Shown: positions 1 through 64,000, numbered from the stretch's first letter. The stretch: 64,000 nucleotides of DNA from Methanosarcina barkeri 3 (GCF_000970305.1 NZ_CP009517.1:496001-560000); one strand, 5' to 3'. Program-made: numbers and translations. Notes: generated from the sequence alone by a model not told the origin.

Positions 1-649
1 AAAAACCAAGGTGAATTGCAAGCGTCATATCTCCTGTTTCTTCATCTATGAGATAAATACCTCCGGCATTAATTTCATCAATTTGGAGGCAGGAATCCAG
101 TAGTTTCTCAAGAGTCTCGTTAAGGGAACTCGAAGTGCTTAATGCGATGCCCAGATCCCTCTGGATGTAGAGCAATTTTTCTTTTCTTTTCCGCTCAGTA
201 ACATCCATGACTATTCCCATAAGGTACTTTACAGTCCCATTTTCATCGGCTTCAATGAAAGTCCTTTCATCAACCCAGCGTATTTCGCCTGACTTAGTCA
301 GGATACGATACTCTTGAGAATAGTCCACGTAATTTTCTTCTATTCTTCTTGAGAGTTCTCTTTCAACCATTCCCAGGTCATCAGGGTGTATGATATTGCC
401 ATAAAGAAGTTTTCCGGATGTAAATTCTTCGGCAGTATACTCGAATTTCTTTATGTTTTCTGATACAAACTCAGCAGGCCAGTATTTCTCTGGTCTCCAG
501 AGGAAAACCGTGACAGGAACCTTATTTATCACCGAGATCAGCTCCTTTGCCATCTCCAGAGCATTGCATAAAGCCGTCTCACTTAAATATTTATATGATT
601 TTTGTCTACTGTCCCCGTTCTTAGCTGAATTCGAAACTGTTTTAGGCAT
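1..649 (-). CDS. PAS/GAF-domain sensor protein, N-terminal part (runs off the window)
   Basis: The reading frame is open from an ATG at 649 down to base 1 and continues beyond the window, so only about 216 N-terminal residues are visible. Residues about 30-150 form a PAS fold: the segment VFLWRPEKYWPAEFVSENI is a PAS core, followed by GIVMDVTERKRKEK, the usual PAC ending and linker. After it, from about residue 155, the sequence LGIALSTSSSLNETLEKLL begins a GAF domain. No signal peptide or membrane segment is present, so this is probably a cytoplasmic sensor. In Methanosarcina such PAS-GAF N-termini usually belong to hybrid or orphan histidine kinases; the kinase part would lie outside the window, so the output domain is unknown. 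Confidence 0.85.
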   Translation of the reverse strand, partial: MPKTVSNSAKNGDSRQKSYKYLSETALCNALEMAKELISVINKVPVTVFLWRPEKYWPAEFVSENIKKFEYTAEEFTSGKLLYGNIIHPDDLGMVERELSRRIEENYVDYSQEYRILTKSGEIRWVDERTFIEADENGTVKYLMGIVMDVTERKRKEKLLYIQRDLGIALSTSSSLNETLEKLLDSCLQIDEINAGGIYLIDEETGDMTLAIHLGF

Positions 650-1305
650 TTGGTTCTCCCGTGATCAAAATATCTTGCAGGAATTTCTGCAAAAATTTTG
701 AATATTTACATTTTTTGCTTCGCAAACATAAAAGTATACAATAAATAAAAAAGCTTGTGATTTTGTTTTCGGAGGGCATCAGAAGGTAGAGACTTGAAAA
801 TTAAAATTAATTTAAAGATCTGATTAGAAGAAGTGAATTAATAAAAGGAAATGTAAGAGAAAAGTATATATACTAAATTTAATTTAAGGGTTTTAAAGTA
901 TAACATTTAAATTCCAAGCCTCTCTATCTAACTGCCTGAAGCTCTTTGCATGTCTGTTTTCTTCAGGTATCTTTTCTTGATTTCCAGATCCGTGGATGAT
1001 AATTTGATAGCCACCTTACGGGTTTTTCAAAGCTGGTATCCTATTTTTTGGACTGCTGAACTTGCTGATGTTCGGGCATGGGGTAACATCCATGTGGAAG
1101 TTGAGAAGCGGACTATGAAATACTTCAAAAAAATGATATATGACTTCGTTACAGTGCAAAAACGTTCCATATTTGTTGAATATTTTTAATTGAGGAAATA
1201 CAGTAATCAAATTTGTATACACGTGGTAAAATGAAGTGAAAAACAAAACACGAGAATAAAGTACGGGGAACTAGGACCAGTGTCAAAAATATGATAAAAA
1301 AGAGC
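650..1305. other. Intergenic, no gene recognised
   Basis: AT-rich gap between the divergent edge of the PAS gene and the 3' end of the VOC gene. Short open frames exist on both strands (about 950-1246) but neither has a ribosome site, recognisable motif or coding-like composition, so I see no gene here. The promoter of the minus-strand PAS gene probably lies at about 700-760, where the minus strand carries TTTATTGTATAC. Confidence 0.5.
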
Positions 1306-1695
1306 TTACCTAACACTTGCGTCCGGCTGCATTACCCCAAATATGTTTTTTTCGGTGTCGAGGCAATAAGCGTACCAGCCGACCCCACGTATTGGTTTTT
1401 TTTCCATAGTGATTTTGCCACCATGTTTCTGTATCCTGTTCAGGTATTCATCGAGATTCGGGACACCTATTGTGCAGATATAGGTACTTATTGGCGTATC
1501 CGCTTTTGGTTCTTTTCCCTGCCTTTTCATAATGCCGCCGTCGATTCCCGGCTCGTCTCCCTTGCCGGTGATTACACTCCAGTATTCTACCGAACCTTCC
1601 GACCTCTCTATTTTCCAGCCGAACACATCCTGATAGAACTTCTTAGCTCGTGCAATATCTTCTGCATATATCTCAAAATGAATTACTCTTGGCGT
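1306..1695 (-). CDS. VOC-superfamily (glyoxalase/bleomycin-resistance-like) protein with an apparent ACG start
   Basis: About 129 residues with the vicinal-oxygen-chelate fold. The N-terminal strand VIHFEIYAEDIARAKKFYQ and the FGWKIE motif are typical, and the second half VPNLDEYLNRIQKHGGKI repeats the beta-alpha-beta unit. Family members in methanogens are single-domain proteins of about 115-130 residues and are poorly characterised. The start is unusual: the frame contains the complete first strand, but upstream of FGWK only a GTG at 1626 is a normal start, which would cut off the first beta-alpha unit. Where an ATG would be expected (before Pro-Arg-Val-Ile-His) there is ACG at 1693-1695, with an AGGGGG ribosome site about 8 bases upstream. 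I chose this position. The gene either uses a non-canonical ACG (or the preceding ATT), or has been silenced by a start-codon mutation. Confidence 0.7.
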   Translation of the reverse strand, partial: TPRVIHFEIYAEDIARAKKFYQDVFGWKIERSEGSVEYWSVITGKGDEPGIDGGIMKRQGKEPKADTPISTYICTIGVPNLDEYLNRIQKHGGKITMEKKPIRGVGWYAYCLDTEKNIFGVMQPDASVR

Positions 1696-1837
1696 GAGAA
1701 TTACCCCCTGCTTTAATTAGATAGTTTGGATGATGTTCATATATTAATTTAGGCTTTACTTTTTTAAACACTTGGTTTTCTGATCCGTAATGGTGTATAG
1801 AAGTCAGAAAACTATTAGGGGATTTTGAGGAGATTCT

Positions 1838-1925
1838 AAATTCTGAGAAGATCCCAGATTCTGAGAAAATTCTAGATTCTGAGAAAATTCTGGGGGGATT
1901 CTGGATTCTGAGAAGATTCTGATGA
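1838..1925. repeat. Short tandem repeat based on gattctgagaa
   Basis: Three to four imperfect copies of a unit about 18-20 bases long built on GATTCTGAGAAAATTCTA lie in the 1696-2047 gap. Nothing else is recognised in that gap. Confidence 0.6.
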
Positions 1926-2047
1926 AACTCGAAGACTCAGACCGGTTTTTCTTGTTGTCGATTTTTCGTTTTTAACATTCAAGTTATCTATCAAACCGAT
2001 AAGAAACTTGAACTTTTCAGTGGTTTTTGGTAAAGAATTAAAAAATA

Positions 2048-2269
2048 TTAAATATTCTTTTTAGCTAAAAACTGAGCAATATATTCAGCGAAAAGTTCCA
2101 TATCTTCAGTGCCTTTTTGAAGATTTTCGTAAAGCCTATCCAGCTCTACTTTTGCATACATATGTACGAGCACATTTCTGAACCCTGCAGCAGGTTCAAT
2201 TTTTCGAGCAAAGGTTTCAGTTATGTACTCTTCAAGTAGTTCAAGCTTGTCGATTATTTCCTGCCTCAT
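2048..2269 (-). CDS. Very short HepT-like HEPN (DUF86) protein
   Basis: 73 residues. It keeps the family signature Rx4HxY (AGFRNVLVHMY), the RNase active-site motif of HepT toxins and the segment modified by the MntA partner. The N-terminus (MRQEIIDKLELLEEYI) and the whole C-terminal part also fit HepT. However, the family is normally about 130-140 residues, and here the start jumps almost directly into the motif-bearing helix: the middle of the HEPN four-helix bundle is missing without a frame break. It overlaps the upstream nucleotidyltransferase gene by four bases (ATGA), the usual mntA-hepT arrangement. Either the toxin carries an in-frame internal deletion and is probably inactive, or it is a natural minimal form. 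Function is inferred from family and context. Confidence 0.75.
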   Translation of the reverse strand: MRQEIIDKLELLEEYITETFARKIEPAAGFRNVLVHMYAKVELDRLYENLQKGTEDMELFAEYIAQFLAKKNI

Positions 2270-2709
2270 TTCAACCTGCCTTTTGACATTCTTTCAATTG
2301 TTCTTTTCATGTGCCTTTCAATATAGTACTGCTCATCGTAATATCTTGACATTATCCGTGTCTCAAAACCCACTCTTTTCCTTTCATCGGACTTCAAAAT
2401 AATTCCATCGCGTATAATGTTGAATGACAGAAGCAGAGGGGAGTCATTGAGTACAACAAGGTCCACATTTTTTGTTTTCAGAAGGTCTCCCAGATCAACT
2501 ATTAATCTCAGCTGAAGGTTAAAAGCCTCTTTTCCGGTAAGTGAATCGTCAAGAAGGACAGCAATATCTATATCACTAAGGCAGCTTGCCTCTTCCCTGG
2601 CGATTGAACCGAACAGGTAAGCAACCACCACATGGGCTTCACCGGAGAAAAATTCTGTCAATTTTGTTTCAAGTTCTTTTAAACCTATTTTTACAATTTC
2701 TGACTGCAT
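2266..2709 (-). CDS. MntA-like nucleotidyltransferase (antitoxin of a HEPN/MNT pair)
   Basis: 147 residues, full length for the minimal nucleotidyltransferase family. The catalytic motif is intact: FGSIAREEASCLSDIDIAVLL carries the GS of the helix-turn and two Asp residues (DID) that bind the metal; a third acidic position is expected in the strand NVDLVVL. In studied systems MntA transfers AMP units from ATP onto the tyrosine of the HepT RxxxxHxY motif and so neutralises the HepT RNase. The hepT-like gene follows with a four-base overlap, so the two are translationally coupled. The C-terminus (RHMKRTIERMSKGRLK) is basic. The enzyme looks intact although its partner is shortened. Confidence 0.85.
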   Translation of the reverse strand: MQSEIVKIGLKELETKLTEFFSGEAHVVVAYLFGSIAREEASCLSDIDIAVLLDDSLTGKEAFNLQLRLIVDLGDLLKTKNVDLVVLNDSPLLLSFNIIRDGIILKSDERKRVGFETRIMSRYYDEQYYIERHMKRTIERMSKGRLK

Positions 2710-3221
2710 ATAATCAACCGTAAGGTGTTAACTCTCGTCTAATTGGTTTTATATCTTAATGCTTACTTTCGGTTTATAACTTATTTAGCTTTAGAACTTC
2801 TCTCTACAAGCTGTCTCAAGATCATGCAGATTGTACAGTAGCATAAAACATAAGCATAATACATAAGTACAAAACTCTTTTAACTTACTACTTTTCTTGC
2901 TGCTAATTGAGCAGTTTCTATCAAAATCCTTCTTGCTCTCTGTGATCTTCTCACTGTGATTCGTCATCGTACTGCTGCTTTACAAGAAGACTTCCTTTCT
3001 TATTGCATCTTAAGCTGGTTTTGCTAAGGGTTATGAATTAAAAAGAGTTTACGAGGTTTTTATCGAATCTTCTAGCTTTAGCTAGGATGCGGGAATGAGG
3101 TGAAGGAATGCAAGAGATTTGAGTAAAAGATTTGAGTAAAAAATAAAAAAGTAGAGAGTTTGAAGAGAGATTTAAGTAATAACTAAGAAATTAGAGAGTT
3201 TGAAGAGATAGTCGGAAAAAG

Positions 3222-3372
3222 AAAGGGATTATGGAGTAAGAAAGGGATTATGGAGTAAGAAAGGGATTATGGAGTAAGAAAGGGATTATGGAGTAAGAAA
3301 GGGATTATGGAGTAAGAAAGGGATTATGGAGTAAGAAAGGGATTATGGAGGAAGAAAGGAGTTATGGAGTAG
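3222..3372. repeat. 19-bp minisatellite, about 8 copies
   Basis: Unit AAAGGGATTATGGAGTAAG repeats head to tail from 3222; the first six copies are identical, the seventh has GGAGGAAG and the last partial copy AAAGGAGTTATGGAGTAG. It sits 60 bases beyond the 3' end of the ATPase gene. There are no unique spacers, so this is not a CRISPR. The rest of the 2710-3429 gap shows no gene. Confidence 0.95.
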
Positions 3373-3429
3373 ATGGACTACTTTTGTACTGTTAATTTCG
3401 TTGAAGTTCAGATATAAATGGCAGCTTCG

Positions 3430-4203
3430 TTAACTTGTTGCAGGTTCTAGTGGAATGATATAGGGATTCTTTCCATCATCTTTCACAAGAGCTCTTACAC
3501 CATAGACCTCTTTTATATTTTCTACGGTGAGAACTGAAGTCGGATTCCCAACGGCAAATATCTTGCCATCTTTCATCAGGATTATTCTATCGGCATATCT
3601 GGAAGCAAGATTCAGGTCATGAAGTGCCATTATTGCAGATATTCCTTTATTCTTCACTATGTTCTTTATAATTTCCATGACTTCGAGTTGATGCCTTATA
3701 TCAAGATTGCTGGTTGGCTCGTCAAGAAGAAGGATGATTGCTTTCTGCGCAAGTGCGCGTGCGATAAGTACTTTTTGTTGCTGACCTCCGCTGATTTCTT
3801 TAATATCTCTCATGGCAAACTCCATCATTCCAAGCAATTCCAGCACTTCCAGTACACAGTCCAGGTCTTCTTTACTGTTCTTCCATCCAAGATAAGGGCG
3901 TCTGCCCATAAGAACGGTATCTATAACAGAAGCAGGAAAAACACCTTCAAGATTCTGCGGCACATAGCCCATTTTTCTTGCAATCTCCATTCTGCTCATT
4001 TTATTGATATTGTGACCGTCCAGTAATATGCTTCCTCTTTTCGGGTTCAGTATATGGTCAATACACCGGATCAGGGTGGACTTTCCGGTACCGTTTGGAC
4101 CTACAATGCCAAGAACTTCTGCGCGGTTCAGTTCCATTGATACATTTTCAAGCACAGATATACTTTTATAAGCAAATTCAACATTGTTTACCTTCAGTTT
4201 CAC
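3430..4203 (-). CDS. ABC transporter ATP-binding protein, BtuD/FecE type
   Basis: 257 residues, a complete nucleotide-binding subunit. Walker A GPNGTGKST (about residue 35), Q-loop VPQN, ABC signature SGGQQQKV, Walker B IILLLDEPTS and the H-loop MALHDLNLA are all present. The closest family comparison is with ATPases of iron-siderophore, heme and corrinoid importers. It starts at GTG within the stop of the upstream permease gene (GTGA overlap), so it is coupled to it. It would power import through the BtuC-like permease. The substrate cannot be read from the ATPase; context gives corrinoid or metal chelate. It is the last gene of the block. Confidence 0.93.
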   Translation of the reverse strand: MKLKVNNVEFAYKSISVLENVSMELNRAEVLGIVGPNGTGKSTLIRCIDHILNPKRGSILLDGHNINKMSRMEIARKMGYVPQNLEGVFPASVIDTVLMGRRPYLGWKNSKEDLDCVLEVLELLGMMEFAMRDIKEISGGQQQKVLIARALAQKAIILLLDEPTSNLDIRHQLEVMEIIKNIVKNKGISAIMALHDLNLASRYADRIILMKDGKIFAVGNPTSVLTVENIKEVYGVRALVKDDGKNPYIIPLEPATS

Positions 4204-5276
4204 CAGTATTCCCTCTTTCTTTTCATGATCATATACAGAAAAAGCGGAGCGCCCATAAAGGCAGTTATTGCTCCGACAGGAAGAATTATTGGAGCCAGAA
4301 TTCTTCTTGCTACAAGGTCTGCGCTAGTCAGCAGTAACGCACCAAGAAGGCCGGATACCGGAAGAGCAAACCTGTTATCGCCTCCTACTGCGATTCGCGT
4401 GAAGTGCGGAGCAACCAGGCCTATGAATCCGATTGTTCCAGTAAAGCACACAATGCATGCAACAAGCAAAGTCGTGATTGACATTAAAATAATCCGGGTA
4501 TGTTTGACATTCACGCCCAGACTTGCTGCAGTTTCATCACCTGCAGCCATCAGGTTGAGATCAGGTGACTTTATTATGAGCAGAGGGAGGCAACATGTTA
4601 GTATGCCGAGTATGATAGTGACCTTAGGCCAGGAGGACCTATCAAGGTCACCTACTGTCCAGAATACAGCTTCCTTTACAGCCTCAGCTTCGCCAAAGTA
4701 TTGAAGGATTGTTGTCATTGCAGCAAACAAATACATCATCGCGATGCCAGCAAGAATCATGGTTTCAGGCGTTGCACCTTTTCGATTTGATAATCCAAGG
4801 ATTATAAAAGAACATAATAGTGCGAATAGGAAAGCGTTGCCTATTACAAGGTAATTTCCTCCAGCAACACTTATGCCTGTAAGGATTGCAAGAGACGCCC
4901 CAAAGCCGGCACCCGAAGATATACCGAGCGTATAGGGACTTGCAAGAGGGTTTTTGAGTACTGCCTGCGTTACACAGCCTGCAACCCCAAGCCCGAAACC
5001 AGCAACTATTCCCATAAATATGCGGGGAAGCCTGAGGTTCCATGTACATACATCGGCAAGCCAACCCGGCTCAAAATAAGCTGGAAATAACCTGTGCAGT
5101 ATTGAAGAGTAAATCTCCCATATAGATAGGTTTGCAGATCCCATAGAGGCGGATATGCCTGATACGAGAATTATTGAGAATAGGAGGAAGAAAATAAAGA
5201 AGACCTTTTTTCCGATAAGCTTATTGTACCGGTTTCTAACCTCTTCTTTAGTCAACGTATACTGTTTTGTCTCCAA
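4200..5276 (-). CDS. ABC transporter permease, FecCD/BtuC family
   Basis: 358 residues with about ten hydrophobic segments, the FecCD pattern. The N-terminal helix FFIFFLLFSIILVSGIS is followed by the family segments GVAGCVTQAVLKNPLASP (G-x-Q-x-x-x-NPLA), GTIGFIGLVAPHFTR (the coupling-helix region that touches the ATPase) and GAITAFMGAPLFLYM near the C-terminus. A homodimer of this subunit forms the membrane channel and receives substrate from the binding protein. The start is a TTG at 5274-5276, preceded by a GGATG-like site; no ATG lies nearby. It is followed with overlap by its ATPase. About 400 bases and a tandem repeat separate it from the methyltransferase gene upstream, so it may have its own promoter. 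Confidence 0.92.
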   Translation of the reverse strand: METKQYTLTKEEVRNRYNKLIGKKVFFIFFLLFSIILVSGISASMGSANLSIWEIYSSILHRLFPAYFEPGWLADVCTWNLRLPRIFMGIVAGFGLGVAGCVTQAVLKNPLASPYTLGISSGAGFGASLAILTGISVAGGNYLVIGNAFLFALLCSFIILGLSNRKGATPETMILAGIAMMYLFAAMTTILQYFGEAEAVKEAVFWTVGDLDRSSWPKVTIILGILTCCLPLLIIKSPDLNLMAAGDETAASLGVNVKHTRIILMSITTLLVACIVCFTGTIGFIGLVAPHFTRIAVGGDNRFALPVSGLLGALLLTSADLVARRILAPIILPVGAITAFMGAPLFLYMIMKRKREYW

Positions 5277-5683
5277 AGATACACATCCATTACATTAGGC
5301 AATTTATTGTTTTTCATTCAACTGGTTTTTATTCGGTAAGTGCTGCCTCAAACGTACTGATAATGGTATAATTATCTAATCTTCATGGATTGTCTAAATC
5401 TTCATGAATTGTCTAATCTTCATGAATTGTCTAATCTTCATGAAACCAGCATTAGAGCAGGAATTGTTAAGACTATCAATCCCACCTAAAACTGCACTTA
5501 CCGAGATTATTTTTCAGGCTTAGCATAGCTCGAAAACGTGCAGTATCGGTTTTTCTACCGAAATAATCGATCAAATGTCCTGAACTCAACTGCGGTACTC
5601 GCCATCAGTATGCCAACGTCCGTGAAAAGAAATACATATATCCAGAGTTCAACTGCACGAAACATCGAAGCAATTACCATGGC
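5277..5683. repeat. Gap in the importer cluster with an 18-bp tandem repeat
   Basis: About 400 bases between methyltransferase and permease genes. Between 5376 and 5441 the unit CTAATCTTCATGAATTGT occurs about 3.6 times. I find no gene on either strand; short plus-strand frames are opposite-strand readings of the methyltransferase end. Reading from the permease TTG outwards, the leader is AT-rich and could hold a promoter. Confidence 0.7.
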
Positions 5684-6310
5684 TTATTCTTTTTCTCCTT
5701 CTACAAGCATCATTTTATCGAACACTTTGACAGATACGTTCACAAGCCCTGCCGCTTCAAACATGCTGATTAGCTCTCCAGGGTCAGCTCCGTTGTAGAA
5801 AGGCAATTCTTTTCCTATCTCTCCTCCAAAGTGATGGTTTCCGGGATGAGAATGTCTGGCCGGAATGTCCGTCAGTACCTTACCCCCGGGCTTTGTCACT
5901 CTCGCCCACTCTTTAAATGCAGAAGCCGGGTTTGCAAGAGTCCAGATCAGGTGTCTACTGACAACCGCATCGAACTGCTCAGCTTCAAACGAGAGATTCT
6001 CGGCATCTTCCACAACAAAATTCACGGAACTTCCGGCTATCTCCATTTTCTTTTTTGCTTTTTCCAGTTTACTCTTTGCCCAGTCTGCACCTGTGACATC
6101 ATAACCCAGCTCAGCCAGCAGCAGAGCTAAAAACCCGGTGCCTGTTCCCATATCCAGAATTTTTAATTTCTGCCCGGTTCCAAGGAGCTGGGTGATCGCT
6201 TCTGTCCAGAGTTTCTTTTCTGCTTCAGAATGAACTCCATGTGCTGCAATGGCATCGTAATCGTGTTCTGCATTGTCCCACCATTCTCTAATTTGAGGCT
6301 TTACTTCCAT
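5684..6310 (-). CDS. Class I SAM-dependent methyltransferase
   Basis: 208 residues, UbiE/COQ5-like methyltransferase fold. Motif I is LDMGTGTGFLALLLAELG (about residue 50), the acidic residue after strand 2 is in TGADWAKSKL, motif II is VEDAENLSFEAEQFDAVVSRH, and the post-motif WARVTKPGGKVL is clear. No membrane segment. The start ATG at 6310 has a good site (AGGTGAG, six bases upstream). It lies between the binding-protein genes and the permease genes of a BtuCDF-type importer, all on the same strand. This neighbourhood suggests it methylates something linked to the imported ligand, or makes or alters a chelator, but the substrate is not visible and this is inference from position only. Confidence 0.88.
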   Translation of the reverse strand: MEVKPQIREWWDNAEHDYDAIAAHGVHSEAEKKLWTEAITQLLGTGQKLKILDMGTGTGFLALLLAELGYDVTGADWAKSKLEKAKKKMEIAGSSVNFVVEDAENLSFEAEQFDAVVSRHLIWTLANPASAFKEWARVTKPGGKVLTDIPARHSHPGNHHFGGEIGKELPFYNGADPGELISMFEAAGLVNVSVKVFDKMMLVEGEKE

Positions 6311-6491
6311 ATGTTCTCACCTACGTCCATTATAGTAAAAGTTGCAGTCATTACCTTTTTGTTATACAGGCCCTTTGCTTTTTTTTCAGGGTCTTTGTGC
6401 CCAACTTTTAACATTCACTTTCCACTTTTTCAGATCAATGTCAACTATGCCTTCCTGGTCAATTGTCACTTCAATAGGAAAATCACGATTG

Positions 6492-6767
6492 TCAGTATGT
6501 ATTCCATATACTGTCTTTCTGCGACACTGACCTCAACAGCATGATTTTTCCCCAGGTACCAAAGACTGTAGGAGTCATTTTTTCGATCTTAACCACCTTG
6601 CCACTTTTCATACTATGTCCAGAGCAAAGGTCACATGCTATGGAATCTCCTGGGGAAAAATTGTGCATGCAATTCTCAATCCAGATCTCATGGCCCCGTA
6701 CGATATAGAGGAGATTTTCCTCAAAAAAAGGTGAAAAGGCTTCCTTCTGGAAAGCTTTTTGAACCAT
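6492..6767 (-). CDS. Small conserved-looking protein with a CDLC pair, unknown function
   Basis: 91 residues, not recognised. It begins at ATG 6765-6767; the GGAG ribosome site is formed by the last Glu codon of the upstream binding-protein gene (CCG GAG TAA), with a seven-base spacer, which argues strongly for a real, translationally coupled gene. A longer in-frame reading into the upstream gene exists but is ruled out by this site. The sequence has an aromatic N-terminal half (SPFFEENLLYIVRGHEIWIENC), then SPGDSIACDLCSGHSM with a Cys-x-x-Cys pair and nearby His, and a basic strand KVVKIEKMTPTVFGTWGKI. No signal peptide or membrane helix, so cytoplasmic. The Cys/His cluster could bind metal. 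A role in handling the imported metal or cofactor is only a guess from context. Confidence 0.65.
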   Translation of the reverse strand: MVQKAFQKEAFSPFFEENLLYIVRGHEIWIENCMHNFSPGDSIACDLCSGHSMKSGKVVKIEKMTPTVFGTWGKIMLLRSVSQKDSIWNTY

Positions 6768-6771
6768 GTTA

Positions 6772-8160
6772 TTACTCCGGATAAGCCCAGGTTCCGGGAA
6801 CCTCAATGTTATGGAACTTTTTAAGATACTCTTTGTTAATTTCTTCAGGACTGATGTCCTTAAAAAGCTCAGGATGCATGCATTTGGCAAAGTAGATATG
6901 ACCTATTACCCACCTTGGTCCTCCGATAATATCCCTATCTATTAAGTAGACTCTATGATTTTTCACAGCATTTACCTTCTCGAACCCTGGTCTGTTTGAG
7001 AGGACTTTCGCCAGCAAAACTTTCATATCTTCTTCTGTTTTTCCAGGACCACTGTCAAATCCTTTCATTAAATCCGCAAACATGAAGTCAGGATTTTTCT
7101 CTATTACCCACTCAGGGTCCACTTCAACAGAATTGCCGGCTAATCCTGTGGCGATATTGCTCCCTCCTGTTCTTTCAGCTACCTGGCCTGCACTGGGATC
7201 GTTCGGGGTTATCAACTGCCATTTATCTTCTCCTTCTGACATATACTCATAATAGAAAGTTGGCATGTCATTGGTCTTCAGGTCTTTAGTACGTTCCTTT
7301 ACGAGATTTTCATAGCCCTGCATCCAGTTGAGGAGTTCATTTGCTTCTTTTTCTTTCCCCAGGACAAAACCCATAGTTGTTAAGTCAGAGTATATTGTTT
7401 TCTTGGAGGAAAGGCCCATTACAACAATAGAGGTATTAGGAAGATTGTCGGCTATTTGGTTGGCATTTTCTGCCTGCGAGAGAGGCAACAGGACTATATC
7501 GGGCTTGAGAGTCAGAACCATTTCGTAGTTAACCGATTTTCCGTGCACTCCAACCTCAGGAAGATCCAGAAGTCCAAACTCAGCCATACGCTCATGAAAA
7601 GCTTTGTCCACTCCTACAATCATGTCTCCTGTTCCGAGAGCAAGCAAAGTTTCCGTAGTACGATAGTCCGTGGGGACGATCCTTTTTACAGGCAGACTTA
7701 CATTTACCTGCCTGCCAGCTCCGTCAACAAGAGTAAGCTCTTTCGCTTTTCCAAGATTAATCAGCTCGGTTTTAGTTACATCAAGTATGTTGATATTGTT
7801 ATCACATGTTGCATCTGCAAATTGCGTTTGGTTTTTAGAGCCCAGAATGATGCTTTCAGTATACTCCACATCTTTCACATCTATGGTCTCGTCTCCATTC
7901 GAATTTCCAAGAACGCTGAGTGTGACATTCGATGCAGTTTCAGAGTCAGACAGATTCACAGAATCGGATACATTCGCAGAATTAGATACATTTGCAGAAT
8001 TGGATACATTTGCAGAATTAGATACATTCGCAGAAACAGATGAGTTTAAGGGGTCAGATGCGTTTATAGAGTCGGATGAATTTAGAGAATCCGATGCAAA
8101 TGCGGGTAATGTAAGAAGAATCAAACCAATGACCATTCCAACCAGGAATTCTATTTTCAT
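6772..8160 (-). CDS. Dockerin-fused periplasmic-binding protein of a BtuCDF/FepB-type importer
   Basis: 462 residues. A signal peptide (MKIEFLVGMVIGLILLTLPAFA) is followed by a Ser/Asn-rich stalk, residues about 23-75, built from six-residue units such as SANVSN and containing nine N-x-S/T sequons, so it is probably heavily N-glycosylated. Residues about 84-140 form a type I dockerin: two F-hand calcium loops, GNSNGDETIDVKD and DATCDNNINILD, each followed by a helix. From about residue 145 (LTLVDGAGRQVNV, KRIVPTDYRTTETLLALG) to the end is a TroA/BtuF-like binding domain for siderophores, heme or corrinoids. There is no lipobox or C-terminal anchor, so attachment would come from the dockerin. 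It starts five bases from the cohesin gene's stop; the AGAGGTGAT site overlaps that stop. The small CxxC gene follows directly. Confidence 0.9.
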   Translation of the reverse strand: MKIEFLVGMVIGLILLTLPAFASDSLNSSDSINASDPLNSSVSANVSNSANVSNSANVSNSANVSDSVNLSDSETASNVTLSVLGNSNGDETIDVKDVEYTESIILGSKNQTQFADATCDNNINILDVTKTELINLGKAKELTLVDGAGRQVNVSLPVKRIVPTDYRTTETLLALGTGDMIVGVDKAFHERMAEFGLLDLPEVGVHGKSVNYEMVLTLKPDIVLLPLSQAENANQIADNLPNTSIVVMGLSSKKTIYSDLTTMGFVLGKEKEANELLNWMQGYENLVKERTKDLKTNDMPTFYYEYMSEGEDKWQLITPNDPSAGQVAERTGGSNIATGLAGNSVEVDPEWVIEKNPDFMFADLMKGFDSGPGKTEEDMKVLLAKVLSNRPGFEKVNAVKNHRVYLIDRDIIGGPRWVIGHIYFAKCMHPELFKDISPEEINKEYLKKFHNIEVPGTWAYPE

Positions 8161-8164
8161 GTTA

Positions 8165-8800
8165 TCACCTCTGTTTACTCCTGGCCAGACAGGCTACTGC
8201 AGTCAAACCAATCAAAGAGAGCTCTACTTCGAATCCGGGAGTAGCTGCTTGTTTCGTAGCTGCTTCTTTTCTATTCTCTTCTTTTCCGTTCTCTTCTTTT
8301 CCATTCTCTTCTTTTCCGTCTTCTTTGGAATCTCCCCAGATGGTATCGATACGTTTAGCTTCGGTGTTTCCTAGCAGCCCGTTAGAAATTTTAAGGTCTC
8401 CTTCTCCGTCACTCATCACTTCAAACCCGATTTTGGCCAGTTCTCCAGATCCACTGACGCCGGAAACTCCTTCCAGATTAAAGATCACTCTTGCCGTCTT
8501 GCTGTCAACTGAGCTCCATTGTACCGGTATTTCCGTACTCCCAATACTACCGTTTTCGACGCTGACAATTTTCAGGACATCCGGGTTGAACACCAGATCA
8601 AACTGTCCTGCATCAAGATTTTCAACATTATCGATATTTACGGTTGCATAAACCGTATTTCCCTTTACCAGCTCAGTTGTGTTTAAGCTGACAGTCGTCT
8701 GCTGCGCCTGGCATGGAACTGCCGCAAACACCAGCAGTACAGCAAAACAAATCCCGAAGAGAATTTCTCTCCTCAACTCCGTCCATAAACTTTTTTTCAT
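8165..8800 (-). CDS. Cohesin-domain surface protein with PGF-CTERM anchor
   Basis: 211 residues. Signal peptide about 1-32 (FAVLLVFAAVPCQAQ). Residues about 34-150 match a cohesin: VSLNTTELVKGNTVYATVNI, then AGQFDLVFNPDVLKIVSVE and GELAKIGFEVMSDGEGDLKI, the jelly-roll strands that bind dockerins. Next comes a charged linker of repeated KEENG units (15-bp DNA repeats). The C-terminus, TPGFEVELSLIGLTAVACL plus a basic tail, is a PGF-CTERM signal: in archaea archaeosortase removes it and the protein becomes lipid-linked. It is the first gene of the cluster, with site GGGTGATC before ATG 8800, and is coupled to the dockerin-bearing binding protein downstream. The adjacency suggests that this protein is the membrane receptor that holds that binding protein. 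Confidence 0.9.
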   Translation of the reverse strand: MKKSLWTELRREILFGICFAVLLVFAAVPCQAQQTTVSLNTTELVKGNTVYATVNIDNVENLDAGQFDLVFNPDVLKIVSVENGSIGSTEIPVQWSSVDSKTARVIFNLEGVSGVSGSGELAKIGFEVMSDGEGDLKISNGLLGNTEAKRIDTIWGDSKEDGKEENGKEENGKEENRKEAATKQAATPGFEVELSLIGLTAVACLARSKQR

Positions 8801-9676
8801 CCGATCACCCTTGAGCCCTCTAAATATAGGCTATTTCAATATCGGTCAAAACTTTGCTGCTGGATAACAGATTTAATTATCTCGTGTGCTGGAATGGCAA
8901 AATCATAAAAATGCTGCTACGCCTAATAATGCCATAATAATGCTGCATAATAATGTTGCATAATAATGCTACCTATCACAGCTACGAATCTAATGCCGTT
9001 CCGGCACTTTGGAATACTAGCAGAGGAAGCTGCTTCTTTCCCATTATTTCAATAAAATTGCAGGTACTTTGTTTATATGTGCTCACACTAATTTTCAAAA
9101 AAGTAATAAATAAGTAAGATATTAATCTTTCTATTTAACATTATATTTATTTCAAATCCACTTTACTTAATATAAGACAATTATTTTTCCATAATTTATT
9201 ATTACTATTTTCCATTGAATTTGGAGTTTTATAAAGAGAGTTAAAGCAGAAAATTTATGTTCTGTTAATGGCAACCAGATACTTTTCACGATAAATGATA
9301 CTCTTTTTTACGACAAAGTATGTCTATCGAAAAAAAGCTGCAAATCAAGAGCCAGCAATACCCACAGGAAAATTCGACTCGTAGTGAACTCCAGCAAGCC
9401 ATCTAAAGTATGAAGATTTTGTAAATATTGAGCCTGTAAATCTAAGTTTTAAGACGTAAGAGACTACTAGGGAATTCCATAAATTTTTAAAAACTCCACA
9501 AATTTTAACTGTTCTGATTCTTTTTGAGGTCTTAAACAACTTTAAATTAAAATTAAGAATAAATTCATTTAATTTAATTTTTCATCTATCTACAAAATAT
9601 TTATAAGTCAAACGTACTATATACTATATTACATATTAAATTGTTATGAATTATGAAACTGGACAGGGAATAGAAT
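8801..9676. other. Long AT-rich gap, no gene recognised
   Basis: About 880 bases between the cohesin gene and the DUF3303 gene, divergently transcribed, so both promoters should lie here. Around 8930-8970 there are three or four copies of a CATAATAATG(C/T)TG-like short repeat. A small minus-strand frame at 9345-9539 has no ribosome site or recognisable motif. TATA-like sequence ATATACTATATTACATATT at 9616-9634 lies about 45 bases before the DUF3303 ATG. Confidence 0.5.
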
Positions 9677-9991
9677 ATGTTGTTGTTAGACATAACAACC
9701 TTTGACCCTAAGAATACTACAGAGCTATTTAAACGATGGGAAAAGGTAGAAAGTATGGATTTTCCAAAAGGGTTGAAGGTCATCAATCAGTGGTTTGATG
9801 CAGGAGGAGGGCGTGTGATAACTCTGTTTGACGTAGAAACTGTCAAAGACTATCTGGCTTATAATTTGCCGTTTACTGATTTATGCCAGATTGATGTTTT
9901 TCCCGTCATAGAAGCCGATGATGTTAAAAAGTCCATAATATATCGGATGGAAAAATTGAGTTACCTAGAAATTGGACAGTATAAAAATTGA
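9677..9991 (+). CDS. DUF3303 family protein
   Basis: 104 residues. The sequence follows the DUF3303 pattern: LLLDITTFDPKNTTELFKRW at the N-terminus, then PKGLKVINQWFDAGGGRVITLF, where a Trp and a GGGR turn precede a strand, then an acidic FPVIEADDVKKS segment. The family forms small ferredoxin-like alpha/beta barrel dimers and has no known function. It stands alone, with long non-coding stretches on both sides; TATA-like DNA lies about 45 bases upstream and there is no strong ribosome site, so it may be translated from a short leader. Confidence 0.85.
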   Translation: MLLLDITTFDPKNTTELFKRWEKVESMDFPKGLKVINQWFDAGGGRVITLFDVETVKDYLAYNLPFTDLCQIDVFPVIEADDVKKSIIYRMEKLSYLEIGQYKN

Positions 9992-10540
9992 CAATCCGGA
10001 GAAATTATTGCGAAGAATTTCATGATAATATGTTCTTAAAAATATACTGCCGGAAAAAAGTTGATAGGCAAGAAAAAGGGAACAGTTCAGGAAAGTGAAA
10101 CTTACTGACCTGTTGACTTGCCTTAAGAACCCTCTATAACCAAAAATATGCCACTACATTTGAGAAACCGAGGATGAGAGATATATTCCCCGGCTATCAA
10201 TCACCTTATCAGGTGATTCGTGTTATATGGATAAGAAGAATCTGAACAGAAGGTGAAGAAGCCTACTTTCAGGTCCTTTTATCCATTTTGAATGCTCTGT
10301 GCACAGTTACTGCACAGTATCGCTCGACGAATTTGCCAAAAAGCGTCGAGGATGACCGGAAAGGGATATAAGTAAATCCATTCTCGGATTTCTGTTGTAT
10401 TATTTCAGGCTATCTATATAAATTTACTGGATAGTGTCGCTCAGCGGCCTCTAAAGAGCCGTTGAAAAAACTGATGTCTAAAATCCGGGAACAATCCGCA
10501 GTTTAAATTATTATTCGGGTAAATTTTAAGGAGCAATTTT
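9992..10540. other. Gap with a strong hairpin and a gene remnant
   Basis: At 10199-10218 is a perfect 8-bp inverted repeat, AATCACCT-TATC-AGGTGATT, whose arms contain a ribosome site and its complement; a tiny frame (ATG at 10230, nine codons) follows. At 10440-10510 an open stretch ending LKKLMSKIREQSAV then stop reads like the C-terminal tail of a lost gene. A partial inverted repeat around CGACG...CGTCG occurs at 10324-10349. No complete gene seen. Confidence 0.4.
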
Positions 10541-10666
10541 ATGAGAATAGTCCTGGACGGCGACGGCGCAGAAATCAAAAAATTTGATAAAGCCATGAGA
10601 ACCTGCGGAAAGGTAGAATTCTCGGAGCTCTCAACGATAGCCTGGCAAAAAAGACCTGACAAATAG
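10541..10666 (+). CDS. Possible small protein of 41 residues
   Basis: ATG at 10541 is preceded by a good ribosome site (AAGGAGC, seven bases upstream). The product begins MRIVLDGDGAEIKKFDKAM and continues CGKVEFSELSTIAW to a basic end. Composition is protein-like (balanced charge, one Cys, amphipathic), unlike the surrounding AT-rich DNA. I do not recognise the family. It could be a real microprotein, or the 5' end of a decayed longer gene, as the sequence just upstream also carries a coding-like tail (LKKLMSKIREQSAV). Confidence 0.45.
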   Translation: MRIVLDGDGAEIKKFDKAMRTCGKVEFSELSTIAWQKRPDK

Positions 10667-11718
10667 ATGCGAATCCTTTCCAAAATATTCTCAACTTGCA
10701 ACTCCCGCCTACCCGCGCTTAAAGGCGTGAAATTTCAGACATCAGGAAATAATATTTATACACTTTTTCGTTTTTTACGTCATATTTCAGACTAATTATA
10801 TATGGGGCCATACTATATAACATTCTCTTTTTTTAATAAGATGTTATTTCATAATAATAGCAATTTTTATTACTTAATATGTAAAATAATTCGCTTTAAT
10901 GAGAAACTATTGTAAAAAATTATATATAATTAAATAAGCCTCACAAGTCTGAATTTCTCATTATTACTGCATAATTTAAGTTAATAAGTGCATGACTGCT
11001 TTAATAGAGACACAACCAAATTCGAGATAAGCAGCCTATGAGAATGGTATGAAATGCCTAGGATACCGGTCAACAATAGTTTTTTTGAAATTTATTTCTT
11101 CCAATTTCTATAAATGATATCTAGCCAATATTGAATAATATATAATAAAATTACAGACATATTTAAAATTTCATATTAAATATCTGTATATAATTAGCAC
11201 TTAATAGGAGAAAATCAGATAAATTTTCGAGATAATAGATAAATTTAAATTAATATCCTTATTACTATCTGATAGGTTAAGCATGATATAGGTAAGGTAC
11301 GGGCATGTATGAAAACAGCATCATGCTGACCTGTAAAAAAGTCCTGCCGTCTGCCCCTCCGGACTGCAGAAAAACTCTCTGAAACCCATTCAGGGAGCAA
11401 GGCTCAAAAAAAGCATGACAGGAGTCGATTTCCAGGCCCCTGTTTGAGTTCTTCTGGATTTTCTTCGCATACCTAGCGGATAGCATCGAAGGCGAACACC
11501 CGGAAGAACAATTGGATAATGGACCAGGAAATGAAGTGACTCCACAAAACAGAAAGACGCTGAAAGTATAAAACCTGCTGCCAATTTTCGAAAAAACATT
11601 AAGTTGATCCTTATTTGAGTAGCAGGCATTCAAAGAAAAAATTAGCCAACCATTCCCTCAGATGGGAATTTTAATCAAACTAAACTAAAAAAATTGATAA
11701 AACTTGGAGAATATATTT
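10667..11718. other. Long AT-rich gap with coding remnant at 11419-11571
   Basis: From 10770 to 11270 the DNA is very AT-rich without open frames. At 11419-11571 a plus-strand frame without a start codon reads QESISRPLFEFFWIF, then FAYLADSIEGEHPEEQ and ends QNRKTLKV; it has protein-like composition and is probably the remnant of a decayed gene. The last 60 bases lead into the DUF3344 gene. The hairpin-like GCCTACCCGCGCTTAAAGGC at 10707-10726 may be part of an old insertion-sequence end. Confidence 0.35.
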
Positions 11719-13227
11719 ATGTTTAAAAAGGAAACATTGATAAAAATAGGCGGCACAACGCCAATCGTCCCCCTGCTCCCCATAGGTGTACTGATACTAT
11801 TATTTACGATTGCACCTCTTGCGGCGGCAGACCCATACCTCGGAGGAATTTCCCTCATAACTGCGAACGGAACATCCGGGACAGTAACCGGAGACCTGTG
11901 GTTTGATGCTTATCCCGGGTTTGCCACATCCGCACAAAAAACGTTTACTCTACCTGCTTATACCGACATTGAGTGGGCCAGGCTCTACGTTGATGTTTAT
12001 GACGGACACATGGAAAACAACTACCGGGGCAATGTGACTATCGACATAGATGCAAACGGGGACAACACTTATGAGATCCAAAAGCAAGAGACCTTCGATA
12101 CTGCTTACTCGTTCCCAGGTTTAGGCGGGACTGGTCCAGTCTGGTTAAACGACCACCTGAACCGTGTGACAAGCGACTACCTGATGTGGTACGACCTCAC
12201 AGATGAGATCAGTGGGCAGACCGTGAATGTGCAGGCTGCAACCACAAAAATCGATCTTTCCTTTGACGGCCGGGTAAAGATGATTACCCTGGTGGTGGCA
12301 TACAACAAAGATCCCTGTGAAAACTGTAACGTAACTCATTACTGGGTGGCTCAAGGCCATGACACGGACTCATATGTGACAGATGAAGCAGGGCTTCCTT
12401 ACACCGGGAATACTACCTTCGATACGTCTGCCGTTTATACTCCCGGGGAAGCTAATCTTACTGTTCTCCCACTTTCGAGTTTTAACGGGAACTATACCTT
12501 CAATAGTGATACTGAGCAGTTGCCGTGGGACAATCCTCATCAGGGATCATACTTCCAGTGGCAGAGCTGGAACGTCACAGATTTAATTTCTGGAAACAGC
12601 TATATGACTTACGGCCGAAATGTGACTGATACTGATCGAAATTACAGCGGCTACTTCAAGGTCCCGCTTGCTTTGCTGACTGTAAAGGACGAATCCCTTA
12701 TCTATGACTTCAGCGATAACACGCTGGGGAGAGCAGGAATATGTTTATTTGCGTATAGAGACCAGGCTTCTGGCTTGCCACCAACTGTCAACAATGATCC
12801 GAATAACGAATTCTCAACGACAGAGTACAACAAGATTAAATATGACGACCAGAGTTTCCAGCCTGATGTGACTGCCACCGAAGGCAAACATGCAGCGCAC
12901 CGGTTTGTATTCAACGTAAGTTGTTGTTCCAATGTATCTAATTTAGATGCTATCAATGTAACTTGGAATGGTAAAGGTTATCATGACGATCCTGAAGCTG
13001 ATGATGGTGTTAACCTCTACATCTGGAATGGAACTGGTTATGAAACATTGGCCACGTCTAATGATGAAGACGAACATATCTTGACTGGAGAAAAAACAAC
13101 TAACCTTGGGAACTACATCAACAATGACAAAGTGATTGTGCTGGCGGAACAGAAGTATCCAGATGATGGTTTAGGTAGTCATTCAACTATTGAAACAGAT
13201 TATATAAAGCTGGTACTTAAATCATAA
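11719..13227 (+). CDS. Secreted DUF3344-domain surface protein
   Basis: 502 residues. I start at ATG 11719 because GGAGA lies eight bases upstream; the in-frame TTG at 11704 lies before that site. A signal peptide or N-terminal anchor (IVPLLPIGVLILLFTIAPLAAA) is followed by a DUF3344 domain, about residues 35-330: ARLYVDVYDGHMENNYRG, DIDANGD, WYDLTDEISG and the LVVAY strand. A second beta domain (about 370-500) ends IETDYIKLVLKS without a PGF-CTERM or transmembrane helix. The DUF3344 region is closely related to the third DUF3344 domain of the giant protein encoded downstream (long shared runs such as YDGHMENNYRGNV). It is presumably a cell-surface or S-layer-associated protein; no catalytic function is known for the family. 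Confidence 0.9.
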   Translation: MFKKETLIKIGGTTPIVPLLPIGVLILLFTIAPLAAADPYLGGISLITANGTSGTVTGDLWFDAYPGFATSAQKTFTLPAYTDIEWARLYVDVYDGHMENNYRGNVTIDIDANGDNTYEIQKQETFDTAYSFPGLGGTGPVWLNDHLNRVTSDYLMWYDLTDEISGQTVNVQAATTKIDLSFDGRVKMITLVVAYNKDPCENCNVTHYWVAQGHDTDSYVTDEAGLPYTGNTTFDTSAVYTPGEANLTVLPLSSFNGNYTFNSDTEQLPWDNPHQGSYFQWQSWNVTDLISGNSYMTYGRNVTDTDRNYSGYFKVPLALLTVKDESLIYDFSDNTLGRAGICLFAYRDQASGLPPTVNNDPNNEFSTTEYNKIKYDDQSFQPDVTATEGKHAAHRFVFNVSCCSNVSNLDAINVTWNGKGYHDDPEADDGVNLYIWNGTGYETLATSNDEDEHILTGEKTTNLGNYINNDKVIVLAEQKYPDDGLGSHSTIETDYIKLVLKS

Positions 13228-13301
13228 ACATAAATTTTGAGATGAAGAATTAACATACAATCATCCAGGTCTAAAAAATTCACAAGTGATTTATTGAAAT
13301 T

Positions 13302-13328
13302 AGGGTTTTCTAAAACCTCTTTTTTTCA
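13302..13328 (+). terminator. Hairpin plus T-run downstream of the DUF3344 gene
   Basis: AGGGTTTTCTAAAACCT forms a stem (AGGTTTT with AAAACCT, one bulged G) directly followed by CTTTTTTTC and a second T-rich run to 13340. It lies about 75 bases after the stop at 13227. Confidence 0.6.
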
Positions 13329-14468
13329 TTTTTTTATTTTATATTTTTGCCTTAATTTGACATTATAAATTCAATTTAAGTGAGAAGCCTCAATTTTTCG
13401 TCAAAAATCAATTGAGAGTATTTATAAATTTCATCAAATTTCCTCTAATTTTCCAGCTTTACAATCACTATAAGTTAAATGAGTAGAAATTTTTGTCCCA
13501 TTTTGGCACTTCTGACATCGACTTTTTATATAGCATCTGTATTTTAGCCGTTAATTCATGCTATCTGTCAAATTCTACGCCAAAACTTTGATCAAAAATG
13601 ATGAAAATAGCCATCAAGAGAAAGAGAATCATCTGTCAAATTAAATCATAAAAATGGGCAAAAATTTGTTGAAATAATATTACTTATCATTCCAACGGAT
13701 ATGAAAACAATCTTCCCACATAAAAATCAAACTGTCAAACTTAGGCTTTTATGTACAAAATCAACGTGTGATTCCATATTTTTGCAATGATTGTACGATT
13801 TTCGGAATTGAATATTCAACAAATATATTTGGGTAAGTTTCAATTTTCGTATATTTGCAGATAAATAGTCATATGATTAGTCAATGAAATCAGAATGAGA
13901 CAATAAAATAAGGAATTCTATCCCTATATAGCTTGTTTAGTCACTAAATTGAAAATTCCTTATTAGATACCTGAAATCTTGTGCAAAAAGAAAGTTTTCT
14001 TTTTATTTTCCTTCATTCAGATGGAATTTTTATCATCTCACAGGAACTACAAGGTTGTAAGATAATATATTTGTATAAGATATGTTAATAATTTTTATAT
14101 TTGTGCTATTTATGATGAATATAAACTAATATGTTTCTTATTTTTTCAAATAACTTAAATAGTAAATAATAATTCTTTATTGAAGTTGTTTAAATTTAAT
14201 AGACAAAGCTCTTAAAAAACAAAATTTGCAGATTAATGCAATATTTGAAAGTCGGGCTTTATCTACGAAAGACGCTCACTAGGCAGACTAAAATTTGTAA
14301 ATTTAAGGAAAAAGGCTTTCTATCTTTTTTTGGTGGAGTTTCTCCCTCATAATTTGAAGATGTACTGAAAAAGTCGTTATTCAACCCGAAGAAATCCGTT
14401 AGGCCTGAAAAACTGAAACACAATTTCAGGAGAGTCGTTCAATTCTCTACAAAAGAGGTGAATAAAAG
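13329..14468. other. Long non-coding region upstream of the giant surface-protein gene
   Basis: About 1.1 kb with no supported gene on either strand. It is rich in short poly-A/T runs and TATA-like elements (for example around 14060-14110), as expected for a promoter region with a long leader. The ribosome site GAGGTGA at 14455-14461 belongs to the following gene. Confidence 0.5.
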
Positions 14469-17400
14469 ATGGATAAAAGAATAACTCTAATTTTCCTTGC
14501 CCTTATCTGTACTTTGTTAATAGCACCTGCGGAAGCAAAGACCTGGTATGTCGATGATAGTGGTGGAGTAGATTATACAGATATACAGGCCGCTGTTAAT
14601 AACGCTTCTTCCGGAGATACGATTTTCGTTTACAATGGGACCTATAATGGGTTCAAGGTAAATATACCATACTTAAGCATCATAGGAGAAAGTGCCGATC
14701 TTGTAACAGTGAGTAGCAGTATATATCTACCTGAAGGAACAGACACGTCTCAAAATGCAACAGGAACTGCTCTTAATGGATTGAAAATAACAGCAGCAAC
14801 AAAAATTAAACCGAGTACACAATATGGTACGGTGTCGGATTTAATTATAAGAAATTGTGCATTTGAAGGAATTACTTCGTCAAATGCGATCGAAGTGAGA
14901 GCATATAACACTACTTTTGAAAATAACGTGGTATCAAATTGTTCGGGAAGTAATGTCTTAGTTTTAGTTGGAACTGCAAATGGTAATTCAACTATAATTA
15001 CAAATAACACATTCAAAAACAACAGCAATGCAGCAGCTATAGCTTTCTCTAAAACAGCTAATAATACGGTAAAGAACAATCGTATTGAAGCAAATAATAT
15101 TGTTTTTCTTTTCTCCAGTGTAGGTGGCGGAAACAAAATCTATTTAAACAGTTTATTTACTAATTCACAAATTACGAAGGTTTCAGGTACAGTTTCTTCC
15201 ATTAACTGGTCTTCTCCAAATCAAATCACATATGCCTACAACGGTACGACCTACACCAGCTACATGGGTAATAATTGGTCCGATTACAACGGCACAGACA
15301 CTAACAGCGACGGAATCGGTGACACTCCGTATGTCCTACCAAGCACCCTCGGAGCCGATAACTACCCCCTGATGCAGCCTTTTGAGAACTACTCTATAGG
15401 AAGCAGCGTCCCTGTTGCTCCCATTGCTGCATTCACAGCATCACCGACATCCGGAGATGCGCCTTTAACAGTCAGCTTCACGGACCAGTCAACTGGGTCC
15501 CCGACTTCCTGGCAGTGGGACTTTAACAATGACGGTACAGTCGATAGCACTGAGCAGAATCCAATATATACCTTTAGTACGGCCGGAACTTACTCTGTAA
15601 ATCTAACTGTCAGCAATGCAGAAGGAAGCGATTCCGAGGTAAAGACAGGATACATTACCGTGAATGAACCAGTGCCAGCATCGGTTGCAAACTTTACAGC
15701 ATCACCTACTTCTGGTAATGCTCCGCTCACTGTCCAGTTCACTGATGCATCAACCGGCACTGTCTCCTCATACGCCTGGGACTTCAATAACGACGGAATC
15801 GTCGACAGCAACACCCAGAGTCCTTCGTATACATACAGCGAACCTGGAACATACACCGTCAACCTCACTGTCGCTGGACCGGATGGGAGTGATTCCGAGG
15901 TAAAGACCGAATACATAACCGCAACTTCAGCAGCGACAAATGACCTCAGTATCTCAGGTATCGTCAATACGGTTCCAGGCTCTGCGGTTTTTGCCAAAGA
16001 ACCAAATACCATAAACATTCTCAACATTATGAACACTGGAACTGGCAGTCTTTCTAATATTTCAGTAGCACTTTATGCAAGTGATGTATCCGGTGGGACG
16101 GTTCCGGTAAACACGACAACAATCGCATCCCTTGCAAGCGGAGGAAAGGCCACAATAAGCCTGATTGACCCGACTATCCGCAGCCTCGAAGGCGGCACGG
16201 TAACGTACACTGCAGTTGTTGACCCTGATAACCTGATCGCTGAAACCAACGAGGCAAACAATAACAAGAGCAGTGCGTCCAAACCGCTCAGATATAACGG
16301 TTATAAAGGCAAAGGCATCTACTGGGAAGGTGGCAGCAACATCACCACCAAACATACCTATGACCTTCAGGGTAACCTTCTTTACTCCACGCAGCCTGAT
16401 ACTGCTTACAAAGCTGTTGGCTGGAGTGACAGGACCGAAACATGGACTGCAGATGACCTTCCAATCCCCAGCGGTTCCACAATAGAAAAAGTCCTTCTTT
16501 ATTTCGCCTACAACTGGGACCAAACTCCTGGCGGATATCCGTGGTTGAATCTTAACTTTAACGGAAACACAATTGAGAACGGAAATCTCTCAACAGGAAA
16601 CGGAACTCTCTACAGGGACTGGAGCAATTTTGGCGGATATGCTGATTATGAATATGGTCTCTGTGTCTACGATGTAACTGACAAGTTCAACGAGGCCGGA
16701 AATAGCCTTGTAACGAATCCATATGATAGCTCTTACAATAAAATCGCACTGTATCCAAGCACCCTTGTTGTAATCTATCGAAACTCTAACGAGACCAGGA
16801 AACAGATCTTTATCAATGAAGAGTGCGACGAACTTGGCGTATCTGAGTCCAGTTACGGAACAACTCCTAAAGAGGCTACAGCATATGCTCCTTTCACTGG
16901 TATGTCCATTGACAAGAGCAAGGTAGCAAATGCTACGATGTACAGTTTCGCCGGAAGTGCCGGGCCCGATGAAGGTAACCTGCTTTTCAACGGAAACACC
17001 GTGGCAACAAGTGCATGGATGGGAAGTTCCAATTCAGCAAGTCCCCTAGTGTTTAACGTGAAAGATCACATTAATGAAACAGGAAACGAAGCCGGAATCC
17101 AGGGAACAACAAGCGGAGGCATGGATGCGCTTCAACAGATCCTTGTCGTTGACTATCAGAAAGAACAAGAACCTGCACCAGTAGCCAACTTTACCGCAAA
17201 TGTGACAAGCGGTACAGCACCTCTAACGGTTCAGTTTACAGATGCTTCAAATGGCACTGTTTCTTCTTATTCCTGGGATTTCAACAACGATGGAACTGTT
17301 GACAGCACTGAGCAGAACCCTATCTACGTTTATGCTGCGGCCGGTTCCTACACCGTCAACCTCACTGTTGCGAATGAAGGCGGTAGCGACTCTGAAGTGA

Positions 17401-20400
17401 AGACAGATTACATTACTGTCGAAGGAACAGGAACTGGCGGACTCGCTGACACAGCATGGCCCAAATTCCATGCAAATCTCAATAATACTGGTCAGTCCCC
17501 ATACAACGGACCACAGAGTAACAACGTTATATGGACCTACAACACGGGAAATTACATATTTTACTCAAGTCCTGTAGTTGGATCAGACGGAACTATCTAT
17601 ATTGGAAGCTACGACAATAATATATACGCATTAGATACCGATGGAACACTCAAATGGTCATACACCACCGGAGATAAAATACAAGGTTCAGCAGCGATAG
17701 GTGTAGAAGGAATCATCTACATAGGAAGCACTGATAATAAACTATATGCCTTGAATCCTGACGGAACACTCAAATGGTTCTATGTAACTGGAGGTTCAAT
17801 ACAAGGTTCACCAGCAGTAGGGGCAGACGGAACCATCTATATTGGAAGTTATGATAAAAAAGTATATGCCCTGAATTCCGACGGAACACTCAAATGGTCG
17901 TACACTGCTGAAAATAGCATTGTCGGTTCACCAGCAATAGGGGCAGACGGAACCATCTACATAGGAAGCTTTGATAATAAACTATATGCCTTGAATCTTG
18001 ACGGAACACTCAAATGGTCATACACCACCGGAGGCACTATTGCCGATTCACCAGCGATTGCAGTGGATGGTGTCATATATGTAGGAAGTTATGATAAAAA
18101 AGTGTCTGCCCTAAATCCTGACGGAACACTCAAATGGTCATATAACACAGAAGGCACTATTGCCGGTTCACCAGCAGTTGCATCAGATGGAACTATATAT
18201 ATCGGAAGCGGTGACAAAAAAGTATATGCCCTGAATCCTAATGGAACACTCAAATGGTCATACATCACTGGAAGCCCAGTATATAGCTCAGCAGCGATAG
18301 GGGCAGACGGAACTATCTACATAGGAAGCAATGCTAATAAACTATATGCTTTTAATCCTGATGGAATACTCAAATGGTCATACACCACCGGAGGCTGGGT
18401 AACTAGTTCGCCCGCGATAGGGGTAGATGGAACTCTATACATCGGAAGCCGTGACAAAAAAGTGTATGCTTTTCAAGATGTTGCGACTGCTACTCCGGTT
18501 TCTAATTTTACTTCAAAGGTAACAAAAGGAACTGAAGGATACATTCCGCTCACTGTCCAGTTTACCGACACCTCACTGAATCGGCCGACATCTTGGTATT
18601 GGGATTTTGGTGATGGGAGCACTTCTACGAAAAAGAATCCTTCACATACTTACACAATACCTGGAACATACACAATCAGCCTGAATGTAACTAATAGCAT
18701 TGGTAGTGACGATGAGGTGAAAACAGATTACATCACAGTAACCACACCAACTACCATGTATAGTGATTTAACTACCGAATCTGCAGCTTTTGCAACCATT
18801 TACCCACTTACCAATAACACTTTGAATGTGACTGTCACAAACTCCGGGGAAGAAAACGCTACGTCATTCAATGTGACAGTTCAGATTGGTGGGATTAGTA
18901 AGACTGTGAATATACCTGAACTTGCCTCAGGAAATAATACTACAATAAGTATTAAAGATATCAAACGCGAGGTTGGCTCTTCTGTCAAGGTCAATGTCAA
19001 GATCGACCCGGAGAACTCAATAATCGAGACAGATGAAACAAATAATGAGTACACTACTAATGCGATCATAACCGCAAGTGGTGAACGTTATGAAGGTGGC
19101 CGTTTCTCTGATGGATATGACAAAGTGAATACTGCAGTTTACGAGAAAGGAAACATTGGAGTAAGAGTTCTAGAATACGGCGATTACACCTGGTTTACTC
19201 ATACTGGCACTGCTACCTATTCCGCCAAGGACCTGAATATCCCTTCCAATGCGACCATCAAATCTGCAAGGCTCTACCAGGCCTGGACTTGGTACGCAGA
19301 CCCACACTTCACTGTTGAGTTCAATGGTCATAAGAGCCAGAATCCAGACGTCATATACACGGATAAAATCACGGGTAATTATGTCTTTGACGTGACTCCT
19401 TACTTCAGTGCTGGTAGTAATAACACTGCAGTCATAACCGCAGAAAATGACCAGAGGGGTTACTATGGTAATGTCCTTGTTGTGGTCTACGAGGATGCGA
19501 GCGAACCTTACAGGCAGATCTGGGTAAATGAAGGTTGTGATTGCCTGCTTTACGGAACTGAAGATCCTTATGTCGGTTATACCATCATCAACAATGTATC
19601 CACAGCAGGTCTTCTCTCCGCCAATGTTACTGCAGTTCTGCCCTCCGGTGAAAACGCTGATCTCAAAATCTCTCTCAATCAGAAATCCTTTTCCATGACC
19701 AGAAGCGACAAACCAGATCCATCATTCCACTATTACGACGTCACCGACGCAGTTAAGGATGGTACCAACGAGCTTGGCGTCAAGGGTCACGGTGGTGATT
19801 ATTTTAATTACGCCCTTTCTATCGTGGAAATGACTAAATTAACCGCTTCTGAAGCCAACTTCACATCAAACGTTACGAATGGAAACGCTCCATTAAACGT
19901 TAAATTCACCGACATCTCAACCGGTACCCCAACCAACTGGACCTGGGACTTCGGTGACGGAAGTACCTCAACCGAACAGAACCCAACCCACATTTACAAG
20001 TCAGAAGGAACTTACACCGTAAAACTGACAGTCAAAAACTCTCTTGGAAGCGATTCCGAGGAGAAAACCGGATACATAACCGTTGGTTCAGCAGTTCTTG
20101 CTCCTGAAACAAATTTTGGTTCAAATGTGACAAGTGGTAACGCACCTCTCTCAGTCCAGTTCAAGGACGAATCCACAAACAGTCCTACTTCATGGGAATG
20201 GAATTTCGGTGATGGCAAGACCTCTACTGAACAAAATCCATCTCACACCTATGAAACCGTAGGCACATACACCGTAAATCTAACTGCCACGAACTATGGT
20301 GGAAGCAATACCACAACAAAAACCGACTACATAACCATAACTTCTGATACCTCAGCACCGGTTGCTAGTTTCACCTCTGACTCAAATTCAGGCCAGGTAC

Positions 20401-22961
20401 CATTTACAGTTAAGTTTACAGATACCTCCACAGGCAAAGTGAGCAGCTGTAACTGGGACTTTGGAGACGGTAGTACTTCTACCGATCAGAATCCAACCCA
20501 TACTTACGTGGCCGAAGGAAGCTACACTGTCACTCTGACTGCTACAGGTCCTGGAGGAAGTAACACAGCAACTTCTGGTAAACCTATTACTGTTAGTGCT
20601 TCTCTTACTTCCCCAAGTTACAACGGAGGAATTCCACTGACCACCGCTCAGAACGGAACCGTTTCAGGCGGGTTGTGGTATGACTCATATCCAGGTTTTT
20701 CCACATCTGCTCAAAAAACATTTACCTTGCCTGATTATACTAAGATTAAATGGGCAAGGTTGTATGTCACTGTTTACGACGGCCATATGGAAAATAACTA
20801 TCGGGGTAACGTGAGTATTGACATAGATGCAAATGGTGACAGCAAATATGAGATCCAGAAGACTGAGAACTTTGATACCACTTATTCATTCCCTGGTACT
20901 GGTGGAACCGGTCCTGTGTGGTTAAGCGATCACATGAACCGTGTGACGAGTGATTACCTTATGTGGTACGACCTTACTGATGCAATTGCAGGTCAGAAGG
21001 TTAATGTTCAGGCTACAACCACAAAAGTTGATTCTTCGTTTGACGGTCGTGTCAAAGCTATGACTCTGGTTGTTGCTTATGACGATGGAGATTCTGACCA
21101 GGTCTATTACTGGGTCAACCAGGGCCATGATACTGTAAATCCGCTTGACGACACTTATACCGGTTCAACCTCATTTGGTACCTCTACGCTTGAAAAAGGC
21201 TGGAGTTCGGCAAATCTGACTGCAATCTTCCTTGCAAGTGTAGACGGAACCTATACTTTCCAGGGAACAAAGCTGGTTTCAGGTGTTAAATCCGGTTCTT
21301 ACTACGGTGAAAATACCTGGGATATAAACAGTCTCCTTACTGTTGGACAGGACAGTAAACTTGATTATAACAAGCAGGAGAGCAACTATTACAAGGTTCC
21401 ACTTGCTCTCATGAGTGTTAAATATACATCAGCTTCGCCAGAACTACCAACTGCAGATTTCAAAGCGGATGTAACTAACGGTACTGCGCCTCTCAATGTC
21501 AATTTCACTGATCAGTCGACTGGATCACCAACTTCCTGGTTCTGGGACTTTGGAGACGGTTTTAACTCTACCGATCAAAACATTTCTCACACATACACGT
21601 CAGTCGGTAACTACACTGTCAACCTTACGGTTTCCAACGCAGATGGAAGTGATTCTGAAGTAAAAACTGAGTACATTATGGTAAGCGAACCACTTCCTGG
21701 AGCACCTGTTGCAGATTTTGCAGCAACTCCGACTTCTGGTACTGCTCCTCTCACTGTCAACTTTAAGGATCAGTCAACTGGCACTGTTTCTTCGTATGCA
21801 TGGGACTTCAATAACGATGGTAATATAGACAGCACGGAACAGAGTCCTTCGTATACTTACGGTACGGCAGGTACTTACACTGTCAACCTTACGGTAACCG
21901 GACCTGGTGGAAGCGATTCTGAGGTAAAAACCGGGTACATTAAAGTCACTGGTTCATCTCCTGGAAAGCCAGTAGCTGCTTTTTCAGCATCTCCTGCTTC
22001 AGGAAAAACACCATTAACGGTTACCTTTACTGATAAAAGTACAGGAACACCGACCAAATGGAAATGGAGTTTTGGAGACGGAACAACTTCAACCAAGCAG
22101 AATCCAAAGCATAAGTATTCAACCGCAGGAAAGTATACGGTAACACTGACAGTTTCCAATGCTAAAGGCAGTAACACGGTAACAGAAACCGACTATATAA
22201 AAGTGATATCAAAACCTGTTTCAAACTTTACCAGCAGTGTTACGTCTGGAAAAGCGCCATTGAGCGTTAAATTTACTGACACAAGCACAGGTACAGCTTC
22301 TGGCTGGATCTGGGAGTTTGGAGACGGATCAAGGTCATTTGTTGAGAATCCGGTTCATAAGTATTCTAAAGCAGGAACATATACTGTTAATTTGACAGTA
22401 AAGAATGCTGCAGGACGTAACACGGTAACAAAAACAGAACATATAAAAGTGACAGCAAAACCTGTTTCAAACTTCACCAGCAGTGTTGCATCAGGAAAAA
22501 CACCATTAAACGTTAAGTTTACTGATACAAGTACAGGAACACCTGCTGCTTGGAAATGGAGTTTTGGAGATGGAGCAAGTTCAACCCAGCAGAATCCAGT
22601 TCACAAGTATTCCAAAGCAGGAACATATACTGTTAGTTTAACAGTAAAGAATGCTGCAGGCAGCAACATGGTAACAAAAACAGATTATATAAAGGTGACA
22701 GAAAAGCCGGTTGCTGAATTCTCTGCAACTCCTACCTCAGGAAAAGCGCCATTAACGGTTGCTTTTACTGATAAAAGTACTGGAACACCGACTAAATGGA
22801 AATGGAGTTTTGGAGATGGAAAAAGTTCAACCCAGCAGAATCCAAAGCATAAGTATTCCAAAGCAGGGAGTTATACAGTAACATTGACAGCAACAAATGC
22901 TGCAGGCAGCAGTACGACAACAAAAACAGATTATGTAAAAGTGACAACAAATACAAAATAA
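14469..22961 (+). CDS. Giant multidomain surface protein (beta-helix, 13 PKD, 2 CARDB, 3 DUF3344, PQQ-type propeller)
   Basis: 2830 residues, ATG preceded by GAGGTGA. Signal peptide ends at AEAK (about residue 23). In order: NosD/pectate-lyase-like beta-helix 24-315; PKD 314-399 and 401-488; CARDB 491-607; DUF3344 608-900; PKD 901-988; PQQ/BamB-like propeller 991-1338, seven full 40-residue repeats (core DGTIYIGSYDNKLYALNPD) plus half-repeats at each end, giving eight blades; PKD 1341-1428; CARDB 1429-1536; DUF3344 1537-1791; three PKD 1791-2044; DUF3344 2046-2323; six PKD 2324-2830. Each PKD carries the W(D/S)FGDG or WDFNNDG turn. It ends TDYVKVTTNTK, with no PGF-CTERM or membrane helix, so how it is held is unclear. 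Likely an extended adhesin or envelope scaffold; no catalytic residues were recognised. Confidence 0.95.
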   Translation: MDKRITLIFLALICTLLIAPAEAKTWYVDDSGGVDYTDIQAAVNNASSGDTIFVYNGTYNGFKVNIPYLSIIGESADLVTVSSSIYLPEGTDTSQNATGTALNGLKITAATKIKPSTQYGTVSDLIIRNCAFEGITSSNAIEVRAYNTTFENNVVSNCSGSNVLVLVGTANGNSTIITNNTFKNNSNAAAIAFSKTANNTVKNNRIEANNIVFLFSSVGGGNKIYLNSLFTNSQITKVSGTVSSINWSSPNQITYAYNGTTYTSYMGNNWSDYNGTDTNSDGIGDTPYVLPSTLGADNYPLMQPFENYSIGSSVPVAPIAAFTASPTSGDAPLTVSFTDQSTGSPTSWQWDFNNDGTVDSTEQNPIYTFSTAGTYSVNLTVSNAEGSDSEVKTGYITVNEPVPASVANFTASPTSGNAPLTVQFTDASTGTVSSYAWDFNNDGIVDSNTQSPSYTYSEPGTYTVNLTVAGPDGSDSEVKTEYITATSAATNDLSISGIVNTVPGSAVFAKEPNTINILNIMNTGTGSLSNISVALYASDVSGGTVPVNTTTIASLASGGKATISLIDPTIRSLEGGTVTYTAVVDPDNLIAETNEANNNKSSASKPLRYNGYKGKGIYWEGGSNITTKHTYDLQGNLLYSTQPDTAYKAVGWSDRTETWTADDLPIPSGSTIEKVLLYFAYNWDQTPGGYPWLNLNFNGNTIENGNLSTGNGTLYRDWSNFGGYADYEYGLCVYDVTDKFNEAGNSLVTNPYDSSYNKIALYPSTLVVIYRNSNETRKQIFINEECDELGVSESSYGTTPKEATAYAPFTGMSIDKSKVANATMYSFAGSAGPDEGNLLFNGNTVATSAWMGSSNSASPLVFNVKDHINETGNEAGIQGTTSGGMDALQQILVVDYQKEQEPAPVANFTANVTSGTAPLTVQFTDASNGTVSSYSWDFNNDGTVDSTEQNPIYVYAAAGSYTVNLTVANEGGSDSEVKTDYITVEGTGTGGLADTAWPKFHANLNNTGQSPYNGPQSNNVIWTYNTGNYIFYSSPVVGSDGTIYIGSYDNNIYALDTDGTLKWSYTTGDKIQGSAAIGVEGIIYIGSTDNKLYALNPDGTLKWFYVTGGSIQGSPAVGADGTIYIGSYDKKVYALNSDGTLKWSYTAENSIVGSPAIGADGTIYIGSFDNKLYALNLDGTLKWSYTTGGTIADSPAIAVDGVIYVGSYDKKVSALNPDGTLKWSYNTEGTIAGSPAVASDGTIYIGSGDKKVYALNPNGTLKWSYITGSPVYSSAAIGADGTIYIGSNANKLYAFNPDGILKWSYTTGGWVTSSPAIGVDGTLYIGSRDKKVYAFQDVATATPVSNFTSKVTKGTEGYIPLTVQFTDTSLNRPTSWYWDFGDGSTSTKKNPSHTYTIPGTYTISLNVTNSIGSDDEVKTDYITVTTPTTMYSDLTTESAAFATIYPLTNNTLNVTVTNSGEENATSFNVTVQIGGISKTVNIPELASGNNTTISIKDIKREVGSSVKVNVKIDPENSIIETDETNNEYTTNAIITASGERYEGGRFSDGYDKVNTAVYEKGNIGVRVLEYGDYTWFTHTGTATYSAKDLNIPSNATIKSARLYQAWTWYADPHFTVEFNGHKSQNPDVIYTDKITGNYVFDVTPYFSAGSNNTAVITAENDQRGYYGNVLVVVYEDASEPYRQIWVNEGCDCLLYGTEDPYVGYTIINNVSTAGLLSANVTAVLPSGENADLKISLNQKSFSMTRSDKPDPSFHYYDVTDAVKDGTNELGVKGHGGDYFNYALSIVEMTKLTASEANFTSNVTNGNAPLNVKFTDISTGTPTNWTWDFGDGSTSTEQNPTHIYKSEGTYTVKLTVKNSLGSDSEEKTGYITVGSAVLAPETNFGSNVTSGNAPLSVQFKDESTNSPTSWEWNFGDGKTSTEQNPSHTYETVGTYTVNLTATNYGGSNTTTKTDYITITSDTSAPVASFTSDSNSGQVPFTVKFTDTSTGKVSSCNWDFGDGSTSTDQNPTHTYVAEGSYTVTLTATGPGGSNTATSGKPITVSASLTSPSYNGGIPLTTAQNGTVSGGLWYDSYPGFSTSAQKTFTLPDYTKIKWARLYVTVYDGHMENNYRGNVSIDIDANGDSKYEIQKTENFDTTYSFPGTGGTGPVWLSDHMNRVTSDYLMWYDLTDAIAGQKVNVQATTTKVDSSFDGRVKAMTLVVAYDDGDSDQVYYWVNQGHDTVNPLDDTYTGSTSFGTSTLEKGWSSANLTAIFLASVDGTYTFQGTKLVSGVKSGSYYGENTWDINSLLTVGQDSKLDYNKQESNYYKVPLALMSVKYTSASPELPTADFKADVTNGTAPLNVNFTDQSTGSPTSWFWDFGDGFNSTDQNISHTYTSVGNYTVNLTVSNADGSDSEVKTEYIMVSEPLPGAPVADFAATPTSGTAPLTVNFKDQSTGTVSSYAWDFNNDGNIDSTEQSPSYTYGTAGTYTVNLTVTGPGGSDSEVKTGYIKVTGSSPGKPVAAFSASPASGKTPLTVTFTDKSTGTPTKWKWSFGDGTTSTKQNPKHKYSTAGKYTVTLTVSNAKGSNTVTETDYIKVISKPVSNFTSSVTSGKAPLSVKFTDTSTGTASGWIWEFGDGSRSFVENPVHKYSKAGTYTVNLTVKNAAGRNTVTKTEHIKVTAKPVSNFTSSVASGKTPLNVKFTDTSTGTPAAWKWSFGDGASSTQQNPVHKYSKAGTYTVSLTVKNAAGSNMVTKTDYIKVTEKPVAEFSATPTSGKAPLTVAFTDKSTGTPTKWKWSFGDGKSSTQQNPKHKYSKAGSYTVTLTATNAAGSSTTTKTDYVKVTTNTK
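17520..18480 (+). repeat. 120-bp repeats encoding propeller blades inside the giant gene
   Basis: The DNA period is 120 bases; invariant stretches such as GACGGAACACTCAAATGG recur at each repeat with little drift. The variable blade tips alternate partly between a DNKLYAL type and a DKKVYAL type, suggesting that some amplification steps copied two blades at a time. Confidence 0.85.
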
Positions 22962-23281
22962 AGGATATAATCTGAAAACGAATAAACCTTGATTGAAAAA
23001 TGATGAAAAATCGAGGCTAAAGAGGAGTGGGGGAATTATTTATTCTATTGATAAAACGATCTTCCACGGTTTTCGGGTAAGTGAGGATTCGTGATAAATT
23101 GTCTGATTTCCTCAACATTTGTCAAATAGTTTACTAAATTATAAGTTAGAACAGGTTATCGATCTATGTAAAGAGGCAAAACTTAAAACCGGTTTCTAAT
23201 GCAAAATCGATAGCTTTCAGGTAAGAAATTTCCTTAACCGATAACCAGTGAAAAACATCTATAAGAGAGGGAATTTAGTGC
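22962..23281. other. Intergenic, duplicated 17-mer
   Basis: The sequence TTAACCGATAACCA(G/A)TG occurs at 23235-23251 and again at 23282-23298, the second copy at the 3' edge of the small minus-strand frame. No gene seen; transcripts of the two flanking genes converge here. Confidence 0.5.
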
Positions 23282-23497
23282 TTAACCGATAACCAATGGA
23301 ATGCATTTGGCAGATACTTTTAAAGAAGTGAGTATCAAGCCTGAATAGTGGAAACCAACATTTTCATTTTTAATTGCCATTTTGTAGCTTCTCTTAATGA
23401 TAGTCATTCTAACTTTACTTATGTCAGAAATTCCGTCATGATCAAATGGTACCTCTACTGGTTTTTTATGATAGTCAACTCTAACTGTTAATTTCAT
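23282..23497 (-). CDS. Possible small hypothetical protein downstream of the LysE gene
   Basis: 71 residues from ATG 23497 (an upstream in-frame ATG at 23536 would overlap the LysE gene). The sequence MKLTVRVDYHKKPVEVPFD and KVRMTIIKRSYKMAIKNEN has protein-like charge distribution and begins 20 bases after the LysE stop, as a second gene of an operon would. I do not recognise it, the ribosome site is weak, and the C-terminal codons run into the duplicated 17-mer, so it may be a truncated remnant. Confidence 0.4.
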   Translation of the reverse strand: MKLTVRVDYHKKPVEVPFDHDGISDISKVRMTIIKRSYKMAIKNENVGFHYSGLILTSLKVSAKCIPLVIG

Positions 23498-23516
23498 AGC
23501 TTCTTCGATTTCGGAT

Positions 23517-24152
23517 TCATTTTTGAGATAATGCAAGTTTTACTCCAATGCATGTGTAAATTCCGGCTTTTCCCCAGTTGATATATCTGCCAACTCCTGG
23601 CTTATGTATTATTCTCTCGCCAACGGTTCCGGCAAAGAACGAGACTGCGGAAAAGATCAGCCAGGCCTGAACCATGAAAATTATTCCCAGAAATATCATC
23701 TGCATCGGGACACTTCCCGAACCTATGTTTACAAACTGAGGCAGGAAGGCAAGGAAGAAAAGGGCAACTTTAGGGTTCAAAACGTTCATAAAGATTCCAC
23801 GTCTATAAAGGGCAAAGACATCGGTTTCCCCGACAGGGGCCAAGGATACCAGTTCTTCACTCTCTTTTAAGGCGTGCCAGGCAAGGTAGAGCAGATAAGC
23901 TGCACCTGCGTATTTTACGATTTCAAAAGCAAGAGTGGATTTATATATCAGGGCAGAAACTCCAAGTGCGGCTGCTGTAGTATGTGCGAGTACGCCTGTA
24001 CAGAGGCCAGAAGCGGTTGCAATTCCTGCTTTTTTACCCTGTGAAATGCTCTGGGTAATTACGAATAGGATATCAGGGCCCGGAAGAAGCGTAAGTGCTG
24101 CAGAGGCTGCAATAAAATAGATTAATTGAGATTGTTCGATCAAGTCTCTCAC
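23517..24152 (-). CDS. LysE/RhtB-family amino-acid exporter
   Basis: 211 residues with about six hydrophobic segments. The N-terminal LysE signature is clear: LIYFIAASAALTLLPGPDILFVITQSISQGKKAG, where the PGP(D) turn is the family hallmark, followed by GVLAHTTAAALGVSAL. The internal FLNVLNPKVALFFLAFLPQF-like segment (MNVLNPKVALFFLAF) is also typical. Members export amino acids or their analogues across the cytoplasmic membrane. Start is GTG 24152 with AAGGA just upstream. A complete IS200/IS605 element lies upstream and separates it from the hydrolase gene on the same strand. The substrate cannot be predicted. Confidence 0.9.
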   Translation of the reverse strand: MRDLIEQSQLIYFIAASAALTLLPGPDILFVITQSISQGKKAGIATASGLCTGVLAHTTAAALGVSALIYKSTLAFEIVKYAGAAYLLYLAWHALKESEELVSLAPVGETDVFALYRRGIFMNVLNPKVALFFLAFLPQFVNIGSGSVPMQMIFLGIIFMVQAWLIFSAVSFFAGTVGERIIHKPGVGRYINWGKAGIYTCIGVKLALSQK

Positions 24153-24176
24153 TTTTCCTTTTTCTTACTTTTCCTC

Positions 24177-24274
24177 TTTTTCGACTTTTCTTTTTCGACT
24201 TTTCTTTTTCGACTTTTCTTTTTCGACTTTTCTTTTTCGACTTTCTCTTTTCGACTTTCTCTTTTCGACTTTTC
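24177..24274. repeat. 14-bp tandem repeat (tttttcgacttttc)
   Basis: About seven copies of TTTTTCGACTTTTC, the last two shortened with CTTTCTC, lie between the LysE start and the insertion-sequence end. The repeat would form the 5' leader of the LysE gene (purine-rich on the coding strand). Confidence 0.85.
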
Positions 24275-24289
24275 CTTCTTTACGTGAAC

Positions 24290-24345
24290 TACCCCACCCT
24301 GTCGCTTCGCTCCGAGGGTGGAGCTTCCTTCGAGTGATTACGTCA
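24290..24345 (-). ncRNA. Probable 3' scaffold of TnpB guide (omega/re) RNA
   Basis: In IS605-type elements the guide RNA of TnpB overlaps the end of tnpB and the right end of the element, and its guide is the DNA just beyond the element. Here the stem-loop CCACCCT/AGGGTGG directly after the tnpB stop and before the element edge is in that position. The guide would then be the flanking 14-bp repeat DNA at and below 24283. Assigned from position and structure only. Confidence 0.5.
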
Positions 24346-25591
24346 TTTGGATATTTGCAGTGATGCAGGTATCCATCTGTAATCCTGTTTGTCGAAGATT
24401 ATCAGAAAATTTCTGATAGCTTGTCCACAAAGCATTTTGTGATAAGAACCGCTTCATGATGTTGATAGCACTATTTCTATCTCTATCAATTACGTTTCCG
24501 CAATCACAATTCATAGTTCTTTCCCAAAGAGGCATATCGTGCCTTTTTCCGCAAACACAACACTCTTTGGATGTATAGCTTTCATCAATTCTTATTACTT
24601 TTTTACCTGCAAGCTCTGCTTTGTAGGTCAAGAATTCGGTGAATCTGGAAAGATATCCTTGATTTTGTGTTGATCTGTTCTGAGAACGCTTTCTTTTTCC
24701 AGTTACTTTCTTTGATTGAGCCATACTTTTTAAGTTAAGATCACCCACGATTACTGTATTTGCTCTGGTGTTCTCGATCATGGTTTTAGAAAGTTTATGC
24801 TGAAAATCTTTGATCTGATTAGATTTCTTTGCTTCCATTTTCCGATAGGTTCTGTGCAACCTTATCCATTTTCTGCTTCCTTTTTTACAATGATCTCTTC
24901 TGGATTTGATTGTATCTATTTTTGTATTCCAGTATTGATCTGCTCTAGGCGTTTTAACTTCAAAGAATTTACCTTGAGTATTTACTGCTGTCACTATTTT
25001 TGTAATTCCTAAGTCTATTGCTTGATACAAATCGTTATCAATATACTCTGTGATTGGAATTTCTTCGTATGTTATGGATACAAAGAATTTTCCTCTGCCC
25101 TTATAGGGGTCATCATTGTAGATTTCAATCTGCTTGATTTCCAACAAATCAAAAGCATTTCCAATCTCAAAAGATAATGGAATTTCATTTACTTTATGAG
25201 AGAAACTGAGTTTCCCATTATTGATTTTGAATCCACTCTGATTGTAAACAAGAGTCATGAAGTATTTTCCACTTCGGAACTTTGGAGATCTTGCAGATTT
25301 ATCACCATTTTTCCAGAGCGAGAAGAATGATTTATAATTAGCATCAAGTTTTTTCAGAACCGATTGCAGTACTTTGGAATACACCATATTGTACTGAGGA
25401 AATTTTTCTTTTAGTGCTGGAAGTTGATTCTGTTGTTCTACGTACTTTACACTTCTCTGTTCAGTTTTCCACGCATCTTTTCTTTCAGCTAAAGCGAAAT
25501 TATAGAGGCATCTGCACTGTTCAGATAGTTGCCAAAGAACATCTACCTGTTCTTCAGTCGGATTTATCTTGATCTTCTTCGTCAGATGCAT
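24338..25591 (-). CDS. tnpB: TnpB (IS605 OrfB), RNA-guided nuclease family, with altered RuvC-II motif
   Basis: 417 residues, full length. The N-terminal helix-turn-helix part (PTEEQVDVLWQLSEQCRCLYNFAL) is followed by the OrfB_IS605 domain. RuvC-I is AIDLGITKIV with the catalytic Asp (about residue 192). The zinc ribbon is CCVCGKRHDMPLWERTMNCDCG, and RuvC-III is DRDRNSAINIMKRF with Asp and Asn. The usual RuvC-II motif has a catalytic Glu (VEDL); here the sequence is VIVGDLNLKSM, so that position is Gly. Glu residues in TEFLTYKAE downstream could take over, as reported for rearranged TnpB/Fanzor lineages, or the nuclease may be weak or dead. It overlaps tnpA by 38 bases. TnpB cuts donor sites at the transposon-adjacent motif and helps keep the element. 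Confidence 0.92.
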   Translation of the reverse strand: MHLTKKIKINPTEEQVDVLWQLSEQCRCLYNFALAERKDAWKTEQRSVKYVEQQNQLPALKEKFPQYNMVYSKVLQSVLKKLDANYKSFFSLWKNGDKSARSPKFRSGKYFMTLVYNQSGFKINNGKLSFSHKVNEIPLSFEIGNAFDLLEIKQIEIYNDDPYKGRGKFFVSITYEEIPITEYIDNDLYQAIDLGITKIVTAVNTQGKFFEVKTPRADQYWNTKIDTIKSRRDHCKKGSRKWIRLHRTYRKMEAKKSNQIKDFQHKLSKTMIENTRANTVIVGDLNLKSMAQSKKVTGKRKRSQNRSTQNQGYLSRFTEFLTYKAELAGKKVIRIDESYTSKECCVCGKRHDMPLWERTMNCDCGNVIDRDRNSAINIMKRFLSQNALWTSYQKFSDNLRQTGLQMDTCITANIQMT

Positions 25592-26003
25592 ATTTGCCTT
25601 GATTCTCCACGTATTTTTTAAGTACGTCTAGGGTTACTTGCCCTGTCGATGCGATAAAATACGATCTTGACCAGAACGTATCTTCCCATAACATAGTCTT
25701 TACTTCAGGGAAGTTTTTACGAATCTCCCTTGAAGTTATAGTTTTGATTGTGTTGATGTATTTTGGAATATCAAGTGAAGGTTTTGCTGAAAATAATAAG
25801 TGGAAGTGATCTTTGTCACACTCAATATTCAGTACTTCAACATCGTATGTTTCACTTATGTTATGAATTTTAGTTTTAAGAAAATCGACAACTAAAGGAT
25901 TCGTTAGAGCTTTTCTTCTATATTTCACACACTGAACGAAATGATAATGGAGTGAATATACAGAATGGCTTCCACGATCTAGTTTATACTGCATAGTTAT
26001 CAC
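25554..26003 (-). CDS. tnpA: TnpA, IS200-type Y1 (HUH) transposase
   Basis: 149 residues from GTG 26003, or 146 from ATG 25994. The HUH metal-binding motif is HFHLLF (in KDHFHLLFSAKPS) and the catalytic tyrosine is in LKKYVENQ near the C-terminus; both are intact. The N-terminal strand HYHFVQCVKYRRKAL is characteristic of the family. The enzyme excises and inserts the element as single-stranded DNA circles, recognising the hairpins at both ends. Its tail overlaps the start of tnpB. All visible parts suggest a functional enzyme. Confidence 0.95.
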   Translation of the reverse strand: MITMQYKLDRGSHSVYSLHYHFVQCVKYRRKALTNPLVVDFLKTKIHNISETYDVEVLNIECDKDHFHLLFSAKPSLDIPKYINTIKTITSREIRKNFPEVKTMLWEDTFWSRSYFIASTGQVTLDVLKKYVENQGKYASDEEDQDKSD

Positions 26004-26125
26004 TATGTTGATGTAACTATATGTATATAAATAATTATGCTACTGTGGTTTTGTAGAAGTTAACGGCTTTCATCCCCCACCTGTCGGGCTACGCCCTCCG
26101 AGGAAGGGGACTTCCCGCCTTAAAG

Positions 26126-26923
26126 TTAAATCTCATTACTCAGTAAGCTGTAAAATCTTTCCTTTGCTTCTCTTTCAATCCAGGGCTGATGCCCGCATTT
26201 TTTCAGTAAAATGAACCTGAAATCCTTTAAAGTACGTGAAAGAGGTTCTTTAACTCCTTCAAAAGGGTGAGGGTCATAGTCACCGTGAATCGCAACTACC
26301 TGGCAGCGGATTTCTTTTCCTAACTCAAGTAATTTTCCTTTGCTTCTAAGTTCACTGGCTTCTTCCCATACACCTTTAAAACTCTCGTAGTTGCATTCAA
26401 GCCCTTCTTCTTCGTGAGGAAGAGAGTCATAAGTATCGGCTTTCAACATTAACTTCCCAAAGTTGCACAGGGCTTCGTTCCGGTTTTTAGCTGAAGGATC
26501 GTTCAGGGTTTCGGTCAGTCGAACGAAATTCTTCAAATCTTCTTTTCCAAGTCGACTTATCCGGGTTTTAGTTATGCTTGCAGCATATTTTTCTTCATAG
26601 GGACCGCTCCCGATAAGTATTATCTTTTTTACCATATGGGGATGAAGGGCAGTAAACATAAAGCTGAGCATTGCGCCCCAGGAAAAACCGATTAACGTAA
26701 TCGGCAGGGCGCCGTGTTTTTCCAGAACTTCACTGAGTTCCCTTACCTGCCCTTCAATGGTTATTGCAGTTTGAAGCGGTTCAAGTACGCCTCCAAAAGC
26801 GGAAAGTTCTCTTGCAACAGGTGCCATTTCACCCGGAGCTCCCGGACCGCCATGGATAACGGCGAGATTAAAAGGAGAGGTCCCGTACTTTCTCAAATTA
26901 TTTATGCCTGGGTAGTTTTTCAT
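26126..26923 (-). CDS. Alpha/beta-hydrolase, proline-iminopeptidase-like
   Basis: 265 residues. The oxyanion segment VIHGGPGAPGEM, nucleophile elbow GFSWGA (Ser about residue 95), acid in AIHGDYDPHP, and the C-terminal His in KKCGHQPW give a full catalytic triad of the alpha/beta-hydrolase fold. HGGPG is the hallmark of prolyl iminopeptidase-like members, but the short cap and low overall similarity make the substrate uncertain. No signal peptide, so cytoplasmic. The stop codon abuts the IS605 element, so the element landed exactly behind the gene. The minus-strand hydrolase and plus-strand MFS gene are divergent, sharing the 26924-27114 promoter region. Confidence 0.85.
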   Translation of the reverse strand: MKNYPGINNLRKYGTSPFNLAVIHGGPGAPGEMAPVARELSAFGGVLEPLQTAITIEGQVRELSEVLEKHGALPITLIGFSWGAMLSFMFTALHPHMVKKIILIGSGPYEEKYAASITKTRISRLGKEDLKNFVRLTETLNDPSAKNRNEALCNFGKLMLKADTYDSLPHEEEGLECNYESFKGVWEEASELRSKGKLLELGKEIRCQVVAIHGDYDPHPFEGVKEPLSRTLKDFRFILLKKCGHQPWIEREAKERFYSLLSNEI

Positions 26924-27043
26924 TTTAGCACCAGGTTATGGTTTTTTGAGTTAATTATAAATGGGTATCAAATTTATCCGGATTTATTCTTACTGTCGTA
27001 ACTGTTATATACAATTATATTCTTGCGGTATCTACACAAGATA

Positions 27044-27057
27044 GTTACACGTGTAAC
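27044..27057. promoter_or_regulatory. Perfect palindrome GTTACACGTGTAAC, likely operator upstream of the MFS gene
   Basis: A 14-bp perfect inverted repeat lies 58 bases before the MFS start codon and just downstream of TATA-like DNA (TTATATACAATTATATTC, 27005-27022). Partial extension is seen in ACAC upstream and GTGT downstream. Position and symmetry suit a dimeric repressor of the drug-exporter gene, perhaps also acting on the divergent hydrolase. No regulator gene is adjacent. Confidence 0.6.
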
Positions 27058-27114
27058 CGTGTTCCCGATTATATAGCTCTTAATTTTTAACGACTAACAA
27101 TAAAGGATCTGGCT

Positions 27115-28329
27115 ATGGCTTTCAAACAACAGACAAACGTTTCTAACCACAAATTAAGAAATAATTTGAAAATGACAGTGCCGCTTCTGGCTCTTCTGTC
27201 TGCCTTTCCTCCTCTTACCACAGACATGATCTTACCGGCTATTCCCTCCCTTGCCAAAAGCTGGAACGTCTCTCTATCGCTAGTTAACCTTAACCTGGTT
27301 TTTTTCTTTGTGACCTATGGGCTTTTCCTTCTCTTCTACGGCCCAATTTCTGATCGTTTTGGACGGCGACGTCCCCTCCTTGTCGGGATTGCAGTGTACA
27401 TAGTGACAAGCCTGCTAGGTGCCTTTGTGTCCAGTGCGCCCATGCTGATAGGTATCCGCATACTGCAAGCTGCAGGAGCTGCTGCCGGTTCCTCTATATC
27501 CATGGCAATGACTAAAGATATTTTCATTGGTCAGGAGCGGGAAAGAATCCTTGCGTATATAGCTGTAATCATGGGTCTTGCCCCTATGCTTGCTCCAATC
27601 ATTGGTGGGTGGATCCTTCTGTATCTTTCCTGGCACTGGATATTCCTTATGGAGGCATTCATGGGAATTGTAGCGATGTTTGGTGTTCTCCGCTTTCCGG
27701 AAACACTACCAGTAATATCTGAAGCTCCTTTATCTCAGGTCATGAATACCTACGGCAGATTGCTGCTCAATCCTTCGTATATGATCATGGTTCTAGTTAT
27801 GTCTGTCAGTTTTTTTCCATTGTTTAGTTTCATTGCAGGTTCTTCTGCCATTTATATTAACGAGTTTGGCCTAAGTGAGCAAAAATACAGTTACTTTTTT
27901 GCTTTCAATGCCCTTGCCCTCATGATTGGTGCTTTTTCTTGCCTGCGGTTAATAAGAAGTGTGAACTCAAAGCACTTGATGACGATCGGGTTTGCAGGAG
28001 TCTTTCTGGGCGGTATTTTCCTACTTTTTATGGGACAACACGGTCCCTGGAGCTTTGCTTTGCCCATGTTTATGGTTTCGTTTTCCCTGGGTTTGAGCCG
28101 TCCGCCTAGCAATCACCTTGTGCTGGAACAGGTTGATCGGGATATAGGTTCAGCGTCTTCCATGCTGATTTTTACCTATTTCGCCTTTGGAGCTGTGAGT
28201 ATGTGGTTCATCTCTCTGGAATGGGCGGATAAAATCCCTGTGCTCGGAACCACTGCCGCAGGTTGCGGAGCTCTGGTGCTTGCAGCATGGGTTATTATAC
28301 AGAAAAGAGGGGTAAAAGGTATTGCTTAA
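27115..28329 (+). CDS. MFS multidrug exporter, Bcr/CflA-like
   Basis: 404 residues with about 12 hydrophobic segments. The drug:H+ antiporter signature is present: LTTDMILPAIPSLAKSW in TM1, motif A as GPISDRFGRRRPLLVG between TM2 and TM3, and motif C-like AAGAAAGSSISMAMTK in TM4-5. These are closest to the Bcr/CflA (bicyclomycin/chloramphenicol resistance) subfamily. It would expel drugs or metabolites using the proton (or sodium) gradient. It stands alone; a perfect palindrome in its promoter region suggests induction by ligand through a repressor. Codon use is like the neighbours, although Bcr/CflA proteins are mainly bacterial, so an old transfer is possible. Confidence 0.92.
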   Translation: MAFKQQTNVSNHKLRNNLKMTVPLLALLSAFPPLTTDMILPAIPSLAKSWNVSLSLVNLNLVFFFVTYGLFLLFYGPISDRFGRRRPLLVGIAVYIVTSLLGAFVSSAPMLIGIRILQAAGAAAGSSISMAMTKDIFIGQERERILAYIAVIMGLAPMLAPIIGGWILLYLSWHWIFLMEAFMGIVAMFGVLRFPETLPVISEAPLSQVMNTYGRLLLNPSYMIMVLVMSVSFFPLFSFIAGSSAIYINEFGLSEQKYSYFFAFNALALMIGAFSCLRLIRSVNSKHLMTIGFAGVFLGGIFLLFMGQHGPWSFALPMFMVSFSLGLSRPPSNHLVLEQVDRDIGSASSMLIFTYFAFGAVSMWFISLEWADKIPVLGTTAAGCGALVLAAWVIIQKRGVKGIA

Positions 28330-28364
28330 ACCTTATAAAGTCCAATAATCCTTGATACCCTGAA

Positions 28365-28430
28365 TCTCCAATATAAAAAGTTAAAACCGAAATCTCCTAT
28401 ATAAAAAGTTAAAATCAAAAAAAGTTAAAA
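28365..28430. repeat. Short tandem repeat (atataaaaagttaaaa)
   Basis: Two full copies of AATCTCC(A/T)ATATAAAAAGTTAAAA and a third partial copy follow the MFS stop codon by about 40 bases. Confidence 0.7.
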
Positions 28431-28553
28431 TCCTTTTATCTCTTGCATTATAATTTTATTCCAGATTTAATTGACATTTTATATTATATAGTTGAGTCTT
28501 TCTGACTAAAGAATTAATTGTCGGTTTTAAACTTTATCCAATCCTGTATATTC

Positions 28554-29222
28554 TTACCTCTGGGTTTCCAGAGCTTTTTGCCGCTTAACGAGTCTGGCTC
28601 CCATCTCAAAGGCTTTCTGACAGTCCTGTGGAAACACTTCTTTTCGCTTTTTTTCCTTTTCCTGAGGATTGAAGACAGAAGAAACATATTTTGAATAATC
28701 ATCAAACTGGTATGTATCGGTACTGAATAATGATTCGGAATACCCGAATATCCTTGTTGCAACCCATTCATTTGACTCAATAAGCTTATTAATCCCAACC
28801 AGCTCAAAAAGGTCCTCAGTGATGTTCATTGTGTAAATAAAACCAACAGGAATATTTCTAGGATAAAATGTCTGTATGTCAATAGAATAGGTTATATACG
28901 GGAATATATAGCGTTCCATAAAGGACCGCATTTCTCCTGTTGCATTCCCAAGGTAAATTGGCGATCCGAGTATAACTGCATCGGCATTCTCCAGCCTTTC
29001 CAGCACAGGTGTCAGCTCATCTTTTACTGCACACTTTCCAAAGCTTTTTCCACCTTTTAATTTGCAGGCAAAACAACTTATGCAGCCTTTAAAATTGAGG
29101 TCATAGAGGTGGATTAATTCGGTTTCTGCACCCTCCGAAGCTGCACCTTCAAGAGCTTTTTCCAGAAGGGTGGCTGTGTTCCAGTTTTTCCGAGGACTTC
29201 CGTTTATTGCTATCATTTTCAT
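28554..29222 (-). CDS. Flavodoxin-fold NAD(P)H-dependent FMN reductase, iron-sulfur-flavoprotein-like
   Basis: 222 residues. The FMN phosphate loop INGSPRKNWNTATLLEKAL is at the N-terminus, the second FMN loop is DAVILGSPIYLGNATGEMR, and the aromatic wall lies in ERYIFPYITYS. Between them, GCISCFACKLKGGKSFGKC gives Cys-x2-Cys-x2-Cys-x10-Cys, close to the compact 4Fe-4S motif of methanogen Isf (which has a shorter last spacing). Isf proteins pass electrons and reduce O2/H2O2 in Methanosarcina; many relatives of this kind lack the cluster. It may carry both FMN and a cluster. The rather long, charged C-terminal tail (KEKKRKEVFPQDCQKAF) is extra. It is a lone gene on the minus strand, convergent with the MFS gene. 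Confidence 0.88.
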   Translation of the reverse strand: MKMIAINGSPRKNWNTATLLEKALEGAASEGAETELIHLYDLNFKGCISCFACKLKGGKSFGKCAVKDELTPVLERLENADAVILGSPIYLGNATGEMRSFMERYIFPYITYSIDIQTFYPRNIPVGFIYTMNITEDLFELVGINKLIESNEWVATRIFGYSESLFSTDTYQFDDYSKYVSSVFNPQEKEKKRKEVFPQDCQKAFEMGARLVKRQKALETQR

Positions 29223-29802
29223 GATTTTTACCTTTCATTGTCAATATCTTTTATACTTATGTTCGTAACGTAGGTCTGAATTTTCTATATGAGATCACTA
29301 GATTCTAGAGTTCACTATGGTTATAGGATTCACTAAGATTATAAATTTCATTACATATTTTTACGGCAGTCTCTCATAGCCAAACACAAAAAAACTTTGA
29401 AAGAAAGCAGTTGTTTAAGAAATCTTTCTCAATAGTCGAAGTAGTGAGTTTTGACCGAAAAGCTGCAGAGGAAGAGAGTACTATAATGGGTAGGCTGTTG
29501 AGCCCTTTGAAATTTCTCGAGATAGATATTTTGGTTTACTGCCTGTGTTTTCTCGGTTTACAAGTAATTTTTTAAACCAGTATAAAGATATACAAATTAT
29601 TTATTAGGTTGGCGCATATTCTCTAATAATGTGAAAAACTTCGATTATCAACTTCGACTATCAATTTCGATTATCAATTTCGATTATCAACTTCAATTTA
29701 TCACCTTCGATTTATCAACTCCAGTACTTTTAATATCGGCATCTAAGGAACACTAAAAGCTTTCCAGTCTACTACTAACGCTTTTCCAGAGTTGAGAGTT
29801 TC
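29223..29802. repeat. Intergenic with a 12-13-bp tandem repeat at 29638-29722
   Basis: Units of TTCGATTATCAA(C/T) repeat about six times at 29638-29722. The remainder holds the divergent promoters of the flavoprotein gene and the next plus-strand gene; no gene seen. Confidence 0.7.
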
Positions 29803-30816
29803 ATGAATAAGCAAAAAGTCATACTGATATTGTTACTGCTCCCGCTCACTCTATTTATGCTGTTTCTCTATGGTCCTTTCTTATTAATGGAGTTACTTGA
29901 CAGTTCCTGGTACTACTCCGAAGAAGTTGATATTGGGTCTTTTGATTACAATTCCGTACTTACGAAAGCGGAAAAAGCTGGTTATGAGGTAGAGGGTTCC
30001 TGGCCCTGGCCCGGGAACTTTTCGGGCTTTGAACCAGGGAATGTCCCTGAGGTCCGGGAAAGCTTCGGAAGTGCTGCTCTTGTGCAGAATATAAGGCTTA
30101 ACTATAACGAGAATTCCGAGCTTATTGTCTTTGCATGTGAAAACGGAACTGAAGCAGGAGCCGGAACCTGTATTGTTGTCTCGAACTTTAATCATTCCGA
30201 CCCTCAGTTCCCCTTACAGCCATCGGAATTTCCTGATGACTCCTGGATGCTTGAAAAATTAGGGCTTCTCTTTGGCTCGGATGAAAAAGCTCCGGAAAAG
30301 TATCTTGAGGCTCTGAAAAAAGCTGCACAAAACCAGACATGGGACGCTGAAATACAGGTGAAAGAGCCCCCGAATTTTCCGGCTGTATATGCCTATCTTA
30401 CGGAAAGCAGTGATGATTCCAGTTACGATAATTATGCTTTGGGTTTTTATGGGTACCCCAAAATAGGCTCGGATACGAAAGAAGTTTTTTTAAAGGACGG
30501 GAGCCAGGTTGGTTCAGTAAAATATTTTGTCCCAGAGGCAAAAGTAGTAACTTATGAGAAGGGGAACAGGTACATAGGAAACAGGTACACAGGAAACAGG
30601 TACATAGGAAACAGGTACACAGGAAACAGGTACATAGTTGAATTCGATTCCTCAGGAAAGGTCAGGCTCGAAATCATAATGCATGTCGGAAGCGTTGGAG
30701 AATCGATACCTGAAAAGGAATATCGCGCATTTTTCAGGGAAATGTTTGAAGAAATGGGACTTTCTACTGAAGTAGTTGACAGCTTTGAATTTTTTCACAC
30801 TTCTTTAATGATGTGA
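29803..30816 (+). CDS. Unknown membrane-anchored protein with an internal NRYIG/NRYTG repeat
   Basis: 337 residues, family not recognised. One N-terminal hydrophobic helix (VILILLLLPLTLFMLFLYGPFLL) would anchor it, or act as an uncleaved signal, with the acidic rest outside the cell; several N-x-S/T sequons are present. Residues about 247-278 hold five copies of GNRYI or GNRYT from a 15-bp DNA repeat (about 30566-30638), inserted before the strand IVEFDSSGKVRLEII. The C-terminal part (EKEYRAFFREMFEEMGL) is alpha-helical. A site GAGTTGAGAG lies before the ATG. It ends about 190 bases before the UbiB-like gene on the same strand. No catalytic motif could be found. Confidence 0.75.
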   Translation: MNKQKVILILLLLPLTLFMLFLYGPFLLMELLDSSWYYSEEVDIGSFDYNSVLTKAEKAGYEVEGSWPWPGNFSGFEPGNVPEVRESFGSAALVQNIRLNYNENSELIVFACENGTEAGAGTCIVVSNFNHSDPQFPLQPSEFPDDSWMLEKLGLLFGSDEKAPEKYLEALKKAAQNQTWDAEIQVKEPPNFPAVYAYLTESSDDSSYDNYALGFYGYPKIGSDTKEVFLKDGSQVGSVKYFVPEAKVVTYEKGNRYIGNRYTGNRYIGNRYTGNRYIVEFDSSGKVRLEIIMHVGSVGESIPEKEYRAFFREMFEEMGLSTEVVDSFEFFHTSLMM

Positions 30817-31004
30817 ACTACTGGAACTTAAACAATTTCTTCATATCCTATTAACTGAAGTTTGTAAATAATTTGGAAAACATAAAAATGGGATAGGAAA
30901 CAGGAGCTATGAGAAAGAGATAAATAAACATATATATTATGTCCTGTTAACTTATTATAGAAATAAATTAAGTATCTCCACAAAAACTTCAGGCTAATGA
31001 CAGT

Positions 31005-32684
31005 ATGATACGTAAAAGACTTCATCGCTATGCCATGTTGAAAAGATATGGCCAGATAATTGAGGTTCTCCAGAAATATGGGTTTGGATATGTTGTTGAC
31101 AAGATAGGTTTGAGCAGTATCAGGGACTTAACTTATAAGTTTAATAAAAAAGATAAGGTGGACAGGCTCAATACTTCAGGTCCGGTTAGAGTACGTAAGA
31201 TACTTGAAGAACTGGGTCCGACCTATATCAAACTGGGTCAATTACTGAGCATGAGGCACGACCTTGTACCTTTGAAATACGCTACCGAACTCGCAAAACT
31301 TCAGGACGATGCACCTTCTTTTGAGTTTGAAAAAGTTGAACTAATTATAAGAGAAGAACTCGGTCATTCTATTGAAGAGCTGTTCGAGTACTTTGAAAAA
31401 AAACCACTAGCCTGTGCATCTATCGGGCAAGTTCATCGGGCAAAGATAAAAAATGGCGATGAAGTTGTCGTAAAAGTCCAGCGTCCTGGCATAAGTGAAG
31501 TAATCGAATCTGATCTGGATATTATGTACAGTATTGCAAGACTTATTGATGAACATATGCCAGAAGCGAGATTATACAGACCAACTGAGATTGTTGACGA
31601 ATTATCGCACAGTATTCTTGCAGAAATAGACTATACTCAGGAAGGCTGGAATGCAGATCGTTTTGCAGACAATTTCAGAGAGAATGGTCAGGTTCATATT
31701 CCACGGGTTTACTGGGACTATACAAACACACGTGTGTTGACGCTGGAATATATCAAAGGTATTAAAGGCAGCCATGTGGATTTACTGGACATGCAGGGCT
31801 TTGATAGGAGCAATATAGCTTCCGTAGTAGTAAAAGCTTTCATGCAGCAGGTATTTGAAGACGGTTTTTTCCATGCAGACCTGCATCCCGGAAACATCCT
31901 TATAATGGAAGACGGGACCGTAGCTTTTCTTGATTTTGGAATGGCAGGTCACCTGTCCTCGGAAGTATGCGATATATTTCTGGATGGCATGGTAGCTTTA
32001 GTTAACGGAGATAGTTCAGCGTTCATAGAATTACTTCGGGATATGGGTTCTCTAGACTCTTATGCAGATACAAGATCATTGAAAGTGGATGTTGAATCCT
32101 TTCGCTCCAAATACTATGGTAAGGCCCTGAAAAAGCTTGATGCTTCAATAATAATTGAAGAGTTGATAGGTATTTTAAGGGACCATAAGGTTATGATGCC
32201 TCATAACATAGCCTTACTGGTAAGAGGTACAGTGGCTGTTGAAGGTTTTGGACTTATTATTGATCCGAATTTGAATTTTAGTGAACTTCTCGAACCTTAT
32301 GTAAAAAATGAATTGAAAAAACGTTTTTATCCACAAAACCTGTCTCGTAAGGCCTATAGCAATATTTCAAGCTGGGCACGTCTCTTTCGAAAAGCACCTA
32401 CTAAAATCTCACACATACTGGATCACGCTGAAAATGGCTATTTGAAAATAAAGTTTGAATCTGAGGAAGGTAACAAGCTGGCGTCCGAGATTGACGTTGC
32501 AAGTAATCGGTTATCTATCAGTCTGATTATTTCTGCTATGATTGTCGCTTCCTCTCTGGTCATTCAGACACATATGAGGCCTCTTGTTTGGGGTGTACCA
32601 TTTCTTGGCACATTCAGCTTCGTTATTGCCAGCATCTTTGGACTATGGCTTGTATATAATATCTTCAGGACAGGCAGGGTATAA
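31005..32684 (+). CDS. ABC1/UbiB-family atypical kinase
   Basis: 559 residues, full length. The family-specific KxGQ motif is in YIKLGQLLSMRHDLVP; the A-rich loop is ACASIGQVHRA; VVVKVQRPG carries the ATP-binding Lys; FFHADLHPGNILI is the catalytic loop and FLDFGMAG the metal-binding DFG. The C-terminus has two predicted membrane helices (LSISLIISAMIVASSLVI and TFSFVIASIFGLWLVY), as in UbiB/AarF and ADCK3. Known members support quinone lipid synthesis, probably by ATP-driven extraction of isoprenoid intermediates. Methanosarcina makes methanophenazine instead of ubiquinone, so a role with that or other prenyl lipids is plausible but inferred. TATA-like ATATATATTATG precedes it by about 65 bases; no neighbour in an operon. 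Confidence 0.93.
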   Translation: MIRKRLHRYAMLKRYGQIIEVLQKYGFGYVVDKIGLSSIRDLTYKFNKKDKVDRLNTSGPVRVRKILEELGPTYIKLGQLLSMRHDLVPLKYATELAKLQDDAPSFEFEKVELIIREELGHSIEELFEYFEKKPLACASIGQVHRAKIKNGDEVVVKVQRPGISEVIESDLDIMYSIARLIDEHMPEARLYRPTEIVDELSHSILAEIDYTQEGWNADRFADNFRENGQVHIPRVYWDYTNTRVLTLEYIKGIKGSHVDLLDMQGFDRSNIASVVVKAFMQQVFEDGFFHADLHPGNILIMEDGTVAFLDFGMAGHLSSEVCDIFLDGMVALVNGDSSAFIELLRDMGSLDSYADTRSLKVDVESFRSKYYGKALKKLDASIIIEELIGILRDHKVMMPHNIALLVRGTVAVEGFGLIIDPNLNFSELLEPYVKNELKKRFYPQNLSRKAYSNISSWARLFRKAPTKISHILDHAENGYLKIKFESEEGNKLASEIDVASNRLSISLIISAMIVASSLVIQTHMRPLVWGVPFLGTFSFVIASIFGLWLVYNIFRTGRV

Positions 32685-32762
32685 CTCCACAAATGTATAC
32701 TTTGCAGAAAAATAGATAACATGAAAAATTACAAAATTGGAAATTTTACTGCAAAGTTGGGT

Positions 32763-33251
32763 TTATTCGGATTTGGTATTTTCTTTTTGCAGCGCTAGAT
32801 CCAGAACTTTTTCGAATTCTTGCTTATCCCTGAGTCCAAGAATTCTGGCCGTGAACCTGTTCTTGCTAACGTTTCCATCCTCTTGCATATATACATATTC
32901 TCCGTTTTCAATACCTATGATCACGGATGAGTCAGGAATAGAGCCTACTCCGAAATACTCAATAAATTCAGGGCTTTGTTCTATATCTACGGACATAATC
33001 GTTGCTTTTCCTTCATATTTATTTGCCAGTTCCTGAAGGATAGGTTTCATCTTCTGGCAGGGCCCACACCATTCGGCGCCGATTTTTAAAAAGACCGGGC
33101 CTTTCTCAAGTGATGTATTTATCTGTCCAAGTTCAGTCGTATTGACAACAGAACCATTACCATGAGACTCCTGGGTAGGGCTTTGCTCAGTACAACCAGC
33201 TGTAAAAAGCGTACCTATAATCAGAATCGATAATAGAACTAATTGCTTCAT
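32763..33251 (-). CDS. Thioredoxin-fold lipoprotein
   Basis: 162 residues from ATG 33251, chosen because AGGTGAT lies five bases upstream; the in-frame GTG at 33260 sits inside that site. The signal peptide LVLLSILIIGTLFTAGC ends in a lipobox-like Cys, so the mature protein would be lipid-anchored outside the membrane. After a Ser/Asn-rich linker, the thioredoxin domain shows KIGAEWCGPCQKMKP with the WCGPC active site and the cis-Pro loop in GVGSIPDSSVII. It could reduce or exchange disulfides of exported proteins. Lone gene on the minus strand, convergent with the UbiB-like gene. Confidence 0.92.
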   Translation of the reverse strand: MKQLVLLSILIIGTLFTAGCTEQSPTQESHGNGSVVNTTELGQINTSLEKGPVFLKIGAEWCGPCQKMKPILQELANKYEGKATIMSVDIEQSPEFIEYFGVGSIPDSSVIIGIENGEYVYMQEDGNVSKNRFTARILGLRDKQEFEKVLDLALQKENTKSE

Positions 33252-34131
33252 AGCGATCACCTGTTATTGCATTGATTAATGTTTTGTTTTCTATAGGATT
33301 TTCTGCAGTAATTTCTATGGATTTCCTCAGTAAAACTGAAAGTAAATGTCTGAATAAAACAACAAATGACCATATTTGTTGATTTTCGATGAACTAACTC
33401 CTGTGAGTTAATTTTTTTAACTGTTGGTTATTAATCGCTTGTTGCATTTTCCATTAGCCAGTTATTATACTTATAGGTGAAGTCAAAATAAATTTCAATA
33501 AGCTGATTTTATGTATACCGAATTGTTACTTAGAGCCTATTAAAAAATTAATGATGGCATGTATCAGTTACAATAGTTGATAATATCGAATAGTTACAAT
33601 AGTTGATAATATCGAATATCAGTTAATTTATATATACTTCCAACTATAAAAGTCATAATTATAATAATTTTTGACATATTTTAAAAAAGTAAACTAAGAT
33701 CTATTCTCTAATTCCTGTGTTTTAACTTCAAACATGATGATTTTTGATTCTTTTGCTTTGATGTAATTTCGGTTTTATAAGTCGGACTCTAACAACAGTA
33801 CAGGGTAGTAGAAGAGTCACTTTTTTCCTGAGTTTAATGAATATAACCTGGTTGATTTAAGTTAACTAAAACAAAAACTTCATTTTCGATGCCCTTTTAC
33901 ATATTTTTCTATGAAAAAAAATGACTTTTTTTCAAATTTTCTGGGTATAAATTGGGAGAATAAATTAGGAGAAAATCTGGGAAAATAAATTAGGAGAAAA
34001 CCAGGACGAAAAATTAGGAGAAAATCTGGGAAAATAAATTAGGGGAAAATCAGGAAGAAAAATTACGAGGAAAAATTTGGATGGGGTATTATGGTCTGAA
34101 GACCGTAAGCCCGATCCTTGCTTCTTAACGC
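33252..34131. repeat. Gap with two tandem repeats (33565-33614 and about 33948-34070)
   Basis: A 26-base unit beginning AGTTACAATAGTTGATAATA occurs twice at 33565-33614. A second repeat, about 23 bases, based on AATTAGGAGAAAATCTGGGA, has about five imperfect copies at 33948-34070, directly beyond the 3' end of lon. No gene is recognised; the plus-strand frame over 34077-34412 is the reverse of lon. Confidence 0.75.
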
Positions 34132-36543
34132 TTATACACTATGCGCAGGTGCATAACTGTTTCCAGGATATGACGGTACTACCGGCCTGGGCAGATCAAT
34201 ATCCAGGGCTTCTCTCAAGACCTCTTCAATGGTCTCTACAGGCACGAACTGAAGTTCGTTTCTGGCATCCTCAGGCACATCTTCAAGGTCCCTTTCGTTT
34301 TCTTTTGGCAGGATTACCTTCTTTATACCTGCCCTGTGAGCTGCCAGAACTTTCTCTTTTATGCCTCCGACAGGCAGTACTGCACCGCTCAACGTTATTT
34401 CCCCTGTCATAGCAAGTTTGGGGTCAACAGCTTTTCCGGTTATCAGGGACGTAAGGGCGGTAAAGAGGGTTACGCCTGCTGACGGGCCGTCTTTCGGGGT
34501 TGCACCTGAAGGTACATGGATGTGAATATCACTTGAAGTGAAATCAAAGCTGTTTGCAGTATTTGCAAGCCGTGACCTGACAAGACTCAAAGATATCTTT
34601 GCAGATTCCTTCATCACATCTCCTAGCTGGCCTGTAAGAGTGAGTTTTCCGCTGCCTGGCATAAAAGTACCTTCTATGAAGAGAATATCTCCTCCCACAG
34701 GCGTCCATGCAAGTCCTGTAACCACGCCGGGTACGTTCTCTTTTCTGGCTTCTTCCTGCCTGATTATCTCTTTTCCTAGAATTTCTTTGAGCATGTCAGC
34801 CCTGACCACATAAGGAAGGTCGGCTTTACCTGACACAATCTTCTCGGACACAAACCTTGCAGTCTTGGCAAGCTGTTTTTTAAGTCCTCTGACTCCGGCT
34901 TCGCGGGTGTATTTATCGATGATTACTTTCAGGGCTTCATCTTCAATTTTGAGTTTTTCCGCATCAAGGCCGTGGTCTTCCAGTATGCAGGGCAGCAGAT
35001 GGTCTTTCGCAATTGCAAGTTTCTCATTCTTTGTATAGCCTGAAATCTCAATAGTCTCCATTCTGTCAAGGAGCGGCCAGGGAATACTTGCCAGAGAGTT
35101 GGCTGTAGCTATGAACAGGACATCGGACAGGTCATATGGGATTTCCAGATAGTGGTCTGAGAACGTGCTGTTCTGTTCAGGGTCAAGGACCTCCAGAAGG
35201 GCACTTGCCGGATCTCCCGAATAGGAAGCTGAGAGCTTATCGACCTCATCAAGAATAAATACAGGATTTTTCGTGCCTGCTTTTCTCATACCCTGAATAA
35301 TCCTTCCGGGCAGAGCACCGATATAGGTTCGCCTGTGTCCCCGAATTTCAGCTTCGTCTTTGACGCCTCCGAGGCTGACACGGACATATTTTCTGCCCAG
35401 AGCATCGGCAATACTTTTTCCAAGGCTTGTTTTACCGGTTCCTGGTGGCCCTATCAGGAGCAGAATTGAGCCCTGTTTCTCATGTTTCAATTTCATGACT
35501 GCCAGGTGCTGAATTATTCTCTCTTTGACCTTCTCCAGCCCATTGTGGTTGTTCTCAAGCACCTGACGGGCTTCGGCAATATCTATGCTCTTTTTCTCCT
35601 CGGTTATCCAGGGAAGGTCAAGCAAAAGGTCAAGATAATTCCTTATAACATGGGCTTCAGGATTATGACTTCCTCCGGTTTCGAGTTTCTTCAATTCTGA
35701 AAATGCCTTCTTTTTTACCTCGTCAGGCATAGTTGAGTTTTCAATTTTCTCCCTATATGCAGCGTCGCCTGATGCTGAGTCATCTCCTTCGTTGAGCTCT
35801 TCCTGAATCACTTTGAGTTGCTCACGGAGCATTGCCTCTCTGTTCGACTTGCTTATTTTGTCAGTGACTTTTTTTGCCATTTCGATCTGGAGATTGATAT
35901 TTTCTTTATGCTTTGTCAAAATGTGAAGGAACAGAAGATACCTTTCACGAACCGAGGCAAGCTCAAGGAGTCTTTGCTTTTCGGCAAGTTTCACAGGTAT
36001 GTACGGCATGACAAATCCCATTATCTGGTCAATGGAGTTCATCTTATCGATCGACTTGGTAAACTGTTCGGAGCCCTGGAACCTTGTGCTGATCTCGTGA
36101 ATGGTCTTTTTTACATTCGCCATCAGTTCGGCCTCGTCGTCCTCGTCGAAATCCGGCAGATCATGGACAGGCCTGTAAGTTGTGTAGAACAGCCCATTCT
36201 TCCGATAAAGAGAAACTGCCTCTACCCTTTCGATAGCCTTTGCAATAACGAGATATCCGTCATCAGCAGGCTGTACATATGTAATTTTAAGCAGATTTCC
36301 GGTTCTATACAGACCTTCTTCCGATAGGTCCGAAGCTTTTATGTCGCTCTTCACAGTCAGCCCGACAGCGTTAATGAACTCGGAGTTTTTCATTTCATTA
36401 AGTAGTATTTCGCCAGTAGTTTTGTCAGATATGAGTTTTGTCCGGCTTTGAGGGTAAACCACAATCTCAAAAAGGGGTATAACCAGCATCTCTCTGTTAT
36501 CGTCAGCTTGTTGTGAATACATTGTCATCGTCTCAATTATCAT
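34132..36543 (-). CDS. lon: Lon protease, bacterial-type LonA
   Basis: 803 residues, full length for LonA. The N-terminal substrate-binding domain (MLVIPLFEIVVYPQS) and a long coiled coil (about residues 200-290) precede the AAA+ module: Walker A GPPGTGKTS, Walker B VFILDEVDKL, sensor-1 FIATANS. The protease domain has the Ser in PKDGPSAG and the Lys in GGIKEKVLAA, a complete Ser-Lys dyad. Archaea normally carry membrane-bound LonB; this protein has no membrane helices and so is the cytoplasmic bacterial type that Methanosarcina also has, presumably gained by transfer. The exact start is uncertain (ATG 36543 or an ATG 15 or 21 bases further in). It lies 49 bases behind a marR gene with a palindrome between them, suggesting co-transcription and repression. 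Confidence 0.95.
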   Translation of the reverse strand: MIIETMTMYSQQADDNREMLVIPLFEIVVYPQSRTKLISDKTTGEILLNEMKNSEFINAVGLTVKSDIKASDLSEEGLYRTGNLLKITYVQPADDGYLVIAKAIERVEAVSLYRKNGLFYTTYRPVHDLPDFDEDDEAELMANVKKTIHEISTRFQGSEQFTKSIDKMNSIDQIMGFVMPYIPVKLAEKQRLLELASVRERYLLFLHILTKHKENINLQIEMAKKVTDKISKSNREAMLREQLKVIQEELNEGDDSASGDAAYREKIENSTMPDEVKKKAFSELKKLETGGSHNPEAHVIRNYLDLLLDLPWITEEKKSIDIAEARQVLENNHNGLEKVKERIIQHLAVMKLKHEKQGSILLLIGPPGTGKTSLGKSIADALGRKYVRVSLGGVKDEAEIRGHRRTYIGALPGRIIQGMRKAGTKNPVFILDEVDKLSASYSGDPASALLEVLDPEQNSTFSDHYLEIPYDLSDVLFIATANSLASIPWPLLDRMETIEISGYTKNEKLAIAKDHLLPCILEDHGLDAEKLKIEDEALKVIIDKYTREAGVRGLKKQLAKTARFVSEKIVSGKADLPYVVRADMLKEILGKEIIRQEEARKENVPGVVTGLAWTPVGGDILFIEGTFMPGSGKLTLTGQLGDVMKESAKISLSLVRSRLANTANSFDFTSSDIHIHVPSGATPKDGPSAGVTLFTALTSLITGKAVDPKLAMTGEITLSGAVLPVGGIKEKVLAAHRAGIKKVILPKENERDLEDVPEDARNELQFVPVETIEEVLREALDIDLPRPVVPSYPGNSYAPAHSV

Positions 36544-36552
36544 CTCAAATAT

Positions 36553-36571
36553 TTAGTTTAATTTAACCTAA
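36553..36571. promoter_or_regulatory. Palindrome between marR and lon, possible operator
   Basis: TTAGTTTA-ATT-TAACCTAA: 8-bp arms with one mismatch, placed just before the lon start. It shares the TTAG..CTAA ends with the palindrome upstream of marR (37033-37047). Confidence 0.45.
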
Positions 36572-36592
36572 CTATTTTTGTAAACAAAAAAA

Positions 36593-37012
36593 TTACCTTA
36601 CTTTTCTAAGGATTTCTATAAGTGTATCGAGCTCTTTCTCATTCAGTGAGTTCGCCATTCTTTCAATAACCTTCAATAAAGCGGTCTCTTCGGCACGGGC
36701 TAACATTTGCCCTTTTTCTGTCAGACGAATGTAAAAAATTCTGCCATCATCCTGACACTTCTCCCTGTATACACACTCCATTTTGATGAATTTATTAATC
36801 ATCTCGGTGATGGTAGGCTTTGAATTGCTGGTAATTCTGGCAAGCTTACTGAATGTTACCTCCCCACATTCGTCAATGACTTTCAGGTATCCGATCTGCT
36901 TGAGAGTAATATCCGATAGTCCGCATTCAGAGAAGATCTGACAGGAGCATTCGCTTCTGATTTTGATCAGGTTTTCAAAAACTATGAACAAACGCTCTTT
37001 TTTCTCCATCAT
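36593..37012 (-). CDS. MarR-family transcriptional regulator
   Basis: 139 residues. A winged helix-turn-helix of MarR type: DITLKQIGYLKVIDECGEVTFSKLA gives helices 2-3, ITSNSKPTITEMINKFIKMECV is the recognition helix, and REKCQDDGRIFYIRLTEKGQ the wing with its DxR motif. The first and last helices form the dimer interface. Cysteines at CSCQIFSEC near the N-terminus could serve redox sensing, but this is a guess. It precedes lon by 49 bases on the same strand and has a palindrome on its own upstream side, so autoregulation and control of lon are likely. Start is ATG 37012 or the next codon, also ATG. Confidence 0.92.
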   Translation of the reverse strand: MMEKKERLFIVFENLIKIRSECSCQIFSECGLSDITLKQIGYLKVIDECGEVTFSKLARITSNSKPTITEMINKFIKMECVYREKCQDDGRIFYIRLTEKGQMLARAEETALLKVIERMANSLNEKELDTLIEILRKVR

Positions 37013-37032
37013 ATCTTGATCTGTTCTGTTAG

Positions 37033-37047
37033 TTAGGCTTTTCCTAA
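37033..37047. promoter_or_regulatory. Palindrome TTAGG-CTTTT-CCTAA upstream of marR
   Basis: Perfect 5-bp arms around a 5-base centre, 21 bases before the marR ATG; flanking bases (AGTTAGG, CCTAATTA) partly extend the symmetry. Typical size and position for a MarR autoregulatory site; similar half-sites recur before lon. Confidence 0.5.
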
Positions 37048-37209
37048 TTAAATAGTTTTTGGTTGGATAACCTTTGTTTCAGGTTTCTGCTGTAATTCTC
37101 CTGGTTGAATGCTCAGCTTTTGCTTTCTTAAACGAAATCAGAAAAAAGTTAATACAAAGTGGAGTAGCGATATTTTTTCACTCGTTACAGCTAAAAAGTT
37201 ATTTATTCT

Positions 37210-37791
37210 TTACCCTTCAATATAGTCAGGACTTACAACCAAAACTTTCTCATTCATTTCAAGTTCGTTTTTTATTTTGACTGCCTCGTCTTTCAAGATA
37301 TAATCCTTTCCCAATATCCAATCCTTTGATCCGTCTCCAAAGCGGACAAGACATAAAACAGATTTTTTTACCTGAAGATTATTATCTTCCATAATCTCAA
37401 GGAAATTTTCATCCTGTATAGCTTGTTTAGTTACTGTGATTATGTAATAATCTCCTTTCTTAAAATCAGAGAATATAGGATCAGTCCAATTTTCCTTTTT
37501 CCTTAATTCGTCTCTTACATTGACTATTTTATCTTCATTTACCACTATATAGTATCTACTTGACATAATGTCAGAATTGTAATCTATGCTATAGTTTATG
37601 GGCATATTGGAATTTTTAAGAATACTTTTAACTTCCTGCTCAGTAGTCCCATCTTCAAATTCGATGAGAAAGCCACCTACCTGCGGTTTATGAGCCACAG
37701 TTTCCTTATTAGCTGATGTTTTTATAAATATCCCCAAAAGAACTACAAGACCTAGAAAAAGAGTTAAAATGATCACTAACTTTTTATCCAT
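37210..37791 (-). CDS. UPF0228 family exported protein
   Basis: 193 residues from ATG 37791 (an in-frame TTG three codons earlier is less likely). An N-terminal hydrophobic helix, KLVIILTLFLGLVVLLGIFI, acts as signal or anchor. The body, with GGFLIEFEDGTTEQEVKSIL, YYIVVNEDKIVNVRDELRK and the ending NELEMNEKVLVVSPDYIEG, resembles the UPF0228 family, known essentially only from Methanosarcina, where several paralogues occur. Function is unknown; the fold looks like repeated alpha/beta units reminiscent of peptidase-inhibitor propeptides, which I cannot confirm. It follows the GDYXXLXY gene on the same strand by about 130 bases. Confidence 0.8.
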   Translation of the reverse strand: MDKKLVIILTLFLGLVVLLGIFIKTSANKETVAHKPQVGGFLIEFEDGTTEQEVKSILKNSNMPINYSIDYNSDIMSSRYYIVVNEDKIVNVRDELRKKENWTDPIFSDFKKGDYYIITVTKQAIQDENFLEIMEDNNLQVKKSVLCLVRFGDGSKDWILGKDYILKDEAVKIKNELEMNEKVLVVSPDYIEG

Positions 37792-37925
37792 ATTAACCAA
37801 CCACTTAAAAAGATAAGGAGCTTTAGCCCTTCACATGATGTATATACGGTTAATTTCTCGATCCAGCCTTTCCATAGTAAAAAACCGGATCTAACTTTTC
37901 CAAGACTTTTTTGAAAAAGCTTGCT

Positions 37926-38498
37926 TTAAAACTCAGTCTCCTTTCCGTCAATCAATAAACTCTTAATTACGGTGTTTCCGTATTTGTCAATGATAATTTT
38001 TGCATCAACTTCTGTTTTCCCGGTCCTTTGTGCCTTTTCTATCTCCATTCCCTTGCCTTCGGGAACAAAATAACTTTCAATGCCGTAGTCGACCCGAAGC
38101 TCCTTAATGGTTTCTTCTGTCGTAACACCTGATTCGTCGGTTTCCCAGTCGTATAGAATATCTTTTACCTTGCCTTTGATGTAAAGTCCGTCCTCAGGTG
38201 GAGTAGTATAAATTTTTTTAGGTACGCCGTATCCGTTTTTCAGTTCAAGTGCCAGATATACTGGTTCGTCATTATAAAAGTAAGATTCTTCAGATGGAAG
38301 CTTTTCCATATTCAGGTTGCTGATTTCGTAGTTAAGGGTCACGTAGTCTCCCCTGAAAAGGTCTTTTGGGTCTACTGGTAAGGTTTTGAGCAGAACCTCA
38401 GTGCCGGTCCTGAGAGTATACTCCTTATAAGCAATAAAGCCTGAAAAAATCAGGAGCCAGAAAACTATGGTAAGGTAAAGGATTTTTTTCTGGTTCAT
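37926..38498 (-). CDS. GDYXXLXY-family membrane-anchored protein
   Basis: 190 residues. One N-terminal membrane helix (ILYLTIVFWLLIFSGFIAY) and then the signature FRGDYVTLNYEIS, which contains the GDYxxLxY motif that names the family. The remainder is beta-rich with a later GLYIKGKVKDI segment. In many bacteria and methanogens such genes lie next to DUF2157/DUF4401 membrane-protein genes, as here: the DUF2157 gene ends 67 bases upstream on the same strand. Function unknown; presumably the two form a membrane complex. Confidence 0.88.
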   Translation of the reverse strand: MNQKKILYLTIVFWLLIFSGFIAYKEYTLRTGTEVLLKTLPVDPKDLFRGDYVTLNYEISNLNMEKLPSEESYFYNDEPVYLALELKNGYGVPKKIYTTPPEDGLYIKGKVKDILYDWETDESGVTTEETIKELRVDYGIESYFVPEGKGMEIEKAQRTGKTEVDAKIIIDKYGNTVIKSLLIDGKETEF

Positions 38499-38565
38499 TT
38501 GCAGCCTCTCCCTGTTTCTGGAAGGTTCGTGGGTTCAAAGCTTCTGGTTATAAGAGTGCAGTTTT

Positions 38566-39717
38566 TCATTGTCCCGCTCCTGCAAACTGAGCTTTTAATT
38601 CTCTTCTTTTCCTTTCCAGTACCACACTTAACGTCAGCAGAATAAGGCCCCCAATCATGAAAAAGAACGATCTTGGAAGAAGGTCCCAGAAAAAATCGAA
38701 ATATCTTGCAATAATCAAGGGTACAAACCAGAACATTGCAGTATTAACTATCCCGATATCTTCTGTGCTGTACCCTGCATAGAGGAGCAGAACCAGAAGC
38801 CCGAGGAAAACAAGATTAAAAAAGCCCGCACAGGCCTCTTCTGACACCTGAGTGTTTGCAGCTATCAGAGTAAATCCTGCCATCAAAAATGAGATTACGG
38901 CCATGCTCGTATCTGTCTGGAAACCTGCAAGCTTTGATCGAAGTGATTTAGAAAGCAAGACTACCAGAAAAAGAATTCCCAGGAAAGCGTAAATAACCGG
39001 AACAATTTCTTCATTTTTTGATTCCCATAACCCGAAGGTGTACATGAACAGTGCAAGGAGTACAGCTTGCAGTCCCATGAACTTAAAAATTGGTGCAGCA
39101 TATTTCGCTTTTGCTGATAGCTCATGCAAAGTTCCTGCAAAATAAAGGGCAATACCTGAGATAAGGTAGAGGTCTAGAAAATTTATCAATTCACCGAAAC
39201 TATTTCTTTCGCTGTACAGAAGGCCTACCCATATGTAAAAAAGCAAAGAACAAAGCCCGGCAACCGCAATAGACCTGTAACCGTATATAAGTGGAGAAAC
39301 TCCAAAAAGCCATATCAAGACAAGGGTGCTATTATTAGCGTTGCTGTTGTAAATCTGGGCAATTAAGAAGAGGCTTGCTCCAAAAAACAGAGCTGAGAGG
39401 AAAAGCAGAGCAGAACCCAGCCTCGGATATTTCTGGTTTTCATATTTCAAGTGATAACCAGTATAATGTATGCTTAGAGTGCTTCCTGCAAGCAGCAGAA
39501 TCTTTACAGTATCTCCGATTTTCTCCCAGTTGGAAGCTACAAAGAGTATGGCACCAATCCCGATTAAAATCGCCCCTATGGTTGAGAAGGCAATAATTTG
39601 TTTTTTTGACCTGTGTTCTGTTTTATATTCCTCAATGTCCGCCCTCATTTTCTCAGCCTGGGCGTGAGTAATCGTGCCTTCTTCCAGCCATTTTTGGATC
39701 AGATCCTGGTCAAACAT
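38566..39717 (-). CDS. DUF2157 multi-pass membrane protein
   Basis: 383 residues. The soluble N-terminus MFDQDLIQKWLEEGTITHAQAEKM is the DUF2157 signature (a short helical region with a W..EG.IT pattern). It is followed by about ten hydrophobic helices, beginning IIAFSTIGAILIGIGAILFVASNW. The C-terminus is short and basic. Function is not known. It is transcribed toward the GDYXXLXY gene 67 bases downstream, an association seen in many genomes, so the two proteins probably work together. Confidence 0.9.
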   Translation of the reverse strand: MFDQDLIQKWLEEGTITHAQAEKMRADIEEYKTEHRSKKQIIAFSTIGAILIGIGAILFVASNWEKIGDTVKILLLAGSTLSIHYTGYHLKYENQKYPRLGSALLFLSALFFGASLFLIAQIYNSNANNSTLVLIWLFGVSPLIYGYRSIAVAGLCSLLFYIWVGLLYSERNSFGELINFLDLYLISGIALYFAGTLHELSAKAKYAAPIFKFMGLQAVLLALFMYTFGLWESKNEEIVPVIYAFLGILFLVVLLSKSLRSKLAGFQTDTSMAVISFLMAGFTLIAANTQVSEEACAGFFNLVFLGLLVLLLYAGYSTEDIGIVNTAMFWFVPLIIARYFDFFWDLLPRSFFFMIGGLILLTLSVVLERKRRELKAQFAGAGQ

Positions 39718-40277
39718 ACACTAATTCTATTAATGTGACTATATAAATAATTTTAGATTGATTATGACATAATTTTTTCTCTTTGTCCGGAAGCTTACCA
39801 GATGAAACTACTCTATTATGTAGTGTAGCATCTAATATTCTGAAATTTTTCAAGATTTTGAACCGGCAGAAACACCACTAGGTCATGTGCCCAAAAAGCA
39901 AATCTGGAAAAGCGGACATGCAGTAGAAACATTAGAAACATATTACATCAAAAAGAAAGGATGTAAAGAGAATTGATAAATTATTGATAAATTATTGATA
40001 AATTATTGATAAATTATTAATAAATGTAAATGAAGCAACCTGCGCCTTCTTTTCTCAGACATTTTTCTCTGTTCTGCATTAACGGTATGGAGATTTAAAC
40101 GAAACCAAAAAGAGACGAAGGTTCATTCCTCTCTTACTTAAACTCATGAGATTCATAATTCTTTACGCTCATCATGTAATAAAGCCGGAAAGTAATACAG
40201 AACATCCACAGGACATCCGCATAAAGTTTGTCTTTAAAAGGTAAACTCTTTATAGGTTAGAACTAAAATAATTTATA
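39718..40277. other. Gap with coding remnant (39836-39976) and an 11-bp repeat (39973-40020)
   Basis: From 39836 to 39976 a plus-strand frame lacking a start codon reads SEIFQDFEPAETPLGHV, then KKQIWKSGHAVETLETYY to a stop; it looks like the tail of a lost gene, family not recognised. The stop overlaps four or five copies of TTGATAAATTA (39973-40020). TATA-like TCTTTATAGG at 40249-40258 lies 20-30 bases before the next gene's ATG. Confidence 0.4.
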
Positions 40278-41849
40278 ATGTCCCAGGCCGTCAGAAAACC
40301 CAAGTCTCTCTCAGTTCTGTTTTTTCTTATAACACTTATTGCTTTTTCCATTTTTCCATCCCCTGCCTCCGGGCTCACCGAGGTGGAAGTAAATCCTGTT
40401 AACACACCTCAGGGTGCGGTCGTACTGATCGTAGATGGCCTGAGTGCACCTTTTATCTATCCGGAACTTACACCGCATGCACTCGATGGCACACCTCTTG
40501 AGAAAGCCAAACTTAAAAATCTCCCTATAATCAGTAAAGAAAGTGCCAGAATTCTGGAACTTCGTGCCCCTCAAACCTTTACCGAAGGAGGACATTCGGT
40601 CCTTGTCACGGGAAATCCGGGTGCAGACAGTGAACTTGTAAGCTTTAAAGATGCCACTATTTTCGATATGCTACACAAGGAAGGTTATCTTTGTATTGCA
40701 GCTATGGAAAGAGGGGACTCTTGGTCGATTCGTGCCGAGCAGGATGCCATTCTCAGAGATGAAAATAACTCAATAAGTAATATGAAAATTGTCCTTGAGC
40801 AACCCGAACCTTCTTCTGATAATCCTGAGGTACCGGAAGGACTCTTACAGGTTATGAAAAAGACAGCTGATAAAGCACCAGGATATATCAAATCCAAAGA
40901 GACCCGTGAAAAGTACAGCGGATACAACCGATGGGGAGTAGAAACTGCATGCAGTATTGTTGAATATATGGCAAAAAACAGACCGGAGCAAAAATACCTG
41001 CTCACTATCAATGTAGGCGCTGTAGATTCAAGCGGACACCACCGGGATAATTATGGGTATGTGGACTGCATCGAATGTCTTGATACCGATATTTCCCCAC
41101 TTTATGAACTCTGCAAGAAAAATAACCTTGCCTTTTTGCTGACAGCAGACCATGGAATGGGTTTTTCCAAAGATGATTCCAAAGGTGGGCACCAATCCGA
41201 AAAATTTACGGAAACCGATGAAGCACAACTCGTTCCTCTTATAGTGCATGCCCAGGATGTTGAAAGCGGAATTATCAAGGGAAAGCATGGCCAGGAAGAC
41301 TTTGCCCCTACACTGCTTGGAATTCTTGATATTCCGGACCACCCAAGGTTTGCAGAAGGAAAACAGATCCTTCTGACAGGCCATGTAAACCTGAAGGTGG
41401 AACTCCCTGAAAAGGGCTCTATAGAACTCAGGAAGAATGTAAATGGAAAGGACGGGGACGTGAAAGAAGGAAACGTGAAGGAAGGAAATATTGTAACTTC
41501 CCTGCAACATGATGACGAGTTTCTCTTCCTGGGGCTTGAACCGGAAAGTAGCTATACGGTCAGGGCTTCTCTTGATTCCGGAAATAGCCTTGAAGAAGAG
41601 GAAAAAAAGCTCACTCTTGAAACCGACTCGGTGTTGAAATTCACTGAAAAAGGACAGCAAATCGAAGAAAGTAGTGAAGATAATCCGGAATCAAGTTCAG
41701 GTTCGGGAAAAAACTCTACTGCCAGTTTCCTGAAAAAGGAATCCGGAAAATCCAGTTCGAACTTAACGCGTCTGATAGGATATCTTGTGATAGGACTGGT
41801 AAATCTTGCCGGAATTGTAATTATTGCAAAAATCCTGAAAAAGGGCTGA
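40278..41849 (+). CDS. Exported alkaline-phosphatase-superfamily protein, membrane-anchored
   Basis: 523 residues. Signal peptide about 12-32 (VLFFLITLIAFSIFPSPASG). The AP-superfamily metal sites are visible: Asp in VVLIVDGLS, likely nucleophile region FTEGGHSVLVTG, Asp and His in VGAVDSSGHHRD, DH in LLTADHGMG, and His in KGGHQSEKF. These resemble the phosphoglycerate-mutase/sulfatase branch rather than classical PhoA. After the enzyme domain (about 40-365) a beta-rich tail, a Ser/Glu/Lys-rich linker with a short VKEGN repeat, and one C-terminal helix (LIGYLVIGLVNLAGIVIIA) follow, so the enzyme faces outward, held at the C-terminus. The substrate is unknown. No ribosome site is seen, and the TATA box is very close, so the mRNA may be nearly leaderless. 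Confidence 0.88.
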   Translation: MSQAVRKPKSLSVLFFLITLIAFSIFPSPASGLTEVEVNPVNTPQGAVVLIVDGLSAPFIYPELTPHALDGTPLEKAKLKNLPIISKESARILELRAPQTFTEGGHSVLVTGNPGADSELVSFKDATIFDMLHKEGYLCIAAMERGDSWSIRAEQDAILRDENNSISNMKIVLEQPEPSSDNPEVPEGLLQVMKKTADKAPGYIKSKETREKYSGYNRWGVETACSIVEYMAKNRPEQKYLLTINVGAVDSSGHHRDNYGYVDCIECLDTDISPLYELCKKNNLAFLLTADHGMGFSKDDSKGGHQSEKFTETDEAQLVPLIVHAQDVESGIIKGKHGQEDFAPTLLGILDIPDHPRFAEGKQILLTGHVNLKVELPEKGSIELRKNVNGKDGDVKEGNVKEGNIVTSLQHDDEFLFLGLEPESSYTVRASLDSGNSLEEEEKKLTLETDSVLKFTEKGQQIEESSEDNPESSSGSGKNSTASFLKKESGKSSSNLTRLIGYLVIGLVNLAGIVIIAKILKKG

Positions 41850-41906
41850 AGAGATATCTACTATGCCTTTCCTGTGTTGTTTCTACTTTTTCGCTCAAGC
41901 CTTTTT

Positions 41907-42185
41907 TCAAAAGGCTTGGTCAACATTTCCAAGGGCTTCCTTAAAAGTAACATCGACATTTTCCACATGAGCAAACATGGGCCCTTTCCTGAGTTCACTT
42001 ATATAGAGCTCCACAGCTTCAGGTCTGCCTTCTGCAATGATAAAAACCCTGCCGTCTCTTAAATTTTTGGGGTTAGATTCTACGCCCAGACGTTCGGCAG
42101 CATTTCTTGCAAATCTTCGAAAACCTACGCCCTGTACCCTTCCTGATACAAGGATTTCCGCCCGTACAGTTTCTTCAGAGGTCAC
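41907..42185 (-). CDS. acyP: Acylphosphatase
   Basis: 92 residues, the usual size. The phosphate-binding loop SGRVQGVGFRRF with the catalytic Arg is intact, and NLRDGRVFIIAEG supplies the catalytic Asn and the NxxDGxV signature. It hydrolyses acyl phosphates such as acetyl phosphate or carbamoyl phosphate. The start appears to be GTG at 42185; no strong ribosome site is visible. Lone gene, convergent with the phosphatase gene. Confidence 0.95.
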   Translation of the reverse strand: MTSEETVRAEILVSGRVQGVGFRRFARNAAERLGVESNPKNLRDGRVFIIAEGRPEAVELYISELRKGPMFAHVENVDVTFKEALGNVDQAF

Positions 42186-43130
42186 AAATGGCTATTTTGA
42201 ATAACCCTGATTTATAGTTATGGTTGTTTATGGTGGGGAAGTTCGGAGGGAAGCGATTTTTGGAATAAAGGAAAAGTTTGACTAATAAACAAGAAAAATA
42301 AGGAAATTCGCTGTCCATTTTTAAAACGATGTTTGAATCTGTTAGAGTACAGTAAAGAAACTATTTTTAACCAAGTATAGAGTCACTGGGTAAGTTGTAT
42401 GGATTCAAAAGAAGTTTTCAGTGTAGATATGCTTCATTGCTTGCAGCAGAGTGCGCCAGTGAAGCTTTGATTATCTGTTCTGAAATAAATTTTCTAAGAG
42501 ATTTTAGAATACTATCTGTAATAACCTTGTATGCTTCAAAGGTTATGTTAAAGATCTGACTCTTATGCACTAACCTGATTCGAGTGTTTGACTGAAAAAA
42601 GATGGTTTGAAAGGAGTACTATTTTGGATAGTTGATTAAGTTGGATGGTTGGATTTATGAATGATTTTTGGGTGCGATGATGGGTGTGAAGATGGGTATG
42701 AAGATGGGTATGAAGATGGGTGTGAAGATGGGTATGAAGATGGGTATGAAGATGGGTATGAAGATGGGTATGAAGATGGGTATGAAGATGGGTATGAAGA
42801 TGGGTATGAAGATGGGTATGAAGATGGGTATGAAGATGGGTATGAAGATGCCTTCGTTAATACTAATGTCGTCGAGTACTCTATGGAGCCTATAATAATT
42901 CTAGAAAGAAGGTATTTTGATTTCTAATAAGGGAATTCTAGTAAGATAAAAGAGATAATATTGGTTGCCCTGTAAACTGGTATCGAAATAAGATCAATTA
43001 CATTCGTATAATTCGGGAGAGGGTACGGCATCCTAATTAGTATCAACCAAGTTCAGCCTGGGCCATAAATAGTTATCTATTGTAAAAAGATATATAAATA
43101 ACCCCGCTAAAATTCTATGAGGTGTTTAGA
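42186..43130. other. Long gap with a 12-bp minisatellite
   Basis: Apart from the 42679-42846 repeat I find no gene. TATA-like GATATATAAATAACC at 43089-43103 lies about 30 bases before the DUF1614 start. Confidence 0.55.
42679..42846. repeat. 12-bp minisatellite, 14 copies
   Basis: Unit GATGGGTATGAA, with two copies carrying TGTGAA. Because the unit is a multiple of three, two plus-strand frames stay open through it (reading YEDG or GMKM repeats), but neither has a gene-like start, ribosome site or non-repeat body, so I regard it as non-coding. Confidence 0.95.
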
Positions 43131-43916
43131 TTGCTCGGTTTCCTTTATCCTCCGATACTTGAATTGCCCTTAGCCATAATCCTTCTGCTTCTTATTATTA
43201 CAATTCCTCTAATCGTTATCTACTTATTCCTAAGGCTCACAGAGGCGGCCTTTGAGGAGATAGGCTTCGATCACTGGCATGCAACTCTCGCTGTCTTCGG
43301 CTCGTTCATAGGAAGCCTGATTAATATACCGCTTTATGCAGGCACTATAAGCTCCTATCCCGGATGGTACATAACACTTGCCAGTATCTTTGCTCCAGGG
43401 TTCCCGACGACCTTCCATCCCTTATATTTAGCTATAAACGTGGGAGGGGCAATAGTACCTCTTATTATATCTGCCCACCTTGTTTTGACTCGTAGGGTAT
43501 CGGCTTCCAAGGCAGGTGCAGGGATTCTGGTTGTAGCATTAATAACTTATGTTTTAGCACAGCCTGTGGCAGGTAAGGGAATAGTTCTTCCCTTCTGGGT
43601 GTCTCCCGTATTAGCGGTAATTTGCAGTCTAGTCTTATTACGAGGTTATTGTGGCGCACCATCGCTTGCATATATAAGCGGCTCGATAGGAACCCTCCTG
43701 GGTGCAGATGTTATGAATATTCTGACTCCAGGAGTACTCCCTGCTCTCTCACCAGTAGGATTGCAGACTTCAAAGTCATTAGTCCTATCCATAGGAGGAG
43801 CGGGCGTATTTGATGGCATATTCTTAACAGGAATATTGGCTGTGCTCTTCGCCTCAGGAATAGTACGCTTTTTCCATGGATCATGCGAAGGTGTAAGAAT
43901 GCACAGAAATACATAA
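43131..43916 (+). CDS. DUF1614 multi-pass membrane protein
   Basis: 261 residues from TTG 43131. This start is chosen because GAGGTG (43119-43124) is a proper ribosome site six bases upstream; the in-frame GTG at 43122 lies inside that site. About seven hydrophobic helices, beginning LPLAIILLLLIITIPLIVIYLFL. Family hallmarks are GSFIGSLINIPL, the NVGGAIVPLIIS segment and GADVMNIL. Function unknown; members occur in methanogens and clostridia. A TATA-like element lies about 30 bases upstream, so the leader is very short. Confidence 0.88.
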   Translation: MLGFLYPPILELPLAIILLLLIITIPLIVIYLFLRLTEAAFEEIGFDHWHATLAVFGSFIGSLINIPLYAGTISSYPGWYITLASIFAPGFPTTFHPLYLAINVGGAIVPLIISAHLVLTRRVSASKAGAGILVVALITYVLAQPVAGKGIVLPFWVSPVLAVICSLVLLRGYCGAPSLAYISGSIGTLLGADVMNILTPGVLPALSPVGLQTSKSLVLSIGGAGVFDGIFLTGILAVLFASGIVRFFHGSCEGVRMHRNT

Positions 43917-44031
43917 CTAAAAAAGCTATTGATTATCATTCCTTCATGAATTAAGTCTTACTTTTCATCATGATTCAATCTAAAGACAGTTTCAATAAAT
44001 TTATTTATCATCAATTCAATTTCTAATTAAG

Positions 44032-44562
44032 ATGAACTATATCAAAACCTGGAAAGAGGTTATCCTGAAACCAGCTGAATTTTTCATGAAAATGCCTACG
44101 AGTGGAGGATACGCTGATCCCCTTACTTTTGCAGCAATCAGCTATATCATATCCTGGCTTTTATCTCTACTTGTTTTCTTCAGTGTGTTAACAATGGAAG
44201 ATTCGGGATTTAGCTTTTCCGAATTTGGCCGTATTTCTATGATAGTGGGAGTAGGACTTTTTTTAGTATTCGTTTCTCTTCTTATCCTATCTCTAATCGC
44301 TAATCTCCTTTATAGGGCGCTTGGAGGAACTGGAAGTTATGAAGGTACCGTAAGATTTGCATCATATGCAAGTGCTGCATTGGTATTTTTAGCAGTTCCT
44401 TATGTCGTCTCAGTCGCTGTAGTTTACGAGATGTGTCTTCTTATTATGGGTGGTATGTTTGTGCATAATGTAAGTATGAGAAAATCCATAATAGCAGTAT
44501 TTCTAAGCTTTTTCCTACCATCAACTATCTGGACGCTAGCTATCTTATTTGGCTTTGTATAA
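44032..44562 (+). CDS. Yip1-family membrane protein
   Basis: 176 residues. The N-terminal WKEVILKPAEFFMKMP is the characteristic amphipathic start of prokaryotic Yip1-domain proteins, followed by about five hydrophobic helices (AAISYIISWLLSLLVFF, IVGVGLFLVFVSLLILSLIANLL and others) and the RFASYASAA segment typical of the domain. Prokaryotic members have no established function. It is flanked by two other small membrane-protein genes on the same strand (DUF1614 upstream, BofA-like downstream), each more than 100 bases apart, so they are probably separate units. Confidence 0.85.
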   Translation: MNYIKTWKEVILKPAEFFMKMPTSGGYADPLTFAAISYIISWLLSLLVFFSVLTMEDSGFSFSEFGRISMIVGVGLFLVFVSLLILSLIANLLYRALGGTGSYEGTVRFASYASAALVFLAVPYVVSVAVVYEMCLLIMGGMFVHNVSMRKSIIAVFLSFFLPSTIWTLAILFGFV

Positions 44563-44826
44563 CAAAAAATTACTCGATAATTCACGTTGAATGTTATAAA
44601 GCTACTATAAGCCATCTACACATTACATACACGATCGATAGCAGGTTTTCAGGATATTGGTGAATAATTATATCCAGAGTATACAAAATAATTAGCGAAG
44701 GTTGTTAAGGTCGTTTCACGAAGACTGTTTAAGCATTGAATTTCCTTCAAAATAAGAAATAGTAGAAGCTTTAGAATCCAAAAATCAATGATAGTTATAA
44801 ATGAATTGAATTTCTAAATAGAAATT

Positions 44827-45084
44827 ATGGCATTTACAATTATAGAAATCTCAACGCTATTTCTGGCAATTATAATAGCTGTTGTATTATACGTAATTCT
44901 TAAGAACGGTACTCAGCTTGCTATGAATGCTGTACTTGGAATTTTAGTCTTAGCTGCAGCAAAATTTTTATTTGGGATTAAAATCGCAATAACATTATTA
45001 ACTGTCTTGATTTGCGCAATTGGAGGTATTTTTGGAGCACTTTTAATTATCATATTGAACTATCTTGGAATAGCTTTTGTATAA
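44827..45084 (+). CDS. BofA-like small membrane protein
   Basis: 85 residues, three hydrophobic helices: STLFLAIIIAVVLYVIL, LAMNAVLGILVLAAAKFL and LICAIGGIFGALLIIILNYLG. The central AMNAVLGILVL and the GGIFGALLIIILNYLGI ending match the pro-sigmaK-processing-inhibitor BofA family (in Bacillus it restrains an intramembrane protease). Archaeal members are common in Methanosarcina but their role is not known, since there is no sporulation. Starts at ATG 44827 with TATA-like DNA upstream and no clear ribosome site. Confidence 0.82.
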   Translation: MAFTIIEISTLFLAIIIAVVLYVILKNGTQLAMNAVLGILVLAAAKFLFGIKIAITLLTVLICAIGGIFGALLIIILNYLGIAFV

Positions 45085-45947
45085 CCAATGAAAAACTTTA
45101 TGCAATTTTATTTCCCGTATTAAGGTAGTCTGGTTGTAAGATACCCATACCATACGCATAGTTTGCGTTTGGTTTTCTGGATATTAGTGGATAAATGGGG
45201 ATAAATATTACCAGGCTCACAAGCCATAGGCTACTTTTGGCTCTTTAGAAAGTCTCTTTCGTAGAACTTGTCAAGAATTTTTAATTGAATCTTTTTAGCA
45301 TCAAATCTTAAGCTTTGATTTAATTTTAAGGTGCACGTTTGGATAGGACTTTTACAGAGCCACTTTTTTCAACAGCGATAATATTTTCAAAATATTTTCC
45401 GTATCATAGGATCTAGTATCATAGGATCTAGTATCATAGGATCTAGTATCATAGGACCTAGTATCATAGGACCTAGTATCATAGGACCTATTGACATCTC
45501 CAAATTCGATATTTGGTGAGATAAGTTTGAGTTTTGGGATAGGCTCTTTGGTTATTTCTGCTAAGCTGCATCTGTTTTCTAAGCTTACCTGCTTACAGGT
45601 AAGTAATTGTACGTAACGAAAAAAATAGAGTGAAAAACGAATGTGTTAGTATTCCGGAAAATATCAACGGATTATTGAGGGACAACCCTAATTACTTTCT
45701 AAACAGAAAATAACTTTGTTCAATAGTTAAAAATAAATTGCGAAAATCAATAGTTCTTCGGTTTTCAGTCAAACAGCAACCAAAAAGAAACTGTTTTAGA
45801 CATTAATCTTATCAGAACTAAGGTGTTGGGCAATTGACAGGTCAAGAGAAAGGTCAAGAGAAGATGGACAAACCAAATTCGAAATTCTAACTTTATTACG
45901 AGAATAATTCCAATACCTATAAAACTTCAACTCTCTTAATACCAAGC
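45085..45947. other. Long gap with a 15-bp minisatellite and possible insertion-sequence scar
   Basis: At 45401-45490 six copies of GTATCATAGGATCTA (later copies GGACCTA). At 45531-45545 is GTTTTGGGATAGGCT, which recurs exactly at 60799-60813. Around 45590-45605 is CTTACCTGCTTACAGGTAAG, an imperfect hairpin. No gene seen. Confidence 0.6.
45401..45490. repeat. 15-bp tandem repeat, 6 copies
   Basis: Unit GTATCATAGGATCTA; three copies carry GATCTA and the last three GACCTA, indicating amplification after the change. Confidence 0.95.
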
Positions 45948-47024
45948 ATGAAGGGGATTATTTTTATCGATGAAGGCAGCCTTCCCACACCTGAAGGTAT
46001 CACACGGGAGTGGGTAAAGGCAGCAGCTGAAAATCGAAATGAAGATGAAAAACTCTTTTCTGTAGTAAGGGAGGCTTTCCGGAGGAAAATCGACGTGGGG
46101 ATACATGTGCCCACTTATCCTCAGTTTAGAGATATGATAGGGCAGTTTCTGGACATCATCAAGGATGAAAAGAACTGTTCTGAGCCTTATGTACTGAAAG
46201 AGGAAAATGCAAAGATCCTTGAGCTGGAAATAATTGACGAGATTGCAAAACACTACAAAGAAAAGACAGGAAAGACTCTTGAAGTCAGGGTTTGTGTTGC
46301 AGGCCCTACAGACCTCTATCTTCAGGCCTTCGGGGCAACTGATTATGTGGACGCTTATAATATCCTTGCACTGGATATCGAAAAATTCATTAAACAGGCG
46401 TTTAAAACAGCAAAAAATTTTAAAATTAAAGTTATAGCTCTGGACGAAATCAGCCTGGGATTAAATGATAAGATTCAGTTTTCTGACTCTGATATCATAT
46501 CGGCTCTTTCAGTTGCCTCTACCTATGCTCGGCAGCAAGGAGCAGACATGGAAATTCATCTGTATTCTCCTTTGAAATATAAGCTTATATGCGAGACCCC
46601 TATCAATGTCATTGGATTTGAATATGCGGGAACTCCTTCCTACCTCGATCTTCTGGACAGAAAAGTACTGGAGGATTCAAATACTTATGTAGGAGTTGGA
46701 ATCTCAAGAACTGACATTTTCAGTCTTATAAGCATTATCAATGAAAAGTATAGAGTTAATGCCTGGAAGGAAAAAGAATATCTGCAAAAAATCGTAACTG
46801 AGCTGGAGACTCCAGACGTTATAAAAAAGAGACTTGAAACGGCTTTTTCCGTTCTTGGGGATCGCATAAAGTATGCGAATCCGGACTGCGGACTGGCGTT
46901 CTGGCCGGATCAGGACCTTGCTTTCAAGCTGCTTGAAAATACGGCAAAAGCCATTAATGAATTTAATGCAGAAAGGAAACCAGTAAATAAATTAAACTGG
47001 GAAGAGATTATACGTGAATTATAA
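45948..47024 (+). CDS. MetE/UROD-fold protein, methylcobalamin-dependent methionine-synthase-like
   Basis: 358 residues, soluble. The start MKGIIFIDEGSLPTPEGITREW resembles the DxGSxPxP opening of archaeal single-domain MetE proteins, which move a methyl group from a methylated corrinoid to homocysteine. VPTYPQFRDM and VRVCVAGPTDLY are further shared patterns. In MetE the zinc is held by His-x-Cys, a Glu and a late Cys. Here the His is in EIHLYSP, but the Cys two residues later is Tyr; the Glu is in GFEYAG and the late Cys in NPDCGLAFWP. So three of four expected ligands remain, and the enzyme may use another thiol, another metal or another substrate. It is a lone gene with no clear ribosome site. 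Confidence 0.7.
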   Translation: MKGIIFIDEGSLPTPEGITREWVKAAAENRNEDEKLFSVVREAFRRKIDVGIHVPTYPQFRDMIGQFLDIIKDEKNCSEPYVLKEENAKILELEIIDEIAKHYKEKTGKTLEVRVCVAGPTDLYLQAFGATDYVDAYNILALDIEKFIKQAFKTAKNFKIKVIALDEISLGLNDKIQFSDSDIISALSVASTYARQQGADMEIHLYSPLKYKLICETPINVIGFEYAGTPSYLDLLDRKVLEDSNTYVGVGISRTDIFSLISIINEKYRVNAWKEKEYLQKIVTELETPDVIKKRLETAFSVLGDRIKYANPDCGLAFWPDQDLAFKLLENTAKAINEFNAERKPVNKLNWEEIIREL

Positions 47025-47100
47025 CGATTTTACATAATAACATTTAGCAAAAATAGGGACGAAAAACTTAAAAAATATGAGTGATCAGTCAATCAGAAAG

Positions 47101-47214
47101 AATTCAAACATTACTGAACTACAATTCAAACATTACTGAACTAACAATTCAAACATTACTGAACTAACAATTCAAACATTACTGAACTAACAATTCAAAC
47201 ATTACTGAACTAAC
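47101..47214. repeat. 23-bp tandem repeat, 5 copies
   Basis: Unit AATTCAAACATTACTGAACTAAC, the first copy one base shorter. It lies between the MetE-like gene and the aldo/keto reductase gene, ending 50 bases before the latter's ATG, so it is part of its promoter or leader. Confidence 0.95.
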
Positions 47215-47263
47215 AATTGAAAACACAGCACGAATTCGTTTGAAAGCCATAGGAGAAAGAAAG

Positions 47264-48490
47264 ATGTTATACAGAAAAGTGCCTAAGAATGAAGACGAAC
47301 TTTCAGTATTAGGATTCGGGTGTATGCGTCTTCCTATCAAAGAAGATGGGACTATAGATGAAAAAAGAGCGACAAACCAGGTACGTTATGCAATCGACCA
47401 CGGAGTAAATTACATCGATACAGCCTGGCCTTATCACATGGGAGAAAGCGAGCCTTTCCTTGGCCATGCCCTTGCGGATGGATATCGAGCAAAGGTTAAA
47501 CTTGCTACAAAGCTTCCATCCTGGCTCATAAAAAGTCGAGAAGATATGGATAGTTTCCTCAATGCTCAGTTAAAGAGACTCAACACGGACCATATTGATT
47601 ATTATCTGGTCCATGGTCTTGCGGGAGAAGTATGGGATAAACTTGAGCCTCTTGGTATAACCGATTTCCTTGATGAGGCAAAAGCCGATGGACGTATTGT
47701 CAATGCAGGTTTTTCTTTCCACGGCTCAATTGAGGATTTCAAATGGATTGTCGATGCATATCCCTGGAAGTTCTGCCAGATTCAGTATAATTTCATGGAC
47801 GAGAAGCACCAGGCAGGAACAGAAGGGCTTAAATATGCGGCTTCAAAGAGTCTGGGAATTATTATCATGGAGCCTCTGCTAGGAGGCAATCTGGCCAACC
47901 GAGTTCCCTCTGAAGTTAAGGAAATCTGGAACGAAGCATCCGTAAAACGTACACCAGCAGAATGGGCACTTCGCTGGATTTGGAACCATCCGGAAGTCAC
48001 AACTGTGCTTTCAGGCATGAGTGAGGAAGCCCAAATAGAGGAGAACTTGAAAACAGCAGATGAAGCCTATCCTAACTCATTGACTGAAGCCGAACTGCAG
48101 CTTGTTAGCAGAGTTGAGCAAAAGTACCGTCAGCTCATAAAAATTGGCTGTACTGGCTGTCAGTATTGCATGCCCTGTCCTTCAGGAGTAAGCATCCCTG
48201 AATGTTTTGATATTTATAACAACTTGCACATGTTTGGCAATGTGGATGGATCCAAATTCGCGTATGCTATGAGGATGAGCGGAGCATTCACGGACAGTGA
48301 TCCTGGGGGGTTTGCTTCTCTATGTATTGAGTGCGGTCAATGTATGGAGAAATGTCCCCAGAGTCTGAAAATTCCTGACCTGCTAAAAGCTGTGGCAGAA
48401 GAGCTTGAAGGGCCTGACTTTGAGCAAAGATTGGCCATGGTAAGGCAGTCTTTAAGGAAAACTAAGCCACAAAACAATACACAGGACTAA
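47264..48490 (+). CDS. Aldo/keto reductase with C-terminal iron-sulfur domain
   Basis: 408 residues from ATG 47264, chosen because AGGAGA lies about eight bases upstream; an in-frame TTG at 47240 precedes that site. The barrel domain starts LGFGCMRLPIKEDG; the catalytic Asp/Tyr are in YIDTAWPYHMGESE, Lys in ATKLPSW and His in YLVHGL. From about residue 298 comes a ferredoxin-like part: GCTGCQYCMPCPSGVSIP and ECGQCMEKCPQSLKIP, giving two 4Fe-4S-type Cys clusters. This fused type is common in anaerobes and probably couples NAD(P)H or ferredoxin to carbonyl reduction; the substrate is unknown. Confidence 0.92.
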   Translation: MLYRKVPKNEDELSVLGFGCMRLPIKEDGTIDEKRATNQVRYAIDHGVNYIDTAWPYHMGESEPFLGHALADGYRAKVKLATKLPSWLIKSREDMDSFLNAQLKRLNTDHIDYYLVHGLAGEVWDKLEPLGITDFLDEAKADGRIVNAGFSFHGSIEDFKWIVDAYPWKFCQIQYNFMDEKHQAGTEGLKYAASKSLGIIIMEPLLGGNLANRVPSEVKEIWNEASVKRTPAEWALRWIWNHPEVTTVLSGMSEEAQIEENLKTADEAYPNSLTEAELQLVSRVEQKYRQLIKIGCTGCQYCMPCPSGVSIPECFDIYNNLHMFGNVDGSKFAYAMRMSGAFTDSDPGGFASLCIECGQCMEKCPQSLKIPDLLKAVAEELEGPDFEQRLAMVRQSLRKTKPQNNTQD

Positions 48491-48664
48491 TCATACTAAA
48501 TAGTCACAACACTTTTCAGATATTTCCAAGAAGCTGTCTTAAGAGGGTCTCAAATTGTTATTGAGATACCTAACACTATGAATAATTTCCCATTTAATGT
48601 AAATTAGCTTCTGCTAAATATTTCGAAAAACGCCATTAAGAAAGTGTTTATGAGATAGAATATT

Positions 48665-49894
48665 ATGACGGATAAAGTACAGAAAAACAACGTACAGAAA
48701 AACAAAGTACAGAAAAACAAAGTACAGAAGAAAAACAAAAAGATAAGTTTGATTTTTCTAGCTATTTTAAGTATTTTTATCTCTGTCTATGTTGCAGGAA
48801 ACTATTATGTAGGTTTACGTTTTTTTCAATCATTAACCAATTTTATTGAACCTCACTCTTTGCTTTACTGGACCTGCTATTCACTTCTTGCAACATCATT
48901 TTTTGCATCCAGGTTAGGAAAAAGATTTTGTCCTGGATATGTTAATGATTTAATCTCTGTAACGGGCGATTACTGGCTGGGTGCTGTTTACTATTCTTTT
49001 TTGATGTGGATAGTTATGGATATTCTTCATCACTTAACTAATCTCATATTTCCAACGACACAGATTATTCAATACCCATCATTTTACTGGGGTTTTTTAG
49101 TTTTATCCCTGGTCTTTCTTCTTTTAATATATGGAACCTGGAATGCAAACAGTCCACAAGTTGTGCATTATGATATTACCATTAAAAAAAGAGTACAAAA
49201 TTTATCAGAAATTCATGTTGTTATGGTATCCGACATACACCTTGGGCTGGTAGTTGATAATGATCGTCTTGATGCAATGGTTAGTAGAATCAACGAGCTT
49301 GATCCAGATATTGTGATTCTTGCCGGGGATATCATAGATGAGGATGTAAGATTCTTTGCCAATAGTAAAATGCCGGAAATACTGAAAAAACTAAGATCCA
49401 GGTACGGTGTGTATGCAGTTCTTGGAAACCATGAATATATTAGCGGCAATAGTGAGCTAGCCATTGAATATTTGCAGCAGGCTGGGATTAATGTGCTGGT
49501 TGATGAGTGCATGAAAATAAACAATCAATTTTATATAATTGGCCGAGATGATCGCACGGCTGGTCGTATGTTCGGAAAATCACGTCTTGAGCTATCTAGC
49601 CTTATAGAAGAAATCGACAATAATCTCCCGATTATTCTGTTGGATCACCAACCCATTAATCTGGATGAAGGACAGCGAAATGGAGTCGACTTACAATTAT
49701 CTGGTCATACGCATAACGGACAATTTTTTCCCAATAATCTGATTGCCAAGCATATATTTGAAAACAGTTGGGGCTATTTGAGAAAAGGAGAATATCAGAT
49801 AGTTGTCTCCTCTGGATTCGGTACATGGGGTCCACCAATCAGGATTGGAAGCCACTCTGAAATTACAGATCTAACTATTTACTTCGAAAAATAG
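48665..49894 (+). CDS. Membrane metallophosphoesterase (YkuE/calcineurin-like)
   Basis: 409 residues. The first 24 residues contain a repeated KVQKN motif from a 15-bp DNA repeat (GTACAGAAAAACAAA), then membrane helices (ISLIFLAILSIFISVYVAG and three more up to about residue 160). The C-terminal phosphoesterase domain has all metal motifs: SDIHLG (DxH), LAGDIIDE (GDxxD), LGNHEY (GNHE), ILLDHQP and SGHTHNGQ (GHxH). The arrangement matches YkuE-type enzymes anchored by N-terminal helices, whose suggested substrates include lipid pyrophosphates. Weak ribosome site; lone gene. Confidence 0.92.
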   Translation: MTDKVQKNNVQKNKVQKNKVQKKNKKISLIFLAILSIFISVYVAGNYYVGLRFFQSLTNFIEPHSLLYWTCYSLLATSFFASRLGKRFCPGYVNDLISVTGDYWLGAVYYSFLMWIVMDILHHLTNLIFPTTQIIQYPSFYWGFLVLSLVFLLLIYGTWNANSPQVVHYDITIKKRVQNLSEIHVVMVSDIHLGLVVDNDRLDAMVSRINELDPDIVILAGDIIDEDVRFFANSKMPEILKKLRSRYGVYAVLGNHEYISGNSELAIEYLQQAGINVLVDECMKINNQFYIIGRDDRTAGRMFGKSRLELSSLIEEIDNNLPIILLDHQPINLDEGQRNGVDLQLSGHTHNGQFFPNNLIAKHIFENSWGYLRKGEYQIVVSSGFGTWGPPIRIGSHSEITDLTIYFEK

Positions 49895-50359
49895 ATGTTT
49901 ACTCTCTTAAAATAGATGTTTGCTTTCTTATGACTTATGCGGTTGAATGAAAAACTAATATGATTAAACTTCTTAACTGACTAAAAGGTGTCTTTTATCA
50001 TGGCGTTTTTTAAATTCCCGTTTAGGAGATGCAGTTTTAAGTTATAGGATAGGCTCTCTAAGAATGGAAAAGCTAATTTCAAAGATTGAGTAAAAAAGTC
50101 GCTGTAATTATAATATATGGCTTTTTTATTTGAACCGATAGTGGAGATAAGTGTTCTAAGTGAATGAATAAAAATTTTGATCGAGAAATTAGTTTGTTTT
50201 CTTTTCAATTCTTTATTCACTTTTTCGGTCAGCTGGGTCTCCTACTCATCCCAAAATAGACCAAATAGGAACTAGACCAAGTCGGAGAAGGAAAAAATCC
50301 GTAACTGGTGAGAATGAATTGATCTCATAAAATTATGGGTTTTATTCTATGGTTTTATT
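49895..50359. other. Gap, no supported gene
   Basis: A minus-strand frame at 49981-50220 lacks a ribosome site and any recognised motif. ATAGGATAGGCTCTC at 50045-50059 resembles the GGGATAGGCT element found at 45531 and 60799. At 50252-50262 ATCCCAAAATA may be its inverted partner, so a small decayed element could lie at about 50045-50265. Confidence 0.4.
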
Positions 50360-50830
50360 TTATGATTTTGTTTTTTCAGCACTTTCTTTTTGCCACCTAT
50401 AATGGATTCCGCGTTTTGAAATCCAGTTTTCTGGACCGTATTTGCCAATTAAGTCTAAGTGGTAGTCTAAACTCGGATGAACGGACCTCAAATAATCAAG
50501 TTTAGTACAGCTACGGCGATCGCCACACTCCCAGCATCCGAGGTATCCTTTATCTTGCACACAGTTCCTAATCTCGCAGACAGGCTTTCCACCTCCTTCT
50601 CTGCAAGGCATAGAGCATTTTAATGATTTGATTTCCTTAAGTACCTTGATAAACACCGGATAATCTTCAAAGGCAGGATTTTTTTCAGCTTTAAGCTTTG
50701 CATATTCATCAAACTGAAGATAGGAAAGCTTTTCTTCAAGCTTATGAGCAAGATTAAACAGATCCTTGTTAGAAGGGATGCAATCGATACAACATAACCC
50801 ACACCAGGCTGTGAACTTCTTTTCATTCAT
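50360..50830 (-). CDS. DUF3795 cysteine-rich protein
   Basis: 156 residues. The N-terminal WCGLCCIDCIPSN and the later CSMPCREGGGKPVCEIRNC and GCWECGDRRSC give about a dozen cysteines in the DUF3795 arrangement, probably binding metal or Fe-S clusters. The family is widespread in anaerobes and methanogens; function is unknown. Start ATG 50830 is preceded by AGGTAAAAAG. Lone gene on the minus strand, facing away from the aminotransferase gene. Confidence 0.88.
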   Translation of the reverse strand: MNEKKFTAWCGLCCIDCIPSNKDLFNLAHKLEEKLSYLQFDEYAKLKAEKNPAFEDYPVFIKVLKEIKSLKCSMPCREGGGKPVCEIRNCVQDKGYLGCWECGDRRSCTKLDYLRSVHPSLDYHLDLIGKYGPENWISKRGIHYRWQKESAEKTKS

Positions 50831-51125
50831 CTTTTTACCTCAAGAAGCACCTGTTAAGCTCAAATATGCTATCAAATATATGCTACAAGCATTCCTCTTT
50901 ATAATAAAACTTCATGAAACCTGATAGTTTTCAAATGAAGACCAAAGTCTTGTAAATATTTAAAGTACATACTATTAATAAGTCCGATTTTTATAGATCA
51001 ACAGATTGATAAAGTGGAATAGCTTCAATTGAGTTCAGCGATACCAAATAATTAGCCTGAGAAAATTAGTGCTCAGGTGCTATCCCTAAACTTCTTTTGG
51101 TTAGCTGTATAGGAAATGATTTGTA

Positions 51126-52346
51126 ATGTCAAGCAAGACAACATTTGAAATAGAAGACAAGTGTCTTCCACCTTTCTTCGTGAAGCAGAAAATTTCCGTT
51201 GAAAAAGGAGATGGAGTTTACGTATGGGACGAAGAAGGAAAGATGTATATTGATTTCACGGCAGGTTGGGGTGTAACATGTATCGGTCATGCAAACCCTG
51301 TCATCACTGAAGCTTTGATTGACCAGGGAAGAAAGATAATTCAAAACCCCAATTCGGGACTTACATATTCTCCTGCACGTGCACGTCTACTTTCCTTACT
51401 CGCAGAAATCCTGCCTTCCAATCTTACAAGAGTATTTTTCACGAACAGCGGAGCTGAAGCAAATGATGCTGCCATTAAACTGGCTCGAAAGGTGACAGGA
51501 AGGTCTGACATAATTTCTACATATCAAAGCTTTCATGGGCGTACGATCAGTACAACATCTGCCACAGGTCAACCCAAGCATAGGGATAGGTATAGTCCTC
51601 TGATGCCTAATTATCGGTTCGTTCCTTATGATGACCTGGAGGCTATGAAATGTTATCTGGACGAGAATGTTGCTGCAGTAATTCTTGAACCTATTCAGGG
51701 AGAAGGCGGAGTCCACATACCTTCAGAAGGATACCTGAAAGAGGTAAGCAACCTGTGCAAGAAGAACGGAAGTTTGCTGATCGTTGATGAAATTCAAACC
51801 GGATTTTTCAGAACAGGGCCAGCTTTTGTTACAGGTTCCTGCGATGTGAAAGCAGATTTTATGACAATGGCAAAAGGGATTGCAGGTGGTTTCCCGTTTG
51901 GTGCTTTCGCCTTATCTGAGACTATTGCAAAAAAGCTTGAGATCGGCGACCATGGTGGTACATATTGTGGCAATCCTCTTGGTTGTGCCGTTTCTTACGC
52001 AGTGATAAAATACCTGATAGATAACAATATTTCCAAAAATGTAGAAGAAATTGGTTGTCTTGCCCTGAAAAGAATGAGCTTGTGGCCGGAAACTTATGGG
52101 AATATAGTTGCCGACATACGTGGAAAAGGGCTCCTTATTATGGTCGAATTCCAGAGTGAAGATATCGCCACAAATGTCAAAAATGAGTGTTTATCAAAAG
52201 GTTTATTTGTCACTCAAACTCAGGGTAACGGAATAAGGATATTTCCCGCGCTAAACATCAAGAAGGAAGAATTAGAGGAAGGCCTTCTAATTATCGAGGG
52301 TGCGGTAAAGGAAATTAGCCTTACTTTCCAAACGCTTACTTTCTAA
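51126..52346 (+). CDS. Class III PLP-dependent aminotransferase
   Basis: 406 residues. The PLP lysine is in FMTMAKGIAGGFPFGAFA, the phosphate-binding turn in FTNSGAEANDAAIKLAR, and the Asp contacting the ring nitrogen in LLIVDEIQTGFFRTG. Similarity is to acetylornithine, 4-aminobutyrate and related omega-aminotransferases; the general shape does not decide the substrate. No biosynthetic partners are adjacent, so a role in arginine synthesis (ArgD) is not supported by context. The last codons (SLTFQTLTF) are written in a 15-bp tandem repeat that continues past the stop, so the C-terminus has been shaped by the repeat. Confidence 0.9.
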   Translation: MSSKTTFEIEDKCLPPFFVKQKISVEKGDGVYVWDEEGKMYIDFTAGWGVTCIGHANPVITEALIDQGRKIIQNPNSGLTYSPARARLLSLLAEILPSNLTRVFFTNSGAEANDAAIKLARKVTGRSDIISTYQSFHGRTISTTSATGQPKHRDRYSPLMPNYRFVPYDDLEAMKCYLDENVAAVILEPIQGEGGVHIPSEGYLKEVSNLCKKNGSLLIVDEIQTGFFRTGPAFVTGSCDVKADFMTMAKGIAGGFPFGAFALSETIAKKLEIGDHGGTYCGNPLGCAVSYAVIKYLIDNNISKNVEEIGCLALKRMSLWPETYGNIVADIRGKGLLIMVEFQSEDIATNVKNECLSKGLFVTQTQGNGIRIFPALNIKKEELEEGLLIIEGAVKEISLTFQTLTF

Positions 52347-52455
52347 ACGCTTACTTTCTAAACGCTTACTTTCCAAATGCTTACTTTCCAAATGCTTACT
52401 TTCCAAACGCTTACTTTCCAAATGCTTACTTTCCAAACGCTTACTTTCCAAATGC
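52321..52455. repeat. 15-bp tandem repeat, 9 copies, starting inside the aminotransferase gene
   Basis: Unit TTACTTTCCAAACGC with C/T variants (TTTCTAA, AAATGC). The first two copies encode the last residues and the stop codon of the aminotransferase; the other copies are non-coding. Confidence 0.95.
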
Positions 52456-52653
52456 CCCATTACAGCTGTCTAAGCTAACTCAGTATAAAAATGATTGGGA
52501 AGACGCGTTAAACTGGATGGATTCGGGACTTAAAAGTGGGCATTAAGAAAATCAATGCAAGCTTAATCGATATAGGTTCAATCCAATATAGGTTCAACCC
52601 TATAGGTTCTCGAGGCTTGTGTCAAAAGTCCTGAAACCATCCAGAAATCTTAA

Positions 52654-52915
52654 GATCTTACTTTCCGCAGATATCCTTACAATTTTCACAATTTTTTCCG
52701 TTGTCGTTTTTCTGGTAACTGCATATGAAGTGAGAAGAAAATATTTTTAAAATATCCTTCAATTTTCGACATTTTTACCTTCAGTGAAAACTTTCAGCTG
52801 GATTTTCCAAAACTTCAGTTGAGATAATAACAGGAGATTTTTGAGAAATTCTCGAAAACCGATATCAGAGAAATTGTTGTTTTTTTGAGAACATCTGCGG
52901 AAAGTCGGTAAGATC
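52654..52915. mobile_element. MITE-like element, 262 bp with terminal inverted repeats
   Basis: The left end GATCTTA-CTTTCCGCAGAT (52654-52672) is matched in reverse at 52893-52915 as ATCTGCGGAAAG-TCGG-TAAGATC: a 19-base match interrupted by a four-base insertion. The inside has no open frame and is AT-rich with poorly matched inner arms. This is what a short non-autonomous insertion element or its remnant would look like. It lies between convergent genes. Confidence 0.55.
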
Positions 52916-52948
52916 TATCCAGTTAAGTGGATAAAGATAAAAAGCTCA

Positions 52949-53956
52949 TTACCATCGATTACTGGCTTTTTTTAATCCCTTAATCAGTTCATCGACATTG
53001 CCGACTAATTCCAGTCCAGCGTTTTTTCCAGTTCCGGAATAAATGAGCTTCGTGTCAGAACCAGTTTTCCTCAGTAGAGTTATACTGATACTGGAGTGTA
53101 GGGATTCGTTAACCTTCGCTGTCATCTCTCCCAATTTTGGTGCAGGGAGCTCGACGCCTTCCGACCTGTCCGCATCGATGTCAAGACGGTATCTCTTGTT
53201 TTCTAGCCGAATCCGAATGTTATTGTCGGTAACATCGAACCCAGTGACCTTTGCCCCTGAATATGTCGTAAATTTGTACAATTTTTTGTCATATAAAAAG
53301 CCGAAGATGTAACCTGTGAAATAATTGCCGAGCCAGGGTATCTTTGCGATCGAGCCTGAGAGTGATATGCCGTTACGATCAAAATGATTAGTCTGCATCC
53401 ATATCCAGGAGGAAGGCATTGAAACGCCCCAATCCTTCTCTATATAGCCCCTTCCACCGTTGAGCTCTTTCTTTATTCCGTTAATCTCAATGAATCCTTC
53501 AACAACGTGATCCATGCTCAATATGCCGTGATAGCATTCCATGCCCGGCACGAATGCATACCAGCCCATTACTCCAGGTGACAGCAGTTTCACGGGCCAG
53601 GGATAGGTGTCCTTGAAGTTAATCCGGGCAATGATCTGATCTCTGCCTTGCTTAAGGTTGAGATTCATCTCACTAGTGCTGAAAAAAGATTCACCAATAA
53701 TAAGCTCGAACTTTTTATCTCCGGCCTTCACGTCATCGAGCGAATACCTGAAATAATTCATTTTCTGCGCTCTTGCGTCCAGAAACATGATAAAAGCATG
53801 TGACTTTGAGGGGTTCCTGGCTATGGAGACTCCAGGAATAACAGCATAAGCGTTCTTCTCACTGTAGTCCACCATCTTGAAATACCAGCCCTCGAAAAAA
53901 TCTTTCTTTTTTCTCCGGCCATGGAAGATTTCCGGCTTCCAGATATCGAGCATCAT
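52949..53956 (-). CDS. Tocopherol-cyclase-like / CrtC-like lipocalin-fold protein
   Basis: 335 residues. The signature is the opening PEIFHGRRKKKDFFEGWYFKMVD; FEGWYFK is typical of the tocopherol cyclase family. Further shared patterns are AVIPGVS near the start, GVMGWYAFVPGMECYHG in the middle and GGRGYIEKDWGVSMPSSWIWMQ, a conserved aromatic stretch. The two lipocalin-like halves are complete. Plant members cyclise tocopherol precursors; archaea have none, so the role (perhaps on isoprenoid lipids) is unknown. Start is ATG 53956 or the next ATG codon. No signal peptide, lone gene. Confidence 0.85.
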   Translation of the reverse strand: MMLDIWKPEIFHGRRKKKDFFEGWYFKMVDYSEKNAYAVIPGVSIARNPSKSHAFIMFLDARAQKMNYFRYSLDDVKAGDKKFELIIGESFFSTSEMNLNLKQGRDQIIARINFKDTYPWPVKLLSPGVMGWYAFVPGMECYHGILSMDHVVEGFIEINGIKKELNGGRGYIEKDWGVSMPSSWIWMQTNHFDRNGISLSGSIAKIPWLGNYFTGYIFGFLYDKKLYKFTTYSGAKVTGFDVTDNNIRIRLENKRYRLDIDADRSEGVELPAPKLGEMTAKVNESLHSSISITLLRKTGSDTKLIYSGTGKNAGLELVGNVDELIKGLKKASNRW

Positions 53957-54652
53957 ATATGATTAGAGGACTATCATTTAGAACTTTATGGATAATCCAT
54001 ACTTTCGCCTGCCTGAAAAGCAAGATCTACGGGTGGAATCTGGTTTAGGAAATGGTTTAATTTTTAGGTCATCCTCAATATCTGGTTGATATTTTTTCGT
54101 TTGATGTTTTTTATTTGTATCGGCAAATCTTGACCCCTCCAAGACTTTATTTGATGTATGAATTACAGCTATTATGAACTATGGAAGTGCTACAATAGGA
54201 CAAGCTGAAGGAACTTTTCATAGAAAAACTCCTTTTATGGTATACTCATAATCATGTTGTTAAAACCATCAAACAAGTCTAAGTGAGAAGAATATTTCCA
54301 ACAATTATTTAAAAGTAAGATTTTAGTTATCATCGTTGTTTCGTAACATCACTGCATATTATAGGACTTTAAATCTACTTAGTGATGCTACACTTATTTT
54401 ATCACCAGGTTTTGGTGTTGAGTCAAAATAATCTGGGATAATACAGGAGTTTTATGAGTAATCTGTTAAATACAGTCAAAAAAATGTACTTATTACACGG
54501 ACTATTTTACAAAAACATTTTAATAAACAATATAACATTTTAATAAACAATGTATTTATTCTTCTTCAATATAACAAGTCCTGATAGGTAACAATTATTG
54601 CATCCGGTTAATTTGAATTTTTGAATTAATTTTATATTCGGAAAGGGTTGAA
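53957..54652. other. Promoter region upstream of the signalling cassette, no gene
   Basis: About 700 bases, AT-rich. A short hairpin CACCA-GGTTT-TGGTG lies at 54402-54416. ACATTTTAATAAACAAT is duplicated at 54515-54531 and 54535-54551. The following gene's site is GGAAAGG at 54641-54647. Confidence 0.5.
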
Positions 54653-57600
54653 ATGGAAAAAAGTTTGAGAAAATCTGGGATTGACATTGTTGGAGAGGTG
54701 CCCTGGGGAACGCACTTCTGTCAATTCTACCAGACAAAACAGGATTTGATTGATATACTGGTTCCCTACTTCAAAGCAGGACTGGAAAATAATGAATTTT
54801 GTATGTGGGTTACATCAGAACCTATGGAAGTGGAAGAGGCAAAAGAAGCTCTTAGAAAGGACATTCCTGGGATTGATGTTTATCTGGAAAAAGGGCAGAT
54901 TGAGATTATTCCTTACACTTATTGGTATGTCAAAGAGGGGATCTTCGATTCGCAGAGAGTGCTTAATGGTTGGATTGATAAACTCAATAGAGCTCTTGCT
55001 GACGGTTACAATGGTTTGAGGTTGAGTGGAAACACTTTCTGGCTGGAAAAAACAGACTGGAACAGTTTTGTTAATTATGAAGAAGAGATAGATAGCATCA
55101 TTGGCAACTATTCCATGATAGCCCTGTGCACATATTGCCTCGCGAGGTGTAGTGCAACCGAAATTATTGATGTAGTTACCAACCATCAATTTGCCCTGGT
55201 TAAAAAAGAAGAAAAATGGGTGCAAATTGAGAGTTCCAGGCGCAAAAGGGAAGAAGAAAAAGTTTTCCAAGCCACACAGCACTGGGAATCTACCTTTGAT
55301 TCCATGCCGGACCTGATAGCCATACTTGACAATGAATATCATATTGTTCGTGCAAACAAGGCAATGGCGTCAAGATTGGGGTTAAAACCGGAAGAGTGTA
55401 TAGGGTTAACCTGTTATCATGCTGTGCACGGGACAGCCGAGCATCCCTCTTTTTGTCCGCACAGGTTGTTGCTTGAGGATGGGCTTGAACATACTGTGGA
55501 GATTTGCGAGAAATGTCTGGGTGGTTATTTCATAGTAAGTGTCTCACCACTTCATGACTCAAGAGGAAAAATTATCGGGAGTGTACATGTCGCCCGTGAT
55601 ATTAACGAACGCAAACAGGCTGAAGAAGCTCTGATAAAGAGTGAAAATGAATTCCGCACGCTGGCAGAAAATTCGCCTGACATAATTGCTCGCTTCGACA
55701 CAAAAAATCGCCATATGTATGTAAATCCTGCAGCTGTCGAAGTTTATGGTTATTCTCAGGAAGAAATCATCGGGAAAAATCACTGTGAACTGGGAAAAGA
55801 CTCTGAATTGGTAAAATTTTGGGAACAACATCATCAGAGCGTTTTTGCCACAGGAAAACCCGGAACAATGGAATTCCAGTACAGATCGCCCCAAGGAAAA
55901 GAATACTATTTTAATACAAGAATAGTACCTGAGTTCGTTAACGGTAAAGTGGCTTCCGTTCTTGCAATCTCTCGTGATATAACAGACATAAAAGAAGCTG
56001 AAGCCAGGTTAAAAGAAACTCTTGATAATTTAGAAGAATTAGTCGAAGAAAGGACATCTGAAGTTGAAATGGCTTATAATTCTTTGAAAGAAAGTGAAAG
56101 GAGTCTTTCTGAAGCTCAGAGGATGGCACATCTTGGAAACTGGGATTGGAATATTGTAACTAATGAGTTATACTGGTCTGATGAGATTTATCGCATCTTC
56201 GGACGCAGCCCTCAGGAGTTCGGGGCAACTTACGATGCGTTTCTTGAATATATACATCCACAAGATAGAGATTATGTAAATAGGGCCGTTAAAGAAGCTT
56301 TTAACGGAAAAAATTATAGTATTAATCACCGGATCAACTTAGCCAATGGAGAAGGGCGTATAGTACATGAACAGGCGGAGGTTATTTTTAATGAGGAAAA
56401 TATCCCTGTCCATATGAGAGGAACAGTTCAGGATATTACCGAACAAAAAATGGCTGAAAAATCCTTAGAGCTGGCCAACGCATATAATCGCAGTCTCATT
56501 GAGGCCAGTATAGATCCCTTTCTAACTATCGGTCCGGACGGTAAAATTACTGATGTAAATAATTCAACCGAATTTGTTACGGGTTATTCACGTAAGGAGT
56601 TAATTGGGACTGATTTTTCGGATTATTTCACAGAGCCCGAGAAAGCTAGAGAAGGGTATCAGCATGTGTTCCAGAAAGGGCTGGTACGAAATTATCCACT
56701 GGAAATTCGGCATAAAAACGGGCAGATAACGCCTGTTTTGTATAATGCATCGGTTTATAGGGATGAAACTGGAGAGGTCATTGGAGTTTTTGCAGCTGCA
56801 CGTGATATTAGTGAGCAGAAAAAGGCTGAAGAAAAGATATTGATACTGGCGAGTGCTGTCGAGTCATCGGATGATGCCATTATAACCAAATCGCTTGATG
56901 GCACTATTACCAGCTGGAACAAAGGTGCAGAGCAGATATATGGTTATCTTGCCGAAGAGATTCTTGGAAAAGATATCACAATACTTGAACCAGACCATCT
57001 TAAAGGAGAGATAAAACGGTTAGTTAAGATAATTCAAGAGGAAGAGAGAGTCCAGCGCTATGAAACGTTACGGTTGAGAAAAGATCGTAAATTAATAAAT
57101 GTTTCAGTAACTCTTTCTCCGGTCCTGGATGTTTCCGGGCAACTTATAGCTGTTTCCATTATTGTAAGAGATATTACTGAGCAAAAAAAAGCCGAAGAAG
57201 CTTTGAGGTTATCAAGCATTTATAATCGTAGTCTGATAGAAGCAAGTCTGGATCCTCTGGTCACTATTGGCCCTTATGGAAAGATAACCGATGTGAATAA
57301 AGCTACAGAACTGATTACAGGTTATTCCCGTAAGGAATTAATCGGGACTGATTTTTCGGATTATTTCACCGAGCCTGAGAGAGCTAGAGAAGTATATCAA
57401 CATGTCTTCAGGGAAGGTTTGGTACTGGACTACGAGCTTAAAATTCAGCACAGAAACGGTCCCATAACTCCTGTTTTGTATAATGCTTCAATTTATAAAG
57501 ACGAAGCAGGTGAGATAATTGGAGTTTTTGCAGCCGCTCGTGATATCACCGAACGGAAAAAGGCAGAAGAGTCGTTAAAACTTAAATTAGAGGAGCTTGC

Positions 57601-58291
57601 TCGCTCAAATGCGGAGCTGGAACAATTTGCCTATGTATCATCACACGATTTACAGGAACCCCTGAGAATGATAACAAGTTATTTACAGCTTTTACAAAGA
57701 AAATATCAGGGAAATCTTGACGAGAAAGCTGATAAGTACATCTATTTTGCTGTAGATGGGGCTTCCCGTATGCAGAATTTGATAACTGATCTTCTTGAAT
57801 TTTCTCGAGTAACTACAAAAGCCAGGGAACTCGAGCCTACAGATTGCAAATCTGTTCTGGAACAAGTGTTACTTGATTTGGAGGTGTCTATAAGAGAAAA
57901 TGAAGCCAGTATCTCTTATGGTTCTTTGCCTGTAGTAATGACAGATTCTGTCCAGTTCACTCAGCTGTTCCAAAATCTTATAAGCAACGCTATAAAATTT
58001 CGCAGTGAAAAATCCCCGAAAATTGAGATTTCTGCAAACACAGAAACTGATCGATGGTTATTTTCAGTAAAGGATAACGGAATTGGAATTGACCCTAAAT
58101 ATTCTGAGAAAATTTTTGAAGTTTTTAAAAGACTTCATAAAAGAGAAGAATATCCAGGAACAGGGATAGGGCTTTCAATTTGCAAAAAAATTGTAGAGAG
58201 GCATGGAGGACGGATTTGGGTAGAATCCGAACCAGGTAAAGGTTCGACTTTTTACTTCACTTTACCAGTAACTTCTATAAATATCTTATGA
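54653..58291 (+). CDS. MEDS-PAS(6)-histidine kinase
   Basis: 1212 residues, no membrane helix. Residues about 10-185 are a MEDS domain (VPWGTHFCQFYQTKQDLIDILVPYF), a RecA-like sensory module found in methanogens and methylotrophs. PAS1 (about 210-325) is Cys-rich: GLTCYHAVHG, FCPHRLL and ICEKC suggest metal or redox sensing. PAS2 is 330-450, a coiled coil follows, PAS3 490-600, PAS4 610-725, PAS5 730-845 and PAS6 850-970. PAS4 and PAS6 are near-copies (SRKELIGTDFSDYFTEPE in both). HisKA is about 985-1060 with His in SSHDLQEPLRM, then the ATPase with N box NLISNAIKF, G1 DNGIGID and G2 GTGIGLSI. Two response-regulator genes follow on the same strand. Confidence 0.93.
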   Translation: MEKSLRKSGIDIVGEVPWGTHFCQFYQTKQDLIDILVPYFKAGLENNEFCMWVTSEPMEVEEAKEALRKDIPGIDVYLEKGQIEIIPYTYWYVKEGIFDSQRVLNGWIDKLNRALADGYNGLRLSGNTFWLEKTDWNSFVNYEEEIDSIIGNYSMIALCTYCLARCSATEIIDVVTNHQFALVKKEEKWVQIESSRRKREEEKVFQATQHWESTFDSMPDLIAILDNEYHIVRANKAMASRLGLKPEECIGLTCYHAVHGTAEHPSFCPHRLLLEDGLEHTVEICEKCLGGYFIVSVSPLHDSRGKIIGSVHVARDINERKQAEEALIKSENEFRTLAENSPDIIARFDTKNRHMYVNPAAVEVYGYSQEEIIGKNHCELGKDSELVKFWEQHHQSVFATGKPGTMEFQYRSPQGKEYYFNTRIVPEFVNGKVASVLAISRDITDIKEAEARLKETLDNLEELVEERTSEVEMAYNSLKESERSLSEAQRMAHLGNWDWNIVTNELYWSDEIYRIFGRSPQEFGATYDAFLEYIHPQDRDYVNRAVKEAFNGKNYSINHRINLANGEGRIVHEQAEVIFNEENIPVHMRGTVQDITEQKMAEKSLELANAYNRSLIEASIDPFLTIGPDGKITDVNNSTEFVTGYSRKELIGTDFSDYFTEPEKAREGYQHVFQKGLVRNYPLEIRHKNGQITPVLYNASVYRDETGEVIGVFAAARDISEQKKAEEKILILASAVESSDDAIITKSLDGTITSWNKGAEQIYGYLAEEILGKDITILEPDHLKGEIKRLVKIIQEEERVQRYETLRLRKDRKLINVSVTLSPVLDVSGQLIAVSIIVRDITEQKKAEEALRLSSIYNRSLIEASLDPLVTIGPYGKITDVNKATELITGYSRKELIGTDFSDYFTEPERAREVYQHVFREGLVLDYELKIQHRNGPITPVLYNASIYKDEAGEIIGVFAAARDITERKKAEESLKLKLEELARSNAELEQFAYVSSHDLQEPLRMITSYLQLLQRKYQGNLDEKADKYIYFAVDGASRMQNLITDLLEFSRVTTKARELEPTDCKSVLEQVLLDLEVSIRENEASISYGSLPVVMTDSVQFTQLFQNLISNAIKFRSEKSPKIEISANTETDRWLFSVKDNGIGIDPKYSEKIFEVFKRLHKREEYPGTGIGLSICKKIVERHGGRIWVESEPGKGSTFYFTLPVTSINIL

Positions 58292-58465
58292 CAATGACTT
58301 TACTATAAATGACTTTACTATAAATTTCATAATACTGACCTTACCGTGAAATCCTGATAACGACTACACCCTAAAAAAGTTCGATCTTTATAAGTTTGGT
58401 TCATATTCGACAACTAGTCTCGTGAAAGCTCAAAATTTTTGACATATAATAGGACGGCCATATAA

Positions 58466-58912
58466 ATGAGAACTCGAATAGCATTTAAACCGGTAGAGAT
58501 TCTTGTAGTAGAAGACAGCAAAGGCGATATTGGACTGATAGAAGAAGGATTCGAAGATGCAAAAATCGGGAACATTCTTCATATTGTAGAAGATGGAGAA
58601 GAAGCAATAGCTTTTTTACGTGGTGAAGGACAGTTTTCAGGCTCTCCGCGTCCGGATATAATACTTCTGGATTTAAATTTGCCAAAAAAAGACGGGCGTG
58701 AGGTTCTTGAGGAAGTAAAAGGCGATGATGAACTTAAAAATATACCTATTGTGGTTTTAACCACTTCGAAAGCTGAGGAGGACATCCTGAGATCTTATAA
58801 TCTTCATGCCAATGCATATATTACTAAACCTGTTGATTTTGACCAGTTTCTGGACGTAGTTAGATCCATAGAAAACTTCTGGCTTGAGATTGTAAAGTTA
58901 CCCTCGAAGTAA
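58466..58912 (+). CDS. Stand-alone response regulator (Rcp1/CheY-like)
   Basis: 148 residues, receiver domain only. The acidic pair is in VVEDSKGD, the phospho-acceptor Asp in IILLDLNLPKKDG, Thr in VVLTTSKAEED and Lys in YITKPVDFDQF. The Rcp1-like features (LRGEGQFSGSPRPD insertion and a C-terminal helix with FWL) match regulators paired with phytochrome-like or PAS kinases. It lacks an output domain, so it may relay phosphate to another protein. The upstream kinase is the obvious donor; the receiver-kinase gene starts 26 bases downstream. Confidence 0.93.
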   Translation: MRTRIAFKPVEILVVEDSKGDIGLIEEGFEDAKIGNILHIVEDGEEAIAFLRGEGQFSGSPRPDIILLDLNLPKKDGREVLEEVKGDDELKNIPIVVLTTSKAEEDILRSYNLHANAYITKPVDFDQFLDVVRSIENFWLEIVKLPSK

Positions 58913-58938
58913 GACTCGAATTACCTGGATAGGATGGT

Positions 58939-60381
58939 TTGACTATGGATAAAAAAGTAAAAATCTTGCTTTTTGAGGACAATCCTGGGGATGCAGGTTT
59001 AATTGAAGAGATGATTGAAGAGTTCGCTGACTTTCAATACGAACTTAAAACCTTTCAGACCCTGAATGAAGGTTTGAACCACCTTAAAGAAAATCGGTTT
59101 GATATAATATTATCTGACCTGGGACTGCCAGATAGTGATGGCATTGATACCTTTCTTGAAATTCATGCAAGGAACTCACGCATTCCCATTATAATTCTGA
59201 CGGGAATGAATGATGAAAAAATCGGAGTCGAGGCTGTAAAGAAGGGTGCTCAGGATTATCTGGTCAAAGGGCAGGTGGATGGCAGATTATTGAGGCGTTC
59301 TATCCAGTACTCCATTGAGCGTAAAAAAGCAGAGGAAAGAGTTCAGAATTTAGCGAATATAGTGGAATCTTCAAATGATGCTATTGTAACCCGGTCTCTT
59401 GACGGTTTTATTACCAGCTGGAACCTGGGGGCAGAACAAATTTATGGATATCTAGCAGAAGAGGTTTTGGGTAAACCTGCAACAGTCTTAATACCGTGCT
59501 CATTGAAAAATGAAATACAAAAACTAACTGAGATGATAAAACAGGGAGAAAAGATTCACCAGTATGAGACTTCACGGTTAAGAAAGGACGGCAAGGTTAT
59601 CAATGTCTCAATGACTCTTTCTCCGGTTTTCGATATATCTGGAGAGCTTATGGCTATCTCAGTTATTTCCAGAGATATAACTGAGAGTAAAAAAGCCGAA
59701 GAAGCCCGTAAAAAGGAAATTCATCATAGGATAAAAAATAATCTGCAGGTAATCTCGTCTCTGCTCGATCTGCAGGCTGAAAAATTTGCTAGTAATGAGG
59801 TTTATGACACTTCAAAGGTGCTTGCAGCTTTCAGGGACAGCCAGAATAGAGTTATCTCTATGGCTTTAATCCATGAAGAACTGTATGGGTCAAAAGAAGT
59901 CAGTATTCTTAATTTCGCAACTTACTTGCAAAAGCTGACTGAGGAGCTCTTCAGATGTTATAACGTTGGAGCTTCAGAAACCGAGATGGTTCTGGAAATA
60001 GAGGAGAATATTTTCTTCGATATGGACACTGCAGTTCCGTTAGGAATGATTGTCAATGAACTGGTTTCAAATTCCCTCAAACATGCATTCCCAAGTGGAA
60101 AAACAGGAAAAGTTCAGATAAAGCTTTCCAGGGAAATAAGTAAAAAGTTTGGACATAGCGAAATCGAAGACAGTAACGAGGCACGTAAAGGTGCCAGTTA
60201 TATACTGATTGTCTCAGATAACGGAGTAGGTATACCTGAAAGCATCAGTCTGGAAGACTCCGATACCCTTGGAATACAACTGGTAACTATCCTGGTAGAC
60301 CAGTTAGACGGAGAACTTGACTTGAATAGGACATCTGGAACTGAATTCACTATAAAAATCAAAGTGGCGGAAAATAAGTAA
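58939..60381 (+). CDS. Receiver-PAS-histidine kinase (HisKA_2 type)
   Basis: 480 residues. Receiver about 5-125 with FEDNPGD, phospho-acceptor IILSDLGLPDSDG, Thr in ILTGMND and Lys in YLVKGQVDG. PAS about 135-255, whose core (SSNDAIVTRSLDG, SWNLGAEQIYGYLAEEVLGK) closely resembles PAS5 of the upstream kinase, suggesting domain copying. HisKA_2 about 262-340 with His in KEIHHRIKNNLQVISSLLDLQ, then the ATPase part with VNELVSNSLKHAF (N box) and SDNGVGIP (G1). No DNA-binding domain in any of the three genes, so the output is not transcriptional by itself. Start at 58945 (ATG, second codon of an MTMDKK reading) or 58939 is equally possible. Confidence 0.92.
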   Translation: MTMDKKVKILLFEDNPGDAGLIEEMIEEFADFQYELKTFQTLNEGLNHLKENRFDIILSDLGLPDSDGIDTFLEIHARNSRIPIIILTGMNDEKIGVEAVKKGAQDYLVKGQVDGRLLRRSIQYSIERKKAEERVQNLANIVESSNDAIVTRSLDGFITSWNLGAEQIYGYLAEEVLGKPATVLIPCSLKNEIQKLTEMIKQGEKIHQYETSRLRKDGKVINVSMTLSPVFDISGELMAISVISRDITESKKAEEARKKEIHHRIKNNLQVISSLLDLQAEKFASNEVYDTSKVLAAFRDSQNRVISMALIHEELYGSKEVSILNFATYLQKLTEELFRCYNVGASETEMVLEIEENIFFDMDTAVPLGMIVNELVSNSLKHAFPSGKTGKVQIKLSREISKKFGHSEIEDSNEARKGASYILIVSDNGVGIPESISLEDSDTLGIQLVTILVDQLDGELDLNRTSGTEFTIKIKVAENK

Positions 60382-60424
60382 AAAGAACATAAAAGGTAAG
60401 ATTGAGGATGAACAGGGAATATAA

Positions 60425-60488
60425 GATTTTAGCTCATAAAGATTTTAGCTCATAAAGATTTTAGCTCATAAAGATTTTAGCTCATAAA
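60425..60488. repeat. 16-bp tandem repeat, 4 copies, overlapping the end of the MBL remnant
   Basis: Unit GATTTTAGCTCATAAA. The last copy encodes the final residues and stop of the minus-strand MBL remnant. Confidence 0.95.
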
Positions 60489-60746
60489 GATTTCAGTTAA
60501 TCGATATTTTTTGAGAGTTTCTTTAATATTATCTTTATATACACCACCATGATAACAGACGACTTTGTCAATATCATAATTAAGGAGCTTTTTTACAGAT
60601 TTCTTCGCCTGTTCCATATCAAGAGTAGCCATTGGACGTGAAATAATAAGTTCACCGTCTTGAAGGAACAAAGCATCACCTGCAATCAAGGTTTTAAATT
60701 TATGCAAGTACAAGCAGATATGACCATGAGCCTGTTCCAAAACCAA
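60477..60746 (-). pseudogene. C-terminal remnant of an MBL-fold metallo-hydrolase
   Basis: 89 codons readable from a TTG. The sequence AHGHICLYL is the end of the HxPGHxPGH-type motif; KTLIAGDALF with the bridging Asp, and VVCYHGGVY with the last metal His, are the normal C-terminal motifs of the family. The first half of the fold, with the HxHxDH motif, is missing; upstream DNA in all frames shows no further match. The 3' end is fused to a 16-bp tandem repeat. I regard it as a truncated pseudogene. Confidence 0.75.
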
Positions 60747-61450
60747 TATAATGCCAGAATAGGAGTTATAATATTGGTGGTATAGTAGATTAGATAATGT
60801 TTTGGGATAGGCTTGATAAAAAGTAAAACTGAGTACGACTACGTTACCTTATTGATTTCTTGAATACAGTTAGAACTCTCAGTATTATTACAAAAATCAA
60901 AAAAATATGGAATACTTGAGTAAGATAAGAAGTATGATTTTCTATATAAAAAATATAAAAGAAGAAATGGTGATTTGAGATATTTTAATAGAGATAATAG
61001 AAAGAAGATCTTAAAGAGCACTAAATATTCAAAAGCCAGTGGTACATTTCGACATAGAAAATATAAAGTAACAGATTATTTATAACTGTAATGTGATTTC
61101 CATAAAAACGCCGTAAGTTCCTGTAAAAAACACAGGGTTATAAAGAATCACATAGTTATATAAATAGTCACATATTTATATAATGAGATATGTGATGTTG
61201 TATAATTAAAATTATAAATTCTGCTACACAGAATTCATAACTGGTGTATAATAAAGCTTATAAATGCTACAACGTCTTGAATAACAGAAAATTCCCAAAA
61301 AGATGCTTCTTTTATCCGAACCTTCTCAGGACTTCTCCAAGTCAGTTAAGGTTTGGAAATCTCTAACGGAATTATTTAACAGAAGAGATTTAATGAAGAA
61401 TTCTGTTATTTGTTCTTCCATTATTAAAAAAATCTTTTTCAGGTTTGCCC
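60747..61450. other. Very AT-rich gap, no gene
   Basis: It contains the GTTTTGGGATAGGCT element at 60799-60813 and short repeats CACATA(G/T)TTATATAA(A/T) around 61148-61185. TATA-like elements are numerous; the promoter of the ABC exporter should lie in 61200-61420. Confidence 0.5.
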
Positions 61451-62254
61451 ATGCAAAACATACTCTCAGTCCAATCTCTCACAAAGAAATTTGACGATTT
61501 TACAGCTGTAAAAGAGATAAGCTTCAACGTTGAAGCCGGTTCGATCTTTGCTTTTCTCGGTCCAAACGGGGCAGGCAAGTCAACAACTATCAAAATGCTC
61601 ACAACGGTTTTGAAGCCCACATCAGGGGAAATAAGCATTAACGGTTTCAATGCGCTTAAAGAACAGGATAAAGCCCGTGCGTCTTTCGGGATAGTCTTTC
61701 AGGATTCCAGCCTTGATGAAGAACTGACTGCTTATGAGAACATTGTTTACCATGCAGTCATTTATAAAGTACCTAAAAAGGAGAGAGATGAAAGAATCCG
61801 AAAAGCCCTGGAAATTGTCGGGCTCTGGAACAGGCGGGAAGATTATGTTAAAAATTATTCAGGCGGCATGAAGCGCAGGCTTGAGATCGCTCGGGCGCTT
61901 GTCCATTATCCTAAAATTCTTTTCCTCGATGAGCCCACAGTTGGCCTGGACCCCCAGACTCGAAACTCTATATGGGACCATATCAAAAAGTTGAACGAAG
62001 AAAGAAATATGACAATTTTTCTGACCACGCATTACATGGAAGAAGCCGAAGCAGTTGCAGACCAGATTGCAATCATTGACCATGGAAAGATTATAGAGTC
62101 CGGCACTGTTGAAGAAATAAAGAAACGGACAGAAACCGAATCCCTGGAAGAGGCTTTTTTGAAATTGACAGGTAGGGACATCAGGGACGATAACGATTCC
62201 GGAAACAAAGTACGAACTATAAGAGGCATGAGGAGGAGGAGGACCAGGCATTGA
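61451..62254 (+). CDS. ABC exporter ATP-binding protein, DrrA-like
   Basis: 267 residues from ATG 61451 (an in-frame TTG two codons earlier is less likely, since CAGGT sits just upstream). Walker A GPNGAGKST, Q-loop VFQD, signature YSGGMKRRLEIARAL, Walker B ILFLDEPTVGLDP and the H-loop TTHYMEEAE are complete. The C-terminus (SLEEAFLKLTGRD) is the DrrA-type tail. The final MRRRRTRH codons are GGAGGAGGAGGACC-like DNA that forms the ribosome site of the next gene. It drives export of a drug, lipid or other hydrophobic compound with the ABC-2 permease. Confidence 0.94.
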   Translation: MQNILSVQSLTKKFDDFTAVKEISFNVEAGSIFAFLGPNGAGKSTTIKMLTTVLKPTSGEISINGFNALKEQDKARASFGIVFQDSSLDEELTAYENIVYHAVIYKVPKKERDERIRKALEIVGLWNRREDYVKNYSGGMKRRLEIARALVHYPKILFLDEPTVGLDPQTRNSIWDHIKKLNEERNMTIFLTTHYMEEAEAVADQIAIIDHGKIIESGTVEEIKKRTETESLEEAFLKLTGRDIRDDNDSGNKVRTIRGMRRRRTRH

Positions 62255-63003
62255 TCGAGGTAATCTATATCCTCTGGCTCAGACAATTAAAACACTACTG
62301 GCGCTCAAAAGCGAGGTTGTTGGGTTCTCTCGGGCAGCCCCTGCTTTTTCTGGTAACATTTGGATTCGGGTTCGGTCCAATGTATACAAGAGCAAGCGGA
62401 GGAGCAAACTACCTGGATTTTCTTGCACCGGGAATTGTTTCAATGTCTATCCTGTTTACGGCTGTATTTTCCGGGCTTGAAGTCATCTGGGACAGACAAT
62501 TCGGCTTTCTTAAGGAGACTATGGTAGCTCCGATCTCAAGGACAGAAATTATGATCGGAAAAACCTTTGGAGGTGCGACCATAGCCATGATCCAGGGCCT
62601 GATCGTACTGAGCCTGACTTATTTAATGGGGTTCAGGATTCCAAACCTTGCAAGCCTTGCTGTTGGGCTGGTTTTTATGTTCCTGATAGCTATCTTCTTT
62701 ACAGGTCTCGGCCTTGCCATAGCCTCAAAAATGAAAGATATGCAGGGTTTTCAGTTGATCATGAACTTCCTGATTATGCCTATCTTCTTTCTTTCCGGTG
62801 CTCTCTTTCCACTTGAGAATTTACCGCAAGCGATCTATTTTGTGAGCAGGATCGATCCTCTTACCTATGGAGTAGACGGCTTAAGAGGAGCCATTGCCGG
62901 AGTAAGTGTGTTTGGTATCTATAATGACCTGGCAATAATAGGTTTACTCTCTGTTCTTGTTTGTTTGATCGGAGCATTCATGTTTTCAAAAATAGAGGCA
63001 TAA
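62251..63003 (+). CDS. ABC-2 type permease, DrrB-like
   Basis: 250 residues, six hydrophobic segments, in the ABC-2 fold (LLFLVTFGFGFGPMY, LDFLAPGIVSMSILF, GFQLIMNFLIMPIFFLSGALFPL). The latter stretch with FPLENLP is the typical family ending. Start is TTG 62251, which overlaps the stop of the ATPase gene (TTGA); a run of GGAGGAGGA lies eight bases upstream, so the start is well supported and the two genes are coupled. A hairpin terminator overlaps its stop codon. Confidence 0.94.
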   Translation: MIEVIYILWLRQLKHYWRSKARLLGSLGQPLLFLVTFGFGFGPMYTRASGGANYLDFLAPGIVSMSILFTAVFSGLEVIWDRQFGFLKETMVAPISRTEIMIGKTFGGATIAMIQGLIVLSLTYLMGFRIPNLASLAVGLVFMFLIAIFFTGLGLAIASKMKDMQGFQLIMNFLIMPIFFLSGALFPLENLPQAIYFVSRIDPLTYGVDGLRGAIAGVSVFGIYNDLAIIGLLSVLVCLIGAFMFSKIEA

Positions 63004-63016
63004 AAGCCTCTTTTTT
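62994..63016 (+). terminator. Intrinsic-type terminator at the end of the ABC exporter operon
   Basis: AGAGGC-ATAAAA-GCCTCT is a perfect 6-bp stem with a 6-base loop followed by TTTTT. The left arm lies in the last codons of the permease gene, so transcript end and stop codon coincide. Confidence 0.8.
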
Positions 63017-63150
63017 CTTAAATCTACAGGTTTGAGGTCCACAGTCCTGTATAACTTAAGGTGTATTATATGAATCATTAATGATTATTTTTATATCGTT
63101 ATAGTACTATTAGATACATTTAAATTATTATATATCTTTATATCAGGCAT

Positions 63151-63210
63151 CTTATTAGCTGAGATCTTATTAGCTGAGATCTTATTAGCTGAGATCTTAT
63201 TAGCTGAGTT
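63151..63210. repeat. 15-bp tandem repeat, 4 copies
   Basis: Unit CTTATTAGCTGAGAT in the gap before the second LysE gene; the last copy ends GAGTT. Confidence 0.95.
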
Positions 63211-63295
63211 TGAAATTTGTGTCTACTCAATATTTAAGGTAGTTCTTTTGATTGACATATAAAAAGAGGCATTAAAGTAAAACGAGGCGTTAAAG

Positions 63296-63922
63296 GTGCT
63301 AGGTCTTATTGAATTTTTAGCTCTTGGTTCATTCCTAGGCCTTGCTGCAGGAACATCTCCAGGCCCACTGCTTGCCGTGACCATTTCAGAAACTCTGCAG
63401 CATGGCAAGTGGGAAGGAATAAAGGTTGCAGTGTCTCCTTTAATTACGGATCTGCCAATTGTTTTATCCGTACTGTTTGTGCTGTCGCATCTGACAAATT
63501 ATGATTTTATCATCGGAGTCATTGCGTTTTTTGGGGCTTCGTATCTCATATATTCGGGAATCGAATCGCTGAAAATCAAAAAAGACAGCATTGAATTAAA
63601 AGTAGAAAAAGAAAATGCCCTTAAAAAAGGAGTTATTGTGAATTTTGGAAATCCACATCCATATGTCTTCTGGTTTTCCATAGGCGGGCCAATAATTTTT
63701 AAGAGCCTGAATACTAATCTTTCAGCTACAGGTCTGTTCATATTAGGGTTTTATAGCTTTCTTGTCGGATCAAAAGTAGTAATTACATTAATTGTGGAAA
63801 AGTCAAAACCTTTTATAAACAGTAAATATTACTTTTCTATTATCCGTGCTTTAGGAATTGCACAGATTATCTTTGGACTGACTTTTATTAAAGTGGGCTT
63901 GAGTTTTCTAAATATTATGTAA
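63296..63922 (+). CDS. LysE-family exporter
   Basis: 208 residues. The LysE pattern is in FLGLAAGTSPGPLLAVTISETLQHG, with the PGP turn, and VNFGNPHPYVFWFSIGGP in the middle, which is the version seen in archaeal LysE-type proteins. Six hydrophobic helices. GTG start at 63296 with GAGG eight bases upstream. It differs strongly from the LysE/RhtB protein at 23517 and belongs to another branch. The exported solute is unknown. Confidence 0.9.
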   Translation: MLGLIEFLALGSFLGLAAGTSPGPLLAVTISETLQHGKWEGIKVAVSPLITDLPIVLSVLFVLSHLTNYDFIIGVIAFFGASYLIYSGIESLKIKKDSIELKVEKENALKKGVIVNFGNPHPYVFWFSIGGPIIFKSLNTNLSATGLFILGFYSFLVGSKVVITLIVEKSKPFINSKYYFSIIRALGIAQIIFGLTFIKVGLSFLNIM

Positions 63923-63951
63923 CTATTCGTTTTGGATGTTTTATCCAGAAG

Positions 63952-64000
63952 TTATTTCACATCAACCATGTCGGTCATATTCCTTGTCCATTCGGAAATT
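63952..64000 (-). CDS. C-terminal tail of a gene beyond the window
   Basis: The minus strand reads ISEWTRNMTDMVDVK and stop at 63952. The composition is protein-like, and the following plus-strand LysE gene ends 29 bases away, a normal convergent spacing. Too short to identify. Confidence 0.4.
   Translation of the reverse strand, partial: ISEWTRNMTDMVDVK

Follow-up and report, generated by a model that had tools for sequence, protein, structure and literature searches.

A cohesin paired with a dockerin-bearing substrate-binding protein: predicted tethering at an ABC importer locus of Methanosarcina

What non-cellulosomal cohesins and dockerins do has been an open question since their discovery in Archaeoglobus. 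The cohesin of A. fulgidus (2xdh), which occurs together with dockerins, has an archaeal cohesin fold, and in clostridial cellulosomes type I recognition modules let an anchored cohesin hold dockerin-bearing enzymes, the scaffoldins being attached through SLH domains or sortase. Cohesin and dockerin domains were counted by Timmers et al. (2017). For ANME archaea, dockerin-bearing substrate-binding proteins (SBPs) of the TroA and NikA/OppA types, cohesins and scaffoldin-like proteins were described in an account that lists the domains and leaves their partners open (Chadwick et al. 2022, PMC9012536). In the archaeal class III SBPs of TIGR04281, the protein is held by a PGF-CTERM anchor of its own.

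Here we describe a locus in a 64,000-nucleotide stretch of a Methanosarcina genome (the window). Its first two genes encode COH, a cohesin with a predicted PGF-CTERM lipid anchor, and DBP, an SBP that carries a dockerin. COH has the cohesin fold of the Archaeoglobus protein, but its predicted partner is an SBP of the same operon and COH bears its own anchor. As in cellulosomes, type I modules would let an anchored cohesin hold dockerin cargo; here, however, the cargo is a nutrient-binding protein instead of an enzyme, there is one cohesin, and the predicted PGF-CTERM lipid anchor stands where clostridial scaffoldins use SLH or sortase. DBP would be held by PGF-CTERM like the TIGR04281 proteins, with the anchor moved onto a separate cohesin (DBP reaches 52.5 bits against TIGR04281, cut-off 325). 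ANME genomes likewise hold TroA-type SBPs with dockerins alongside cohesins, whereas an operon-paired PGF-CTERM cohesin, a minimal 1:1 system in Methanosarcina and a contact-residue correlation, all seen here, do not appear in the accessible part of PMC9012536. Neither the operon-paired cohesin anchor nor the residue correlation was found described in the full-text literature searched, which excludes most subscription papers. The features of the locus are as follows, with the basis of each in brackets.

8165..8800, minus strand: COH, secreted single-cohesin protein of 211 aa, PGF-CTERM anchored by prediction (PF00963, PF18204; fold search of the AF2 model; dN/dS)
8381..8695, minus strand: cohesin domain of COH, residues 36-140 (Pfam; AF2 model all-beta, residues 34-157)
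8243..8335, minus strand: charged Lys/Glu/Asn-rich stalk between cohesin and anchor (sequence)
8174..8242, minus strand: PGF-CTERM sorting/anchor segment and basic tail (PF18204 above cut-off; ArtA in genome)
6772..8160, minus strand: DBP, dockerin and BtuF/FhuD-type substrate-binding protein of 462 aa (PF01497, 92.7 bits; dN/dS)
7921..8091, minus strand: Ser/Asn-rich N-terminal tail of DBP, nine N-x-S/T sequons, variable length (sequence)
7741..7920, minus strand: type I dockerin of DBP with two F-hand loops (alignment; orthologues pass PF00404; PDB dockerins matched by profile)
7870..7905, minus strand: calcium loop 1 of DBP, NSNGDETIDVKD, recognition pair V10-K11 (alignment)
7780..7815, minus strand: calcium loop 2 of DBP, DATCDNNINILD, recognition pair I10-L11 (alignment)
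6934..7680, minus strand: class III substrate-binding domain of DBP, Peripla_BP_2 (Pfam; nearest solved structure 4mo9, E = 1.2e-21)
6304..6767, minus strand: remnant of a DUF4198 gene that lacks its middle and has a broken frame (tblastn pieces)
5684..6310, minus strand: class I SAM methyltransferase, intact (PF08241, 87.4 bits; dN/dS)
5561..5680, minus strand: remnant of a Gate-domain permease, first 40 residues (comparison with full-length relatives)
4200..5276, minus strand: FecCD-family permease (PF01032, 294 bits)
3430..4203, minus strand: ABC ATPase of FecE/BtuD type (PF00005, 119 bits)

Since all genes of the locus lie on the minus strand, COH is the first gene, and DBP comes next. In the window DBP starts 4 bp past the COH stop; 6 of 9 relatives show a 4-bp overlap of the two genes, whose reading frames differ from each other in the window and in L032-L036. 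A FecCD permease, an ABC ATPase and a Peripla_BP_2 SBP stand together in one locus, as in class II ABC importers of the FecCD type. The preliminary description had BtuC- and BtuD-like genes following DBP; the permease and the ATPase are indeed there, and the methyltransferase and two remnants in between had been overlooked. Upstream of the permease gene, this strain has about 400 bp of degraded sequence, which makes a single transcript uncertain. No riboswitch or other RNA was found with Rfam in positions 1-14000. Short tandem repeats (ccataatccctttcttact) lie at 3200-3360, downstream of the ATPase gene.

COH had been proposed to be a cohesin with a PGF-CTERM anchor, and both profiles agreed, with 47.2 bits for PF00963 (E = 3.3e-12, cut-off 24.1) and 21.8 bits for PF18204 (cut-off 18.8); the NCBIfam PGF model TIGR04126 gave 18.8 bits, under its cut-off of 24.5. 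The C-terminus has the PGF motif, hydrophobic segment and basic tail of an archaeosortase A substrate, and the archaeosortase ArtA is encoded in the same genome (TIGR04125, 256.9 bits). Two COH relatives have SGF in place of PGF, and the length of the stalk varies among strains. AF2 models were made from 6-row alignments of the window and related loci. The model of COH was modest (pLDDT 57) and all-beta over residues 34-157, and its best fold matches were cohesins (Foldseek probability 1.00), including those of the clostridial complexes 1ohz and 2ccl, and 2xdh of A. fulgidus, the third-best structural match.

The window copy of DBP stays under the cut-off of Dockerin_1 (PF00404; 11.1 bits, cut-off 22.9). 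The orthologues in L034 and L097 exceed it with 23.9 and 27.4 bits, and the calcium-ligand positions are conserved: N1, N3, D5, I8, D9 and D12 of loop 1 and D1, D5 and D12 of loop 2 are kept in 13 of 13 aligned relatives. On these two grounds the dockerin, though degenerate by Pfam, is to be taken as real from sequence comparison, its orthologous group reaching PF00404. The alignment gives two F-hand calcium loops of 12 residues that retain their ligands, as in type I dockerins, and a profile of the region matched the solved dockerins 5lxv and 2vn5 (E about 0.003-0.006). The substrate-binding domain matched Peripla_BP_2 (PF01497) with 92.7 bits; the AF2 model of DBP had a pLDDT of 33. DBP has a cleavable signal peptide, and neither a lipobox nor a C-terminal hydrophobic segment was present when these were looked for. 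The earlier view of a binding protein with an N-terminal dockerin and no anchor of its own thus stood.

Taken together, these features make it probable that a membrane-anchored COH clasps the soluble DBP by its dockerin and keeps the substrate-binding domain in the vicinity of the FecCD/ATPase importer. COH would be exported; archaeosortase A would cleave and lipidate its C-terminus, or this end would stay in the membrane, with the charged stalk displaying the cohesin above it. DBP would be exported as a soluble protein without its own anchor; its dockerin would fold around two calcium ions and clasp the cohesin via V-K and I-L of the F-hand loops, and this clasp would keep the substrate-binding domain close to the importer. 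We infer the binding of DBP by COH, its calcium dependence and the delivery to the permease of the locus; the tethering is a prediction that the sequences support well. Cohesin-dockerin contacts of known systems are usually very tight, so that the idea of an exchangeable hold on DBP is unsupported speculation.

The gene order of COH and DBP was searched for in methanogen genomes, as had been named beforehand as a test, and the order is conserved. Among 31 Methanosarcina genomes, the 9 with a COH orthologue are also the 9 with a DBP orthologue, the two genes being adjacent in all of them, and the other 22 have neither; with about 16 direct pairs in other members of the order, the proposal of a dedicated pairing was borne out. 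In the genome of the window, COH is the sole cohesin and DBP the best and only full-length dockerin (E = 0.0137), the second dockerin match being a half-match (E 0.37). With a single cohesin, a single full-length dockerin and no multi-cohesin scaffoldin, this genome does not encode a cellulosome. Of 13 paralogous class III SBPs found in the same genome, 12 have a putative anchor, 10 of them a lipobox-like motif and 2 an uncleaved N-terminal helix. The sole one with neither, L196 (C1:4261794-4263086), has a signal peptide and, ahead of Peripla_BP_2, one EF-hand-like segment (GDLDNDNMISRAELSDAI). In other Methanosarcina genomes (L098-L102), a protein of 1100-1500 residues with a C-terminal dockerin is followed by one or two small cohesin genes; this pairing is a separate cohesin-dockerin system.

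A dockerin on an SBP is not in itself a sign of cohesin tethering. Anchorless dockerin-SBPs with signal peptides and no visible anchor, as read from the loci, occur in 14 cohesin-free genomes (12 complete genomes of f6, a different family of the class, plus G217 and G504), and dockerin-SBPs with a transmembrane or lipobox-type anchor occur in three Methanosarcina genomes (G163, G172 and G161). No credible cohesin was found in any of these with Pfam and a tailored model of 35 archaeal cohesin sequences, for which positive controls score about 1e-40. The dockerin module can therefore work without a cohesin, and these genomes rule out the general rule that any dockerin on an SBP means tethering. 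In a dockerin-SBP family without a cohesin (L104-L107, L147 and L186), the N-terminal membrane helix stays uncleaved and the genes adjoin FecCD/FecE and exporter-type ABC genes. The dockerin-like domain of DBP could accordingly be a structural calcium module or have a different receptor, for instance the permease or the S-layer, with the cohesin serving something else; such modules are common in cohesin-free genomes and on self-anchored SBPs, where most retain the calcium ligands. Against this we set that the genome of the window offers COH no other full-length dockerin, that the pairing holds in 9 of 9 genomes, that cohesin and dockerin remain alike where the SBP domain has diverged, and that the recognition positions, as shown below, vary with the presence of a cohesin. 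We therefore consider this explanation unlikely.

We take the Ser-Thr recognition pair of clostridial dockerins to be positions 10 and 11 of the 12-residue loop (D-x-N-x-D-G-x-I-N-S-T-D). One such pair per F-hand (Ser11/Thr12 and Ser45/Thr46) forms the recognition code there, and its mutation weakens binding (PMC5772552). Among dockerins from genomes with a cohesin, loop 1 had M, V, I or L at position 10 in 109 of 116 (82/89 in the order and 27/27 in other families, the latter including L222 of genome G321, where the tailored model gives just one cohesin match, a partial one). The position was hydrophobic in one of 40 dockerins of cohesin-free genomes, the others being polar or charged, and in none of the six on self-anchored SBPs. 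On a tree of the SBP domain there were 13-14 independent contrasts, of which about 12.4 agreed on average and none opposed (p about 0.0005, with a span of 0.0002-0.002), a result of somewhat lower weight given a quick tree with long branches and a position picked after inspection of the alignment; for loop 2, 11 contrasts agreed and none opposed. Three Methanosarcina genomes contain both kinds, with M-K or V-K in the anchorless dockerins paired with COH and Q-Q or Q-K in the membrane-anchored ones. The dockerin of the window, with V-K in loop 1 and I-L in loop 2, is by these residues of the cohesin type. Whether such a hydrophobic code separates cohesin-bound dockerins from SBP modules that work without cohesin is, in our view, evenly balanced. 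We also compared cohesin class with position 11 (K or Q), where K is found in most pairs with close COHs and in none with distant COHs; this trend has exceptions (L128, L131 and L134), is confounded by descent and was not retained.

In related families, COH-type PGF-CTERM genes lie directly upstream of dockerin-SBPs, sometimes at the head of tandem arrays. Counting the DBPs of the order with an intact N-terminus and a signal peptide, 24 of 81 lie directly behind a cohesin (25 with L137, added by eye) and 17 directly behind another DBP. For the 35 with neither directly ahead, tethering would have to involve a cohesin gene elsewhere in the genome. None of six self-anchored DBPs lies directly behind a cohesin or DBP (one is at a contig edge). 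In the closest distant pairs, identity to the window proteins is 25-33% for the SBP domain, 58-72% for COH and 52-65% for the dockerin, and in a lower pair, L136, COH and dockerin reach 43% and 50%. At equal SBP distance, mean identity is 37-38% for dockerins from cohesin-free genomes or on self-anchored SBPs. By these identities, cohesin and dockerin form a conserved unit beside a changing ligand-binding domain. In an ANME-like genome, L144:4168-7747 holds an orthologous DBP-DUF4198-methyltransferase-Gate cluster (58-73% identity) with an M-Q/M-Q dockerin and without an adjacent cohesin; in Methanosarcina, either the cohesin may have been added to this cluster in a separate event or the dockerin may have been swapped.

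The delivery to the permease of the locus is less firm than the tethering, because the FecE gene is not nearby in 2 of the 9 orthologous loci. COH could instead bind DBP in the S-layer or outside the cell as a scavenger or signalling protein that does not feed the neighbouring importer, and in related families the permeases beside cohesin-DBP pairs are varied or absent. On the other hand, FecCD and FecE neighbours are kept in most of the Methanosarcina loci examined, and we give a scavenging or signalling role very little credence.

The ligand of DBP is probably a metal chelate. The locus had been called a metal-chelate/corrinoid importer; the corrinoid part was not supported, as DBP, permease and ATPase reach no equivalog cut-off for BtuF, BtuC or BtuD in NCBIfam, and the DUF4198 gene of the operon points as much to nickel. 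A protein of the DUF4198 type has nanomolar affinity for nickel (PMC12537917), so that nickel and cobalt chelates are no less likely than iron or a corrinoid. In the operon itself, no signal peptide is visible in the DUF4198 gene, which is broken in the window. Elsewhere, genes of 1266-1342 codons that resemble CobN chelatases by eye lie beside tandem dockerin-SBPs (L203:11810-15610, L204:11576-15376 and L131:2005-6033) and may be relevant to the ligand.

The operon is shrinking in the lineage of the window, where DUF4198 (6767-6304) and Gate (5680-5561) are remnants with intact orthologues elsewhere. DUF4198 is intact in six relatives (L034-L036 and L095-L097; 96.4 bits against PF10670 in L034), and the Gate permease is full-length in at least two (L035 and L096; 47.6 bits against PF07670 in L096). 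These two pseudogenes, together with the lower Pfam dockerin score in this lineage, would fit a COH-DBP pair that is itself decaying or inactive, a relic of the larger operon. However, COH, DBP, methyltransferase, permease and ATPase are intact, and dN/dS values of 0.04-0.24 indicate purifying selection on all five (COH about 0.18-0.24, DBP 0.14-0.18, methyltransferase 0.04-0.11; COH and DBP 0.17-0.19 against the close relative L032). The identical intact gene set is moreover present in three close lineages (window, L032 and L033), which leaves decay of the pair highly unlikely.

Genomes of the related families appear to be ANME-like, with many cohesins and multi-cohesin scaffoldins as in published ANME genomes. 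One of them has a three-tier operon (L182:5214-9239) of a PGF-CTERM cohesin, a scaffoldin with an N-terminal dockerin and 3-4 cohesins, and an OppA-type SBP (SBP_bac_5) with a dockerin; similar parts occur in L180, L139, L178 and L211. This resembles the hierarchy of anchoring scaffoldin, primary scaffoldin and cargo, here for nutrient binding. COH and DBP may be the minimal version of a general archaeal uptake scaffold in which anchored cohesins hold sets of dockerin-SBPs, a proposal about as probable as its opposite. We are equally divided on whether some lineages use an intermediate dockerin/multi-cohesin scaffoldin so that several SBPs share one anchor, and on whether the scaffold spans SBPs of two unrelated folds, Peripla_BP_2 and SBP_bac_5. 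If the tethering of DBP by COH is true, a protein clasp would replace the lipid anchor in ABC uptake, and the residue at position 10 would tell tethered dockerins from other dockerin-like modules by sequence. With exactly one cohesin and one dockerin sharing an operon in a genetically tractable genus, the function of non-cellulosomal cohesins becomes testable.
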